Shown here: in pieces, positions 1 through 64,000 of the stretch
How the letters are laid out: the number at the start of each line of letters is the position of its first letter
Position numbering within the stretch: position 1 is the stretch's first letter
Source of the DNA: Thiorhodovibrio litoralis
GTDB taxonomy: Bacteria; Pseudomonadota; Gammaproteobacteria; Chromatiales; Chromatiaceae
Length of the DNA: 64,000 nucleotides
Assembly: GCF_033954455.1 (NCBI RefSeq)
Contig: NZ_CP121473.1
Location: forward strand, 4,636,501 to 4,700,500
Direction: 5' to 3'
The notes under the pieces: generated by a model
What the model saw: the letters and a program-made list of their open reading frames with translations, nothing else
The model's database searches: none
What the model was told of the DNA's origin: nothing
Translations under genes and position numbers: made by a program

Positions 1-21
1 CCGCCTTTATGGAGTAAATTG

Positions 22-30
22 GCACCCACC
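22..30. repeat. Left copy of 9-bp target-site duplication
   Basis: GCACCCACC lies directly outside the left inverted repeat and is matched exactly at 2838-2846 outside the right end. Joining the flanks here restores the presumed pre-insertion sequence upstream of trkH. Confidence 0.85.
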
Positions 31-43
31 CAGCCCTGACGCA
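31..43 (+). repeat. Left terminal inverted repeat of the IS
   Basis: CAGCCCTGACGCA is exactly inverted at 2825-2837. Similarity stops after 13 bases, so this is a short perfect TIR. Confidence 0.85.
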
Positions 44-232
44 CGACTTACCAGACCAAGGCGCTGGACCAGGAATTTCGAGAAGATTTCGCGCCGAGTG
101 GGGTGAAAACCGAACATTGGCGCCCGTGTGACGGAGCCTGCCGGAGAAAAAATCGCTGCCGCAGGACCTCTTGGCCATAGGGGGCCGCCGCCTGCGCTGT
201 GAGCAAGCGGTAGACTCCTGGCGATATTGAGC

Positions 233-1846
233 TCAGAGCAAGCGTAATCGAAACGGTCGTTGCAGGCGCTGCTCCACCTCTTGGGGATCGAGCCAAGGGC
301 CGGTGAGGGTATTGCGGATGAAGCCGATGGTGGCCTGCACCCCAAGCTGCACGAATAGCGCCGCGAGCGCCTTGGAGAAGCGTGCCAGGGTGTTGATCAG
401 ATGCGCCAGACGCATCAGCAAATGATAGCCCTTCATCGCGTTCCACTGCTTGGCGAAGGCATGTTCGTAGCCGTAGCCCTGGTGCTTTTCGACCAAAAAC
501 GCCCCTTCGATGCCCCAGCGGTAGCGCGCCCCGAGGTTGCAGCGGGTATGCACATTGAGCCGGCTGAGGGGGCGCGAGGAGAGCCAGACATGGCAGGCGT
601 GCTTGGTGATGATCTCCGCAGTCTTGGGGTCCACCACCTGCCAGTGTTCGTGGCAACTCACCACATGGACCTCAAGGAACTTCTTGCCATTGGGTCCATA
701 CTCGTAGCGAATCGCGTTGACCCACTGAAATTGCTGCTGGCGCTCGCCCCATGTCTGTTCGCAGCGATGCTCCGGGTGCTCGTGGGCCAAGCTGCGATAC
801 TCTTCCCAGACAGTTGGCAGCGAGCCATCCTTAAGCACGATCATAAAATCCCAGTGGTAGGAACGACAGCGTTCCATGATCGGGCCGTTGGCATAGAGCC
901 CATCGAGCAGCAGCATCACCGGCAGACGGGGAAAGGCGTTTTTGATGCGCTCGGCCAGACGGTGAAAGGCCTTGGTCTCGCAGTCCTGCTTGCGCTGCTC
1001 GCCCTGCTCTGGGGCAAACTCAAGGAACTCGCTCATCAACGGAATCACCATCCCGTTACGGAAGCACAGGCTCGCCTCCAGCACATAGACGTAGCACTGA
1101 TATTCCTGCTCCTCGTCGCTGTCGGGGTCCACCTTGGGACCGACACGGCGTTGGGATAAATGCTCATCCCACAGCACGGGAAAAGCGAGTTTCTGCGAGC
1201 CATCGATCCCGATGGGGTAACAGTTGTTGATCAGGTAACGCGAGAAGGCTTTGTTGCGGATCAGCCGCCGGACGAGCTCAAGATGCGCGTGGGCGATGGC
1301 GTTGACATCGATGCGCGCGAGCAGGCGAAACAGCGTATCGGCGTGAGGAAGGGCGTCGAGTTGCGGGAAGAGCAACCGCAGGTTGGCCTCGAACATCGGC
1401 CGGGTAAGCTCCCCATTGCTCGCGCGTCGTGAGCCATACTGAAACACAAACACCAGGATCCCATAGAGCATCAGGACGGTGAGTTTGTGTTTGACCTTCT
1501 TGGGGTGACGTGGATCGGGGATCTTGCCGAAGCGTTTGAGCAGGATCGGCAGCATCTGGCGCATGATCAAGATCAGTGTCGTCACCGCCTCGGTGCGCGC
1601 CGCGCGTTCCTCGGTGTTGTCGCGGAAAGGGCAGGTGCGATTGGACGGGGTAGCGCTCGGCGGCGGACTCAGTCCCGCTTCACGTTGCTGTTGGCGCAAG
1701 CGCTTGTGTTGGTCTTTTTTTTTCTCGCGTGCGCTTTGATCTCCTCGCGTCCCGGACGCCGGCTTGGCTTGCTCATCGCTCGTTTTGACCTCGCAGTTGA
1801 TGGGAGCACAACAGGGTTCGAAACTCCGCCTGCAAGGACTTGGCAA
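233..1846 (-). CDS. DDE transposase, IS4-superfamily type
   Basis: The 537-residue protein should catalyse cut-and-paste movement of the surrounding element. The acidic triad is visible: Asp215 in IDGSQ, Asp315 in LLLDGLYAN, and Glu447 in RYRWGIEGAF followed by Lys454, giving the R-x3-E-x6-K part of the IS4-type YREK signature. The first 90 residues are charged and low in complexity (KKKDQHKRLRQQQRE) and may be a DNA-binding tail, or may not be translated. The only upstream ATG, at 1846, overlaps the DUF4338 gene by 74 bp in the +1 frame, so translation is probably coupled or reinitiated. An internal Met near residue 95 is an alternative start. Roughly 200 bp of apparently noncoding sequence separates its stop from the left TIR. 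Confidence 0.85.
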   Translation of the reverse strand: MPSPCRRSFEPCCAPINCEVKTSDEQAKPASGTRGDQSAREKKKDQHKRLRQQQREAGLSPPPSATPSNRTCPFRDNTEERAARTEAVTTLILIMRQMLPILLKRFGKIPDPRHPKKVKHKLTVLMLYGILVFVFQYGSRRASNGELTRPMFEANLRLLFPQLDALPHADTLFRLLARIDVNAIAHAHLELVRRLIRNKAFSRYLINNCYPIGIDGSQKLAFPVLWDEHLSQRRVGPKVDPDSDEEQEYQCYVYVLEASLCFRNGMVIPLMSEFLEFAPEQGEQRKQDCETKAFHRLAERIKNAFPRLPVMLLLDGLYANGPIMERCRSYHWDFMIVLKDGSLPTVWEEYRSLAHEHPEHRCEQTWGERQQQFQWVNAIRYEYGPNGKKFLEVHVVSCHEHWQVVDPKTAEIITKHACHVWLSSRPLSRLNVHTRCNLGARYRWGIEGAFLVEKHQGYGYEHAFAKQWNAMKGYHLLMRLAHLINTLARFSKALAALFVQLGVQATIGFIRNTLTGPWLDPQEVEQRLQRPFRLRLL

Positions 1847-2690
1847 ACATCAGCTTGGGGCGGGTGTGGTAGGTTTTCCCCGGACGCACCAGGCCTCTGC
1901 CGCTGGTGCGTCCCAGCAGCGTCCAACCGGCGGCGCGGTAACAGCTGCCGCGAAAGCGCTCGGGGTCGACGAAGGTCTCCAGCAGCAGCGGGCGGTAGCC
2001 CCAACAGGCGTGCCAGTCCTCACCGATCTGCCGAGCCAGTTGCCCAAGCACATGACTGGCAAGATGGGGCACCTCAACGCCTGGGAAGATGAGAAAACGG
2101 CTGTTGTTGACCACCCAGGGCAGATTCGCCAGGCGCTGGCGCTCGCTCCACCCAATCCAATGGTCGCGCGCCGTCAGGGCTTTGGCGGCACCGCTCAGAA
2201 GCACGCAGCCCAGCCAATGCTCGCTGGATTCGATCAAGTAGCGTGCCCAATAGCCGAAGGGTTTTTTATAGCCCAGAGGATGACACTGCGCGAGGGCGTC
2301 ATTGAAGCGGTGCTCATCGGCTCGGTCACTGACCAGGCGCAGGTGCACCGGTGCAAGCGCCGACAGGGAACTCACCACGGATCGGCGCTGCCGGGGAGCG
2401 CGAGCGACCGGTGCGGCCCGCGCGTGCGGGCCGGGATGACTGAAGCGTTCATCCAGAGCCGGGCGGCGCAACTGCCCGGCCGCTTCCAGACGCGCGAGCA
2501 GCTTGGAGCAGGCCTGAAACTTTGGCCGGCCCGCGGGCGTGAGCCAATCGAGGTGTTCGCACAGGGTGGCAGTGAGCTCCGTGCGCGATAATCCGGGGAA
2601 ACGTTCGGCGAAGGTGCGAATGTAGGCCAGATCCTCGGGCGTGATGTCCCGACCTCCTTGCCGCCAAGTTGTTCGAGCTTCATCGTGCAT
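1773..2690 (-). CDS. DUF4338 (DruA-like) protein carried inside the IS
   Basis: The 305-residue protein has the DUF4338 hallmarks: HPLGYKKPFGYWARYLIESS, a central LTARDHWIGWS segment, and the C-terminal run ETFVDPERFRGSCYRAAGW with a following GRTSGRG. DUF4338 is the domain of DruA, a subunit of the Druantia anti-phage system, but its biochemical activity is not established. An N-terminal region (about residues 15-80) resembles a helical DNA-binding segment. The gene is upstream of, and overlaps, the transposase, and both lie between the element's TIRs. No druB-druE genes are nearby. It is therefore more likely a transposition accessory or passenger protein than a working defence subunit. The ATG at 2690 was chosen as the first in-frame start, and no strong Shine-Dalgarno sequence is seen. 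Confidence 0.82.
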   Translation of the reverse strand: MHDEARTTWRQGGRDITPEDLAYIRTFAERFPGLSRTELTATLCEHLDWLTPAGRPKFQACSKLLARLEAAGQLRRPALDERFSHPGPHARAAPVARAPRQRRSVVSSLSALAPVHLRLVSDRADEHRFNDALAQCHPLGYKKPFGYWARYLIESSEHWLGCVLLSGAAKALTARDHWIGWSERQRLANLPWVVNNSRFLIFPGVEVPHLASHVLGQLARQIGEDWHACWGYRPLLLETFVDPERFRGSCYRAAGWTLLGRTSGRGLVRPGKTYHTRPKLMFAKSLQAEFRTLLCSHQLRGQNER

Positions 2691-2824
2691 GCGCTGACAA
2701 TCTCTTCGCGGGAGTGACTCAGGATCGATTCTGGCATCACGCGCGGGCTTTGTCTAGCCGCTTTTGCGAAAACATTTTTTCCGCCCGCCCCTCAGGCCTT
2801 GCCACCTGTGGGGGCGAGTGGTTA

Positions 2825-2837
2825 TGCGTCAGGGCTG
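2825..2837 (-). repeat. Right terminal inverted repeat of the IS
   Basis: TGCGTCAGGGCTG is the exact reverse complement of 31-43. The stretch 2691-2824 between it and the DUF4338 start should hold the IS promoter. Confidence 0.85.
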
Positions 2838-2846
2838 GCACCCACC
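2838..2846. repeat. Right copy of 9-bp target-site duplication
   Basis: GCACCCACC abuts the right TIR and is identical to 22-30. It ends 32 bp before the proposed trkH start. Confidence 0.85.
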
Positions 2847-2878
2847 TCCTGAAGTCACCTTGGCCCGCCTGTCGATCT

Positions 2879-4324
2879 GTGCATTTCCTGCTGATTTCCC
2901 GCATTCTCGGACTCTTCGCGATGCTATTCAGCGCGACGCTAACGGCACCGATCCTGGTTGCCTGGATCTACCGCGAGCCGAGCATCGTCCCGTATTTGCA
3001 GCCGATGTTTGGCTCTTTCGTGCTGGGGCTGGCGCTCTACCTGGCCGGCCTGAAACGCGACTCGGGGCTGACGACGCGCGATGGCTTCCTGATCGTCACC
3101 CTGTTCTGGGTGCTGGTGAGCGTGCTCGGTGCCTGGCCTTTCATGGCCGCGCTGGTGCTGGGGCCAGTCGATGCCCTGTTTGAATCCGCTTCCGGCTTCA
3201 CCACCACCGGCGCCACGGTGATCGTCGATCTCGATCAACTGCCCCGGTCACTGCTGTTCTATCGCCAGCAGATTCAGTGGCTTGGCGGGATGGGCGTGGT
3301 GGTCCTCGGTCTCGCGGTCATTCCGATCCTGGGTATTGGTGGCATGCAGCTCTACCGCGCCGAAGCGCCCGGCCCGCTGAAGGACGAAAAGCTGACCCCG
3401 CGTCTTGCCAAAACGGCTCGCAGCCTGTGGTTGCTGTACCTGGTGCTCACCCTGAGCTGCGCGCTGTGTTACTGGCTTGCCGGCATGGATGGTTTCGACG
3501 CCATCGCCCATAGCCTGAGCACCGTCTCGACCGGGGGCTTCTCCACCCATGACGACAGCCTGGGCTACTTCGACAGCGAAGCCATTGAGATCGTCGCGGT
3601 GCTGTTCATGCTGCTCGCCGCAATCAACTTTGGCGTGCATTTCCTGGTCTGGATGCGGCGCGACCCGCGCCTGTATCTGCACGATCCCGAGGCGCGGGCC
3701 TTTCTGATCTTCGTGGCAGGGACCGTGCTCTTGGTGGGATTGATGCTCTGGGCTGACGACCACAGCGCCGGGCTGCATCTTAGTCTGCGCGGCGCGGCTT
3801 TCGAGGTGGTCTCGCTCGTGACCAGCACCGGCTATGGCATCGTCGACTACTCGGCCTGGCCGGATTTTCTGCCGATACTGCTGATCGTGATCAGCTTCGT
3901 CGGCGGTTGCGGCGGCTCGACCGCCGGCGGCATCAAGGTGGTGCGCGTGGTGCTATTGATGAAACAGGGGCTGCAGGAACTCAAGCGGCTGATCCACCCG
4001 CACGCCATCCTCAAAGTGCGGCTCGGTCATCGCGTGGTTGAAGCTGGGGTTATCCAGGCGGTCTGGGGGTATTTTGCCCTCTATATCGTTGTTTTCACCA
4101 TTATGAGCCTGCTGATGATTCATGCCGGCCTCGATCCCATCTCCGCCTTCGCTGCCGTTGCCACCAGCCTCAACAATCTCGGCCCCGGACTGGGCGAGGT
4201 GGCCTTGAACTTCGCCAGCGTCAGCGACAGCGGAAAATCCCTGGCCGTGATTGCGATGATTCTGGGACGGCTGGAAATCTTTACCATCCTGGTCATGCTG
4301 TCGCCGGAATTCTGGAGGCCCTGA
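2879..4324 (+). CDS. trkH: Trk system potassium uptake protein TrkH
   Basis: TrkH is the inner-membrane channel subunit that imports K+ together with the NAD-binding TrkA subunit. The four pore loops typical of the family are visible: GFTTTGATV, LSTVSTGGFSTHD, VTSTGYGIVD and TSLNNLGPGLGEV. The many hydrophobic segments match the usual membrane topology. I chose the GTG at 2879 because the resulting N-terminus (M/V-HFLLISRILGLF) aligns with the E. coli TrkH start and gives 481 residues, the usual length. The frame is open further upstream, but that part runs through IS sequence. The IS right end is only 41 bp upstream and no clear ribosome binding site precedes the GTG, so expression may be altered. 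trkA is not in the window. Confidence 0.92.
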   Translation: MHFLLISRILGLFAMLFSATLTAPILVAWIYREPSIVPYLQPMFGSFVLGLALYLAGLKRDSGLTTRDGFLIVTLFWVLVSVLGAWPFMAALVLGPVDALFESASGFTTTGATVIVDLDQLPRSLLFYRQQIQWLGGMGVVVLGLAVIPILGIGGMQLYRAEAPGPLKDEKLTPRLAKTARSLWLLYLVLTLSCALCYWLAGMDGFDAIAHSLSTVSTGGFSTHDDSLGYFDSEAIEIVAVLFMLLAAINFGVHFLVWMRRDPRLYLHDPEARAFLIFVAGTVLLVGLMLWADDHSAGLHLSLRGAAFEVVSLVTSTGYGIVDYSAWPDFLPILLIVISFVGGCGGSTAGGIKVVRVVLLMKQGLQELKRLIHPHAILKVRLGHRVVEAGVIQAVWGYFALYIVVFTIMSLLMIHAGLDPISAFAAVATSLNNLGPGLGEVALNFASVSDSGKSLAVIAMILGRLEIFTILVMLSPEFWRP

Positions 4325-4332
4325 GCGCGCAA

Positions 4333-6291
4333 TCAGCCCTGGCGGGGCGGTGCTTGATTGAGGATGTCGTCAACCACCGACAGCAGCCGCTCGACATTCA
4401 GGGGCTTGGTCAGATAGGCGGCAAAGCCGGCCTGCTTGCCGCGTTCACGCGCCTCGGGCATGGCCTCGGCGGTGACGGCAACCACCGGTATCTGGCGCGT
4501 CGCGGTGCGCTCGCGCAGCTGGTCTAGCACCTCATAGCCAGACATTCCCGGCAGCAGCAGATCGAGCAGGATGAGATCCGGCGGCTCACGGCGGGCGATA
4601 CGCAGGCCTTCTTCCGGCGTGGCGGCACAGCGAATGCAAAACTGCGGGCGGCGCGCGAACAGGCGCGTGACCAGCTCGGCATTGGCCTGATTATCCTCGA
4701 TGTAGAGCAACCTGCGCTGAACCGCCTGTTCATGGTCATGGCGCTGGGGCCGGGACTGGGGTTTGCCAGCCGTGGGCTCGTCCCCGCTAGCTTCGGGCTC
4801 GCACACGGGAAGCTCAAACCAGAAGGCACTGCCCACGCCCGGCTTGCTATCGACACCGATCTTCCCCTCCATCAGCCTGATGAACTCCTTGGCCACTGCG
4901 AGTCCAATGCCGGTCCCCGGGATTGCCGCGCGATCGGCATCCAGTCGCTCGAACGGGCGGAACAGGATCGCGCACTGCTCCCGCGACAGACCCGGGCCGG
5001 TATCCAGCACCTCCACCCGCACCTTGTCCTGAGCGCAGGCACAGTCGATGGTGACGTGACCATCGTCGCGGTTGAATTTGATCGCGTTGGAAATCAGGTT
5101 CAGCAGCACTTGCTTCAGGCGAATCTCATCAGCACGCACCCAAAGCTTGCCATGGGTTTCGCATTCCGTGATCAGCGCAATACCGCGGCTGCGCGCCAGG
5201 GGCATGGACAGCGAGACACTGCGCTCGATCACCTGAACCAGATCCACTGCTTTGGGGTAAAGCGCGACATGGCCGGATTCCAGCCGCGCTAAGTCCAGCA
5301 CCTCATCGATCAGCTGCAACAAATGCTGACCGGCGGCGAGGATTTCCTGCACGTTTTCGAGTTGGTCAGGAGATAGCCGGGGTTGCTCGTCGGTCTCAAG
5401 CAGCTGCGCGAAGCCGAGAATCGCATTCAGCGGGGTGCGCAGTTCGTGGCTCATGCGCGAGAGAAACTCCGACTTAGCGCGGTTGGCGCCTTCAGCCTGC
5501 TCCTTGGCGGCGAGCAACTGGCTGGTGCGCTCGCTGACGCGGTCCTCTAGCGCGTCGTTGAGATTGCGCAGCTCGCGCTCGCGTGCCGCGAGGGTGTCGA
5601 GCATCTCGTTGAAGCGACGCGCCAGGGCGGCAATCTCGTCATGGCCGCGCGCCAGGGCGCGGATTTGCGAGTCCCCCTGAGCCACGCCGCCGGCGACAGC
5701 GCACAGCGCCCACAGGCGGCGGGTCAGACGCGCACCAATCAGCCACGCCAGCAGGGAGCCGACCAGAATCGCGATCACGGAGTAGATCACGCCATCGCGA
5801 ACGACCACCGCCAGCTCCCGCTGCGTACCCTGCTGACCAATCCCGACCCGCACCCAGCCGACATGATGCTCACCAGCACGCACCGGGGCGGCGGCATCGA
5901 CCAGGGCCGCACCGCGCTGCAGAATGGCGCCCCGGACATCCGTGGGCAGATCGACCAGATAGCTGCCGCGGCGCGCGCGCTCGGTATGCGCCAGCACCTC
6001 GCCTTCGCGATCGGTCACCAGCGCGAAGCGCAGTTCCGGGTAGCGACGCTGGGCTTCGACGATCTCCTGCAGACCGGTTAGATCGCGCGCCAACAGCCAG
6101 CCGGCGGTTGAGGTGGCCAGGGTCCGCGCCAACGCCTGCGCCTGCTGAGTCTGCTGATTGAGCAGCATACGCTTCTGCCGCTCGGTGAGATCCCAGACAA
6201 ACAGACTCATCATCACCGCATGGACCAGTGCCACGCCGATGATCAGCTGCGCACGGACGTTTTTGAGAAAAGACAGTCGCGTCTTAGTCAT
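4333..6291 (-). CDS. Membrane hybrid histidine kinase with HAMP and receiver domain
   Basis: The 652-residue sensor kinase has a transmembrane helix at about 12-33, a periplasmic loop to about 165, a second helix at about 168-188, and a HAMP region to about 235. A coiled coil leads to the H-box [12 protein letters not shown] with phospho-acceptor His282. The ATPase domain shows an N-box ([12 protein letters not shown]), DTGPGLS and [12 protein letters not shown]-terminal receiver carries acceptor Asp577 in [10 protein letters not shown]. There is no HPt or output domain, so phosphate must pass to a protein elsewhere. Its start overlaps the end of the PhnD-like lipoprotein gene by 8 bp, indicating translational coupling and a shared sensory role. 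It converges with trkH, with an 8-bp gap. Confidence 0.93.
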
Positions 6292-7441
6292 CCGCGTGAC
6301 CAGGCTGGCCCATCCCCGGCTGCTTCTGTGCGGCGGACGACGGCGCGGCGGATGACGGCGCGGCGGACAAGGGCGCGGCAGCCGGAGCGGTCACCGGACT
6401 GCTGCCCCCGGCAACCGGCGCCTCGACCGGGCGCACCTCGCGCTCGAAGCGATCGACGAACCCGCGCACCAGGCCTTGGTAGTCCGTATCTGTCGCCGGA
6501 TGAAAGCGCGCGGTTTCCATCGCCGCCAGAATCGCCGCGCCGCCCGCTGCCTGGTCCAGCTCCAGCAAGCGCGCGCGCAACGCGGTGCTGAAGGCCTCAG
6601 GCAACCGACGATGCACCATCACCGAGTTATTCATCAGCGGTTCGGTCTCCCACAGCACGGTCAGTTTGGCGGCCTCCTCGGGAAAGTCGCGCTGATACAG
6701 GCGCCAGGGCGGCGGCCAGGTGGCGCCGGCACCGGTCTCGCCAAGATAGACATTCATGATGGAGGATTCCTGCGAGCCGACATAAAGGTTCTTGATGTCC
6801 CGGTTCACATCCAGGCCCTGCTGGTGCAGGAAATACTGCGGCATGATGCAGGCAGCCAAGGCCGTCGGCGAGGGATAGCTGACCTTGTGCCCGCGCAGAT
6901 CAGCCACCTGCGCAATGCCGGAATCCACCCGCGCCAAAATCAGCCCTTTGAAGTCTTCCGCGTCCCCGGCCATGGCGATGACCCGATAGCCCGAGTCCAT
7001 CGCGATCAGCGTCTGCCATGGGTTCGGCAGCAGAATGTCCGGTGTCTGGGCGCGAATTTTCTTCTCATACGCCTGATAGTCGCGCGACGCCTCAAGCACG
7101 ATGCGCCCGTCCTCCAGCTGCGCGTTCAGATAGTCGACCAAGGGCTGGTAGGCGTCGATCAGCTTGCGCGGGTTGTGCAATGGGTGAATGGCCAGGCGAT
7201 AAACCGGCATGCCGTGCGCTGGCTCGGCGCGATATTCAAGCTCCGCGGGCGCATCGGATTCGCCACCGCAGGCCGCGAGCAGCAGCGCCACAAGGCACCA
7301 CAGCGCCAGGCGCCAGAAGCGAGCCACAGGCGGCGGAAAGGCATCCCGATGGACGTTCAGGCAAGAACTCAGGGGAGAGTAAAGCGGGGAGTCCGGCCGA
7401 ACATGGGGCGCGGGCGGAACGCACGGGCGCAGGCGGGTCAT
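6284..7441 (-). CDS. PhnD-like periplasmic binding lipoprotein (sensor partner)
   Basis: The protein belongs to the phosphate/phosphonate (PhnD/SsuA/transferrin-like) solute-binding superfamily. Visible features are [20 protein letters not shown], a central [13 protein letters not shown] and the later [13 protein letters not shown] lipobox LLAAC places the acylated cysteine at residue 58 from the ATG at 7441. That leader is long, and a GTG at 7325-7327 would give a normal 20-residue signal, so the start is uncertain. The C-terminus is an Ala/Ser/Pro-rich tail (about 45 residues). No ABC permease or ATPase is adjacent. The downstream hybrid kinase overlaps it by 8 bp, so I infer that the protein binds a ligand and presents it to the kinase rather than feeding a transporter. 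The ligand is unknown. Confidence 0.85.
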
Positions 7442-7803
7442 AAGCGGATCACAGGTGCGGACATCTCACCTAAAGGTAGCCCAAGCTGACACTCCCTGCC
7501 GAACAAAGGCGCGAACGATCGCAAACATTCGTACCAGATCGCGCAATCAGACCTGTTGCACCGCCATACCCACACAAAAGTTGCGAATATGTGATAGCAC
7601 TCGCAGCCCGTTCGCTTGCACTCGAGTATTCTTTCATTACCGGGCCGCCCAGGATGACGGTCTTGTTACAGTGATGTAGGCACACCGCCCGGTAACCCGA
7701 AATATCTGCCAGCTCTGCCCCACCAACGAGACTTGTCTGTGCCACAGCAATCTCCCAAGAGCCAGCAGGTGACTGACTTTTTGGTTCTTGGGAGTACAGG
7801 ACG
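7442..7803. other. Intergenic region, 362 bp
   Basis: This region separates the divergent lipoprotein gene and the small ORF at 7804, so it must hold promoters for both. No convincing -35/-10 pair or known operator stands out. A strong inverted repeat at 7752-7794 is listed separately. Confidence 0.5.
7752..7794 (+). promoter_or_regulatory. Hairpin in the leader of the 97-residue ORF
   Basis: CTCCCAAGAGCCA (7752-7764) pairs with TGGTTCTTGGGAG (7782-7794) with one G-U or mismatch position and a 17-base loop. The 3' arm ends in GGGAG, just before the putative ribosome binding site (CAGG at 7797-7800) and the ATG at 7804. The hairpin could control translation or act as a terminator-like structure. 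No ligand class is recognisable. Confidence 0.5.
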
Positions 7804-8097
7804 ATGCGCAGATGGCTGATCAGACAGGACCGCCCCAACGGTGGCGTTCTGAGCTTTGCAGGAGATCCCGCGTTCGAGGCGCACTGGATGCTGAGCGAGG
7901 ACCCACCCACCGAGAATGCGCCGCAACCGGGCCCCGACGAGCGCTACTGGTTTCGCACCGGCGATGACGATGATGATCTGATCGTGCAGTTCTTCAACCT
8001 GCACTGGGAGGACACCCCGCCCAAGCCAGCGCTTGCGCGCCGGCTCATGGCCAAAGCGGTCATCGAAATCAACCAGATGATTGGCGAGCGGTTTTAG
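7804..8097 (+). CDS. Small hypothetical acidic protein
   Basis: This 97-residue ORF has no family I recognise. It is acidic (PGPDERYWFRTGDDDDDLIV) and has a short amphipathic C-terminal helix (RRLMAKAVIEINQMIGERF). There is no signal peptide or membrane helix, so it is probably cytosolic. It is taken as real because its codon use resembles its neighbours, a plausible ribosome binding site (ACAGG) lies 4 bp upstream of the ATG, and no better frame overlaps it. It stands alone, divergent from the lipoprotein operon and convergent with the AraC regulator. Confidence 0.6.
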   Translation: MRRWLIRQDRPNGGVLSFAGDPAFEAHWMLSEDPPTENAPQPGPDERYWFRTGDDDDDLIVQFFNLHWEDTPPKPALARRLMAKAVIEINQMIGERF

Positions 8098-8146
8098 AAC
8101 ACAATACCCGTCTAAAACCAAAGGCTGGTCGGACCGGGACAGAGAA

Positions 8147-9268
8147 TCACGCAGAGGCACCAACCTGAGACGGGCCGGGAACAAACCGGCCTGCCTCCGC
8201 GCCACTTGAGTAAATCAGCGGGGCGGCCGCGGCCGCCCGCGCCCGTCGCGCCAGTGTCTGCGACGGCTTTTCGCCAAACAGCCTTTTGTACTCCTGCGAG
8301 AAACGGCTCAGATGGCGGAACCCCTGCGCGAATGCCACATCGGCCACCCGGGTCGATCCGGGCGCAGCTGCCGCCAGCTCGCGCCTGGCCTGGTGCAGCC
8401 GGTACACCCGCACGAAGCGCAGCGGGCTTAAGCCGAAGCGTTCCTCGAAGGCGTATTCCAGCGTGCGCTGCTTGGCCCCAGCCGCCTCACACAGCTCACT
8501 GACGCTCGGCATCAAGGAACTGCCCTCGCTGAGATACTCAAGCGCCTGAGTGACCACCCGATATCTCGATGCGCCCGCACGCGGCGGCGGCAGGCGCTTG
8601 CGTGCAGTCTTGCACAGATCAAGCAACCGTTCCGGCAGCTCCTCCTCAAGCAACGCGCTCAGGCGCGCGGCCTTCTCCGGATTGAGACGCGCCTTTCTGA
8701 CGATTTGCCGCGCGCCCGCCCCAGCATTCTGGCGCCCCCGGTCACGCGGTCCAGCCGTGACCAAAACGCGATTCAGCCAAGCGGCAAAGTCGGCAAATTC
8801 TTCCGGCCCTAACAACAATCCGCCGCGCCGCACCGCAGCATCGCTCAAGTGCGCGGCATCCTCGCCCAAACGACGCTGCAGAAATTCCTGGTCAAGCAAG
8901 ATGATGAAATGGGCATATTCGGCGTCAACGATGGCATCGAGTGCCCCTGGCTCACTGATGCGAATCGCCGTTGGCTCAGGTCCGTGCCCGAAAAAGCGGG
9001 TCTCTTCGCCAAGCTGCAGGGGCACCACCACAACCAGCTTGCCGGGCGGTGACATCCCTCTCAAGCGGGTGGTCACCGAGAACTGCTCGCGATAGAGCAC
9101 TACTGATTGGGTTGCCAGATAATGCTTGCGATTGAAGAAGCTCTGCTCCCCCATAGGTTCGGACATCACCTCCCAGGGTCGCGATGTGGCCTCAAAGACG
9201 ATGGGATCATCGGTCTCGATATAGCCACACGCCAAGCCAAAATCCTTTGCTGATGTGTCGTTTTGCAT
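8147..9268 (-). CDS. AraC-family transcriptional regulator
   Basis: The 373-residue regulator has a C-terminal double helix-turn-helix of AraC type (about residues 245-345). Its hallmarks are VSELCEAAGAKQRTLEYAF, GLSPLRFVRVYRLHQARREL and DVAFAQGFRHLSRFSQEYKR. The N-terminal 200 residues look like the cupin-like sensing domain of AraC-binding-like proteins (VVVPLQLGEETRFFG). A very strong Shine-Dalgarno (GGAGGAGGT) precedes the ATG at 9268. It is followed by an Ala/Arg-rich C-terminal tail. The target genes are not evident. Both the divergent small ORF and the large kinase upstream on the same strand are candidates. Confidence 0.92.
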   Translation of the reverse strand: MQNDTSAKDFGLACGYIETDDPIVFEATSRPWEVMSEPMGEQSFFNRKHYLATQSVVLYREQFSVTTRLRGMSPPGKLVVVVPLQLGEETRFFGHGPEPTAIRISEPGALDAIVDAEYAHFIILLDQEFLQRRLGEDAAHLSDAAVRRGGLLLGPEEFADFAAWLNRVLVTAGPRDRGRQNAGAGARQIVRKARLNPEKAARLSALLEEELPERLLDLCKTARKRLPPPRAGASRYRVVTQALEYLSEGSSLMPSVSELCEAAGAKQRTLEYAFEERFGLSPLRFVRVYRLHQARRELAAAAPGSTRVADVAFAQGFRHLSRFSQEYKRLFGEKPSQTLARRARAAAAAPLIYSSGAEAGRFVPGPSQVGASA

Positions 9269-9605
9269 CGCGCTACCTCCTCCCGCTGATCCTACAGGCC
9301 CACTTGGCCTCTGTTTCGTTCATGGATATTGCCGGTGCGGGCGACATCAAATCGCATTCGCCACCAAGAAACACACAGAAAAGCTACAAACGAGCAATCT
9401 TGTACCACAACTCTGTGCGCTGGAGCGCGTTTTGATCAGGGATTTGCGAATAAGTTCACAAAATCCCCGAAGACATTCACACGCAAGTCGCCCCCCCGGC
9501 TCCTCCGCAGGTAGGGCGGATTCCAAGACTTCACGTGCTTGCTTCTCAAGCCTCTAACGCACATGCGCTTGCTTGAAGACGACAGCCAATTAAGCGGGAT
9601 GGCCG
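9269..9605. other. Intergenic region, 337 bp
   Basis: The region lies between the stop of the large hybrid kinase and the start of the AraC gene, both on the minus strand. It should contain the araC-type gene's own promoter. I see no strong hairpin, repeat or coding frame. Short ORFs here have no recognisable protein character. Confidence 0.5.
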
Positions 9606-13055
<3,450 letters not shown>

Positions 13056-13156
13056 GCACGCTCAGGAGAGTTTACTGAAAGAGTCGGTCAGATTGTGCAT
13101 GTCAAAGTATAGCCAGACTTCGCAGACTGGATATCGCTACTCAGGGTTTCGCCCTG

Positions 13157-14875
13157 TTAACGCGCCAATGCGAGCAAGGCGTCAAGGTCGAGATTGGCCT
13201 CGCAATGGTCGGCAAGCTCATCAAGCGCGGCTTCGGTGCGGGCGATGAAGTCCAGTGCTGAGGCTTGGGCACCAACCTGCTCAAGCCAGTGGGCGCGGAA
13301 CGCGTCGCTTGAGAACAGGCCATGCAGATAGCCTCCCATGACGCGCCCATCGGCGGACATGGCACCTTCGGGCCGGCCGCTTGCAGTGTTTTGGGTGGAG
13401 CCGCTGGTCGCGCTGCCCGCGTTGGTTTCTGCGCGAATAGTACCGACGACTCCGGCGGGCGCATCATCCGCAGCGCCAGCTGCGTTCTTGGCCCCATCGC
13501 CCAGCCGCAGCCAGGGACGCTCGAGCGCGGGACCAGTGGTGCGGCCCATGTGCATTTCATAGCCGCTGATCGGGCAGCCGCTGGCCAGCTCGGTCGCGGC
13601 GATGTCGAGCAGACGTTTGTCGGAGCTGATCTCGGTGACCATGTCGAGCAGGCCAAGCCCGGGCGTGTCGCCGGGCTCGCCTTCGAGACCCTCGGGGTCG
13701 CGCACCAGGGTGCCGAGCATCTGGAAGCCGGCGCACAATCCCAGCACCCGGCCACCTCGACGCACGTGGGCGAGGATGTCGATATCCCAGCCCTCGCGGC
13801 GCAGGGTGTCGAGATCGGCGCGCGTGGCCTTGGAGCCGGGCAGAATCACCACGTCGGTATCGGCCGGCAGCGGCTGGCCGGATTGCAGCCAGCGCAGGTC
13901 GACCGCCGGTTCGGCCGCGAGCGGGTCAAGATCGTCGAAATTGGCCACCCGCGACAGGCGCGGCACGGCGATTTTGAGCGTCCCCGCACCAGACCAGTCC
14001 TGCTCCGCCGGGCGTTCGAGCGCGAGCGAATCCTCAGCCGGCAGACGGGAGGCCCCCTCGAACCAGCGCAGCACGCCAAGAAAGGGCCAGCCGGTGTGGG
14101 CGGTGATGGTCTCGCAGGCGGGCTCAAACAGCGAGAAATCGCCGCGAAATTTGTTGACCAGATAGCCAACCACCCGGTCGCGGTCAGCCTGATCGAGCAG
14201 CAGCCAGGTGCCAACCAGGGAGGCCATGGTGCCACCCTTGTCGAGATCACCCACCACCACCACGGGCACGCCAGCGCGCTCGGCGAAGTGCATGTTGGTG
14301 ATGTCGCAGTGGCGCAGATAGATCTCCGCGCCGCTTCCCGCCCCTTCCACCAGCACCAGATCGGCCTCGGCGCACAGACGCTCGAAGGAGTCGAGCACCG
14401 CCGGCATCAGCCCTTGGCGCATTTCGTGATACACCCGTGCCGGGCAGTTGCCCAGCACCCGCCCGCGCAGCACCACTTGGGAGCCGATGTTGGTCTGGGG
14501 TTTCAGCAGCACCGGGTTCATGTGAATCGACGGCGCAACCCCGCAGGCGCGCGCCTGCAAGGCTTGCGCGCGACCGATCTCACCGCGCGGGCACTCGCCA
14601 TCGGGGCCGGGTGGGGCGTCAGTGTCTTCGGTCACCGCCGCATTGTTGCTCATGTTCTGCGCTTTGAAGGGGCGCACAACCAGCCCGCGCCGCTGATAGG
14701 CACGGCACAGCCCGGCCACCATCATGCTCTTTCCGACGTCGGAGGCGGTACCCTGAATCATCAGCGCGCGCGCCCGTCGGGGGCCGTGGGTGGCGAGCGG
14801 GGGCAAATCCAGCTTGATGGAAGGCGGCTTGGTTGGAGACGATTGGTCAGAAGAATCGTTGTGTGGATCTTGCAT
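13157..14875 (-). CDS. cobQ: Cobyric acid synthase CobQ
   Basis: CobQ amidates four side chains (b, d, e, g) of adenosylcobyrinate a,c-diamide during cobalamin synthesis, using glutamine and ATP. The N-terminal dethiobiotin-synthetase-like domain shows [11 protein letters not shown] and [10 protein letters not shown]. The C-terminal class I glutaminase domain has the nucleophile Cys in [11 protein letters not shown] and the catalytic His in GGYLHGLF. At 572 residues it is longer than the usual 480-510. An Ala/Ser/Thr-rich insertion of about 45 residues ([20 protein letters not shown] region) precedes the catalytic His. No other cobalamin gene lies in the window. Downstream is the hybrid kinase stop-to-start gap of about 100 bp, so it is probably a separate transcript or a loose operon. 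Confidence 0.95.
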
Positions 14876-14984
14876 GGAATGACTTCAGGTAGAGGGAACT
14901 CAATTGGACGCTCAAAGCTGGAATATCGACAGGTCCGCTATACTCATCACAAATGGTTTAAAAATAAACGAACTCAGAATCTGC

Positions 14985-15821
14985 TCACAACATCCCTTTG
15001 CTCTTCACCCGCACCCGCTCATAGAGTTCCTCCATCAGCTCGATGAAGGAATTGTCCCGCTCCCAAAAGCGAGGGAAGTCCCCTGCCTTTCGCACCAGGA
15101 TGGCCGACACCGCGGGCGGGGTTGCCGGCTCGATCTCGCTCGGCAGCCGTTTGCCACCGTTCCAGAAATCCCGATAGTCAGGCATTGCAACGGCCGGCTT
15201 AGGTCGGGTGAAGAAGGACTCCACCGGCTCCGGCGCAGCGGTTCGCGCGTCCGCCATGGACACCAGAGCCTGCCCCAGAGGTGTGGCGCTCAGCGCCTTG
15301 TGCAAGCGCTCGCGCGAGAGCCCACGCAATTCGAACAGCAGAAAGGGATCACTGTCGAGCATCCCGGCGAGCCGGTAGTAGACCCCGGCGATGTGCTTGC
15401 AGGGATTGGCGTAGTCCGGACAGGAGCATTCAGTCTGGGCGAAATCCTTGCGGCTTTGCGGCAACAGATGCAGGTGCAGCCCGGCGAAGACCTCATCAAT
15501 CCGCTCGGGCATCTCGCCCATCAACAACTGCGAGACCAGGCCGGCATTGCTGCCGAGCGTGGCGATGGCCTTGTTCCACTCCTTATCCGGAATCGGCGCG
15601 AGGCGCATCTGGATGTGATACTTCGGCTCCTTGTAGACACCGAAATAGGGATTGACGTTGCCGCGCACCGTGGCGCTGACCAACGCCTTTTCGATACCAA
15701 AGCTCAGGATGCGGCGGTCACCGCTATAGCCGCGCCCGCGCCGCAGGCGTCCAGCATCCATGCAGCCTTCAAGCGCAGCAATGAAGCGCTGTCCCCACCA
15801 GGTTTTGCTCTGTTGTGCCAT
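14985..15821 (-). CDS. SWIM zinc-finger protein, partner of the SNF2 helicase
   Basis: The 278-residue protein carries the SWIM zinc-binding motif C-x-C-x(n)-C-x-H as CSCPDYANPCKHI at about residues 133-145. It has the standard N-terminal region of the family (WWGQRFIAALE). SWIM domains bind DNA or protein and are commonly encoded beside SNF2-type helicases in bacteria. Here the helicase gene lies directly upstream on the same strand, 65 bp away, so the two are probably cotranscribed and act together. The exact role, DNA repair or nucleoprotein remodelling, is not known. Both motif cysteines and the histidine are intact. Confidence 0.9.
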   Translation of the reverse strand: MAQQSKTWWGQRFIAALEGCMDAGRLRRGRGYSGDRRILSFGIEKALVSATVRGNVNPYFGVYKEPKYHIQMRLAPIPDKEWNKAIATLGSNAGLVSQLLMGEMPERIDEVFAGLHLHLLPQSRKDFAQTECSCPDYANPCKHIAGVYYRLAGMLDSDPFLLFELRGLSRERLHKALSATPLGQALVSMADARTAAPEPVESFFTRPKPAVAMPDYRDFWNGGKRLPSEIEPATPPAVSAILVRKAGDFPRFWERDNSFIELMEELYERVRVKSKGML

Positions 15822-15886
15822 TCTTTTTCTCCAGCGCCCAATCCAACATTCGACCCAGCCATTCGGACCAGCACTCAGGCCTTCGC

Positions 15887-18800
15887 CTAGTCCACTACGG
15901 CATCGCGATTAAGCTGGATGAGCGCCTTGAAGCGCTCGTTATCAAGCTGGGCAAGCCAGGATTCGTCGTTGCCGACGATAGCACCGGCAAGCGCCTGTTT
16001 GCTGCGAATCATCTCGTCAATGCGTTCCTCCAGGGTGCCCAGGGTGACCATCTTATGCACGAAGACCGTCTTCTCCTGCCCGATACGGAAGGCGCGGTCA
16101 CTGGCCTGATCCTCGACCGCCGGGTTCCACCAGCGATCGAAATGAAACACATGATTGGCCTTGGTCAGGGTGATGCCGACACCGCCGGCCTTGAGCGAAA
16201 GCACGAACACCGATGGCTCGGTGTCCGGGTCCTGAAAGCTGGCGATCATCTCCTCGCGGCGAGTGCGCGAGCTGCCCCCGTGCAGATAGAAGCTGTTGAA
16301 CCGCCATTCCTGGCGCAGTAGCTTTTCCAGAGCAGCACCAACCTCAGTAAACTGGCTGAAAATGAGCACGCTGTCGCCCTCGGCCATGACTTCTTCGAGC
16401 ATTTCCTGCAAGCGTTGCAGCTTGTGCGAGCGCTCGGGGCTGAAGGGGCTGCCGTCCTGCAGAAATTGCGCCGGATGATTGCAGATCTGCTTCAGGCGCA
16501 TCAGGGTCGAGAGCATCAGCCCCTGGCGCTCGATGCCTTCTTTCTCCTCCAGGTCGCGTTCGACCTGGCGCACCACGCTTTCGTAGAGCGCCGCCTGCTC
16601 GCGCCCGAGGTTGCAGTATTGAATAGCCTCGATCTTGTCCGGCAGGTCGCGGATGATGGCCTTGTCCGTCTTGACTCGACGCAGGATGAAGGGCTCGACC
16701 AGGCGCTTGAGGGTGGCAGTCTGGACCGGGTCCTGGTCGCGCTGCACCGGCAGCTCGAAGCGCTTGCGAAAGCGCGCCTGGGTGTCGAGATAACCGGGAT
16801 TGAGAAAATGCAGGATGGACCAGAGATCCATCAGCCGATTCTCGACCGGGGTGCCGGTGAGGGCCAGGCGATGGGTGGCGCGCAGCTTGCCAATGGCCTT
16901 GGTCTGGGCGGCCTTGGGGTTCTTGATGTTCTGCGCCTCGTCGAGCACCAACCGGTGCCAGTCGACCGCAGCCAGCAAAGGCTGATCGCGCCGCGCCAGA
17001 GCATAAGAGGTAATCACCAGCGCCTGCCCCGCCACCGCCTGCTTGAACGCCTTGGCATCGCTGAGGCGATCCGTGCCATGGTGCATCAGCACCGATAGCT
17101 GGGGCGCGAAGCGCTCGACCTCCTTGCGCCAGTTACCAATGACCGAGGTCGGAGCGATCAGCAGGGTCGGGCCGGGCGGCTTTGTATTTGCGTCGCCGCC
17201 CACTTTTCTGTCCCCATGCGCGGCAGCGCCCTCGCGCTCGCGCACCAGTCGGGCAATGACCTGCATGGTCTTGCCCAGGCCCATGTCATCGGCCAGACAG
17301 CCATTGAGGCCCAGACGATCAAGAAATTCAAGCCAGGCCACGCCTCGCTTTTGGTAATCGCGCAGTTCAGCGTTCAGCCCGGGCAGCTCGGCGATAGGTT
17401 CAAGTTGGCTGCGATCGCGCAGGCGCTCCAGCATCTCCGCCAGGGCATCATCGCGCTCGACCTCGAACAGATCCTCGGTCGCCGTGCGCTGCAACAGCGA
17501 TTGGAGGTCCATCTCGGCGGTTTCCTGGCCATGCTCGCGCCAGAAGCGGAGCATCTCCTGCATCTGATCGCGATCGAGTTCCACCCATTGGCCGCGAAAG
17601 CGCACCAGAGGGGTCTTTGCCGCAACCAGTTGCTCCCATTCTTCTTCACTCACTGGTTCGTCACCAATGGCGAGCTGGTAGCGATAGCGAATCAGGTTAT
17701 CCAGGCTCAGGATACCGGTACCAGCCGCACTGCCGGTGGTCTTCTCGCGCTGCTTGCCAGAGCGCAGCCGAATGCGCACCCTCTGGCGGCCCTTGGGTGT
17801 CCACCAGGCAGGAACAATCACCTTGAAACCCGCGTCCTCCAGAATCCAGGCATCCTCTTTGAGGAAGCGGAAGGCGTCATCCAGATCAAGGGTTACCGAT
17901 TGCGGCGTCGCGGTGTCGAGCCCCGCCCAGAGAGTTGGCAGCATGCGCGCGGCCAAGCCCAGATCCAGCAGTACCTGGGTCTCAAAATCCGCGCCAAGCG
18001 GGCGGCCTGCGTGTTTGCGCTCGGCGGCGGACAGCGGCCAATACTCAGCGAGCGCCAGGCGCTGGGAGGGATCATCCTTGGGCACGGCGACGAATTCGAG
18101 CGTCCAGTCGTTCTCCGACTCGTCCGATGGTTCGACCAGCCGGAAGCCGAGGGTGAAGGACGCATCGCGCCCACTGCCTTGGATGCGCTGGCGCCACTGC
18201 TGCCAGTGCTGATAACCTTCCAGCCCGGCGCCCGGCTGCGGCCAGGGGCGCGCCGCCGGCTCTGCGGCGAGACAGGCATCCAGCAGGCTGCCCTGAAAGC
18301 GCTTGGCGAAGGTGGCGGGAATCGTCACACTACGCAGAATGTCGTCGAGCAGCACCTCACTGGCATGGTGCAGCAGCGATTCCGGGTCGGCCAGTCCCTC
18401 CATCCCCGCCGCGCCGACCGCCGGCATGCACTCGGTGGCATCCTGGATGAGCCGTTCGTAGTCGTCCGAGGCCCAAGCCCAGCCACCATGGATCTCATAA
18501 GGCGGCTTCTTTCGTTTGCCCTTGGGCGGCGGCGGTTGGCGGTAAACCAGCGCTGGAAGGTAACGGTCGCGCATCAACAGGCGCTTGAGGTTCTGGGTCA
18601 GCCAATACCAGAACAGGAAATCACCGCCCGGCTCCAGCCCCGCGGCCTGATAGAAGGCAAGAAAATGAATGTCGGCCAGCTGCTTAATGGGACGGCCGAG
18701 TCGGTAACATTCGACCCCCCAGGGCTGGAGATCAACCGGGTCGGTTGATGCGCCCTCGAATGGCTCAGGCCAGGACTTGGCAAGCTGGGGCGAGGGCAAC

Positions 18801-19069
18801 GGAGCACCCGCCGCACTTGGCAGCCAGATGCGCTGGGCGTTCAGCGTCGGCTTGCCCCGCTCGGACTTGGGCACCAGGCCCAGATCGCCCAGTAACTCGG
18901 GCCAGGCCGGGCCGGGCAATTGGAAGGGATGAGAATGAGCCGCTGCTTGCCTGGCGCGGTCAGAACCGGTGCCGGCTGGCGGTAAGGTCTCCACCCACAG
19001 CCAGAAGGCACCGCTCTGCACAAAGGCATTGCCAGGCTCGGGCAGCCAAAAAGAGTGGAGTACCCGCAT
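15887..19069 (-). CDS. SNF2-family DEAD/DEAH-box helicase
   Basis: This 1060-residue ATPase belongs to the bacterial SNF2/RapA-like group. Its N-terminal half (to about 540) is the SNF2-associated bacterial domain. The helicase core has motif I LADDMGLGKTMQV, motif II DEAQNIKNPKA, and TGTPVENRLMDLWS. The C-terminal RecA domain follows with LKAGGVGITLTKANHVFH and DQASDRAFRIGQEKTV. It should be a DNA translocase that remodels protein-DNA complexes. It is followed by the SWIM gene in the same orientation, and together they form a recurrent two-gene module. The ATG at 19069 was selected as the start. It lies 19 bp after the pntB stop, so it may be cotranscribed with the transhydrogenase genes. 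Confidence 0.93.
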   Translation of the reverse strand: MRVLHSFWLPEPGNAFVQSGAFWLWVETLPPAGTGSDRARQAAAHSHPFQLPGPAWPELLGDLGLVPKSERGKPTLNAQRIWLPSAAGAPLPSPQLAKSWPEPFEGASTDPVDLQPWGVECYRLGRPIKQLADIHFLAFYQAAGLEPGGDFLFWYWLTQNLKRLLMRDRYLPALVYRQPPPPKGKRKKPPYEIHGGWAWASDDYERLIQDATECMPAVGAAGMEGLADPESLLHHASEVLLDDILRSVTIPATFAKRFQGSLLDACLAAEPAARPWPQPGAGLEGYQHWQQWRQRIQGSGRDASFTLGFRLVEPSDESENDWTLEFVAVPKDDPSQRLALAEYWPLSAAERKHAGRPLGADFETQVLLDLGLAARMLPTLWAGLDTATPQSVTLDLDDAFRFLKEDAWILEDAGFKVIVPAWWTPKGRQRVRIRLRSGKQREKTTGSAAGTGILSLDNLIRYRYQLAIGDEPVSEEEWEQLVAAKTPLVRFRGQWVELDRDQMQEMLRFWREHGQETAEMDLQSLLQRTATEDLFEVERDDALAEMLERLRDRSQLEPIAELPGLNAELRDYQKRGVAWLEFLDRLGLNGCLADDMGLGKTMQVIARLVREREGAAAHGDRKVGGDANTKPPGPTLLIAPTSVIGNWRKEVERFAPQLSVLMHHGTDRLSDAKAFKQAVAGQALVITSYALARRDQPLLAAVDWHRLVLDEAQNIKNPKAAQTKAIGKLRATHRLALTGTPVENRLMDLWSILHFLNPGYLDTQARFRKRFELPVQRDQDPVQTATLKRLVEPFILRRVKTDKAIIRDLPDKIEAIQYCNLGREQAALYESVVRQVERDLEEKEGIERQGLMLSTLMRLKQICNHPAQFLQDGSPFSPERSHKLQRLQEMLEEVMAEGDSVLIFSQFTEVGAALEKLLRQEWRFNSFYLHGGSSRTRREEMIASFQDPDTEPSVFVLSLKAGGVGITLTKANHVFHFDRWWNPAVEDQASDRAFRIGQEKTVFVHKMVTLGTLEERIDEMIRSKQALAGAIVGNDESWLAQLDNERFKALIQLNRDAVVD

Positions 19070-19088
19070 TCACCTTGTCTTTAAGTGG

Positions 19089-20537
19089 TCAATGTCCGCC
19101 GCCCTTGAGCGCGCCGACGATGCCCTCAATGGTGTCTTTAGCGTCGCCAAAGATCAGGGATGTGTTGTCCTGATAGAAGAGCAGATTATCGACACCTGAA
19201 TAGCCCGGACGCATAGAACGCTTGAGGAAGTAGACCTGGCGCGCCTTGCCGGCTTCGAGAATAGGCATGCCGTAGATGGGGCTGGAGCTGTCTTGCTTGG
19301 CCGCCGGATTGACCACGTCGTTGGCGCCAACCACCAAGGCGACATCGGCGCTCTGGAACTCAGGATTGATCTCGTCCATCTCCAAGACCAGGTCGTAGGG
19401 GATATCGGCCTCGGCGAGCAGGACGTTCATGTGGCCTGGCATGCGCCCGGCGACCGGATGGATGGCGAATTTCACCTCCACGCCGCGCGCTTGCAGCAGT
19501 TCCATCATGTCCTTCAGCGAATGTTGCGCCTGGGCCACCGCCATGCCATAGCCGGGCACGATGATGACCTTGCCGGCATCTTCCATCCAGTAGACAGCGT
19601 CATCCACGGACGCGGATTTGACACCCTTTTGCGCCGCCACCGCACCGGCACTGTCGCCGCCGCTGTCATCGGAGCCAAAGCCGCCGAAGATGACATTGAT
19701 GATGCTGCGGTTCATCGCCCGGCACATGATGAACGACAGGATGGCGCCGGAGAAACCAACCAGGGCACCGACGATGATGAGCAGATTATTGTGCAGCGTG
19801 AAGCCGGTCGCCGCCGCCGCCCAGCCAGAGTAGCTGTTCAGCATGGAGATGACCACTGGCATGTCGGCACCGCCGATGGGAATAATGAGGGTACCGCCCA
19901 GCACAAAGGCGAGCAGGGTCATCAGCAGCAGCGACCAGATGGCGCCTGTGCTGGCAAAATGCACCGCGAGCGCAATGGTGGCGATGGCAATCAGCGCATT
20001 GAGCAGATGCTGGCCGAAGAATTTCACCGGCTTGCCGCTGATCAGCCCCTGCAATTTGCCAAAGGCGATAACCGAGCCGGTGAAGGTAATGGCGCCAATC
20101 ACAATGCCGGCGGACAACTCGCCCATTAGCAGGGTATTCAAATCCCCACTCGCGCGTTTGTTCAGGAAGGTGCCGATGGCCACCAGCACCGCCGCCAGAC
20201 CGACAAAGCTGTGCAGCGCGGCGACCAGTTGCGGCATGGCGGTCATCTGGATGCGCAGCGCGATGACAATGCCGATCACCGCGCCCATGACCACTGCGAC
20301 CCCGATCAGCCAGTAAGACATCACCTCAGCGCCCGCCAGGGTGGCGACAATGGCGATCAGCATGCCGAGCATGCCGTAGAGATTGCCGCGCCGGGCCGTG
20401 GCCGGATGGGTCAGGCCCTTGAGCGCGAAGATAAAGAGCACCGCAGAGACCAGATAGGCCAGCGCCTGGCCGTCATGTGACAGTCCGGTGCTGAACAGGC
20501 CAGCGGCCATCTGCTTGAGTTGCAGCAGGAAATCCAT
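19089..20537 (-). CDS. pntB: NAD(P) transhydrogenase subunit beta
   Basis: PntB is the membrane and NADP(H)-binding subunit of the proton-translocating transhydrogenase, which uses the proton gradient to make NADPH from NADH. The 482-residue protein has about nine hydrophobic helices, with GSVIAFGKLQGL and GGADMPVVISMLNSYSGWA among the family signatures. A C-terminal NADP-binding Rossmann domain follows (VPGYGMAVAQAQH, ADIPYDLVLEMDEIN). The C-terminus is complete. It follows pntAB (second alpha part) by 12 bp in the same orientation, and the next gene downstream is the SNF2 helicase. Confidence 0.96.
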   Translation of the reverse strand: MDFLLQLKQMAAGLFSTGLSHDGQALAYLVSAVLFIFALKGLTHPATARRGNLYGMLGMLIAIVATLAGAEVMSYWLIGVAVVMGAVIGIVIALRIQMTAMPQLVAALHSFVGLAAVLVAIGTFLNKRASGDLNTLLMGELSAGIVIGAITFTGSVIAFGKLQGLISGKPVKFFGQHLLNALIAIATIALAVHFASTGAIWSLLLMTLLAFVLGGTLIIPIGGADMPVVISMLNSYSGWAAAATGFTLHNNLLIIVGALVGFSGAILSFIMCRAMNRSIINVIFGGFGSDDSGGDSAGAVAAQKGVKSASVDDAVYWMEDAGKVIIVPGYGMAVAQAQHSLKDMMELLQARGVEVKFAIHPVAGRMPGHMNVLLAEADIPYDLVLEMDEINPEFQSADVALVVGANDVVNPAAKQDSSSPIYGMPILEAGKARQVYFLKRSMRPGYSGVDNLLFYQDNTSLIFGDAKDTIEGIVGALKGGGH

Positions 20538-20549
20538 TGCGGGGTGTCC

Positions 20550-20834
20550 TTATTTCTTCTTCTTGAACATAGACAGCATCCGGTGCGTCACCAGAAAGCC
20601 GCCGAAGACATTGATACTGACCAGCAGCACCGCGAGAAAGCCGACCGACTTGGCAAACCAGCCGGCGTTTTCTGCCCCCGTGACCAGCAGGGCGCCCACC
20701 AGCACAATGCCGGAGATGGCATTGGTCAGCGCCACCAGCGGCGTATGCAGAGATGGTGTCACGCCCCAGATGACGTAGTAGCCGATCACGCAGGCAAGCA
20801 CGAAGACATAAAGGGCGAGAATGGATTCGGACAT
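20550..20834 (-). CDS. pntAB: NAD(P) transhydrogenase membrane part of subunit alpha
   Basis: The 94-residue protein consists of three hydrophobic helices ([55 protein letters not shown]) and ends MLSMFKKKK. It corresponds to the membrane tail of E. coli PntA, encoded separately as in alphaproteobacterial and many purple-bacterial three-gene systems. Together with the soluble NAD-binding part (21287-22381) and PntB it forms the proton channel. Unusually, the toxin-antitoxin pair hicBA separates it from the soluble alpha gene. Confidence 0.93.
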
Positions 20835-20886
20835 CCGATTGGGCTCCAGATTTACAAATGGCTTAACTTGGTTCGCTTTAGCAGTC

Positions 20887-21087
20887 TCAGCAGCAAGACT
20901 CGATTTTCAGCTGGTGACAAATCCGACGCGCAAGGTGGTTGTCAATTTCTTGATGGCGCGGAACAGCCGAACGTGCTCCAGTCAAAGGATTTTGCCACCA
21001 AGAATGGTTGCTACCTTCGCGAATCAGCAGGCACCCATAACGTCTGAGATGGCGGATCAAATCCGAACGCTTCAAACCGCGATGCAC
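20887..21087 (-). CDS. hicA: HicA-type mRNA interferase toxin
   Basis: This 66-residue protein has the HicA double-stranded RNA-binding-like fold pattern: a basic N-terminus ([15 protein letters not shown]), the segment [12 protein letters not shown] carrying the conserved catalytic histidine, then the [15 protein letters not shown] helix. HicA toxins cleave mRNA and tmRNA when not bound by HicB. The start overlaps the end of the hicB gene by 16 bp, so the two are translationally coupled. Every recognisable motif is present, and nothing suggests decay. The pair lies inside the transhydrogenase operon. Confidence 0.85.
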
Positions 21088-21284
21088 TCTTCAAAGAATT
21101 GCTCACCAGCATCCTTTAAGGCGTCTGCTCTGTTCAGTTCGATGGCTTCTTTCAAGGTGTCGCGCAAGGATGCCAGCAATTCCTCTCTTGTCGCTTCCTG
21201 ACAGTTAACGCCTGGGACTTCTTCAATCCAACCAATCCACCAGGGACCAGACTGCTTAACAACCGCTGTGTAATGGTTGGCCAT
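21072..21284 (-). CDS. hicB: HicB-type antitoxin
   Basis: The 70-residue protein matches the minimal HicB fold: YTAVVKQSGPWWIGWIEEVPG, then NCQEATREELLASLRDTLKEAI. HicB binds and neutralises HicA. There is no C-terminal helix-turn-helix or ribbon-helix-helix domain, so it may not autoregulate by DNA binding itself. Its start is only 2 bp after the pntAA stop at 21287, and it precedes hicA with a 16-bp overlap. It is therefore likely to be transcribed from the pnt promoter, perhaps in addition to its own. Confidence 0.85.
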   Translation of the reverse strand: MANHYTAVVKQSGPWWIGWIEEVPGVNCQEATREELLASLRDTLKEAIELNRADALKDAGEQFFEECIAV

Positions 21285-21286
21285 GC

Positions 21287-22381
21287 TCAGCCTCCCGTTA
21301 TCCGCATCGCCTGAGTGATCTCATCGGCCTCGAAATCCTTGAGCGTCGGGCCGGATTCACCCTGCTCAACCATGATCTCGAGCAAATTGAGCAGATTGCG
21401 CGCATAGAAGGCGCTGGCGTCGGCCGCGACCATCGACGGGTAATTGGTGTATCCGATCAGATGCACCCCTTGGTGGTCAATGACCTGATCCGGCAGGGTC
21501 AGTTTGCAGTTGCCGCCATTGGCGGCGGCCAGGTCGACGATGACTGAGCCGGGGCGCATGCGCTCGACCACCTCGGCAGTAATCAACTCGGGCGCCGGAC
21601 GGCATGGGATCAGCGCGGTGGTGATGATGACCTGGGCTTTGGCCAGCTCATCGGCCAGCGCTTGCTGCTGACGCGCCTTGGCCTCATCGGAAAGCTCCTT
21701 GGCATAGCCGCCCTCGCCGGAACCTTCCTCACCGATGTCAAGCTCGATAGGCTTGGCGCCGAGCGACTGGATTTGTTCCTTGGTTTCCGGGCGCACATCA
21801 TAGGCATGGACGTCGGCGCCAAGACGCCGCGCGGTGGCGATGGCTTGCAGGCCGGCCACACCAGCGCCCAAAACCACCAGACGCGCGGGCTTGGCTGAGC
21901 CGGCGGCGGTCATCATCGGCGGCAGGAAGCGGCCGTAGTGCGCGGCGGCCTCGATCACGGCGCGATAGCCGGCAATGTTGCTTTGCGAGGAGAGCGCGTC
22001 CATCGACTGGGCACGCGAGATGCGCGGGATGCGTTCCATCGCGAGCAGATTGACTCCGCGCGAGACCGTGGCCCGGGTCAGATCGTCTTCACCGCAGCTT
22101 TCAATCAGGCTAATCAGAGTGGTGCCTGGTTGCAAACGCTCGGCCTCCTCGGCACTGGGGCGGCGTACCTTCAGCACCAGTTCGGCCGCGAAGCATTGCT
22201 CCGTGCTGACGATTTCAGCACCGGCCTCGCGATACGCCGCGTCCGGATAGCTGGCAGCGGCACCAGCGTTCTGCTCGATTAGCACCGAAAAGCCTTTGCC
22301 GACGAGTTTCTTGACGACATCCGGCGTGCTGGCGACGCGTTTCTCGCCAGCGAGAGTCTCGGCTGGAATCCCGATTTTCAT
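21287..22381 (-). CDS. pntAA: NAD(P) transhydrogenase NAD-binding subunit alpha (part 1)
   Basis: The 364-residue soluble domain binds NAD(H) and transfers hydride to PntB-bound NADP. Features include MKIGIPAETLAGEKRVASTP at the N-terminus, the RQD-loop equivalent region PRISRAQSMDALSSQSNIAG, and the Rossmann motif VVLGAGVAGLQAIATARRLG. A conserved C-terminal segment (TNYPSMVAADASAFYARNLL) is intact. The gene would continue directly to pntAB in other genomes. Here hicB starts 2 bp after its stop, and pntAB is pushed about 450 bp downstream. It is the first gene of the operon, preceded by a 325-bp intergenic region. Confidence 0.96.
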   Translation of the reverse strand: MKIGIPAETLAGEKRVASTPDVVKKLVGKGFSVLIEQNAGAAASYPDAAYREAGAEIVSTEQCFAAELVLKVRRPSAEEAERLQPGTTLISLIESCGEDDLTRATVSRGVNLLAMERIPRISRAQSMDALSSQSNIAGYRAVIEAAAHYGRFLPPMMTAAGSAKPARLVVLGAGVAGLQAIATARRLGADVHAYDVRPETKEQIQSLGAKPIELDIGEEGSGEGGYAKELSDEAKARQQQALADELAKAQVIITTALIPCRPAPELITAEVVERMRPGSVIVDLAAANGGNCKLTLPDQVIDHQGVHLIGYTNYPSMVAADASAFYARNLLNLLEIMVEQGESGPTLKDFEADEITQAMRITGG

Positions 22382-22706
22382 AGGTAGTTTTGGTTCCCTT
22401 GTCTCACGGTGGCTGGAATCCGAGGGAATTCAGCGTTCGTCGCGCATGGCGCATGGCGTCTCAGTTCAGTCTCGGATCGACCAAGCCCCGGGAGGCGCTA
22501 AACAAAAATCCGCGCATTATCCGCCCTGACTGCTTTGATCTCAACCCGGCGGAGCTAGCAGCCAGATCTGGCCGCCAAACCTGACCAACAGTTCTGGCCG
22601 CCAAACCTTGCTAGCCGACAACTCTGGCCGACAACTCTGGCCGGCAGACCCAGCCGGCGATCGGGCGGGTCATCTGGCCAGTCCATCATCCGTAGACCAG
22701 CGCAGA
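22382..22706. other. Intergenic region with short tandem repeats, 325 bp
   Basis: The region lies between the pntAA start and the glgA stop, so the pnt promoter should be in its left part. The right part holds the short direct repeats listed separately. No coding frame is credible. Confidence 0.5.
22567..22640. repeat. Two families of short direct repeats
   Basis: TCTGGCCGCCAAACCT occurs at 22567-22582 and 22593-22608 (26-bp spacing). CCGACAACTCTGG occurs twice in tandem at 22615-22627 and 22628-22640. They share a TCTGGCC core. They could be slipped-strand duplications or binding-site clusters. Confidence 0.75.
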
Positions 22707-24914
22707 TCAGTACTCGCGAATAAAATCGTAGATGTTCAGGTAGTCCTGCCCGGGATGATTCCAGGAATAGTCGCAACGCATGGCGTTCTTGATCAATTCA
22801 CGGAAATGCTCGGGATAGCCGTAGTAACAGGCGAGGGCACGACCGAGCGCTGACTCGAGCCCGGGGGCGTCGTAGTTGTCGAAACAATAGCCGTTGCGCT
22901 CGTGCAACGGGCGCTCCGAGTGATCCTTATCGAACACAGTGTCCGCCAACCCGCCGACGGTGCGCACGACAGGAATGGTGCCGTAGCGCAGACTGATCAA
23001 CTGCGTCAGGCCGCAGGGCTCGAACTGACTCGGCACCAGCATGATATCGGCACCGGCGTAGATCAGATGCGCCAGGTCCTCGTCGAAGCCGATTTCGAGA
23101 TGGCAGTCAGGGCTATCATTCAGCATGTGCTTCAAGCCCCAGAAATCATTGTTGATGCCATGATCTGGACTGGAGCCAAGCAGCACGAACTGGGCGCCGC
23201 GTTCAAGCGCATAGAAAATGGCATGACGCACCAGCTCAAGGCCCTTCTGCGGGTCCAGACGTCCAATAAAGGCCACCATCGGCTTTTCGTTATCCGCCAG
23301 CATCAAGCGGTGACGTAGCGCTCGCTTGTTATCGTACTTACCGTCGAGTGTGTCGATGTTATAGCGCACCGGAATATGGTGGTCGATTTCCGGATTCCAG
23401 ACGTCGTAGTCGATCCCATTGACCACCCCACCATACTTCATGTGATGGGTATGCAGCGTGGGCTCGAGCCCAAAGCCCTGTCCCTGGTCTTTTGTCTCGA
23501 ACGCATAGCGTGGAGAGACGGTGGTGACGAAGTTCGAATAGACCACACCACCCTTGAGCAGGTTGATCGCATTGGGATAGCGCTGATCGCCTAAGCGCGC
23601 GTGATCCAAAAACCGCTCCGGCTGGTGCAAACCGGTCGCGCCCAGCAGCTCGCTGCCGGTAACGCCCTGATGCTTGAAGTTATGAATGGTCAGGCAGGCA
23701 CGCGGATGCGTCATGCCAAGCTGCTGATAGAACTCGTATAAAAACACCGGTACCAGCGCGGTTTGCCAGTCATGGCAATGGATGATGTCCGGGTGCTTGC
23801 CGGACTGCCACAAAAACTCAATCGCCGCGCGCGAGAAAAAGGCATAGCGCAGAATGTCGTCTTTGAAGCCGTAGATGCTGCCGCGATTGAAAAAATTGTC
23901 GGGCGAATGGGGCTCGATGAAAAAGCATTTGCGTGAATGCACAAAGCCAAAATAGACCGTGCAATGGACGGCTCCACCGTACCAGGGCACCCAGAGGTCA
24001 TTAAAGACCTGGTGCAGTTCATAGATGTGGTCATAACGCAGACAGTCGTATTTCGGCAGTATGACCTCGACATGGTTACCGCGGATGGCAAGCTCGCGGC
24101 TCAAGCCGAACACCACATCAGCTAGCCCACCCACCTTGGCCACCGGCGCCATCTCAGGCGCGATATGCACGATAAAAAGACTCGGGCGCGGCGGATAATA
24201 GGGCGCTGGTGCTTCGGCTGCCGGTTCTGGGGCCGGCTCTGGGACCAATTCTGGAGCTGTTTCCGGAACCGGTTCTGGCGCCGGCTCTGGAGCTGTTTCC
24301 GGGGCCATGTCCGCGGCTGGCTCTGCGACTGGGTCCGACTCCGGGCGCGACGTCTGTTCTGATTTCGTCTCCGGAGCAGATTCGGGCGTCGATTTGGCTG
24401 CATCAGGGCGGTCCCCGCCCTCCAGATCCAAGCCGCGAGCAGATGCCTGCCCGCTCGCCTGTTCCTTCACCGGTCCCTTCACCGGTCCCTTCGCCGGTCC
24501 CTTCGCCGGTTCCTTCACTGGCCCCTTCGCCGGTTCCTTCACTGGCCCCTTCACCGGTTCCTTCACTGGCCCCTTCACCGGTTCCTTCACCGGTTCTGCC
24601 TTAGCCGCATGGGTTGCAGCAGGAGTATCAGCAGTTTTTTCGGCACCTGAATTGGCCTCAGCGCCTGGCGCGATGCGAGTTCCGCTCGCGGACTCTGCCT
24701 TGTGGTCCTCCTGTTTGGGCGCTTTTCCCACTTGGGCAGATGGTTGTCCTGCCGCCTTGGTGCTGGCCGCAGCTTGGGGCTCGGCACTGGTTGCCGCCTT
24801 GGTATCGCGATCACCCGGCGGCTGGCCCGTTGCCGGGGTGGCTTTGCCCGTGCTTTTGGCGCGCGTGGCCGGAGACCGAGTGGCTGGAGACTTGGAGCTC
24901 GCCCTTCTTGCCAT
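22707..24914 (-). CDS. glgA: Glycogen synthase with a long repetitive N-terminal extension
   Basis: The core (about 24190 to 22707) transfers glucose from ADP-glucose to glycogen. It shows the N-terminal sugar-nucleotide motif AKVGGLADVV, HCHDWQTALVP, FIGRLDPQKGLELV and VPSQFEPCGLTQLI. Details such as HSPDNFFNRGSIYGFKDD resemble the GlgA2/plant starch synthase III-IV type. Before the core are about 240 residues of disordered sequence: Ala/Lys/Ser-rich, then eleven four-residue units [EG]-P-[VA]-K, then Glu-Pro repeats. The ATG at 24914 is chosen because its leader has an AGGA-like site and the start lies after the glgB stop. An ATG at 25079 would add 55 residues and overlap glgB. It forms a glgB-glgA operon. 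Confidence 0.92.
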   Translation of the reverse strand: MARRASSKSPATRSPATRAKSTGKATPATGQPPGDRDTKAATSAEPQAAASTKAAGQPSAQVGKAPKQEDHKAESASGTRIAPGAEANSGAEKTADTPAATHAAKAEPVKEPVKGPVKEPVKGPVKEPAKGPVKEPAKGPAKGPVKGPVKEQASGQASARGLDLEGGDRPDAAKSTPESAPETKSEQTSRPESDPVAEPAADMAPETAPEPAPEPVPETAPELVPEPAPEPAAEAPAPYYPPRPSLFIVHIAPEMAPVAKVGGLADVVFGLSRELAIRGNHVEVILPKYDCLRYDHIYELHQVFNDLWVPWYGGAVHCTVYFGFVHSRKCFFIEPHSPDNFFNRGSIYGFKDDILRYAFFSRAAIEFLWQSGKHPDIIHCHDWQTALVPVFLYEFYQQLGMTHPRACLTIHNFKHQGVTGSELLGATGLHQPERFLDHARLGDQRYPNAINLLKGGVVYSNFVTTVSPRYAFETKDQGQGFGLEPTLHTHHMKYGGVVNGIDYDVWNPEIDHHIPVRYNIDTLDGKYDNKRALRHRLMLADNEKPMVAFIGRLDPQKGLELVRHAIFYALERGAQFVLLGSSPDHGINNDFWGLKHMLNDSPDCHLEIGFDEDLAHLIYAGADIMLVPSQFEPCGLTQLISLRYGTIPVVRTVGGLADTVFDKDHSERPLHERNGYCFDNYDAPGLESALGRALACYYGYPEHFRELIKNAMRCDYSWNHPGQDYLNIYDFIREY
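24468..24600 (-). repeat. 12-bp tandem repeat coding for [EG]P[VA]K units in glgA
   Basis: About eleven copies of a 12-bp unit resembling CCGGTCCCTTCA encode alternating E-P-V-K and G-P-V-K. Units vary at one or two bases, so the array is not a fresh duplication. It makes a Lys/Pro-rich, probably extended segment. Confidence 0.85.
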
Positions 24915-25032
24915 GACTGCTGTCCTGAATGTCTTGCCTGAATGTTTTGTATCTGTCGCAATAACCGCGGGCGCGCTGATTGCACCCCGTTCATCCGCAG
25001 GCCGCCCTTTGCGGTGTCGAGACGGCGTCGGA

Positions 25033-27324
25033 TCAGTCCGGCTTCTCGGTTGCCAAAGTCGCGCCGGCTCCCGCGTCATCGGCCGGCGACTCGGGCTGCA
25101 GGATAAGACCGGCCAGCGGTGGCAGAGACACCACCAGCGAGGCGGGGCGATTCATCCATGGCGTGGCCTCGGCTTGCAGGGGCTCGGTCGCGTCCCAGTA
25201 GCCCGACCCGCCAAAATCCGGTGCGTCCGAGTTAAACAGAAGCCGATAGCGCCCGAGCGTCGGCACCCCGATACGGTAATGCTCACGCGGCACTGGCGTG
25301 AAGTTTAACGCGACCACCAGATGCTCGGCCCCCGGGTCCTTCGGCTCCCCGCCGCTCTTGCGCTGATAGATGAGCACCGAGTTCTCGGCATCATGGCAGT
25401 CGATCCATTCAAAACCCTGCCAGTCAAAGTCCTGGCTGTGCAACGGAGCATGCTCGAGATAAAGCCGATTGAGCGTGCGGATCTGATCCTGAATGCCCCG
25501 ATGGGGCGGATATTCGAGCACATACCAGTCGGCCATGCGGGTGCAATCCCACTCCTCGCCCTGGGCGAACTCGCAGCCCTGGAACAGCAGCTTCTTGCCT
25601 GGGTGGGTGTACATATAGGTATAGAGCAGGCGCAGATTGGCGAAGCGCTGCCACTCGTCCCCCGGCATGCGATAGAGCAGCGAGCGCTTGCCATGCGTCA
25701 CTTCATCGTGCGAGAAGGGCAGCAGGAAGTTTTCGGTGAACGCATAGAGCATGCTGAAGGTCAGGCTGTCCTGATGGTACTTGCGATGCACCGGGTCCTC
25801 GCCAAAATAGCGCAGGGTGTCGTTCATCCAGCCCATATTCCATTTCAGATCGAAACCCAGGCCGCCTAAGTAGGTCGGGCGCGTCACCTGCGGCCAGGAG
25901 GTCGACTCCTCGGCCATGACGAGCGCACCGGGCACCTGCTTGTGGGTGATCTCGTTTAACTGGCGCAGAAAGTCGATCGCCTCCAGATTCTCCCGCCCGC
26001 CGTGGCGGTTCGGCACCCATTCCGTGCGCGAGTAGTCGAGATACAGCATGGAGGCGACGGCATCCACCCGCAGGCCGTCGATGTGATATTCCTCGAGCCA
26101 AAACAGCGCGCTGGAGATGAGAAAATTCCTCACCTCGTTGCGGCCGAAATTAAAGATCAGCGTCGACCAGTCCAGGTGCTCGCCGAGGCGCGGGTCTTCG
26201 TGCTCGAACAGCGCGGTGCCGTCAAAGCGCGCCAGCGCATGGGCGTCTTTGGGGAAATGCGCCGGCACCCAGTCGAGAATCACGCCGATACCGTTGGCAT
26301 GGCAGTGGTCGACAAACCAGCGGAAGTCGTCCGGCGTGCCAAAGCGGCTGGTCGGCGCGTAATAGCCGGTGCATTGGTACCCCCAGGAAAGATCGAAGGG
26401 GTGCTCGGTGATGGGCAGCAGCTCAATGTAGTTAAAGCCCAGATCCTTGACATGATCGACCAGCCGGCGCGCGAGCTCACGATAATTGAGCAGCTCGCCA
26501 TCGTCGCCGCGCTGCCAGGAGCCCAGGTGAACCTCATAGATGGCCATGGGCGCATGCTGCCAGTCGTGCTCGCTGCGACGCGCGATCCAGTCCTTGTCCT
26601 GCCAGTCGAAGGTATCAGGCGCCGTCACCACCGAGGCGTTCTGCGGGCGCAGCTCGAAAGAGCGTCCGTAAGGATCGGCCTTCAGCCCGATGGACCCATC
26701 GCGCCCGCGGACCTCAAACTTGTAAAGCTCCCCGGCGGCTAACCCCGGGATGAACAGCTCCCAGACGCCGTTACCATGCACCCGCATCGGATGGCGGCGC
26801 CCGTCCCATTGGTTGAAGTTGCCGGCGACACTGACGCGCTCGGCATTGGGTGCCCAGACCGCAAAAAGCACACCCGACACATCATCGACCTGGTGCTCGC
26901 GCGCGCCAAGCATCCGGTAGGCGTGCCAATGACGGCCCTCGCCATACAGGTGCAGGTCAAAGTCCGGCAACTGATGCGGGAAGCAATAAGGATCGTAGCC
27001 TTGGTGTTCGGCGGCTTGCGAGGATGCTGCGACGGCATCCGCGCTTGACTCGTCTGTGTCGGCTCCCGTCGGGCGCGCATGCCAGGCGAGCTGATACCGC
27101 TCGGGAACATAGCTTGACGGCCCGGCCCACACGAACAGGTCAGTCCCCTCGATGCGGGTCATGGGCTGATTGCAGTCGACAATGCGCACGGTCTCCGCAC
27201 CAGGCAAAAATGCGCGCACCACCACACCATCGGCGCAGGGATGACGCCCGAGTACGCTAAAGGGATCGGCGTGCCGAGCATCGAGAATCAAACGCAGTGA
27301 GTCGGTCAGTTCAAGGTGATTCAT
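25033..27324 (-). CDS. glgB: 1,4-alpha-glucan branching enzyme GlgB
   Basis: GlgB creates alpha-1,6 branches in glycogen. The 763-residue protein has two N-terminal carbohydrate-binding beta domains ([29 protein letters not shown]), then the GH13 catalytic barrel. The catalytic nucleophile Asp lies in [16 protein letters not shown], the acid Glu in VMAEEST, and the third carboxylate in [10 protein letters not shown]. The all-beta C-terminal domain is present. An N-terminal Asp/Glu/Ala insertion near residues 90-110 is slightly longer than usual. It is the first gene of the glgB-glgA operon and diverges from prpE. Confidence 0.96.
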
Positions 27325-27596
27325 CCTGAGAAAACCTGTTTTCTGTCGGCCGCGCGGTACGCGTTCCGGGGTGAAGGGGTTGCGCCGCGGGCCAGGTTGA
27401 ACTGGTCCGTTGCGGCGCTGCGCATCCTTTGCGTTGGTATTTCCATTATGCGGGATTCGCCCGCGAAAACCGAAGACAAATCTGCACTCGCTGCAATGTT
27501 TTGCCCTCTCGGCCCGATTGGGCTAAGGTCCCGCGCACAACAATAGCAGCCGCCAGCTTAGAGCCGGTGGCCGGCATCCACGAGGAGGATCAAACA

Positions 27597-29498
27597 TTGA
27601 ACTATCAGCAAACCTACACGGCCGCCGCTCAAGACCCCGAGCGCTTCTGGGGCGAGGCCGCGGCAGCCATTGACTGGGACCAGCCTTGGGAGCGGGTGCT
27701 TGATGACAGCAACCCGCCCTTCTACCGCTGGTTTGCCGGCGGCATGCTGAACACCTGTTACAACGCCGTCGACCGCCATGTCGCGGCCGGCCGCGGCGAG
27801 CAAGCGGCCATCATCTACGATAGCCCGGTTGCCAATACCAAAGATCGCATCAGTTATGCCGAACTACAGGACCGGGTCGCGCGCTGCGCGGGCATGCTGC
27901 AGGATCTCGGCGTCGCCCAAGGCGACCGGGTGATCATCTACATGCCCATGGTGCCAGAAACCGTCATCGGCATGCTCGCCTGCGCGCGCATCGGCGCCGT
28001 GCATTCGGTGGTTTTCGGCGGCTTCTCCGCCCGCGAACTGGCCACTCGCATCGACGACGCCAAGCCGAAGGTGATTCTTGCCGGCTCCTGCGGCATCGAG
28101 CCTAGCCGCATCGTTGCCTACAAGCCTCTGCTTGATGCCGCCATCGAATCGAGCAGCCACAAGCCCGAGCATTGTGTCATCTTGCAGCGAGATCAAGGCC
28201 GCGGCGAACTGCTGCCGGGTCGAGACCTGGACTGGATGGAGGCCGTCGCCGCTGCCAGCCCAGCTGAGTGCGTGTCGGTAAAGGCGACCGATCCGCTCTA
28301 CATTCTCTATACCTCCGGCACCACTGGTGTGCCCAAAGGCGTGGTCCGCGACAACGGCGGCCATGCAGTGGCCTTGTGCTGGAGCATGCGCCATGTCTAT
28401 GGCGCGCAGCCTGGCGAGGTCTACTGGGCTGCGTCCGATGTCGGCTGGGTCGTCGGGCACTCCTACATTGTCTATGCGCCCCTGCTGAATGGTTCCACCA
28501 CCGTGCTCTATGAGGGCAAGCCGGTCGGCACCCCGGATGCCGGCGCCTTCTGGCGCGTCATCGATGAATATGGCGTCTCGCTGCTCTTTACCGCCCCGAC
28601 CGCCTTCCGCGCCATCAAACGCGACGACCCGGATGCGAAGCATCTCGAGCGCTACCGGATGGATAAATTTCGCGCGCTCTTCCTCGCCGGTGAGCGCTGC
28701 GACCCGAATACGCTCGAGTGGGCGCAAGAAAAGCTCAAGGTGCCGGTCGTCGATCACTGGTGGCAGACCGAAACCGGCTGGGCCATCGCCGCAAACTGCC
28801 TTGGCATCGAACAACTCCCGGTCAAGCCCGGCTCGCCCACCAAACCGGTCCCCGGCTTTAACGTGCAAGTGCTCGATGACGAAGGCACGCCAGTTGCGCC
28901 AGATACCATCGGGCGCATCATGATCCGGCTGCCCCTGCCGCCCGGCTGCCTGCCAACCCTGTGGGGCGATGACGAGCGCTTTGTGCAGTCCTATCTCTCC
29001 GCGCAGCCCGGCTATTATCTGAGCGGCGATGCGGGCTACTTTGACGAAGACGGCTATCTGTTCGTGATGAGCCGGATCGACGACATCATCAATGTCGCCG
29101 GTCACCGCCTCTCGACCGGCGCCATCGAAGGCGTGCTGGCCAATCATCCCGCAGTGGCTGAATGCGCCGTCATCGGTGCCGCCGACACCCTGAAGGGCGA
29201 ACTGCCGGTCGGCTTGGTGGTGCTCAAAACCGGCATCGACACCGCCCCTGAGACGCTAAAAACCGAGCTGATCGCCTTGGTGCGAGACCAGATCGGCCCA
29301 GTCGCCGCCTTCAAGAGCGTCATCATCGTCGAGCGTCTGCCCAAAACCCGCTCAGGCAAAATCCTGCGCGGCACCATGAAGAGCATCGCCGACGGTACCC
29401 CCTATCGCCAACCCGCCACCATCGATGACCCGGCCATCCTCGGCGAGGTCGAGCAGGCGCTGCACGACAGTGGCTATGGAGGCTCAGCGCCAGGCTGA
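27597..29498 (+). CDS. prpE: Propionyl-CoA synthetase (acetyl-CoA synthetase-like)
   Basis: The enzyme activates propionate (or a related short acid) to its CoA ester via an acyl-AMP. It shows YTSGTTGVPKGVVRDNGGHA (P-loop), WWQTETGWAI and SGDAGYFDEDGYLFVMSR, and the catalytic lysine near the C-terminus in KTRSGKILRGTMK. NGG after the P-loop and the overall sequence fit PrpE rather than Acs. I chose the TTG at 27597 because GAGGAGG lies 7 bp upstream and the protein then has 633 residues, as PrpE usually does. The open frame extends further upstream without family similarity. No methylcitrate genes are nearby, so the physiological substrate is uncertain. Confidence 0.9.
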   Translation: MNYQQTYTAAAQDPERFWGEAAAAIDWDQPWERVLDDSNPPFYRWFAGGMLNTCYNAVDRHVAAGRGEQAAIIYDSPVANTKDRISYAELQDRVARCAGMLQDLGVAQGDRVIIYMPMVPETVIGMLACARIGAVHSVVFGGFSARELATRIDDAKPKVILAGSCGIEPSRIVAYKPLLDAAIESSSHKPEHCVILQRDQGRGELLPGRDLDWMEAVAAASPAECVSVKATDPLYILYTSGTTGVPKGVVRDNGGHAVALCWSMRHVYGAQPGEVYWAASDVGWVVGHSYIVYAPLLNGSTTVLYEGKPVGTPDAGAFWRVIDEYGVSLLFTAPTAFRAIKRDDPDAKHLERYRMDKFRALFLAGERCDPNTLEWAQEKLKVPVVDHWWQTETGWAIAANCLGIEQLPVKPGSPTKPVPGFNVQVLDDEGTPVAPDTIGRIMIRLPLPPGCLPTLWGDDERFVQSYLSAQPGYYLSGDAGYFDEDGYLFVMSRIDDIINVAGHRLSTGAIEGVLANHPAVAECAVIGAADTLKGELPVGLVVLKTGIDTAPETLKTELIALVRDQIGPVAAFKSVIIVERLPKTRSGKILRGTMKSIADGTPYRQPATIDDPAILGEVEQALHDSGYGGSAPG

Positions 29499-29545
29499 GA
29501 AGCCTGGCGATCGATCCACGATTTGATTAAAGTCCCGAGGTTCTG

Positions 29546-31789
29546 ATGCCGCGTAGGTTGTTGCTGTCCTTTGTCCTGTTCACTGTTGTCTCCGCCGCAT
29601 TGGCGCCAAGCCCCGGTCGCGCTGCCGCCACGGCCAAGCATCCGCGCATCGGCCTGGTCCTGGCTGGCGGTGGCGCCAAGGGCGCGGCGCATATCGGGGT
29701 GCTCAAGGTGCTGGAGGAACTGCGTATTCCTATTCATGCCATCGCCGGCACCAGCATGGGCTCGCTGGTCGGCGGGGCCTATGCGGCGGGGCTGTCAGCG
29801 CAAGAGCTTGGCCAGCGCGTGCTCGCGGTCGACTGGAATGAGATGTTCGATGACAACCCGCCGCGTTCGCAGTGGCCGGCGCGTCGGCAGCAGGCGAGCC
29901 TGACACCCGCTTTCAATTTTTCCATCGGGGTGCGCGATGGCAAAGCGAAACTCCCTCCGGGTGCCATTGCGGGTCAAAAAGTCCAGTTGTTTTTTAATGA
30001 CTTGCTCCAGGGCGTTGAAACCACACAGAACTTCGACGCGCTGCCGATTCGCTTCCGCGCGGTGGCGACCAACCTCGAAAACGGCGAGATGGTGGTGTTC
30101 GATCACGGCCCCCTGCCGGTGGCCATGCGCGCGAGTATGGCGGTACCGGGAGTTTTCGCTCCCATGGTGTGGGAGGATCACATCTATGTCGACGGCGGTC
30201 TGGTGCGCAACCTGCCGGTGGATGTGGCGCGCTCCATGGGGGTCGATCATCTCATCGTGGTCAATCTTGGCTCGAGTTTTTTGCCGCGCGATCAACTCGA
30301 CAACATTCTTGGCATTACCGGCCAGATGATCGCCATTCTCACCGAGCAAAATGTTCAAGTCTCACTCGCGGAGATCGACCCCAAACGCGATCTGCTCATT
30401 GTTCCCGACCTCGGCGACATCGGTTCGAGCGATTTTGACCGCGCCGCGGAGGCCATCGCCACCGGCGTGACAGCCGCGCAAAAGAGTGCCGGGCAGTTGC
30501 GCCGCTTCAGCCTGAGCGAGAAGGAATACGCCGCCTGGAAGCGCGAGCGCTTTGGCCGCAGCACACCTGTAACGCGAGTCAGCGAGGTGCGAGTCCTGGG
30601 ACTGAAGCGCGTCAATGAGGCCCTGTTCGACCCATTGATCGACGCACAGGAGAATCAAGCCTTCGACCGCGAACGCCTTGAGCTCGACATCCAGCATCTC
30701 TATGGACGCGGGGACTTCGAGCGCATCAGCTATCGCTTCGAGCCTGACCCGGCGGGCAAAGGTGAGGTGCTCATCGTCGACGCGGTGGAAAAGGCCTGGG
30801 GGCCAGGATATCTCGGCTTCGGGCTCAAACTCTCAAGCGACAATAAGGGCGACAGCCGCTTCGGCCTGCGCGCCACCTATCAGAAGACATGGATGAACCG
30901 GCTTGGCGCCGAGTGGTTCAGCGAGATTGAGTTGGGCAACGAACCGCGTCTGTACAGCGAATGGTTCCAGCCACTCGACCTGGATCATTCCGGTTTTGTC
31001 GCGCCCTATCTGGACCTGAAGCAAACACCTTACAGTGTGTTTGACGGCGATCAGCGCGTCGCCCGCTACGATGTGACCCGGGCGCACGTCGGTGCCGATT
31101 TCGGCCTGAGTCGCAGCAACCTTGAGCTGCGGCTGGGGCCCTACTGGGGCATCACTAACGTCAACCTGGATACCGGCTCGCGCGAGCTACCAGAAGGCGA
31201 TCAAGTCGATTCCGGCGTGCGCGCGAGTCTGTCTTACGACACGCTTGATCGGGCCGCCGTGCCACGCGCCGGCCAGCGCCTGAAACTCGAAGCCCGGGCA
31301 CCGCTGACCGCCCTGGGCGCGGACTCGAGCTACGCCCGCACGCTATTCACGGCCTTTGGTGCCCACACGAGCGGCCCCAATACCTTGGCCGTGCACTTTA
31401 AGGCCGGGACCAGTTTCGGCGTCGACATGCCCTACTATGATCAATTTCCGCTCGGCGGCTTCCTGAAGCTCTCCGGCTACGCCAATGAGCAATTTCGCGG
31501 CAATGACATGGTGTTCGGTTCCCTGGCCTACTATCGCCAGATTGCCACGCTGCCCACGCCGCTCGGACGCGGTTTGTTTCTCGGCGCCTCGCTGGAAGCC
31601 GGCTGGCTGCCGGAGAGCCGCTTCAGCAATGGTGAGAACCTTGCTTTTGATCTTGCCCCCGAAGGCACCCGCTTTGGTAGCAGCGTATTCTTTGGCTCCG
31701 ACACTTGGATCGGCCCGGCCTACCTGGGCCTGGGCCTTTCCGCCAGCGGCGATCATGCCCTCTATGTGCTGATTGGGCGCCCGGATTGA
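29546..31789 (+). CDS. Patatin-like phospholipase with POTRA and BamA-type barrel
   Basis: The 747-residue protein has an N-terminal signal peptide (RLLLSFVLFTVVSAALA). The patatin domain follows, with oxyanion loop LAGGGAKGAAHIG, nucleophile Ser in GTSMGS, and the catalytic Asp in IYVDGGLVRNLP. A POTRA-like domain occupies about 345-420 (SEVRVLGLKRVNEALFD). The rest, to 747, is a beta-barrel of the BamA/Omp85 type. This architecture is that of the PlpD/type Vd autotransporters, in which the lipase is exported through its own barrel. It should sit in the outer membrane. It is 48 bp after prpE in the same orientation. Confidence 0.9.
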   Translation: MPRRLLLSFVLFTVVSAALAPSPGRAAATAKHPRIGLVLAGGGAKGAAHIGVLKVLEELRIPIHAIAGTSMGSLVGGAYAAGLSAQELGQRVLAVDWNEMFDDNPPRSQWPARRQQASLTPAFNFSIGVRDGKAKLPPGAIAGQKVQLFFNDLLQGVETTQNFDALPIRFRAVATNLENGEMVVFDHGPLPVAMRASMAVPGVFAPMVWEDHIYVDGGLVRNLPVDVARSMGVDHLIVVNLGSSFLPRDQLDNILGITGQMIAILTEQNVQVSLAEIDPKRDLLIVPDLGDIGSSDFDRAAEAIATGVTAAQKSAGQLRRFSLSEKEYAAWKRERFGRSTPVTRVSEVRVLGLKRVNEALFDPLIDAQENQAFDRERLELDIQHLYGRGDFERISYRFEPDPAGKGEVLIVDAVEKAWGPGYLGFGLKLSSDNKGDSRFGLRATYQKTWMNRLGAEWFSEIELGNEPRLYSEWFQPLDLDHSGFVAPYLDLKQTPYSVFDGDQRVARYDVTRAHVGADFGLSRSNLELRLGPYWGITNVNLDTGSRELPEGDQVDSGVRASLSYDTLDRAAVPRAGQRLKLEARAPLTALGADSSYARTLFTAFGAHTSGPNTLAVHFKAGTSFGVDMPYYDQFPLGGFLKLSGYANEQFRGNDMVFGSLAYYRQIATLPTPLGRGLFLGASLEAGWLPESRFSNGENLAFDLAPEGTRFGSSVFFGSDTWIGPAYLGLGLSASGDHALYVLIGRPD

Positions 31790-31846
31790 TTCAAGACCGC
31801 GGCGCTTTTGGCCCTTCAGGAGCTTGCCTGGACGCGCTTTAGCGCC

Positions 31847-32563
31847 TCAGCAAGTCTCCCGGGATGCCAGCAACGCGCTCAGGAAAGGCACCGTCGGTGC
31901 CCGTGCCTGGGCGAGACTGGCGGCGTCAATGTCGTCGAGCAGCGCGAGCAACTTAGCCGGGTCGCGGGTGCAGCGGGTGAGCAGGTAGCGACGCGCGGCA
32001 GCATCCAGAGCGAAGCCGCGGTCCTGTGCGCCTTGTTTCAGGAGCCGATCCAGCCCATCGTCATCAAGCGGCTGGAGCAGAAAGCCGGGCCCGGAGCACA
32101 ATCGCGAGTGGAGATCGGCGAGGTCGATTGACAGCGCGGCGGGCGGTCGCGACGCCGCGATCAGCAGGCGCGCCTCGCGCTCGCGCAAGCGATTAAAGAG
32201 CGCGAACAGCGCCCGTTCCCATCCCGCATCGCCAGCGACGGCGTGCACGTCATCCAGCACAACCGCGCTGAGCGTTTCAAGCCCTTCGCAGATCGCGGGC
32301 TCGAGATCGGACTGCTTGAGCGACAGATAGGTGACCGACTGCCCGGATGCTTGCAGTTCGGCGCAGGCCGCGCGCAGCAGATGCGTCTTGCCGCTGCCCG
32401 CTTCGCCATGCAGTGCGAGATAGGGCGCGCCCTGGCCGACCGCCGCCCCCTGCCCTGACGCCCAGTCGCGCAGCGCGGCGATGGCCTCGGCATTGCGACC
32501 GGGGATGAAATTGGCAAAGGTCTGCGTCTGCGGCAGACGCAGCGCCAGGCCGAGTTGCTGCAT
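31847..32563 (-). CDS. hda: DnaA regulatory inactivator Hda
   Basis: Hda is a DnaA-like AAA+ protein that, bound to the sliding clamp, stimulates hydrolysis of DnaA-ATP after initiation. The N-terminal QLGLALRL is the clamp-binding motif. Walker A is GEAGSGKTHLL and Walker B is VVLDDVHAV. The C-terminal region RLCSGPGFLLQPLDDDGLD and KLLALLDDID are typical. I chose the Met at 32563 because it puts the clamp motif at the very N-terminus (MQQLGL), as in known Hda. The ATG at 32596 is possible. It directly follows wrbA. Confidence 0.9.
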   Translation of the reverse strand: MQQLGLALRLPQTQTFANFIPGRNAEAIAALRDWASGQGAAVGQGAPYLALHGEAGSGKTHLLRAACAELQASGQSVTYLSLKQSDLEPAICEGLETLSAVVLDDVHAVAGDAGWERALFALFNRLREREARLLIAASRPPAALSIDLADLHSRLCSGPGFLLQPLDDDGLDRLLKQGAQDRGFALDAAARRYLLTRCTRDPAKLLALLDDIDAASLAQARAPTVPFLSALLASRETC

Positions 32564-32605
32564 GGGGGCGTTGAACGCGACTGCGGCGCTGGCCAAATGC
32601 GCGAC

Positions 32606-33214
<609 letters not shown>

Positions 33215-33233
33215 TCAGTGGTTATCTCAGATT

Positions 33234-33340
33234 GTTTTGGGCCGGGTGACGGTCGCGGGGGACGCCGTGAATACTTCCTTGTAGGCTTCCCGGCGGCGTC
33301 CTGCCGCCGAGACCCCCGCGCCCGTCACCCGGCCCAAAAC
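33234..33340. repeat. Long inverted-repeat element between hldE and wrbA
   Basis: The arms 33234-33261 and 33313-33340 pair over 28 bp with one mismatch, starting from GTTTTGGGCCGGGTGACGG and ending in its inverse. A second inner stem (GACGCCG with CGGCGTC) and CGGCGG/CCGCCG hairpins lie inside. The layout resembles dispersed palindromic repeats or a MITE remnant. It may terminate the hldE transcript. Confidence 0.8.
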
Positions 33341-33367
33341 CGAAAATGCATTTGCGACTCCGACTGA

Positions 33368-34837
33368 TTATGGATGCAAACGCGCAACCAGATCACTGGT
33401 ACTGCGATCAGGGAGCAGCGGAATCAACACCAGCTGCCCGCCGTGGCGCTGGACCTCATCGGCACCCACTACCTGCTCGGGACGATAATCCGCGCCCTTG
33501 ACCAGCACATCGGGGCGGATGGCGCGGATCAGCTCGAGTGGTGTCTCCTCGCCGAACAGCACCACAGCATCGACCGCGGCCAGGGCAGCGAGTACCCGGG
33601 CGCGGTCAGCCTCGGGCATCATCGGGCGCTGCGGCCCTTTGAGCGCGCGCACCGAGTCATCGCTGTTCAGCCCGACGATCAGCCGTCGCCCATGCTGGCG
33701 CGCCTGCTCGAGGTAGCTCACGTGCCCGGCGTGGAGTAAGTCGAAACAGCCGTTGGTGAAAACAATGCGTTCGCCCTGGTCGCGCCATTGGTGCAGGCGT
33801 TCCAAGAGTGCCCCAAGGGTGAGTATTTTAGCCTGCTGGGTGGCGGAGTAGGCATCCTCCATGGCGGCCAGCAGCTCGGCCGCGCTGAGCTGGGCGGTAC
33901 CAATCCGGCCGACCACGACGCCAGCGCCGAGATTGGCGAGCGCGACGGCGTCACTCAGCGGCAACCCTACGATGACAGCCGCCGCCAGCACGGCGATGGC
34001 GGTATCCCCGGCGCCCGAGACATCAAAGACCTCGCGCGCGCGCGCCGGCAGCTGCCGACGACCATCCGGCTGAATCAGCGCCATGCCGTGCTCGCCCAGG
34101 GTCACCACCAGGGCATCGAGTGTCAGGGATTCTCGCAGCTGCGCGGCGCCATCAAGCAGCGCATCGACATTGCCGGATGTCAGCCCCAGCACCTCGGCCA
34201 GTTCGGCGCGATTGGGTGTCAGCAGGCTCGCGCCGCGATAGCGGTCGAAATCGCGGCCTTTGGGGTCGATCCACACTGGCTTGCCGAGTTTCCGTGCGGC
34301 GGCGATCAGCCGCTGGCAAAGCCCACCGCTCAGCACGCCCTTGGCGTAGTCTGAAAGCAACAGACCATCGACATCGCCTAGTCGCTGACGGATGGCGGCA
34401 AAGAGCGCATCTTCAAGGGCCGCAGACAGGGGCGCGGTCTCCTCGGCATCGATGCGCAGCATCTGCTGATGATTGCCGATGGCGCGGGTCTTGGTGCTGG
34501 TGCCGCGTTCGCTTGTCGCCAGCACGGCGCCGGTTTCGATGCCGGCCTCGGCCAGCAGCGCCAGCAGCCGCTCGCGCTCGCCGTCCTGCCCGGTCACGCC
34601 GGCTAGTTCCACCCGCAGCCCGAGCGCGGCCAGATTGCGCGCGACATTGGCCGCGCCGCCGGCGACTTCGCTCTCGCGGCGCAGGCGCAGCACGGGCACC
34701 GGCGCCTCGGGGGAAATGCGCTGCACCTCACCCCAGAGGTAGCGGTCGAGCATCAGATCGCCGACCACCAGCAGGCGTCGCCCGCCGAAGCCGCTGGCAA
34801 CGGCATCGCGCACCGCTGCGGGATCGGCGAAGCTCAT
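33368..34837 (-). CDS. hldE: Bifunctional heptose-7-phosphate kinase / adenylyltransferase HldE
   Basis: HldE makes ADP-D-glycero-D-manno-heptose for the LPS inner core: a ribokinase-type domain phosphorylates C1 and a nucleotidyltransferase adenylates it. The kinase domain spans about 1-330, with GDLMLDRYLWG and the catalytic DVSGAGDTAIA. The second domain begins at about 355, with FTNGCFDLLHAGHVSYLEQA containing the H-x-G-H nucleotidyltransferase motif. 489 residues is near the usual length. The start overlaps the end of the upstream gmhA by 4 bp, so the two LPS-heptose genes are coupled. Confidence 0.96.
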   Translation of the reverse strand: MSFADPAAVRDAVASGFGGRRLLVVGDLMLDRYLWGEVQRISPEAPVPVLRLRRESEVAGGAANVARNLAALGLRVELAGVTGQDGERERLLALLAEAGIETGAVLATSERGTSTKTRAIGNHQQMLRIDAEETAPLSAALEDALFAAIRQRLGDVDGLLLSDYAKGVLSGGLCQRLIAAARKLGKPVWIDPKGRDFDRYRGASLLTPNRAELAEVLGLTSGNVDALLDGAAQLRESLTLDALVVTLGEHGMALIQPDGRRQLPARAREVFDVSGAGDTAIAVLAAAVIVGLPLSDAVALANLGAGVVVGRIGTAQLSAAELLAAMEDAYSATQQAKILTLGALLERLHQWRDQGERIVFTNGCFDLLHAGHVSYLEQARQHGRRLIVGLNSDDSVRALKGPQRPMMPEADRARVLAALAAVDAVVLFGEETPLELIRAIRPDVLVKGADYRPEQVVGADEVQRHGGQLVLIPLLPDRSTSDLVARLHP

Positions 34838-35412
34838 GTGCCGTTACCCGGAGCCAGTTCCGCCTCGATGGCATCGCACAGCAGATGCCCGATCAGCAGA
34901 TGGGCCTCTTGAATACGCGCGGTGCGCCTTGATGGGACGCACAGGCACTGCTCGCTCTGCGCACGCAGCGCGCCGCCGTCGGCTCCGGTCAGCCCGATGC
35001 GGGTCAAGCCGAGCCCGCCTGCGACTTCCATGGCGCGCAGCACATTGGGGCTGTTACCAGAGGTCGACAGCCCAACCAGCAGATCGCCCGGCCGGCCAAT
35101 GGCCTCGACCTGGCGGGCAAAGATGGACTCGAAACCATAGTCATTGGCCACCGAGGTCAGCACCGAGGTGTCGGTGGTCAACGCCAGCGCGGCCAGGCCC
35201 GGGCGCTCGCGCTCGAAGCGCCCGACCAGTTCGGCGGCCAGATGTTGGGCATCGGCCGCGCTGCCGCCATTGCCCATCCAGAGAATTTTCCCACCCGCTC
35301 GCAGTGCAGCGATGCCGCGCTCCGCCAGCGCGGCGATTTCGTCCTCGAGCGCACCAAGTGCCTGGATGGTCTCGAGATGTTCGGCAAAGGTCGCGCGAAT
35401 CCGTTGATGCAT
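34834..35412 (-). CDS. gmhA: Sedoheptulose-7-phosphate isomerase GmhA
   Basis: GmhA converts sedoheptulose 7-phosphate to D-glycero-D-manno-heptose 7-phosphate, the step before HldE. The 192-residue SIS-domain protein shows GNGGSAADAQHLAAELVGRF, LTTDTSVLTSVANDYGF, and the second phosphate-binding SGNSPNVLRAMEVA. The C-terminal catalytic segment contains IQEAHLLIGHLLCD with the His and Glu that act in acid-base chemistry. It starts at 35412 and overlaps hldE by 4 bp. A 152-bp noncoding gap separates it from the mechanosensitive channel gene. Confidence 0.94.
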   Translation of the reverse strand: MHQRIRATFAEHLETIQALGALEDEIAALAERGIAALRAGGKILWMGNGGSAADAQHLAAELVGRFERERPGLAALALTTDTSVLTSVANDYGFESIFARQVEAIGRPGDLLVGLSTSGNSPNVLRAMEVAGGLGLTRIGLTGADGGALRAQSEQCLCVPSRRTARIQEAHLLIGHLLCDAIEAELAPGNGT

Positions 35413-35564
35413 GAACTGAGGCCGCGGATGGATTGGGGTGGGCTATATTGGGCCAGTTGGCACTTGTGATGGCCATTAGATTTCAAGTATCCGGGTTTCA
35501 GGCGCAAGATGGCAAACCGGGAGCCCGGCGTATCGCATCCGTTCAGCCAATGCGCTGATCAGCC

Positions 35565-37109
35565 TCACCGCCCAATCAATTCTTCAATCCGCCGGCGAAT
35601 CTCACCGAAGCTACGCTTGGGCACGTGACGGCGCGAGGCCTCGCGTGCCCGTTCGGCTGCGTCGAAGCGCTGCTTGACGGTGGCGGCCAGAACGGCTGCG
35701 CGATCCGGATGCGCGGTCAGTACCCGTTGCAGGCATTCAAAGCTCACGCGCACCAGCACGACATCACTTTTTGCCGTGTACTCTAGAAACGAGGGCTCTG
35801 CCGTCGCCATCGACAGAATGCCATAGTAGTCGCCAGGACCAAGCAGCTCGGTGACTTCCTTCGCACCGCCGGGCAGGGTGATGCTCGCCTCCACCAGGCC
35901 GTGGATTACGATATCGAAGCCCTCGACTATCTCGCCCTCGCGCAGCAGCACGGCGCCAGCATCGAAGTCGAGATAGCGGCTGGGAGTCGCGATCTGTTCG
36001 ATCTCTTCATCCGACCAATGTCGCGAGACGTCGAGTTGTTTGAGCGCCTGAAAAATACTCGGGCGCTCGCGGGTGTTGGCATCGGCACGCCGGGTGCGCC
36101 ATTCAGAGATTTGCGGCGAGATGTGAATACCCGCATTCAGAAAGGCGTAATGAATTTCGCGAAACAGCTCCTCGCGGCCGCGAAACATGGCCGGATAATT
36201 GTCGTAATGAACCCACACCATGTATTCATAGGGCTGAGTCGTGGCATTGGCCAGGCGCACCACCGGCAGCGGCCGATTCAGCACATGGGGCGCGCGCATC
36301 GCGGCCTCGAGCAGCAGTGCAGTGGCAAAGCGCGGATCGACCTCAGCCGGCACCTTCACGATGTACCAGGGGGCAAACTGGCGCCGGCCACTTTCGTAGT
36401 TCTTGATGTTCTGCCCGGCAAGCAGCGAATTGGGAATGATATGGCGGCTGTTGTCCCAACCCTGCAACCAGGTGGCGCGCCAGTTGATGTCCACCACTCG
36501 CCCGACAATGTCGCCCGGCAGCTCAATCCAGTCGCCGATCTGAAAGGGCTGCTCCAGCCCCATGGCAATGCCGGCAAAGAGATCTCCCAGCGGCCGTTGC
36601 AGCGCGAATCCGGCCAGCGCCGCCGCCACGCCGGTCGAAACCCACACACCAGAGATCGAATAGTCTTGCTGCCACAAAAACAGGCTGATTCCGCCAAGCA
36701 GCCCGCCGATGTAACCGAGCGCGCGCAGCAGCCCGGGCACGGTATCGCGATAGTCCGCAATGCGCTTCTCGAACAGAAACACTTCGATGACCCGCGCCAC
36801 CGACCAGGCCAGCACCAGGTAAAAGACGAACACTGTCATCACCTTTAACGGCTCATCGGCGCGGGCGATATTGAACTCGTCGATCGCAAACCGCAGCAGG
36901 GTGCCAATCAGAATCACGGTTGTGGGCAGCACCGCCAGATCGACCAACGCCACCAGCCCAGGCATGGGCGCAACTCGCCCACGTCCACCGACTCGACGCA
37001 GTACCGCCTCCCAGAGCGTAATGAGCGCGACACAAAGCGCAAGTAACCAGCCTGGCTGATCGAGCAGCGCATCGAACAGGCTGATTGAGGGGTGAATTGC
37101 CGTGTCCAT
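35565..37109 (-). CDS. MscS-type mechanosensitive channel with cyclic-nucleotide-binding domain
   Basis: The 514-residue protein has an N-terminal transmembrane region with about four helices (WLLALCVALITLWEAVL; TTVILIGTLLRFAI; FVFYLVLAWSVARVI; GGLLGGISLFLW). A pore-lining helix then leads into the MscS beta domain (GDWIELPGDIVGRVVDINWR). At about 380-490 is a CNBD/cupin domain (VLLREGEIVEGFDIVIHGLV, GPGDYYGILSM). This is the architecture of MscS-CNG channels, which combine tension gating with nucleotide control. The start at 37109 is chosen because AGGA precedes it and the sequence upstream has no family similarity. It diverges from polA. Confidence 0.88.
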   Translation of the reverse strand: MDTAIHPSISLFDALLDQPGWLLALCVALITLWEAVLRRVGGRGRVAPMPGLVALVDLAVLPTTVILIGTLLRFAIDEFNIARADEPLKVMTVFVFYLVLAWSVARVIEVFLFEKRIADYRDTVPGLLRALGYIGGLLGGISLFLWQQDYSISGVWVSTGVAAALAGFALQRPLGDLFAGIAMGLEQPFQIGDWIELPGDIVGRVVDINWRATWLQGWDNSRHIIPNSLLAGQNIKNYESGRRQFAPWYIVKVPAEVDPRFATALLLEAAMRAPHVLNRPLPVVRLANATTQPYEYMVWVHYDNYPAMFRGREELFREIHYAFLNAGIHISPQISEWRTRRADANTRERPSIFQALKQLDVSRHWSDEEIEQIATPSRYLDFDAGAVLLREGEIVEGFDIVIHGLVEASITLPGGAKEVTELLGPGDYYGILSMATAEPSFLEYTAKSDVVLVRVSFECLQRVLTAHPDRAAVLAATVKQRFDAAERAREASRRHVPKRSFGEIRRRIEELIGR

Positions 37110-37330
37110 CAGTCCTGTCGCTCCATTTCCGCACCAGACCGTCGCGCAAAAACCACGAGGTGGGCTTGCCGGGCAGCTCGAAGCACAAGCACTACCCTGG
37201 TGCCGGCGTGATCCTGGCAGCTGGTCTCCCGGACCGCGAAGCATCCCGCGGCTGCCCCGATCGGCTCCATCGTGCTAAGTTGCCCTTCGCGCACTCTTAC
37301 TGCCCTCTCCCCTTTGCCCAAGCGAATACC

Positions 37331-41319
<3,989 letters not shown>

Positions 41320-41342
41320 TTCAAAGACGGGGGGACGGTAGC

Positions 41343-41744
41343 TCAGGCGTAGTCGTCAACCACTGGCCGGCGGGAACGCCCCCAACCGTTTGAGAAGAAC
41401 GGCGGCTTGCGAAGATTTATCCTGGGCGTGCCCTGCAAACGGCGATCGGTGTGACGGCGATCACCATCGCGCCGATCGGATGCGCGCCGCTCAGTCAGGC
41501 GCCTTTCGGTCACCATGCGCAGCCCTCCACGGCGTTCATCACTGCGCCGTTCCTTGCTCCTGCGCTCGCCGCGGCGCCTTTCGCCCGAACGCCGTTCACT
41601 GCCGCGCTGATCGCTGCGCCCGCCCAGGTGTTTCGGCAAGCCATGCCCGTCGAGCAATGGGTGCTGTTCCCGCGCGTCATCACCCGAGGCGCGACGAAAG
41701 TTCGTCGCGGCAACCGGTCGAATGGATTCAAGTCGATCAAACAT
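41343..41744 (-). CDS. Hypothetical Arg-rich repeat protein
   Basis: The 133-residue ORF has a central run of about twelve xxRR units (such as ERRSGERRRGERRSKERR and DRRDGDRRHTDRR). It is flanked by less repetitive termini (MFDRLESIRPVAATNFRRAS and a C-terminal FFSNGWGRSRRPVVDDYA). No domain or signal is evident. Similar D/E-R-R tracts occur as linkers in signalling proteins, but this one stands alone. The very basic repeat could bind nucleic acid or be a flexible tether. The ATG has only a weak GAG ribosome binding site. An overlapping plus-strand frame lacks protein character and is rejected. Confidence 0.6.
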   Translation of the reverse strand: MFDRLESIRPVAATNFRRASGDDAREQHPLLDGHGLPKHLGGRSDQRGSERRSGERRRGERRSKERRSDERRGGLRMVTERRLTERRASDRRDGDRRHTDRRLQGTPRINLRKPPFFSNGWGRSRRPVVDDYA

Positions 41745-42002
41745 CGTCCAATCTCAAGCGTCCGTTCACCAAGGGCACCGGCCGCGATCCGCGCCAATTC
41801 CACGCGGAATCGCGACCGGCTCCGGCGCCATCCATGCCGGACAATCACATCCTGTGCTAAACATATCAGGTTCGATCAGCCGCGAATTACGCAGCCTTAC
41901 TCTCTGTATCGTTCGTGGCAGCGGGTTCTTAAGTCTTCAGCGCCAGCACCCTCTCTCGAGAAAACAAGCGGTTTGCATCTGCGCAAAGCCGCGCAATGAT
42001 CA

Positions 42003-42749
42003 TCAGAGATTATCGATGTCGCCTTCGGTCAGCAGCGGGCGCATTGCTGTCAGCAGATTGCCAAACAGTCGCGGATTAGACGCTTCCTCGCGTGCCAGCA
42101 GGGTTTTGAAATACTCGCGCTGGGTCGGCTTTTCGAAGCAGGCCGGGCATGAATCCAGCACCACCGGCAGCGCGGCAGCCTCGGCATAGTCGCGGGTCTG
42201 GCGCTCGCGACAATAGGCCAGCGGGCGGATGACGCGCAGATCGCCAGCATCGATGCGGTAATGCGCCTTCATGGTGCGCAATTGGCCACCATGAAACATG
42301 GACATCATCAGGCTTTCAGCCAGGTCGTCGAGATGCTGCCCCAGCGCAAGGACGTTGTAGCCGTGCTCGCGGCACAGGCGGTACATGATGCCGCGCTTCA
42401 TGCGCGCGCAGTAGGCGCAGAAAGAATCCCCCTGCATGTGCTGCTCGGCCTGTTCCATCAGCGGCTGGCGCTCAAAATGCCAGTTGAGGTCAAGCGTGGC
42501 GTAATAGCCGGTCAGGGGTTGAGGATCAAAACCAGGCACTTCCGGATCGACGGTGATCACGCCGAGCGAGAAGCGCACCGGTGCGCGCCGCTGCAGATGG
42601 CGAAGAATCTGCAAAAGCGACAGGGAATCCTTGCCACCGGAGACGGCGACCAGCACGCGATCGCCCGGTTGGATCATGCGATAGTCCGCGATAGCGCGGC
42701 CAACCAGGCGCAGCAGGGATTTTGGCGGAGCGTCCGGATTCTTGCTCAT
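42003..42749 (-). CDS. ttcA: tRNA 2-thiocytidine biosynthesis protein TtcA
   Basis: TtcA is an iron-sulfur enzyme that thiolates cytidine 32 of tRNA. The 248-residue protein has the PP-loop VAVSGGKDSLSLLQIL, which adenylates the target. The CAYCARMKRG motif supplies two cysteines for the cluster and sulfur transfer. The later DSCPACFEKPT provides the third. The Met at 42749 gives the normal N-terminus (MSKNPDAPPK). Extending to 42857 adds sequence without similarity. Upstream, on the minus strand, is a structured leader with several hairpins, listed separately. Confidence 0.94.
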   Translation of the reverse strand: MSKNPDAPPKSLLRLVGRAIADYRMIQPGDRVLVAVSGGKDSLSLLQILRHLQRRAPVRFSLGVITVDPEVPGFDPQPLTGYYATLDLNWHFERQPLMEQAEQHMQGDSFCAYCARMKRGIMYRLCREHGYNVLALGQHLDDLAESLMMSMFHGGQLRTMKAHYRIDAGDLRVIRPLAYCRERQTRDYAEAAALPVVLDSCPACFEKPTQREYFKTLLAREEASNPRLFGNLLTAMRPLLTEGDIDNL

Positions 42750-42810
42750 GTCCGCCAGTCTACCCCAGCGGAATAGCAGACAAAAAATGAATGCCGGGCT
42801 TAAAAAGCTG

Positions 42811-42831
42811 AAGGCCGGCGGAGCCGGCCTT
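42811..42831 (-). terminator. Rho-independent-type terminator hairpin between the phosphoesterase gene and ttcA
   Basis: AAGGCCGGC and GCCGGCCTT form a perfect 9-bp stem around a 3-base loop. On the minus strand it is followed after five bases by TTTTT, so it may terminate transcription from the phosphoesterase gene before ttcA. The U-tract is slightly displaced, which lowers confidence. Confidence 0.6.
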
Positions 42832-42840
42832 GTACTTCCT

Positions 42841-42896
42841 GCGCTTTGCGCGCGCACCCTGGGTCAGGGCGTCAGGAACTCCTGACTTTTCAGGAG
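42841..42896 (-). promoter_or_regulatory. Structured ttcA leader with competing hairpins
   Basis: Within 56 bp there are GCGC-TTT-GCGC (42841-42851), CCCTG/CAGGG (42857-42869), GTCAGG/CCTGAC (42871-42886) and CTCCTGA/TCAGGAG (42879-42896). The last two share bases 42879-42886 and cannot form together. With the terminator hairpin at 42811 this resembles an attenuator or riboswitch-like layout upstream of ttcA. No known class is recognised. Confidence 0.45.
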
Positions 42897-42988
42897 TAGT
42901 AAAATGAAGTCTAGCGTGTTTTCGCAATTCTGCTGGGGCGCACGGCGGAAATCCCGTCAAATGCGCTCGCCATCCGACGAGCGGTTGT

Positions 42989-43633
42989 TCAGCGCCCAGT
43001 TGCGTTCCCCGTTGCACCTCTGGTTGCGCGCCCGGTTGTGTCGCCCATTTTGCCTCCAGTTGCGCCCGCTCGCTCCGGGGCTCGCTCCGGGCGGCGAGGC
43101 AGCTCAAAGCGGAATTCCTCAAGCTCCCATAACTCCGCCGCAGCGGACAGAATCATGCATGAGGGTCCGCCATAGGTGCGCGAGCGCCCGGCGGCGCCGG
43201 GGTTCAGCACCCAGGGCAGCATCTCGCAGTCCGCCACCATGCGATGACTGTGACCGTAAACAATGGCCCGCGCCTGCGGATAGCGGCGCCGCAGCCGCTC
43301 ATGACGGCCGGCGGCTGCCATGCGGTGACTGTGCTCGACCACCAAAAGGCCGCCCGGCAGCTCGACCTGCGCGCGCTCGGGAATGCGCTCAAGTAGTGAC
43401 TGCTCCTCCGCTGGCCATTTGCGATACACGTCGTTGTTGCCCCGCACTGCATAGACCTGCCCCAGTCTCGGCTGCAGGCTGGCCAGCACAGCAACCGAGC
43501 CGATATCCCCGCCATGGATGGCGATGTCACACTCCGCCACCAGCGCGAGCACGCGCGCGTCGACCTGGCCGTGGGTGTCGGCGAGCAAGGCCACCCGCAG
43601 CCGCTGTGGCTCGCTCGACTTTGGATCAGTCAC
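42989..43633 (-). CDS. Metallophosphoesterase, YfcE/MJ0936-like
   Basis: The 214-residue phosphoesterase has the calcineurin-like dimetal motifs LADTHGQVD, HGGDIGSV, RGNNDVYRK and VEHSHRM, and YGHSHRM later. The family hydrolyses phosphodiesters. The C-terminal 35 residues are low in complexity (ERAPERAGATGG...ATRGATGNATGR), coded by imperfect tandem DNA repeats and probably disordered. Its natural substrate is unknown. It lies upstream of ttcA on the minus strand, separated by the structured leader. Confidence 0.88.
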   Translation of the reverse strand: MTDPKSSEPQRLRVALLADTHGQVDARVLALVAECDIAIHGGDIGSVAVLASLQPRLGQVYAVRGNNDVYRKWPAEEQSLLERIPERAQVELPGGLLVVEHSHRMAAAGRHERLRRRYPQARAIVYGHSHRMVADCEMLPWVLNPGAAGRSRTYGGPSCMILSAAAELWELEEFRFELPRRPERAPERAGATGGKMGDTTGRATRGATGNATGR

Positions 43634-43739
43634 AGAGGTTCAGTCACAGGAGATCATTCAACAGGGGACTCAATCACACAGGCTTAGTCGCAGGCAGGCG
43701 GTTGGCGGAGCTGCTGCAAGCATCAGCCCGGCTTAGCGA

Positions 43740-44753
43740 TCAGCCGTCGATGCGCAACACCAGCTTGCCCGTCAGGCCGCCGGCCTCGAGCCGCCGGTGG
43801 GCATCCGCCGCCTGCGCAAGGGGATAACGCCCGCTGACCTCGATGCGCAAGCGTCCCTGCGTGATGAGTTCGGCGCACTGCCTGAGTATCCAGCCTTGGT
43901 GAACCTGGGCCTCGCGGATGTCGCGCAGCTGGGGTGTCAGCATCAGCTCCAGGCTGATGCGCAGATTGCGCAGGCGCGCTTCGCCGAGATCGAGAACGTC
44001 GCCGGCATTGGAGGAGGGATCGAGGATCGTGACCAGGTCGCCGTATAGCGCCATGGCCGGGATGGTCTGGCGAAACACCTCGGGACCGACCGTATCCAGC
44101 GCGATATCGACGCCGCGCCCCTGCGTCCAGTCAGCGATCGCCTCGACCACGGACTCCTCGCGGTAGTTGATAGCGCATTCGGCCCCGAGCTGGTGGACGA
44201 ACTCGGCCTTCTCGGCGCTGCTGACGGTCGTTGCCACGCGCGCGCCCGCGGCCACCGCCAGTTGAATGGCCACATGCCCGACGCCACCGGCACCGGCGTG
44301 AATGAGTACCTGCTGCCCGGGCTTGATGCCGGCGCGATCATGCAGCGCCTCCCAGGCGGTGATCAGCACCAGCGGCGCGGCGGCGGCCTGGTCAATGTCT
44401 AATCCTGCCGGCACCGGCTGGAGCAGCGCCTCATCGACGACATTGAATTCAGCGTAGTTGCCGCGCTCACCCCCAAGGCCGCCACTGCAATACCAGACCC
44501 TGTCACCCGGAGCGACCAGGGTGACCTCAGCCCCGACAGCCTCGACCACACCGGCACCGTCGCAGCCAAGCACCGTTGGCCCGGTCGCTTCGCGCATCGG
44601 CCCGCGGCTACGGATTTTCGTGTCGACCGGATTGATGCCTGCGGCCTGCACCCGCACCAGCACCTCGGTCGGCGCTGCGATCTGCGGTTGCTCAAGCTCG
44701 ACCTGCTGCAGCACCTCGGCGCCACCAGGCGCGGTCATCGCAATGGCTTTCAT
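43740..44753 (-). CDS. Zinc-independent quinone oxidoreductase (MDR family)
   Basis: The 337-residue medium-chain dehydrogenase/reductase has GINPVDTKIRSRG (MDR catalytic fold), the NADPH-binding GAGGVGHVAIQLAVAAG, and VLGCDGAGVVEAVG. The zinc-ligand pattern of alcohol dehydrogenases is absent, as in quinone reductases. It should reduce quinones or enones with NADPH. The Met at 44753 was chosen because GAGGAG lies 8 bp upstream and gives MKAIAMTAPG, the typical family start. The gene is 48 bp after the PilZ gene in the same orientation. Confidence 0.9.
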   Translation of the reverse strand: MKAIAMTAPGGAEVLQQVELEQPQIAAPTEVLVRVQAAGINPVDTKIRSRGPMREATGPTVLGCDGAGVVEAVGAEVTLVAPGDRVWYCSGGLGGERGNYAEFNVVDEALLQPVPAGLDIDQAAAAPLVLITAWEALHDRAGIKPGQQVLIHAGAGGVGHVAIQLAVAAGARVATTVSSAEKAEFVHQLGAECAINYREESVVEAIADWTQGRGVDIALDTVGPEVFRQTIPAMALYGDLVTILDPSSNAGDVLDLGEARLRNLRISLELMLTPQLRDIREAQVHQGWILRQCAELITQGRLRIEVSGRYPLAQAADAHRRLEAGGLTGKLVLRIDG

Positions 44754-44801
44754 CGTCAAGTCTCCTCCCGAAAGTCTCCTCCCGGTGCTCAGCACAAACC
44801 G

Positions 44802-45197
44802 CTAGCCGTCCGAATCGCGTTCGGCCAGCATGGCCTGCAGTTCTTTTTCCAGGCGCGAGTCGTCATCGAGATTGACCTCGACGAGGCGACGGAGCAAAGC
44901 GACGCTCTCCAGATCCATCTCCAGGACATGGACCCCGACTTGGCCGGTGTCCAGATGCCGTACCTCGCCTTTGGCCTGAATGCACCGGCTGCCCTGCTCG
45001 TCCAGCGCCACGCTCAAGTCGACCAGCTGCCCAAGCACCGGGAGCCAATCCCCGCAAGCATCCAACAAGAAGCCGCGCAGGGAGATATCGACAAGCCGGC
45101 AATGGCCTGTCTGGTCCATGGCGGCAACCCGCACCTCGCGGTCAAGCCCGATGCGCCTGAAACGCCGTCTGTTAGCGGACTGGCTTGTCTCCGTCAT
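44802..45197 (-). CDS. PilZ-domain protein (c-di-GMP receptor)
   Basis: The 131-residue protein contains RRRFRRIGLDREVRV at the N-terminus, matching the PilZ R-x3-R motif. The second motif D-x-S-x-x-G appears as VDISLRGFLLDAC. Both c-di-GMP contacts are thus present, so it should be a receptor. The rest, to about 120, is the PilZ beta-barrel (IQAKGEVRHLDTGQVGVHV). The Met at 45197 is preferred over the upstream one because family similarity begins there. It sits in a minus-strand run with the quinone reductase and XRE genes. The PilT/PilU genes are 13 kb away. Confidence 0.9.
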   Translation of the reverse strand: MTETSQSANRRRFRRIGLDREVRVAAMDQTGHCRLVDISLRGFLLDACGDWLPVLGQLVDLSVALDEQGSRCIQAKGEVRHLDTGQVGVHVLEMDLESVALLRRLVEVNLDDDSRLEKELQAMLAERDSDG

Positions 45198-45314
45198 GCG
45201 ACATCCTCGCTTGTATTGGGCCGCTGTATCGGGCGTTTGCATCAGTGCGCGGGCCGGAACCAACTCGCGGAACCGACTCGCAGAAGCGGCTCCGTCATCC
45301 GCGCCAAGGAGCGC

Positions 45315-45656
45315 TCAGCCCTCCTTGGCTTCTGCCGCGGCCTCCAGCACTCGCAGCCGCCCAGTCGGATCGGCCGCGCGAAAATTGCCGATCAAGCGTT
45401 GTTCTTCCGGTGACAATTCCGGTGCCGAATCGTCCAGGCACAGCAAATACACGGGTGATACCGTCCCCAGCGCCTGCGCCAGGGTACGCGCCTGCTCGAT
45501 ACCCATGCGACGGATACCCTGCTCGTAATTGCTGATGCGGGATTTCGACAGGGTATTGTCCGTGCGCTCCGCCAGTTGCGCCAAGCTCAGTCCCTGCGCT
45601 TGCCGCGCATCTCTCAGTCGTTGCCCAATCGCGTTATTCAGCTCTTTCGTGTTCAT
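45315..45656 (-). CDS. XRE-family helix-turn-helix regulator
   Basis: The 113-residue protein begins with a Cro/CI-type HTH: IGQRLRDARQAQGLSLAQLA, then SKSRISNYEQGIRRMGIEQA (residues about 10-60). The remaining helical part (LALCLDDSAPELSPEEQRLI-like) probably mediates dimerisation. It ends with a short Glu/Ala helix. It resembles small phage or plasmid repressors but also many chromosomal ones. No obvious partner gene is adjacent. The PilZ gene is 117 bp downstream in the same orientation, and 263 bp without a credible gene lie upstream. Confidence 0.88.
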   Translation of the reverse strand: MNTKELNNAIGQRLRDARQAQGLSLAQLAERTDNTLSKSRISNYEQGIRRMGIEQARTLAQALGTVSPVYLLCLDDSAPELSPEEQRLIGNFRAADPTGRLRVLEAAAEAKEG

Positions 45657-45919
45657 GATAAATCGCTGTAATTAAGGAATAATTGTTATCTGCGCCAAGA
45701 CCGTGACGCCTGCTCAAGCAAAGGCCCCAGACGCACCACATCCCGGCCGCCGATCCGCGACATGCGCTGGTACTATGCCTGCCACGGCAATCACTGGCAA
45801 GCAAAGCGCGCATTTTTTGAACGCCAATGGAAGGTCGGTAAAATCGCGGTTCAACATTGCGCGGAAGCAATCTGGCGATTATCCGCGTGTTTGCGGAAAT
45901 CACCAGCAAGAGTTCGTGG

Positions 45920-46351
45920 TCAGCACTGCTCCCAGGGCAAGCCGTGGAAGCGCCAGCCGCCCAAGGTGGAGCGGTGGTGGTCATCGTCGCGCTCGCCTTC
46001 AAACCCCTCGTCGACGTGAAAGACAGACTGAAACCCGCCCTCAATCAGTGCCTTGCCGGCTTCGAGCGAGCGTTTGCCGCTGCGGCAGATCAGCACCACT
46101 GGCGCGCAGGGGCCGTCCGCGGTGCAGACGGCGCCGCCAAGCAGCAGCTTGCGGATCTCGGTGACGAACTCCGGGTTGACGGTCCACTCCGGCTCGTCGA
46201 TCCAGGGCACATGCACGGCGCCTTTGGGGTGACCGACGAACAGAAACTCCATGGTGGAGCGAATATCCACCAGAACGGCTTGGGGGTCATCGGTGACCAG
46301 CGCGTGGGCCTGCTGTGGCGTCAGCTCCTTTGGCAAGCGATCATCTTTCAT
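45920..46351 (-). CDS. Rhodanese-like sulfurtransferase domain protein
   Basis: The 143-residue protein is a single rhodanese domain. It has TPQQAHALVTDDPQAVLVDI and the CDC25-like segment VVLICRSGKRSLEAGKALIE with the active-site cysteine. GFQSVFHVDEGFEG is the typical final strand and helix. Such proteins carry persulfide sulfur. The Met at 46351 gives the expected N-terminus; 15 extra residues are possible from 46396. It is monocistronic between the XRE regulator and the divergent acyl-CoA ligase. Confidence 0.9.
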   Translation of the reverse strand: MKDDRLPKELTPQQAHALVTDDPQAVLVDIRSTMEFLFVGHPKGAVHVPWIDEPEWTVNPEFVTEIRKLLLGGAVCTADGPCAPVVLICRSGKRSLEAGKALIEGGFQSVFHVDEGFEGERDDDHHRSTLGGWRFHGLPWEQC

Positions 46352-46510
46352 GGCTCCTAATCCTCTTTGGTCGAGTGTTCTGGCAATTTCTGCCAATCTC
46401 TATGCCACCGGAGGCGCCCACCGGGGTGGATAATGGCCGGCGATGTCGATTGTCGGAAATCACCTGATTTATTCTTCTGCCCAATCCCATGAAAACCTTC
46501 GGGAACCGCC

Positions 46511-48184
46511 ATGGCAAGTATTAATTCTCTCCCACAGCTTTTCCGCCAGAGCGCGCGCGCCTTTGCCGATACTCCGGCGATTCTGACCGACGCAAAAACC
46601 TGGACCTACGCGGAGCTCAACGATGCCAGCGACGGCATCGCTGCAGGTCTGGCCGCGCGCGGCATCGCGCCAGGCGACCGGGTCGGGCTTTATTGTCCCA
46701 ATGGTACGGACTTTGTCTGCTGTTACCTCGGCATCCTCAAGGCCGGCGCCTGTGCGGTGCCGATCAATCTGTTGCTGCCGCCAACGGCAATTGCCTTTGC
46801 GCTCAATGATGCCGGAGCCAAGGCGCTTTGCTTTCACGCCGTCTTTGCCGAGCAAAGCGCCGCCGCGCTGGCCGAGGCGCCTGGCGTCAAACTGCGGATT
46901 GGAATCGGCCCAATCGCTCGCGACGCCCGTGACGGCGATGAAAACCACCCTATCGAGAGCCAACCAACTGACGGACGCCCGTTAACCCGGGCACCAACGG
47001 ACCCCAGCCCGAAGCCCGGCAGCAACATCGACTGCCTACTTGAGGACCTGATCACCCCCGATACCCAACAGCCACCACCGCTCGCGCTCGAGATCGACCC
47101 TGTAAAAAGTCCCGCCGTCATCCTTTATACCTCCGGCACCACGGGGCGGCCCAAGGGCGCGGTACTCACCCATGCCAATCTGGCCGCTAATGCAACGGCG
47201 GTGGCACAGGCGCTCGGGGTCCGCAGCGGCGTGGATGGTGATCGCTTCCTGGTGGTGCTGCCGATGTTCCATGCTTTTGCCGCCACCGTGGGTATTCTCA
47301 CGCCTCTGCTCACCGGGGCAGCGCTGATTCCGGTGCCGCGTTTCGATCCGGCTCTGATCACGGACGCCATCGGCACCCACCGCGCGAGCATTTTTCTCGG
47401 TGTGCCGAGCCTCTACGCCGTGCTACTGCGACTCGATGCCGAGCAAATCGCCCGCTGGCGCTCGGTGCGTCTGTGCATCTCCGGCGGCGCGGCCATGCCG
47501 GAGGCGGTGATGCAGGCGTTCGAGGAGCGCTTTTCGGTGCCCATTCTGGAAGGCGACGGGCCGACCGAGTGCGGCCCTGTCACCTGTGTTAATCCGCCCG
47601 ATGGGCCGCGCAAGCCGCGCTCGGTGGGTCCGCCAATCCCCGGGGTGGAAATGCGCATCGCCGATCCCACCGGCAACGAACTGCCAGACGGTGAGCATGG
47701 CGAGGTCTGCGTGCGCGGCCCGAGCGTGATGCGCGGCTACTGGCAGTTACCGGAGGAGACCCAGGCCAGCTTTCACGGGGACTGGTTCCGCACCGGCGAC
47801 CTGGGCTGGCGCGATGCCGACGGCTGGTTCTATCTGGTCGACCGCATCAAGGATTTGATTATCAGTAACGGTATGAACGTCTACCCGCGCATCATTGAGG
47901 AAGTCCTGGTGCGCCACCCGGATGTCGCCGAGGCCGCAGTAGTCGGTGAACCGCACCCGCTGCACGGAGAGATCCCGGTCGCCTACATCACCGCCGCGTC
48001 GGAAGCCGCCGCGCTCGACACCAGCGCACTGCGCGACTGGTGCCGCCCGCAACTCGGCCGCCACGAACTCCCCCGCCGCATCGAGCGCGTCGACAGCCTG
48101 CCAAAGAATGCCGCCGGAAAAATCCTCAAACGCGAGTTGCGCCGCAGCGGCGAGCATGAGCGAGGGCTTATGAAACAACCTTAG
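46511..48184 (+). CDS. AMP-dependent acyl-CoA ligase (long-chain type)
   Basis: The 557-residue enzyme of the ANL superfamily activates a carboxylic acid to acyl-AMP and then CoA. It shows YTSGTTGRPKGAVLTHANLA, the ILEGDGPTECGP region and RTGDLGWRDADGWFYLVDR. The catalytic lysine is in KNAAGKILKRELRRSG. The final residues (GLMKQP) end at 48184. A 45-residue Pro/Thr-rich insertion (DENHPIESQPTDGRPLTRAP) falls after residue 140, where most relatives are shorter. The substrate is not predictable; a medium or long fatty acid is the default. It stands alone. Confidence 0.9.
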   Translation: MASINSLPQLFRQSARAFADTPAILTDAKTWTYAELNDASDGIAAGLAARGIAPGDRVGLYCPNGTDFVCCYLGILKAGACAVPINLLLPPTAIAFALNDAGAKALCFHAVFAEQSAAALAEAPGVKLRIGIGPIARDARDGDENHPIESQPTDGRPLTRAPTDPSPKPGSNIDCLLEDLITPDTQQPPPLALEIDPVKSPAVILYTSGTTGRPKGAVLTHANLAANATAVAQALGVRSGVDGDRFLVVLPMFHAFAATVGILTPLLTGAALIPVPRFDPALITDAIGTHRASIFLGVPSLYAVLLRLDAEQIARWRSVRLCISGGAAMPEAVMQAFEERFSVPILEGDGPTECGPVTCVNPPDGPRKPRSVGPPIPGVEMRIADPTGNELPDGEHGEVCVRGPSVMRGYWQLPEETQASFHGDWFRTGDLGWRDADGWFYLVDRIKDLIISNGMNVYPRIIEEVLVRHPDVAEAAVVGEPHPLHGEIPVAYITAASEAAALDTSALRDWCRPQLGRHELPRRIERVDSLPKNAAGKILKRELRRSGEHERGLMKQP

Positions 48185-48294
48185 TCAGGCCAGTCTGGCG
48201 CTAATTCCGGTGGCGCTGAGACCAAAATATAGACATGATCCTGACTCACCACACCTTGCCAACCTACCAGCCAGAGGGCTTGAGATGAAATCTG

Positions 48295-48321
48295 CCCGCC
48301 TGAAAGGCGGGGGTTTAAACC
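48295..48321 (+). repeat. Two adjacent palindromes, possible IS200/IS605-type end
   Basis: CCCGCC-TGAAA-GGCGGG (48295-48311) is followed directly by GGTTTAAACC (48312-48321). Such hairpin-plus-palindrome patterns occur at IS200/IS605-family ends or PATE-like remnants. No tnpA or tnpB gene is seen nearby, so this could be an ordinary terminator. Confidence 0.35.
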
Positions 48322-48444
48322 TTGGATATGGAAATTGATACCTGAGGGACAGACCAGGTTTTTTGTCTATCGCTGGTCCAGGAGAGGAGTGCGGGCGACC
48401 AGAATGTGCTGCTGGCGGGGTGATGAGAGGGGGCAGATTCCTCG

Positions 48445-48651
48445 TCACTCTTCAAATAGAGCGGCGTGGGTGCCGGCGCGCACGAAGTTGATGGTCTTGC
48501 CCTCGACCTGGTAGATCAGCAAGAAGTCACCGCCGATGTGGCATTCCCGGTGATCGGCCCAGTCGCCCTTGAGTGGGTGGTCCAGCCATTCAGGCCCGAG
48601 CGGCGCATCGTTGGCAATGAGCAGCAGCATCGCTTGCTTGAGTCGCTCCAT
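48445..48651 (-). pseudogene. YafQ-like toxin, N-terminally shortened and without antitoxin
   Basis: The 68 residues match the YafQ/RelE toxin core. The conserved run PEWLDHPLKGDWADHRECHI, then FLLIYQVEGKTINFVRAGTH, carries the family's His and Phe residues. YafQ is a ribosome-dependent mRNA endonuclease of about 92 residues. Here the ATG at 48651 gives a protein lacking the first 20-25 residues. The frame stays open upstream (reading ...WARLSRSGRYDM) but has no good start before the ABC gene ends at 48734. No DinJ/RelB antitoxin gene is present. It is either a decaying relic or starts at a codon I cannot see. Confidence 0.6.
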
Positions 48652-48733
48652 GTCGTAGCGCCCGGAACGGGACAGCCGCGCCCATTCATCAGGATGGACG
48701 CGGCTTTTTGCTGATGACCAGCAGAGTAGGCGC

Positions 48734-49597
48734 TTAAAGCTCGCCAGTCACCCAGTAATCGATGCGCTTGATGTTGTTCTCAATGTACTTATCGACGGCT
48801 TCTTCATAGGAGCTTTCCTGGGCGTCGTACATGCTTGCCTGCAGGTCATCGAGTGGAATTTGCATGCGCGAGAGGAAGCTCGCGGCTTCGATTTCGTCCT
48901 GATAAAAACCCTTGCGAGCCATGGCCATGACCCGCTCGTAGCTGCCGAGGACGCCTTTGGGGTCTTCGAGGTAGCGCAGATCATAGGCGCCGAACATCCA
49001 GTGTGGGCTCCAGCCAGTGACCACGATCCACTCGTTGCGATCAATGGCGCGCTTCAGGGCGGCGGTCATGGCCGCGCCTGAGGAGATTTGTAGGTCGTAG
49101 TCGAGGTCATAATCTTCGATGGCCTGCTTGGACAAGCGGGTCAGGCCAGCACCTGGGTCGATACCGGTGATGGTGCCGTCGAGTTTCTCTTTGACCTCGT
49201 CTTTTTTCAGATCTTCAATCGAACTCAGCTCATCCTCCGGGATATAGTTGGGCACCACCCAGCCGAGTTGGGCCTCGGTGTAGAGGATGCCGAGTGGCAC
49301 CACGTCATTGCAGACCTTTTCCACGTAGTCGGCATGGGTGCCAGGCTGCCAGGACATCAGCATCACGTCGATGTCGCCATTGGCGACGCCCTGGTACTGG
49401 GGCGCGATGTCGGTTTGAATCAGCTCGACATCGTAGCCCATGCGGTCTTCAAGAATTTTGGCAGCCAGCTTGGTGACCAACTCGGCATCGGACCAGGCAG
49501 TCCAGCCAATTTTGATGGTGTCTTTGGCGAGGGCACCAGCGCTCAGGCCAGCGGTCAGCGCCAGCGCGAGCACGACTTTAAGAGTGATTTTCATCAT
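48734..49597 (-). CDS. proX: Glycine betaine ABC transporter substrate-binding protein
   Basis: The 287-residue periplasmic protein has a signal peptide (ITLKVVLALALTAGLSAGALA). Its ProX/OpuAC fold includes KIGWTAWSDAELVTKL, DIDVMLMSWQPGTHADY, and tryptophan-containing ligand loops (GWSPHWMF). It captures glycine betaine or proline betaine for osmoprotection. It is the last gene of the proV-proW-proX operon, after a 236-bp gap which is unusually long for one transcript. GGAG lies upstream of the ATG at 49597. The C-terminus (IKRIDYWVTGEL) is intact. Confidence 0.93.
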   Translation of the reverse strand: MMKITLKVVLALALTAGLSAGALAKDTIKIGWTAWSDAELVTKLAAKILEDRMGYDVELIQTDIAPQYQGVANGDIDVMLMSWQPGTHADYVEKVCNDVVPLGILYTEAQLGWVVPNYIPEDELSSIEDLKKDEVKEKLDGTITGIDPGAGLTRLSKQAIEDYDLDYDLQISSGAAMTAALKRAIDRNEWIVVTGWSPHWMFGAYDLRYLEDPKGVLGSYERVMAMARKGFYQDEIEAASFLSRMQIPLDDLQASMYDAQESSYEEAVDKYIENNIKRIDYWVTGEL

Positions 49598-49833
49598 AGG
49601 GACTCCTTATCGGTTTTGGGATCGAAGGTCCGCCAGCGCGAGATAAAAGCTGCGCACGGCCGACTCAAGAGGCGGCGCCTGCCATCATGGAGACGCCGGT
49701 GGGAAAAGTGTTTGGTTAAAAAATCAGCGAGTGGGACGGCCCCTTGGCAGCCGTGAACGGCGCGCGCACAGGATTCGGCTGCTTACCGTGAATCGCGTGG
49801 ATTCATTCTTCGGGTTGGCCAGGGCCATGAGCG

Positions 49834-50775
49834 TTAGGTGCCAGCAGTTCCCGTACCTGCTTGGGTGCCAGCTTGAGTATCGGGGCGCCGCCCCGCCCAG
49901 TTGCGCAACCGTTGCACCAACCCGGGGCCGGAGCGGCTGCGAATACTGCCGTAGCTCTGGGTAATGCGGTCGAGCAAAATGGCCAGCAGCACCACACCAA
50001 GCCCGCCTTCGAACCCCAGGCCGACGTTAAGCCGCTGAATGCCGGTCAGTACCGTATTCCCCAACCCGCCGGCGCCGATCATGGAGGCGATGACGACCAT
50101 CGACAGTGCCAGCATGATGGTTTGGTTGATGCCGGCCATGATTGAGGGCATCGCCAAAGGCAATTGCACCTTAAACAGCAACTGCGAGCTGGTGCAGCCA
50201 AACGCCCTGCCCGCTTCGACATGCTCGACACTGACTTGGCGAATGCCGAGATTGGTCAGGCGCACCGCCGGTGGCATGGCAAAGATCAGGGTCGCGATGG
50301 CGCCCGGCACCTTGCCGAGACCAAAGAAAATGGCCGCCGGAATCAGATAAACGAACGGCGGCATGGTCTGCATCAAATCCAGAATCGGCCGCGCAATCAT
50401 CTCGACCTTGTCGTTGCGCGCCATGGCGATGCCAATCGGAATACCGATAGCCAGCGCCACCAGACTGGAGGCGATCACTAGGGCCAGAGTGACGACGGTT
50501 TCGTCCCAAATGTCCATTCCAAACAGCAGTACCATGGCGCCGACGGCAAAGAGCCCGAAGCGCCAGCCGACGCGCCAGGTCGCCAGCAGCACGATCAGCG
50601 CCGCAAGCAACAGCGGTGGAAAGACCAGCAGCAGGTTCTCGAAGGCATCGATGATCAAATCCAGACCATCGGCGATCGCATCAAGCAGCGGGGTCAGATT
50701 GTCCTGAATCCAATCGACGCCGGCCTCGACCCAGTCGCCAATCGGTATTTCGAAATTCATGCCAGATTCAGCCAT
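49834..50775 (-). CDS. proW: Glycine betaine ABC transporter permease
   Basis: The 313-residue membrane protein has an amphipathic N-terminus (PIGDWVEAGVDWIQDNLTPL) and about seven transmembrane segments. The EAA loop that contacts the ATPase is VEAGRAFGCTSSQLLFKVQLP. Segments such as LQTMPPFVYLIPAAIFFGLG and GAGGLGNTVLTGIQRLNVGL are typical of ProW/OpuAB. The C-terminus is a short Arg/Gly/Thr tail. It follows proV by 14 bp and precedes proX. Confidence 0.93.
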   Translation of the reverse strand: MAESGMNFEIPIGDWVEAGVDWIQDNLTPLLDAIADGLDLIIDAFENLLLVFPPLLLAALIVLLATWRVGWRFGLFAVGAMVLLFGMDIWDETVVTLALVIASSLVALAIGIPIGIAMARNDKVEMIARPILDLMQTMPPFVYLIPAAIFFGLGKVPGAIATLIFAMPPAVRLTNLGIRQVSVEHVEAGRAFGCTSSQLLFKVQLPLAMPSIMAGINQTIMLALSMVVIASMIGAGGLGNTVLTGIQRLNVGLGFEGGLGVVLLAILLDRITQSYGSIRSRSGPGLVQRLRNWAGRRPDTQAGTQAGTGTAGT

Positions 50776-50789
50776 CCCGGATTCAGGTC

Positions 50790-51980
50790 TCAGGTTGTCT
50801 TATCGAGGGTTTGCAGCAAAATGGTCTTGTCGATGATGCCGCGATACTGGCCCTGATCATCAACCACAGGAATCGGATGCTCGGTGGTCGCGACGCGAGA
50901 GAGCACCTCGGACAGATCCATCTCCGCCGGCGCGGGCTCCACATTCGGGATAAAGGCTTGATCCCACTGCGCACCGTCGCCTTTCGCCGCCGCTGCAAGC
51001 GTATTGACACTGACCATGCCGCGATAACGATTTTCGCGATCCGTCACCACGCCCAGCGCGCGACCGTGGTCCTGCAGTTGCGCCAGTGCGGCGCGCACAT
51101 TCACACCAGTGCGCTCGAAAACGATCAGCGCCCGATTGGAGGCAATGTCACCGGCACTGAACACCTTGCTGACATCCACGCCATAAAAGAACGAGCGCAC
51201 ATAGTCGTTGGCCGGACGGGTGACGATCTCCTCGGGCGTGCCGATCTGCACCACCCGGCCGCCTTCCATGATGGCGATGCGATCGCCGATGCGAATCGCT
51301 TCGTCGAGGTCATGAGAGATGAACACGATGGTGTGCGGCTTTTTGTCCTGCAAGCTGACCAGCTCGTCCTGCATCTCCGTGCGAATCAGCGGGTCCAGCG
51401 CCGAAAAGGCCTCGTCCATCAGCAAGATGGGCGCTTCAGTGGCCAAAGCCCTCGCCAGGCCAACGCGCTGGCGCATGCCACCGGAGAGCTCATCGGGATA
51501 ACTGTCGGCATAGGGCTCAAGGCCCACCGTTGCCAGGGCTTTCAACGCCTGTTCGCGCTGCTCTGACGCCGGGATGCCGGCGACATCCAGGCCGAAGGCG
51601 GCATTCTCGGCCACCGTCTTGTGCGGCAATAGCGCGAAAGACTGAAACACCATGCTCATCTGGTGACGGCGCATATTGATGAGTTCTTGCTTGCTCATCG
51701 CGGTGATATCGACGCCGTCGAGCAGGATGCGACCACGGGTCGGCTCGATCAGGCGATTGATCATGCGCACCAGAGTGGATTTGCCGGAGCCTGACAGCCC
51801 CATGACCACGAAGACCTCGCCCTCACGGATGCTGAAGCTCGCCTGCTGCACCCCAACCGTCGTGCCGGTGCGCTTGAAAATCTCATCTTTCCCAAGCCCC
51901 TGGCCGAGCAGCGCAATGGCTTCATCGGGAGCCGGGCCAAAAATCTTGTAAAGGTCTTCGATGACGAGCTTGTCAGTCAT
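50790..51980 (-). CDS. proV: Glycine betaine ABC transporter ATP-binding protein with CBS domains
   Basis: The 396-residue ATPase energises betaine uptake. It has Walker A GLSGSGKSTLVRMINR, the LSGGMRQRVGLARAL signature, Walker B with DEAFSALDP, and a switch His in VFISHDLDEAI. C-terminal tandem CBS domains (about 275-395) sense ionic strength or nucleotides in this family (MVSVNTLAAAAKG; PIPVVDDQGQYRGIIDKTIL). It is the first gene of proV-proW-proX, divergent from the CheW-domain gene across a 595-bp region. Confidence 0.96.
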   Translation of the reverse strand: MTDKLVIEDLYKIFGPAPDEAIALLGQGLGKDEIFKRTGTTVGVQQASFSIREGEVFVVMGLSGSGKSTLVRMINRLIEPTRGRILLDGVDITAMSKQELINMRRHQMSMVFQSFALLPHKTVAENAAFGLDVAGIPASEQREQALKALATVGLEPYADSYPDELSGGMRQRVGLARALATEAPILLMDEAFSALDPLIRTEMQDELVSLQDKKPHTIVFISHDLDEAIRIGDRIAIMEGGRVVQIGTPEEIVTRPANDYVRSFFYGVDVSKVFSAGDIASNRALIVFERTGVNVRAALAQLQDHGRALGVVTDRENRYRGMVSVNTLAAAAKGDGAQWDQAFIPNVEPAPAEMDLSEVLSRVATTEHPIPVVDDQGQYRGIIDKTILLQTLDKTT

Positions 51981-52575
51981 GCGGGGATCATGTTTATCAG
52001 CCGCGCTAAAGCAGCGCGATCAGGCCGGCAGTCCTTGCAGCGATTTATGAATTGGAGCCCAACAGATCGACCCAGCATGTCGGCAAGTTTCAGACCCCGT
52101 CAATGCGCCACAATCAGGCGTGGCTGCCCAGCCAGGGTTTGCCAAAACGGACGATGAATGCGCAAAAAATTGCGCAGATCACAGTTTGGCCAAAGGACAG
52201 CGAGCGATCACAGTCTTATAGCGGACTTGCTGGATCGTGTTCAAACCAGCCAGTAACAGTGCGGACCGGGTCCGCTAATAGGTAGTGGCGGCACCCTTAT
52301 GCGGGCCACCAAGCGTTTTACCGTAACAGCTCCAACCAGAGGATTCAACCGCCTACCTGGATCGCCCGGATTACCTGACCGATGCAACTGGTCCCGTTGC
52401 AACCGGGCCGCCGCACCGCTGCAAGTCACTTAGGAAGCCACTTAGGGGCACGTAATGGAATGTGATTTGCATCACATTTCGGTTGCAGCAGCGACTTCTT
52501 ATTCTGAATTCACTCACCGGTTTTCGCACGACACCTGCCCAAAGCGCTCATTGCCCTACTGAGAGTATTGAAATC
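51981..52575. other. Long intergenic region, 595 bp, with CRP-type site
   Basis: The region separates proV and the divergent CheW-domain gene. It holds the near-ideal CRP site at 52459-52478, a direct repeat (CACTTAGG at 52427-52434 and again about 12 bp on) and no credible ORF. The proV promoter should lie in the left part, but no clear element was seen. Confidence 0.55.
52459..52478 (+). promoter_or_regulatory. CRP/Vfr-type palindromic binding site
   Basis: TGTGA (52461-52465), six bases, then TCACA (52472-52476) matches the CRP consensus exactly, and the palindrome extends to AATGTGAT/ATCACATT. A -10-like TATTCT at 52500-52505 lies where a class II CRP-activated promoter would put it, so transcription should start near 52512, upstream of the ATG at 52576. 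Confidence 0.75.
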
Positions 52576-53565
52576 ATGGCCGCTTCGACTCAGCCGCAGA
52601 TTCATCCTGAAAGCGCAAGCCTCGACTCACTGATGCCGCAAATGCCCCAAGTTAGGGCATACAGCACCAGTTTGGACGCCCTCGCAGAGCGCTGGAACCT
52701 GCTCGCCCTGCTCGGGCAGATGAGTAACATCGGCATGGACATGACCGAGACGCGCGAAGGCTTTCAGAATCTGACCAAGGAACTGCTGCACCACCTGGGC
52801 ACGGAAAACCTAAAAAAAACAGTGGCCGAGATGCAGGCCAAGGCGCAGGTGGCGGTAGATATCGTCATCCGCAATCTGTTTGAGCGCACCGCCGATATTG
52901 GCTTTCTGGCGACGGACGATGATTTTCGCGACTTCATTGCGATGCTCGCAGCAGTCGCCAGCCGGGCAAACCCGCCGCGCCAGCGATCACACGCCCGGCC
53001 CCAAGGTCCCAGCTATCCGCAGCCCTCGGGCAATGAACTCACGACCGACATATCTACCTTCCTGATCGGGGGGCGCCTGTTTGGCGTTGAGTCCTGCAAC
53101 GTTGTCTGCTCCATCAACGACCAGCAAATCACCCCGCTGGTATGCTCCAACCCGGGCTTCATCGGCGTCTTCTCCTATGCCGGACAGACCGTCGGCGTCA
53201 TTTCCATCCACGAGCTGCTCGGCATGACAAACCGCCCCTACAACGCCGAGAGCGACGGCATTCTGTTGGTGAAGGTCAAACCGCGCGACGGCGTCAACGA
53301 GGACGAAGGCATTCTCGGCATCGTCATCGACCGCATCATGGACAGCCCGGAAATCCCCAACCGCAGCATCTCCCGCTACGGCTCGGAGCTGGCTGGCAAG
53401 ACCGTTCTGACGAAGGCCGTGGTGCGCCCCGACAGCGGCAGCGAGCGCGCCACTATGCTGTCGATTCTCGATGTCGAAGGACTCGAGGAGCGCGTGACTC
53501 GCAGCCGTGCGAATGGCACCGCACCGGAGATACCGCTACTCGGGCGCGACACGCCGCAGCGATGA
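52576..53565 (+). CDS. CheW-domain chemotaxis-like protein with N-terminal helical module
   Basis: The 329-residue protein has an N-terminal helical module of about 140 residues (LAERWNLLALLGQMSNIGMD, then VDIVIRNLFERTADIGFLAT) resembling the region before sensory domains in some chemoreceptors. A CheW domain follows at about 160-310: STFLIGGRLFGVESCNVVCS, VFSYAGQTVGVISIHELLG and LGIVIDRIMDSPEIPNRSIS. CheW domains bridge receptors and CheA. The N-terminal part makes it more than a plain adaptor. No other che gene is nearby. The Met at 52576 starts MAASTQPQ; the frame extends upstream but without similarity. A CRP-type site lies about 110 bp upstream. Confidence 0.85.
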   Translation: MAASTQPQIHPESASLDSLMPQMPQVRAYSTSLDALAERWNLLALLGQMSNIGMDMTETREGFQNLTKELLHHLGTENLKKTVAEMQAKAQVAVDIVIRNLFERTADIGFLATDDDFRDFIAMLAAVASRANPPRQRSHARPQGPSYPQPSGNELTTDISTFLIGGRLFGVESCNVVCSINDQQITPLVCSNPGFIGVFSYAGQTVGVISIHELLGMTNRPYNAESDGILLVKVKPRDGVNEDEGILGIVIDRIMDSPEIPNRSISRYGSELAGKTVLTKAVVRPDSGSERATMLSILDVEGLEERVTRSRANGTAPEIPLLGRDTPQR

Positions 53566-53746
53566 ATGTCAGGCCTACAACCAAGGCGATTCTCGGCGCG
53601 ATGAAGGCATAAGATCACCCGCTACCGCGACAAGCCCGGTGCCGGCCAGAGCAATGCCCGATTCTCCGGCGCCAAATCGGGAGTCCCAGAAGGCGTGAAA
53701 TTGTTATGCTTGTCCGATCATTCCGTGCGTTGAATCCGGACCAGTC

Positions 53747-55876
53747 ATGAGTTTTTTTCGAGACGCCGAACAGCCCTTCGAACCGCCACCGGGCGATGAT
53801 GCCGCTCACCCGCGTTGGGAGGTCCCCGATCTGATCGACTTCGACTACTACGTCGAGGCCGACGAGCGAGCGAAGAGCGACACCGCCGCCGCGCGCCAGT
53901 CGCTCGCCAAGCGCGACCGTGCGCTTTACCTGGAGCGCATCAAGCCGCGTCTGCGCGAGACCGAGCACACGCCAAGCCACAGGCGCATGGCCCTGCGACT
54001 GTGGCTTGCCGAGCGCCGCCGAAGCGAGGACCCGCCTCTGCGCCCACTGCTGCCCGGCGCATCCTTCGCGCGCGGCCAGCGTGTCGTCACCATATTGCTG
54101 GCGATCTTTGGTCTCATCACCGGCGCAACCGTCGCCTCGGCCCTGCTCCAGTACGAAGGTGAACACCCGGTGAATGTGTCCTGGTACATCCTGGTGCTGG
54201 TGATTCTGCAGCTCGGCCTAGTGGGCTTCACCCTCGGTGCCTGGGCCATGCGGCGCAGCAAGTCTATGCAGCAGGCACTGCGCGATGTGTCGCTGCTCGC
54301 GCACCTGATTCGGCCGCTGTTTTCGCGCGTTGCGCAGTGGATTCAACGCCATCGCCTCGGGCAAATGCCACCCGAGGTACGCGACCGGGCCAAGGCGCGG
54401 CAGGGATTGCTGCAATCCCATTTCTCGCTCTACGGCCCCGCGTCCTATTTGCCCATGTTGATTCCGGTGCAGGCCTTCGGCATCGCTTTCAACCTGGGCG
54501 CGATCAGCATGACCCTGCTGCTGCTGTGGTTCACGGATTTGGCGTTCGGCTGGGGCTCGGCGCTGAACATCGACCCGGCTGTGATCTACCACCTGACCAA
54601 GTTCATCGCCTGGCCCTGGAGCTGGCTGTTCGGCGAGGGCGCTGGCTATCCGACCCTGGCCGAAATTGCCGGCACCCGCATTTACCTGAAAGATCCGCTA
54701 TCGATGTTTGATGCCGAGCATCTGCGCGCCTGGCGCTGGTTTTTGGTGCTCGCCGTCACCAGCTACGGCCTCCTGCCGCGGCTGGCGATGCTGGGACTTT
54801 CCGCTTTTATTCAGCGCCACGCGCTCGACCGCCTACCCTTCACCCATCAGCGCACCCAGGCACTCTACACCCGCTTGGTCACGCCTGATCTGGACACCGG
54901 CGTCGGCAAGACCGGGATGGGGCCGGCAATGCCGATTCCCGCGCCGCTCAAGCCCGTGACCACCAAGCGCTCGGCACCGCGCGGGGAAGAAGCCCCGCCG
55001 GCTGACAAAGAGACGCCGCCAAGCGAACCCGCCAAGGCAACGCCGTCGCAAGCAGACGCCCCACAGCCGCAGACTCAGCCTGCCGGCGGTCGACAAGCAA
55101 CGGAAACCGGGCCTGCCTCCACTCCCGCTGGCCCAGCGCAGACTCCCAATGCGTTCACTGCTCCCAAAGAACCTCCGGCAGCGTCGCCCAAGACAACTCC
55201 CGCACAGAAAACGCCTGCGGCGGACGGCACCAAGGCTGCTCCCGCGGAAACGAGTAAGGCAGCTCCCGCGCCGACGCCTCCCGAAACCGAGACTCCCACA
55301 ACTGCGCCCCCTGCCGCAGAGACTCCCGGCATCGCGCCCGATGCCTGCGTGCTGCTGCTGCATGTCGATGTCGCCGATGTGCTCGAAGACACCGATCACG
55401 GCCGACTGCAACAGCTGTTGCGCCAATGCTCTGGCTGGCGGGTAGCCAACTCCGCCACCTATGGCGGTGGCACGGCCATGGCCGATCAGGCCGTCGCGCT
55501 GATCGAAGACTGCGACTGGGGGTCACCACCCGCGCGGGTGGCGCTGATCGATGACGGCTCGCAACCGCCGATTACCGAGCGCCTGCGCTTCCTGCGCCGG
55601 GTGCGCGCCGCGGCGGGCGATCAGGCGCAAATCCTGCTCGCGCTGACCGGCGACCCCGATGGCGACGACCCACTGCCGCCGGTCAGCGACTTCGATTTCG
55701 GCGACTGGCAGCGCAAGATCGAGCAGCTTGCCGATCCGTATCTGCGTCTGACCATGCTCGCCCCCGCGGCCGAGGCAGCGCCTGCGGGCGAAGTCAGCGA
55801 CGACCAGACACAGCACAACGGATCGACAGATGACCGGGCGACGGATGATGCTGGCGCCCAGGAGAAGGAGCGCTAA
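53747..55876 (+). CDS. DUF2868 membrane protein, partner of DUF3482 GTPase
   Basis: The 709-residue protein starts with the DUF2868 soluble segment (DLIDFDYYVEADERAK; LERIKPRLRETEHTPSHRRM). About four or five transmembrane helices follow (VTILLAIFGLITGATVASAL; WYILVLVILQLGLVGFTLGA; LIPVQAFGIAFNLGAISMTL; FLVLAVTSYGLLPRLAMLGL). A Pro/Ala/Thr/Lys-rich linker of about 130 residues and a C-terminal soluble domain complete it. The stop overlaps the next gene's ATG by one base (TAATG), so the two are cotranslated. The pair is widespread in Proteobacteria, but its function is not established. Confidence 0.85.
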   Translation: MSFFRDAEQPFEPPPGDDAAHPRWEVPDLIDFDYYVEADERAKSDTAAARQSLAKRDRALYLERIKPRLRETEHTPSHRRMALRLWLAERRRSEDPPLRPLLPGASFARGQRVVTILLAIFGLITGATVASALLQYEGEHPVNVSWYILVLVILQLGLVGFTLGAWAMRRSKSMQQALRDVSLLAHLIRPLFSRVAQWIQRHRLGQMPPEVRDRAKARQGLLQSHFSLYGPASYLPMLIPVQAFGIAFNLGAISMTLLLLWFTDLAFGWGSALNIDPAVIYHLTKFIAWPWSWLFGEGAGYPTLAEIAGTRIYLKDPLSMFDAEHLRAWRWFLVLAVTSYGLLPRLAMLGLSAFIQRHALDRLPFTHQRTQALYTRLVTPDLDTGVGKTGMGPAMPIPAPLKPVTTKRSAPRGEEAPPADKETPPSEPAKATPSQADAPQPQTQPAGGRQATETGPASTPAGPAQTPNAFTAPKEPPAASPKTTPAQKTPAADGTKAAPAETSKAAPAPTPPETETPTTAPPAAETPGIAPDACVLLLHVDVADVLEDTDHGRLQQLLRQCSGWRVANSATYGGGTAMADQAVALIEDCDWGSPPARVALIDDGSQPPITERLRFLRRVRAAAGDQAQILLALTGDPDGDDPLPPVSDFDFGDWQRKIEQLADPYLRLTMLAPAAEAAPAGEVSDDQTQHNGSTDDRATDDAGAQEKER

Positions 55877-57321
55877 TGGCCGCACCCCAAGACATCCCCA
55901 CGCTGGCCATTATGGGCCATCCCAATGCGGGCAAGTCCTCGGTGGTCGCCACCCTGACCGAAAACGACCGCATCGAGATCGACAAGCGCGCCGGCACCAC
56001 CACCACCTCGGACCGCTACCCGGTGGTAATCGACGGCAAGACCATCATCGCCTTCATCGACACCCCAGGGTTCCAGAACCCGAGCGACATTCTCGAGTGG
56101 TTCCAGACCCACGAGCGCGAGACCGATATTGCCCATGCCTTTGTGGAGGCCCATCGCCATGATCCGCTGTTCAGTCACGATGTGGCCCTGCTCGAGCCAG
56201 TCGCAGCGGGTGCCGGCATCATCCTGGTAGTCGACGGCTCCAAACGTATCAAAGAGAAAGACCGTACCGAGATGGAACTGCTGCGGCTGACGGCGCGCCC
56301 GCGCATGGCGATCCTCAACAATCTCAGCAAAAGCGAGAAGTTCATGCCAGCCTGGCAGGATGCCCTGAGCAAGGCCTTTAACTCGGTGCGCGAGTTCAAC
56401 GCCCACCGCGCCACCTATGCCGAACGCGTCAAGCTGCTCAACGCGCTGAAAAGCATCGATCAGCGCTGGGAACCGCAGCTTGAGGAGACCATCGAGGCCT
56501 TCAGCCACGACTGGGAGAGACGCATCGACTCCAGCGTCACCACCATCATCGGTCTCCTGCGCGAAGCCCTGACGTTTCGCATCAACCGCGTGGTGCGCGT
56601 CAGCGATCTGCAGTCAGACGCGGACCGGCGCGAAATTCAGCAAAGTTTGCAGAAAACTTTCCAGGACGGGCTTCGCAAGCTTGAGGTCGAGGCACAGGCC
56701 CAGATCCGCGGCCATTTCCGCCACAACGTCTGGAATCTACCGGCGGATTCCCTGCTGCAAAAAGATCTTTTCTCCGACGAAGTCGGCAGGGCGCTGGGAC
56801 TCAATCGCGTGCAGATGGCGTTGGCGGGAGCCGCAGCCGGCGCGACCACCGGCGTCGGCATCGACCTGTCCCTGGCCGGCGGCAGCCTAGGCGCCGGACT
56901 CTTGCTCGGCGCCGCAGCCGGCAGCGTGCTCGGCGCACTTGGCGGCGCCGCGCTAGCCAAGGTCGACATCCAGCGCACTCTGGGCGTCGAGCGCTTCTCG
57001 CTCGGGCCGGTCAGCAATCAGCGTTTTCCTTTCATTCTCCTCGATCGCATCCTGCTTTACTGCGCCCGCGCGATGAACTGGTCACACGGTCGCAAGGCCG
57101 CGGATGACAGCGCCCCCAACCGGGTTCCTGACCGGCTGGCAAAGCGCAAGCGTGGCTTTACCGAAGAACTTTCCCAAGACCAGCTCAAAACGCTGGCTAA
57201 GTTCTTTGGCGACGTGCGCAAAGCCAAAGACAGCAAGTTCGAAGACGACAGCCGTTTGATTCTCGCCGAGTTACTGCAAGGATTGTCAGCAAGCGAGATC
57301 GACAGTCGCGCGGAGCTTTGA
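55876..57321 (+). CDS. GTPase of the DUF3482 family
   Basis: The 481-residue protein begins with an Era/Der-like GTPase domain: P-loop GHPNAGKSSVVATL, switch region RAGTTTTSDRYPVV, and G3 FIDTPGFQNPSD. A helical middle follows, and then a Gly/Ala-rich hydrophobic stretch (GAAAGATTGVGIDLSLAGG, LLLGAAAGSVLGALGGAALA) at about 315-360 that looks like membrane insertion or a hairpin. The C-terminal part is DUF3482. Coupled with the DUF2868 membrane protein, it probably acts at the inner membrane. Relatives include dynamin-like and YjiA-type GTPases, but the role is unknown. Confidence 0.88.
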   Translation: MAAPQDIPTLAIMGHPNAGKSSVVATLTENDRIEIDKRAGTTTTSDRYPVVIDGKTIIAFIDTPGFQNPSDILEWFQTHERETDIAHAFVEAHRHDPLFSHDVALLEPVAAGAGIILVVDGSKRIKEKDRTEMELLRLTARPRMAILNNLSKSEKFMPAWQDALSKAFNSVREFNAHRATYAERVKLLNALKSIDQRWEPQLEETIEAFSHDWERRIDSSVTTIIGLLREALTFRINRVVRVSDLQSDADRREIQQSLQKTFQDGLRKLEVEAQAQIRGHFRHNVWNLPADSLLQKDLFSDEVGRALGLNRVQMALAGAAAGATTGVGIDLSLAGGSLGAGLLLGAAAGSVLGALGGAALAKVDIQRTLGVERFSLGPVSNQRFPFILLDRILLYCARAMNWSHGRKAADDSAPNRVPDRLAKRKRGFTEELSQDQLKTLAKFFGDVRKAKDSKFEDDSRLILAELLQGLSASEIDSRAEL

Positions 57322-57413
57322 GCGCCCACCTGAAGGCAACAAAAAAGTCATACAAACGCCGTTTCCAGGGCGCGCGCATCACACGCCGTCTATCACTGTC
57401 AGCGTGATCGCGC

Positions 57414-57986
57414 TTAGAGCTTCATGACAGTGTAACCCTGGGCTCCTAGCTCGATTTCGGCCGCCAGCGCGCCCAAGGCGACGCCGATGTCGTCACGCAC
57501 GTTCTGATAGTAGTAACCGCTATCGACGATCGCCTGACCGCAGACGTAAAGCTTCACACCCGCATCCTTCAGCTTGCCGAGCAATTCCACGTTTGGATTC
57601 GTGGTGCCGAAGCGCGCTTTGTAGCTGTCATCCTTCAGCACCGCGCGGGTCGCGCTGCCGTGTAGAATAACGACAATGTCGAGATTCTTTGCCGGCTTGC
57701 CATCCGTGCCGAACAGATTCACCACCCGTGCCACATGCCAGAGCCCCGGATTGACGGCGTGCGCGCTCGGGTCGCCCGCGGCGATATCGAAGGCCACTTT
57801 GTAGTCAGCCTCCGGGTCCGGCTGAAAATCCGCGTCCGGCAAGGGATTGATATACCCATAGCCGCTGATGACAGGCGCCTGCCATTCCGCGACCTTCTCA
57901 TCGGCGCTTGCGACGCTGAACCAACAGCCCATTAGGATCGCAGCGCCCAACACCCCAGAACAACGGCCCAATCGTCTTGATTTCAT
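57414..57986 (-). CDS. Secreted DsrE/DsrF-like protein
   Basis: The 190-residue protein has an N-terminal signal peptide (GVLGAAILMGCWFSVASADE) and a DsrE-like fold. The family features are KVAFDIAAGDPSAHAVNPGL, IVVILHGSATRAVL, and VKLYVCGQAIVDSGYY with a cysteine in the sulfur-carrier position. Cytosolic DsrE proteins move sulfur, and exported relatives occur in many sulfur and metal-stress operons. The role here is unknown. It is converging with the DUF3482 gene and stands alone. Confidence 0.85.
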   Translation of the reverse strand: MKSRRLGRCSGVLGAAILMGCWFSVASADEKVAEWQAPVISGYGYINPLPDADFQPDPEADYKVAFDIAAGDPSAHAVNPGLWHVARVVNLFGTDGKPAKNLDIVVILHGSATRAVLKDDSYKARFGTTNPNVELLGKLKDAGVKLYVCGQAIVDSGYYYQNVRDDIGVALGALAAEIELGAQGYTVMKL

Positions 57987-58240
57987 GCTTCAGCTCCACA
58001 AGTTGCGGCATCCAAAATAAAGCGAAGGCGTGATCGAGCCAGCCCATTCAGACTGGCAACCCGCCCGCGGACAGGATATACCAAAAGCGCAAGATTCCGA
58101 CCACCGGCAAGAAATGCACACTGTAGATGCTGCGAAAATTGCCAATTGGGTTTAATGTTGCGGACCAAAGCTACGCGTTTATCCTTAAATGGTCAGCGAA
58201 TCGCCGCGGCCCTGAATGTCTGCATTGACTGGAGCGCCCC

Positions 58241-59515
58241 ATGGATCGCCAACAAGCCGCCAAATTCATGCTCGATTGTTTGCGCATGATGCTTGCCCGC
58301 AAGGGCTCCGACCTGTTCGTCAGCTCCGGTTTCCCGCCCGCGTGCAAGATCGACGGCAAGCTGACTCCTCTGAGCGAAAAGGCCCTGACCTCGGAGCAGA
58401 CCGGAGTCTTGGTGCGCTCGATCATGAACGACTTCCAGCTCAAGGAGTATGACGCCAAAAAGGAATGCAACTTCGCCATCAGCCCGTCCGGTATCGGCCG
58501 TTTTCGCGTCAACGCGTTCGTACAGCAGGGACGCGCCGGCGTCGTGCTGCGCACCATCCCGACACAAATCCCCGACATGGACGAGATGGGCCTGCCGCCG
58601 GTGATGAAGGACCTGGTGTTGACCAAGCGCGGCATGATTCTGCTGGTTGGCGGCACTGGCTCGGGTAAGTCAACCTCCTTGGCCGCCATGCTTGGCTATC
58701 GCAACGAAAAAACCCATGGCCACATCATCACCATCGAGGACCCGGTCGAGTTCGTGCATGAGCACCGCAACTGCCTGATCACCCAGCGCGAGGTCGGCGT
58801 GGATACCGACTCCTGGGACAACGCCCTGATAAACACCCTGCGCCAGGCGCCGAACGTGATCCTGATCGGTGAGATCCGCCAGCGCGAGACCATGGAGCAT
58901 GCAGTCAACTTCTCCGAGACCGGCCATCTGTGCCTGTCCACCCTGCATGCCAACAACGCCAACCAGGCACTCGATCGCATCATCAACATGTTCCCGGAGG
59001 AACGCCGCGCGCAGTTGCTGATGGATCTGTCGCTGAACCTGAAAGCAGTTATTTCCCAGCGCTTGCTGCCGCGCATCGGCGGAGGACGAGTCGCGGCGAT
59101 CGAGATCATGATCAACAGCCCACTGATTCAGGATCTGATTTTCAAAGGGAAGGTGCATGACATCAAGGGCGTCATGAAGCGTTCGCGTGAGCTTGGCATG
59201 CAAACCTTCGACATGGCGCTGTTCGACCTCTACGAAGCGGGCCTGATTACCTTCGAGGATGCTCTGCGCAGCGCCGACTCGATGAACGAGCTACGCCTGA
59301 AGATCAAGCTCGAAAGCGCCGAGGCAACCGAGGGCGACGCCTTCGGCGAGGCGAACGGACTCGCGCTGGTCGGCGAGGACGAGGAAGACCTGCCGCCCGA
59401 AGAAATCGGCAAGAAGTTCGGTACCACGGAAGACCCATCGGAGACCGCCTTCGACCTCGACAGCTTCGACCTGGCCGAGGCCTCGATGGACCTGGAATCG
59501 GAATTCAAACGCTAG
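58241..59515 (+). CDS. pilU: PilT/PilU-type pilus retraction ATPase with acidic tail
   Basis: The 424-residue ATPase powers twitching motility or pilus retraction. It has an N-terminal PAS-like part (MLARKGSDLFVSSGFPP), Walker A VGGTGSGKSTSLAAML, and the Asp box IITIEDPVEFVHEHR. Walker B is VILIGEIRQRETM, and the His box is GHLCLSTLHANNANQ. After the usual end at about residue 360 comes an acidic tail of about 60 residues (EDEEDLPPEEIG, then DSFDLAEASMDLES). The ECNFAISPSGIGRFRV segment is closest to PilU. A second PilT/PilU gene follows 56 bp downstream. Confidence 0.9.
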   Translation: MDRQQAAKFMLDCLRMMLARKGSDLFVSSGFPPACKIDGKLTPLSEKALTSEQTGVLVRSIMNDFQLKEYDAKKECNFAISPSGIGRFRVNAFVQQGRAGVVLRTIPTQIPDMDEMGLPPVMKDLVLTKRGMILLVGGTGSGKSTSLAAMLGYRNEKTHGHIITIEDPVEFVHEHRNCLITQREVGVDTDSWDNALINTLRQAPNVILIGEIRQRETMEHAVNFSETGHLCLSTLHANNANQALDRIINMFPEERRAQLLMDLSLNLKAVISQRLLPRIGGGRVAAIEIMINSPLIQDLIFKGKVHDIKGVMKRSRELGMQTFDMALFDLYEAGLITFEDALRSADSMNELRLKIKLESAEATEGDAFGEANGLALVGEDEEDLPPEEIGKKFGTTEDPSETAFDLDSFDLAEASMDLESEFKR

Positions 59516-59571
59516 TTACTCTGCCCTTCTACCGACCCTGCTGAGCGCGGACAACAAGACCGGAATCGCCC

Positions 59572-60627
59572 ATGGACATCACGCCCTACCTGAAACTGAT
59601 GGTGCAAAAACACGCATCGGATCTCTTCTTTACCGCCGGGACTCAGGTCAAGATCAAGATCGACGGGGTGATCCAGTCGATTGGCGACACCGTCTTCGAC
59701 ACCAACATGTGCGCCGCGGCCATCCATTCCATCCTGACAAGAGAGCAGATTGAGTTTTTTGAGACCCACCGCGAGATCGACTTCGGTATCGGGCTGACCG
59801 GACAGGGGCGTTTTCGCGTCAATGCCTTCCACCAGCGCGGCACGCCGGCGATGGTCATCCGCTACCTGACCAGCAAGATCCCAACCATTGAGGAGCTTGG
59901 GCTGCCGGAGATTCTCAAACGCCTGATCCTGCATCGGCGCGGCATCATCCTGATGGTCGGCGCGACCGGCTCCGGCAAGTCGACCACCCTGGCCGCCATG
60001 ATCGACCATCGCAACATATCGCGCCCCGGTCACATCCTGACCATCGAGGACCCGATCGAATATTTGCACGGGCACAAGAAATCCATCGTCAACCAGCGCG
60101 AGCTGGGCATCGACACCATGGATTACGCAACCGCGCTGAAAAGCGCGCTGCGCGAAGCCCCTGACGTGATCCTGATCGGCGAGATCCGCACTCGCGAAAC
60201 CATGGAGGCCGCCATCGAGTTGTCCGGCACCGGCCACCTGGCAATCTCCACGCTGCACGCGAACAACGCCTACCAGACGATGGAGCGCATCATCAACATG
60301 TTCCCCAAGGAGATGCATCGGACACTGTTCATGGACCTGTCGCTGAACCTGCGCGCCATCATCTCCCAGCGCCTGGTGCGCACCGTGGAGGGCAAACGGG
60401 TGGCTGCGATCGAAATCCTGATGAACACACCGCACATCAGCGACCTGATCCGCGAAGGACGCGTGGACGAGATTCGCCAGGCCATGGCCGAGAGCAAGGA
60501 AGAAGGCATGACCACCTTCGACGATGCCCTGCTCAAGCTCTACCGCGACGGGCTCATCTCGCTGGAAGAATGCCTGGCCAATTCCGACTCGGCCGCGAAT
60601 CTGGAGGCACGGATCAACTTTGGCTAG
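59572..60627 (+). CDS. PilT/PilU-type pilus ATPase
   Basis: The 351-residue hexameric ATPase has the same motif order: QKHASDLFFTAG, Walker A VGATGSGKSTTLAAMI, Asp box ILTIEDPIEYLHGHK, Walker B VILIGEIRTRETM, and His box GHLAISTLHANNAYQ. It ends with the family's FDDALLKLYRDGLISLEE. It lacks the acidic tail of its upstream neighbour. The tandem pair suggests two functionally distinct retraction ATPases. It follows in the same orientation with a 56-bp gap and no visible terminator. Confidence 0.9.
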   Translation: MDITPYLKLMVQKHASDLFFTAGTQVKIKIDGVIQSIGDTVFDTNMCAAAIHSILTREQIEFFETHREIDFGIGLTGQGRFRVNAFHQRGTPAMVIRYLTSKIPTIEELGLPEILKRLILHRRGIILMVGATGSGKSTTLAAMIDHRNISRPGHILTIEDPIEYLHGHKKSIVNQRELGIDTMDYATALKSALREAPDVILIGEIRTRETMEAAIELSGTGHLAISTLHANNAYQTMERIINMFPKEMHRTLFMDLSLNLRAIISQRLVRTVEGKRVAAIEILMNTPHISDLIREGRVDEIRQAMAESKEEGMTTFDDALLKLYRDGLISLEECLANSDSAANLEARINFG

Positions 60628-60735
60628 GGCCACCCGAACCCGTCGTTCGAAGGCGGCGCCCGAACACCTTATCCGCAGGACGGCGGGAGATCGAGAGCGT
60701 CAAGCTACTTACTGGGTAGCTGGAAGGATGCAGGT

Positions 60736-61875
60736 TCAGAGCAAGGTTGCCAGAGCTGCTAAGAACTCCTGGTTTTCTTCCGCAGTGCCGACGGTAACCC
60801 GCAGGCAGTCGTGCAGTTGCGGATGGGCGCCATCGAGCTTCTTGATCAGCACGCCGGCAGCCTTGAGCCCATCGAAAACGCGCCCAGCGGTGCCGCCCGC
60901 CACCCGCAGCAGGATGAAATTGGCCTCGCTTGGATAGACCACCAGTCCATTGATGTTGCCCTTGATGCTATCAAGCGCTGCGGCTAGGCGCTCGCGCTCG
61001 GCGCGAATTTCCCGGGTCTGGGCGTCGAACACCGTCGCATGGTTTAGGGCGAAAACAGCGCTGGCCTGGGTTAGCACATTGATGTTGTAGGGCAGCCGGG
61101 TCTTGTCGATCTCGCGAATCCATTCTGGCGGGCCGGCCAGGTAGCCGAGCCGCAACCCGGCCAGGCCCATTTTCGACACCGTGCGCAGCACCAGCAAATT
61201 GGGCCATTCGCCCAGACGCGACAGAAAGCTGTGGTCGGTGAAAGGCGCGTAAGCTTCATCGACCACCACCAGCCCCGGGCTGGCCTCGATGATGCGCGCG
61301 ATGGCCTCGGCATCAAAGAGATTGCCGGTTGGGTTGTTTGGGTAAGCGATAAAGGTCACCGCCGGGCGGTGCGTCTCGATCGCTGCCAGCGCGGCGTCCA
61401 GATCAAGCGCGAAGTTGTCCGCGCGCAAGGGGACCCCGACATACTCGAGCCCGGCGAAGGTCGCGATCATGCGATACATCACAAAGCCCGGCTCGAACGA
61501 CAGCACCGTGCGGCCAGGCGCGCCGAGGGCCAGCGCCAGCATCTGGATCAGCTCGTCGGAGCCGTTGCCCAGTACCAGCCCCATCTCGGGCGCGATGCCC
61601 ATGGTCTCGCGCAGTGCCTGCTGCAGTTCACTCGCCTGCGGGTCTGGGTAGCGATTAAGCGCCTGCTCGCGCAGCGAGGCGAGCCAGGGGTCGCGCAGCT
61701 CCTCCGGCAGCGTGTAGGGGTTTTCCATGGCATCGAGCTTGATCAGGCCAGTGGCGTCCGGCACATGATAGGCGCTGAGCGCGCGGATCTCCGGGCGCAC
61801 CCAAGTGTCGACAGCACGCGCGACTAGGCCTTCGTGCTCCGCTCCTGTCAGATTGTTCGCCAGGGTGTCAGACAT
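60736..61875 (-). CDS. hisC: Histidinol-phosphate aminotransferase HisC
   Basis: HisC transfers an amino group from glutamate to imidazole acetol phosphate in histidine synthesis, using PLP. The 379-residue protein has the Schiff-base lysine in RTVSKMGLAGLRLGY, the PLP-binding VVVDEAYAPF, and the AYPNNPTGNLFD segment that binds the aminotransferase substrate. The C-terminal LRVTVGTAEENQEFLAAL is intact. It is the third gene of the hisG-hisD-hisC run, 29 bp after hisD. Confidence 0.95.
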   Translation of the reverse strand: MSDTLANNLTGAEHEGLVARAVDTWVRPEIRALSAYHVPDATGLIKLDAMENPYTLPEELRDPWLASLREQALNRYPDPQASELQQALRETMGIAPEMGLVLGNGSDELIQMLALALGAPGRTVLSFEPGFVMYRMIATFAGLEYVGVPLRADNFALDLDAALAAIETHRPAVTFIAYPNNPTGNLFDAEAIARIIEASPGLVVVDEAYAPFTDHSFLSRLGEWPNLLVLRTVSKMGLAGLRLGYLAGPPEWIREIDKTRLPYNINVLTQASAVFALNHATVFDAQTREIRAERERLAAALDSIKGNINGLVVYPSEANFILLRVAGGTAGRVFDGLKAAGVLIKKLDGAHPQLHDCLRVTVGTAEENQEFLAALATLL

Positions 61876-61904
61876 GTGATCGGACTTGATCAGTCATCGC
61901 GCCC

Positions 61905-63209
61905 TCAGCGCCCGTCCCGGCGATACTCTGCCGAGCGCGCATGCGCCGTCAGCCCCTCGCCGCGGGCCAAGGTGCTGGCCGTATCGGCAAGACTGGCAGC
62001 ACCCGCTGCCGAGGCCATGATGAGACTGGAGCGCTTCTGGAAGTCATAGACGCCCAGCGGCGATGAAAACCGTGCTGTGCGCGAAGTCGGCAGGACATGA
62101 TTGGGCCCGGCGCAATAATCCCCCAAGGCCTCGGCCGTATAGCGCCCCATAAAGATGGCCCCGGCGTGGCGAATCTTGGCCGCCAGTGCCTGTGGATCAG
62201 CCACCGAGAGCTCCAGGTGCTCGGGCGCGATGCGGTTGGCAAGCGCTGCGGCTTCGTCCTCATCAGGTGCTAGAATCAGGGCGCCGCGGGTCTTGAGCGC
62301 CGTCGCGATGATGTCCTTGCGCTCCATGGTCGGCAGGAGCTGGTCGATGCAGGCGGCAACCCGGTCGAGATAGCCCGCATCCCAGGCGATCAGGATGGAC
62401 TGGGCGTCCTCGTCATGTTCAGCCTGGGAGAAGAGGTCCATCGCGATCCAGTCCGGATCGGTCTCGCCATCGCACAGAATCAAAATCTCCGACGGCCCGG
62501 CCACCATGTCGATGCCGACCTGGCCGAAAACCGCGCGCTTCGCGGTGGCGACATAGATGTTGCCGGGACCGACAATCTTATCCACCGCCGGAATGGTCTC
62601 GGTCCCAAAAGCCAGCCCCGCGACCGCCTGAGCGCCGCCAATGGCAAAGACACGATCAACACCGGCGATGGCGGCAGCGGCCAGAACCAACTCGTTCAAC
62701 TCACCCCGCGGCGTCGGCACCGTCATGATCAGTTCAGACACTCCGGCCACCTTGGCCGGCACCGCGTTCATCAGCACCGAAGAGGGATAAGCTGCCTTGC
62801 CACCCGGCACATAGAGCCCCACCCGATCGAGCGGTGTGACCTGCTGGCCGAGCCGGGTGCCATCGGCCTCGGTGAATTCCCAACTCTCAAGCCGCTGATG
62901 CTCGGCATAATAGCGAATCCGCCGCGCGGCCAGTTCGAGCGCCTCGCGCTGGGCGGCAGGAATCGCCGCCAACGCCTGCCGCAGTCGCTCCAACGGCAGC
63001 TCCAGCGCCGCGGCGCTCGCCGGCTGCCAGCCATCGAAGCGCGCGGTGTAGTCCATCAGCGCCGCATCTCCGCGCGCACGGACCTGCTCAATGATCTCCG
63101 CCACCCGCTCCTGGACAGCAGCATCCGACACAGAATCCCAGGCCAGCAGCGCGTCAAGCCGGGTATTGAAATCAGCGTCTTGCGTGGACAAGCGTTGGAT
63201 ATCAGCCAT
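61905..63209 (-). CDS. hisD: Histidinol dehydrogenase HisD
   Basis: HisD is the zinc enzyme for the last two oxidations of histidine synthesis, from histidinol to histidine, with NAD. The 434-residue protein has [13 protein letters not shown], the zinc/catalytic [14 protein letters not shown] with the His and Asp, and a C-terminal [15 protein letters not shown]. The catalytic APEHLELSV pair is present. It follows hisG by 20 bp on the minus strand and precedes hisC, the order of enterobacterial his operons. Confidence 0.96.
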
Positions 63210-63229
63210 AAGAATCTGTTTGGTCAGAG

Positions 63230-63865
63230 TCAGCCATCGACAGCAGCGCGGATGTCATTCACCATCTGCATCACGCGCGCGTGCTTCATTTTCCAGGATG
63301 CCTTGTTGACGACCAGGCGCGAACTGATGTCGCAGATATGCTCGAGCGGGACCAGCCCGTTGGCCTTGAGCGTGTTGCCGCTCTCGACCAGATCGACGAT
63401 CAGGTCGGACAGCCCCACCAGGGGCGCGAGCTCCATGGAACCATAAAGCTTGATGATCTCGACCTGCTTGCCCTGCGCGGCGAAATAGCGCTCGGCGCAG
63501 CGCACGTACTTGGTCGCGATGTGCAGCCGTCCTGGCCCGCGATGTACCGCATCCGGCTTGCCGGCGACCATCATGCGGCAGCGGGCGATGCGCAGATCAA
63601 GCGGCTCGTAGAGGCCATCGCCGCCATGCTCGAGCAACACGTCCTTGCCGGCGATGCCGATATCGGCGGCGCCGTATTCGACATAGGTCGGCACGTCGCT
63701 GGCGCGAATGATCACCAACTTGACCTCTGGCCTGTTGGTATCGAGGATCAGCTTGCGGCTGGTTTCGGGGTCGTCGCGCGGCTCCACGCCGGCGGCCGCC
63801 AGTAGCGGCAAGGACTGCTCGAAAATGCGCCCTTTCGACAGCGCGATGGTCAGTGGCTCACTCAC
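63230..63865 (-). CDS. hisG: ATP phosphoribosyltransferase HisG (short form)
   Basis: HisG commits PRPP and ATP to histidine synthesis and is feedback-inhibited in many bacteria. The 211-residue protein is the short form, which needs HisZ as regulatory subunit. It shows [38 protein letters not shown] and the PRPP-binding [18 protein letters not shown]. The GTG at 63865 gives the typical N-terminus ([13 protein letters not shown]) and has AGGG upstream; an ATG at 63928 adds 21 residues without similarity. It is the first gene of hisG-hisD-hisC. hisZ is not in the window. Confidence 0.94.
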
Positions 63866-63948
63866 GTTTCCCTGCTCGCTTCTTGCTGTTTTCTGCTCAT
63901 TTCTTCGCTGGGGGCCATCGGTTGGCATTCCCTGCTATTTCCTGGCGA

Positions 63949-64000
63949 TTACGCCGCCTCGGCGCTTTGCTGTCGCGTCGAGGACCGGCGCACCACGGCT
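63949..64000 (-). CDS. Possible 3' end of an upstream gene (partial)
   Basis: On the minus strand one frame reads ...STRQQSAEAA and ends in TAA at 63949-63951. Codon use is compatible with coding, but 17 codons are too few to identify a family. In many gammaproteobacteria murA precedes hisG; this stretch does not show recognisable MurA residues. Confidence 0.25.
   Translation of the reverse strand, partial: AVVRRSSTRQQSAEAA

What the first reader, a model, noticed from the sequence alone, without database searches (positions are those of the whole stretch)
31..2837. A DruA-like DUF4338 gene is mobile cargo of an intact insertion sequence
Perfect 13-bp TIRs and a 9-bp target duplication enclose a DUF4338 protein and a DDE transposase whose frames overlap by 74 bp. 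DUF4338 is known as DruA of the Druantia anti-phage system, yet here it travels as a two-gene IS with no druB-E. This raises the possibility that DruA derives from, or still acts as, a transposition accessory factor, or that defence genes were recruited from such elements.
Basis: partly seen in the sequence, partly recalled or inferred. Interest (0 to 1): 0.78.

Follow-up and report, generated by a model that had tools for sequence, protein, structure and literature searches.

The report
Jumping genes carrying a Mom-like enzyme
A small bacterial jumping gene carries, next to its cutting enzyme, a relative of a phage enzyme that chemically marks DNA; the same partner recurs beside many unrelated jumping-gene enzymes, suggesting that it has a job in jumping rather than in defence.

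Summary
The element at 31-2837 is real: 13/13 TIRs, 9-bp duplication, three full-length copies (98.9-100%) in this genome. Corrected: the "74-bp overlap" depends on a TTG start. A conserved small ORF starts at the ATGA on the DUF4338 stop and leads into a poly-A run where a frame shift enters the transposase.

DUF4338 is not incidental cargo. Of 30 DUF4338 loci in this genome, 28 belong to elements with Tn5-like, ISAs1-like or IS66 transposases. Elsewhere IS4-like, DDE_5 and UPF0236 transposases join them, sometimes in one polypeptide. In 20 genomes, 21 of 30 DUF4338 loci had a transposase within 1.5 kb, against 0 of 30 ordinary GNAT loci.

The protein is a GNAT closest to phage Mu Mom, which modifies DNA adenine: top PDB fold hit 8bv8, profile match E 7e-10 (ordinary GNATs 0.049), and the serine mutated in inactive 8bv8 is conserved in 56 of 57. 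Druantia/HerA-type DruAs lie behind a very long branch and lack the Mom-like His and Ser.

Best reading: a Mom-like accessory enzyme of transposition. Base modification is inferred, not shown; the direction of the Druantia link is unresolved. No paper seen in ten open-access searches describes this pairing.

The parts
22..30 (.). left target-site duplication GCACCCACC
31..2837 (-). complete 2807-bp insertion sequence (coding strand is minus)
   Evidence: 3 full-length copies in the genome; related full-length elements L050, L051, L264
31..43 (.). left terminal inverted repeat CAGCCCTGACGCA
2825..2837 (.). right terminal inverted repeat TGCGTCAGGGCTG
2838..2846 (.). right target-site duplication GCACCCACC
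1773..2690 (-). DUF4338 / PF14236 protein, 305 aa: N-terminal helical domain plus Mom-like GNAT domain
2406..2690 (-). N-terminal domain (residues 1-95), three helices after short strands; DNA binding suspected but not shown (no significant fold match)
1890..2357 (-). Pfam DruA match (residues 112-267) within the GNAT-fold domain
2280..2282 (-). His137, invariant 57/57, paired with Mom His48
2055..2057 (-). Ser212, 56/57 (Thr once), paired with the Mom serine that is Ala in the inactive mutant 8bv8
1938..1940 (-). Tyr251, invariant 57/57, paired with Mom Tyr149
1669..1776 (-). small ORF (orfA, 35 aa) whose ATG overlaps the DUF4338 stop (ATGA); likely true N-terminus of the transposase
1715..1723 (-). 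A9 run with in-frame A_AAA_AAG; inferred site of -1 frameshift or transcript slippage into the transposase frame
233..1846 (-). DDE transposase open frame (orfB; probably entered at the A9 run, about 233-1723)

Best explanation
The window holds a DDE insertion sequence whose first gene encodes a Mom-like GNAT enzyme (Pfam DUF4338/'DruA') that is a standing accessory of transposition. Translation passes from this gene to the transposase through an ATGA overlap and a poly-A frameshift or slippage site; in related elements the two are one polypeptide. Inferred mechanism: the enzyme uses an acyl-CoA-type donor to modify bases (by analogy with Mom, adenine) in the element's DNA, probably near its ends and in cis. 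The mark then controls when the transposase may act, as Dam methylation does for IS10/IS50 (recalled), and/or shields excised DNA from host nucleases. Shown here: anatomy, multicopy state, recurrent pairing and fusion with at least six transposase groups, purifying selection on DUF4338, Mom-like fold and conserved Mom-like residues. Inferred: catalysis, DNA as substrate, adenine as the base, frameshifting, and the role in transposition.
For: Multicopy elements with TIR/TSD: 3 copies of the window element; 20 equal-scoring copies of a DUF4338 + Tn5-like element, with perfect 9-bp duplications in all 5 Tn5-type copies checked (one is the diverged copy L033, one the outer member of a nested pair read from two rows). 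Partners: Tn5-like, IS66 and ISAs1-like in this genome; IS4-like, DDE_5, DDE_Tnp_1 and UPF0236 elsewhere. One-polypeptide fusions shown by Pfam: L087, L115, L110, L039, L137. 21 of 30 DUF4338 loci vs 0 of 30 ordinary GNAT loci have a transposase within 1.5 kb, p 3.6e-9. TIR scores above the 99% level of mismatched flanks in 20 of 39 paired and 2 of 3 fused units, against 2 of 22 solo genes. DUF4338 dN/dS 0.135-0.27 in four comparisons. Mom: top PDB hit 8bv8 E 1.1e-5; hhalign 96.5%, E 7e-10, against 1.1%, E 0.049 for 13 ordinary GNATs; Ser212 pairs with the residue that is Ala in inactive Mom.
Against: No activity, modified base or transposition was measured. Pfam's Mom model passes its cut-off (27.1) on no DUF4338 scanned: best 20.7 and 21.6 bits, window copies 10.7-11.6. 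Foldseek finds ordinary GNATs just behind Mom (SpeG 3.5e-5; the second Mom chain ranks 10th), with modest TM-scores. The N-terminal domain has no significant fold match. DUF4338 lies upstream of its partner in 26 and downstream in 19 of 45 pairs, so order is not fixed. 20 of 80 related loci had no hit to the local transposase models; one of them, L086, has a UPF0236 partner seen by Pfam. Solo-type genes keep the Mom-like profile, so some members may act without a neighbouring transposase. In L050/L051 the poly-A run would need +1/-2, not -1; L060 has no run. No stimulatory RNA structure was found (z -0.05). A plasmid relative of the Tn5-type DUF4338 has an integrase and an IS91 transposase, not a Tn5-like one, annotated next to it (that gene table is incomplete).
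Confidence: 0.45

Rival explanations
1. DUF4338 is a non-catalytic accessory: a DNA-binding or scaffold protein (N-terminal helical domain plus GNAT fold) that helps the transposase find or pair element ends or choose targets.
For: Fusions and coupled frames place it with the transposase; an extra N-terminal domain outside the Mom-matching part is kept across the family (W49 and G54 invariant in 36 of 36; Mom match begins at about residue 115).
Against: The Mom-paired residues His137, Ser212 and Tyr251 are conserved in 56-57 of 57, which a scaffold would not obviously need. The N-terminal domain shows no significant fold match of any kind.
Confidence: 0.2
2. DUF4338 acylates a protein, for example the transposase or a host factor, and so regulates transposition; DNA is not the substrate.
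For: GNAT fold with many protein or small-molecule acetyltransferases among fold hits; coupling with the transposase frame.
Against: Profile comparison links it to Mom and not to 13 ordinary PF13302 GNATs. One enzyme type would have to suit transposases of at least six groups.
Confidence: 0.15
3. Passenger gene: an anti-restriction or defence function that benefits the element's host or the element during transfer, with no part in transposition itself (the Mu Mom model, or Druantia-like).
For: Mom of Mu protects phage DNA from restriction (PMC6483171, abstract in search listing); distant kinship to Druantia-type DruA.
Against: In-frame fusion to the transposase, repeated pairing with different transposases, no DruE in the genome, and scarcity of relatives of this protein in phages (0 records) and plasmids (2 of 72,556 records), where anti-restriction would pay most (both collections lean to well-studied hosts).
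Confidence: 0.15
4. Chance or annotation artefact: DUF4338 genes merely lie near transposases because both sit in repeat-rich regions.
For: Many of the host genomes are fragmented drafts; 20 of 80 related loci lack a recognised partner.
Against: 0 of 30 control loci, TIRs outside both genes, exact 4-bp ATGA overlap in 11 of 45 adjacent pairs (6 distinct elements), and fusions.
Confidence: 0.02

Closest known systems
Phage Mu Mom (PF25680; PDB 8bv8)
   Same: GNAT fold; profile match; paired invariant residues (His48, Ser114 GenBank numbering, Asp139, Tyr149 with His137, Ser212, Asp/Glu242, Tyr251); residence in a transposing element
   Different: Mom lacks the N-terminal helical domain; it sits in a phage; Pfam's Mom model does not pass its cut-off on DUF4338
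Druantia type I DruA (PADLOC DruA1)
   Same: Pfam PF14236 and profile similarity (97%, E 8e-11)
   Different: Behind a very long branch; Trp and Gly where the IS type has the Mom-like His and Ser; works with other Dru genes
IS10/IS50 (IS4 group) under Dam control (recalled)
   Same: DDE IS whose transposition responds to adenine modification; Tn5-like DUF4338 elements share Pfam domains with the IS50/Tn5 transposase
   Different: There the modifying enzyme is the host's; here the element would bring its own
ISAs1-like elements
   Same: DDE_Tnp_1_assoc / DDE_Tnp_1 domains; another, ISAs1-type element in this genome also has DUF4338
   Different: Ordinary members carry only the transposase (recalled); the window transposase is a distinct group
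IS elements with programmed frameshift (IS1, IS3 type, recalled)
   Same: small upstream ORF, A-rich slippery site, downstream catalytic frame
   Different: Here the frameshift unit is preceded by, or fused to, DUF4338

Membership tests
Insertion sequence (DDE type) | matched terminal inverted repeats and target duplication | tested here: met
Insertion sequence (DDE type) | DDE transposase gene | tested here: met
   PF13808 47.9 bits over cut-off; PF01609 22.3 just under its cut-off 23
Insertion sequence (DDE type) | more than one copy at different sites | tested here: met
   3 copies
Insertion sequence (DDE type) | transposition observed | not testable with these tools
   no clean empty site found in 2 same-genus genomes
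Mom family | Pfam Mom model above cut-off | tested here: not met
   best 21.6 bits for any DUF4338 scanned vs 27.1; window copies 10.7-11.6
Mom family | Mom-like fold and profile | tested here: met
   top PDB hit 8bv8; hhalign 96.5%, E 7e-10; ordinary GNATs 1.1%
Mom family | invariant Mom residues incl. the serine mutated in 8bv8 | tested here: met
   that His48, Asp139 and Tyr149 are catalytic was not checked in a paper
Mom family | modifies DNA adenine | not testable with these tools
   needs LC-MS or nanopore
Druantia type I | DruA model hit | tested here: not met
   12.8 bits, E 0.011 vs 267.8-700.8 in four defence-type DruAs
Druantia type I | DruE helicase in the locus or genome | tested here: not met
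   best match in the genome 37.2 bits in a 919-aa frame; the model also rings in 12 of 14 control genomes
Druantia type I | anti-phage activity | not testable with these tools
   -
ISAs1 family | transposase assigned by family model | tested here: inconclusive
   Pfam DDE_Tnp_1_assoc met; no NCBIfam model over cut-off, IS1380 20.7 vs 180

The most novel reading that the evidence does not exclude
Many unrelated IS families in bacteria and archaea carry their own Mom-type DNA-base-modifying enzyme, often fused to the transposase, which writes a mark on the element's DNA and so gates its own transposition; the Druantia defence protein DruA would be a later descendant of this transposon enzyme that lost the Mom-like active site.
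Probability: 0.28. Interest if true: 0.92.

Novelty: new variant of a known kind. Interest (0 to 1): 0.72.

Why it matters
If right, transposons carry a dedicated base-modification enzyme, an epigenetic control encoded by the element itself. That would extend Mom chemistry from phages to insertion sequences across many phyla and give a direct route to test what DUF4338 does. In practice, many transposon genes now matched by Pfam's 'Druantia protein DruA' model should not be read as defence genes. It also gives a testable ancestry for DruA, which PMC7251935 (passage) still lists as of unknown function.

Tried and rejected
Empty-site test: joined 200+200 nt flanks of two copies were sought in two same-genus genomes; only partial matches, no clean empty site. 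N-terminal domain fold search: no hit with E <= 0.001, so a helix-turn-helix is not claimed. RNA structure downstream of the A9 run: z -0.05. Sequence-to-profile search of the PDB with 57 DUF4338s: no match to Mom or a GNAT (best E 0.18); the Mom link appears in profile-profile and fold comparison, and weakly in Pfam. First control alignment A7 was faulty: 4 of its 9 rows were ORFs on the wrong strand, found on checking; it was replaced by 13 true PF13302 GNATs (A11), with the same outcome. The same greedy ORF choice also weakens the Pfam neighbour counts. I first paired Arg198 with Mom Arg101 by eye; hhalign pairs it elsewhere, so it is not counted. The idea that the ISAs1-type copies are degenerate was dropped: the same A7G site occurs in a related copy (L258) of the same-genus genome. 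Phages: no relative of the window DUF4338. Solo DUF4338 genes as mobile elements: 2 of 22 had TIR-like scores over background, one of them (L072) with an IS66 frame beside it; not pursued. Papers PMC8136491 and PMC10352126 matched 'DruA' only through the author name Druart.
Full report
WHAT IS THERE. Positions 31-2837 are a complete insertion sequence. The 13-bp terminal inverted repeats match perfectly and the target GCACCCACC is duplicated on both sides. Three gap-free 2807-bp copies lie in this 5.47-Mb genome at 100, 99.0 and 98.9% identity. Two of the three have a 9-bp duplication; the third has none. A same-genus genome has a 93.6% full-length copy, L264, without a duplication, and a second match from position 84 on (93.2%, L265). 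Two other Chromatiaceae carry related elements: Halochromatium L050 (2807 bp, TIR 16/16, 9-bp duplication) and Lamprobacter L051 (2812 bp, TIR, no duplication). No clean empty site was found in two same-genus genomes.

READING FRAMES. In all 8 junctions printed (window, L035, L036, L050, L051, L056, L057, L060) an ATG overlaps the DUF4338 stop as ATGA and opens a small frame. In the window this frame is 35 aa, 1669-1776. It runs into a poly-A tract: A9 in the window, L035, L036 and L264, and A8 in L050, L051, L056 and L057. The conserved transposase frame upstream of its first internal Met lies in the -1 frame after the tract in the window, L035, L036, L056 and L057. In L050/L051 it would need +1 or -2, and L060 has no tract. 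I infer programmed frameshifting or transcript slippage; no stimulatory RNA fold was found. The separate ISAs1-type element of this genome has DUF4338 and the first part of the transposase in one frame (PF14236 plus PF13808 in one ORF). At a CAAAAAAAG site the rest continues in the -1 frame, and the same site occurs in a related copy, L258, of the same-genus genome. A RefSeq CDS on a Thiodictyon plasmid that covers such a DUF4338 match is annotated 'ISAs1 family transposase'. On a second Thiodictyon plasmid the DUF4338 gene is followed by an integrase and an IS91 transposase, which does not support the pairing.

DUF4338 IS A RECURRENT TRANSPOSASE PARTNER. This genome has 31 PF14236 matches in 30 loci; 28 of the 30 loci belong to the element types below. 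Twenty are equal-scoring copies of a 2361-bp element in which DUF4338 overlaps a Tn5-like transposase by ATGA. Eighteen are identical over 1672 bp including the start of the transposase; the other two form a nested pair; partner domains are. Five of 5 Tn5-type copies checked have perfect 9-bp duplications. Others: a diverged Tn5-type copy (L033), an IS66 element with DUF4338 behind the transposase (L034), three window-type copies and three ISAs1-type copies. The remaining two loci are a partial copy (L041) and a 1230-aa P-loop fusion (L042). A scan of 84,980 species genomes found 215 relatives; 80 were kept, from several bacterial phyla and two archaeal groups. Pfam on representatives gave IS66, Tn5, IS4-like (DDE_Tnp_1 with a sub-cut-off Nterm_IS4 match), DDE_5, DDE_Tnp_1 and UPF0236 partners. 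One-polypeptide fusions were confirmed by Pfam in L087, L115, L110, L039 and L137; L079, L044, L135 and L189 look alike by local HMM only. Partners lie downstream of DUF4338 in 26 and upstream in 19 of 45 adjacent pairs; 11 of 45 overlap by exactly 4 bp, from 6 distinct elements (start codons are mechanical, and one of the 45, L100, has no Pfam match). Match counts in other genomes reach 36 and 23.

CONTROL. In 20 genomes with 123 PF14236 matches, loci were given for 30; 21 of these 30 had a transposase within 1.5 kb. Of 30 loci given for 99 ordinary GNAT (PF13302) matches, 0 did; Fisher p 3.6e-9. One genome differs between the sets: L060's genome in the first, the window's own in the second. 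The HMMs were trained on neighbours of related loci, some of them the same genes, so the positive rate is optimistic. Pfam on greedily chosen ORFs agrees: 13 of 56 neighbours IS66, 3 DDE_Tnp_1, 2 DDE_Tnp_1_assoc, 1 DDE_5. Among 81 control ORFs no transposase family was in the 25 of 108 families shown; that ORF choice missed the true GNAT at some loci. These genomes were chosen through an IS-type query. In a less biased draw (class: 6 of 143 genomes positive; phylum: 17 of 398; own genome counted in both), 24 of the 30 non-own loci were scanned (five second matches of a gene or its neighbour, and L152, were left out). Seven of 24 had a local transposase hit (L136's is weak), and L133 has a UPF0236 partner. 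Four are defence-type loci (L043, L130, L131, L132), and the rest large fusions, fragments or unknown. So PF14236 as a whole is mixed: an IS branch and a defence branch. Terminal repeats enclosing the unit scored above the 99% level of mismatched flanks in 20 of 39 paired, 2 of 3 fused and 2 of 22 solo units; 7 of the 20 and both fused ones also have duplications of 4-10 bp. 16 of 80 loci had too little flank and were left out; some units are copies of one element.

SELECTION AND TREE. DUF4338 dN/dS: 0.27 (window vs L264), 0.236 (vs L050), 0.135 (L050 vs L051) and 0.182 (element A vs L033). The window vs L036 value (1.7) rests on almost no changes. A quick 104-row tree puts all 101 non-defence rows on one side of a branch of about 5.7 changes per site (drawn as 3.82 + 1.9, SH-aLRT 100), away from three Druantia/HerA-type DruAs. 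Of 134 candidate loci, six were not caught by the profile (L042, L164, L047, L140, L141, L147), two were short (L093, L194) and 22 were identical to kept rows. Partner labels need 23 changes (least possible 8, shuffled mean 53.1): clustered, with repeated partner exchange.

WHAT THE PROTEIN IS. PMC10853773 (passages read) already calls DUF4338 a GNAT domain in DndF fusions; its main text does not hold the words Mom or Druantia. An AlphaFold model of the window protein on 57 sequences (mean pLDDT 88.1) has phage Mu Mom 8bv8 as the top PDB hit (E 1.1e-5; its other chain ranks 10th), followed closely by SpeG and AAC(6') GNATs. Viral hits include a protein named Mom and LP65 orf128, which its record calls Mom-like. 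Profile-profile: 57 DUF4338 vs 9 phage Moms 96.5%, E 7.3e-10; vs 13 ordinary PF13302 GNATs 1.1%, E 0.049; those GNATs vs Mom 2.9%, E 0.015; seven DUF4338s without a recognised partner vs Mom 96.0%, E 4e-9. An earlier control of mine was faulty and is set aside (see Tried and rejected). The 8bv8 entry is titled inactive mutant S124A. Its chain has Ala at GenBank-Mom residue 114, which hhalign pairs with window Ser212, conserved 56 of 57 with one Thr. His137 and Tyr251, paired with Mom His48 and Tyr149, are 57 of 57; Asp/Glu at 242, paired with Asp139, is 52 of 57. Pfam's Mom model finds DUF4338s only under its cut-off; in this genome 5 of its 6 sub-threshold matches are DUF4338 loci.

RELATION TO DRUANTIA. 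L163 is a real Druantia I locus (DruA 700.8 bits, DruE 2035 bits). L162, L164 and L165 have DUF4338 near HerA-like genes; in L043/L165 the gene between has a NurA domain. These four DruAs match the IS type by profile (97.0%, E 8e-11) but not Mom (0.7%; only four sequences, so a weak negative). They have Trp where the IS type has the HY histidine, and Gly at the Ser212 position. The window genome has no DruE-like protein beyond a 37-bit helicase match, and the window DUF4338 scores 12.8 bits on DruA1.

LITERATURE. Ten searches of the open-access library listed no paper whose title or shown abstract describes DUF4338 in insertion sequences or its kinship to Mom. Only 3 papers contain 'DUF4338' at all; two were read in passages (PMC10853773, PMC7251935), the third (PMC6174562) seen only in the listing. 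PMC9148166, PMC13316683, PMC8072286, PMC7824862 and PMC12774648 were read in passages. Subscription papers, preprints and ISfinder were not searchable. Statements about Dam control of IS10/IS50 and about IS1/IS3 frameshifting are recalled. That Mu Mom modifies adenine and shields phage DNA comes from the Mu record note, PMC7824862 passages and the PMC6483171 abstract in the listing.

VERDICT. DUF4338 is very probably an integral accessory of several transposition systems, and probably a Mom-like enzyme. Its substrate and its effect on transposition remain to be shown.

Noticed in passing
L162 6413-10571(-), L164 6625-10887(-), L165 3284-7397(+): A DruA-type gene followed by a ~400-aa gene (NurA domain in L043/L165) and a HerA-like ATPase in three genomes of different families: looks like a DruA-NurA-HerA defence system distinct from Druantia; whether it has a name was not searched.
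   Followed up: partly
L042 3449-7141(+) (G000 about 240 kb); similar large frames in L047, L140, L147: 1230-aa protein with a split DUF4338 region and a P-loop ATPase region, next to two large genes; brings to mind the DndF-GNAT fusions of PMC10853773 but was not assigned.
   Followed up: no
L062, L063, L065, L066, L070, L078, L172: DUF4338 genes, mostly in deltaproteobacterial groups, that form a clade with no recognised adjacent transposase but keep the Mom-like residues; perhaps domesticated.
   Followed up: partly
L065, within 260 bp upstream of 4971: Three imperfect repeats of AAAAA..CTGGACATTC upstream of a solo DUF4338 gene; a similar TTCTGGACATT stands upstream of the ISAs1-type DUF4338 in L039. 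Possible binding site of the protein.
   Followed up: no
L032, about 618-5350: One Tn5-like DUF4338 element is inserted into another copy of itself with a 9-bp duplication GTATAGTCC.
   Followed up: partly
G545 (Albidovulum bin36), G541 (Verrucomicrobiales H5_VER1): 36 and 23 DUF4338 matches in single genomes; in G541 several groups of equal-scoring copies, suggesting recent bursts of different DUF4338 elements.
   Followed up: no
G553: A same-genus genome has about ten equal-scoring copies of the ISAs1-type DUF4338 element, while another (G552) has only three Tn5-type ones: different DUF4338 elements have spread in close relatives.
   Followed up: partly
window 2669-4324(+): The listed ORF of the downstream TrkH-like gene (name by eye, not searched) begins inside the IS; the element sits directly upstream of it and may affect its expression.
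   Followed up: no
L100 1411-2976(+), L196 2084-3520(+): ORFs of about 500 aa abutting DUF4338 with no Pfam match (L100) or only a weak unrelated one (L196): candidate unrecognised transposases.
   Followed up: partly
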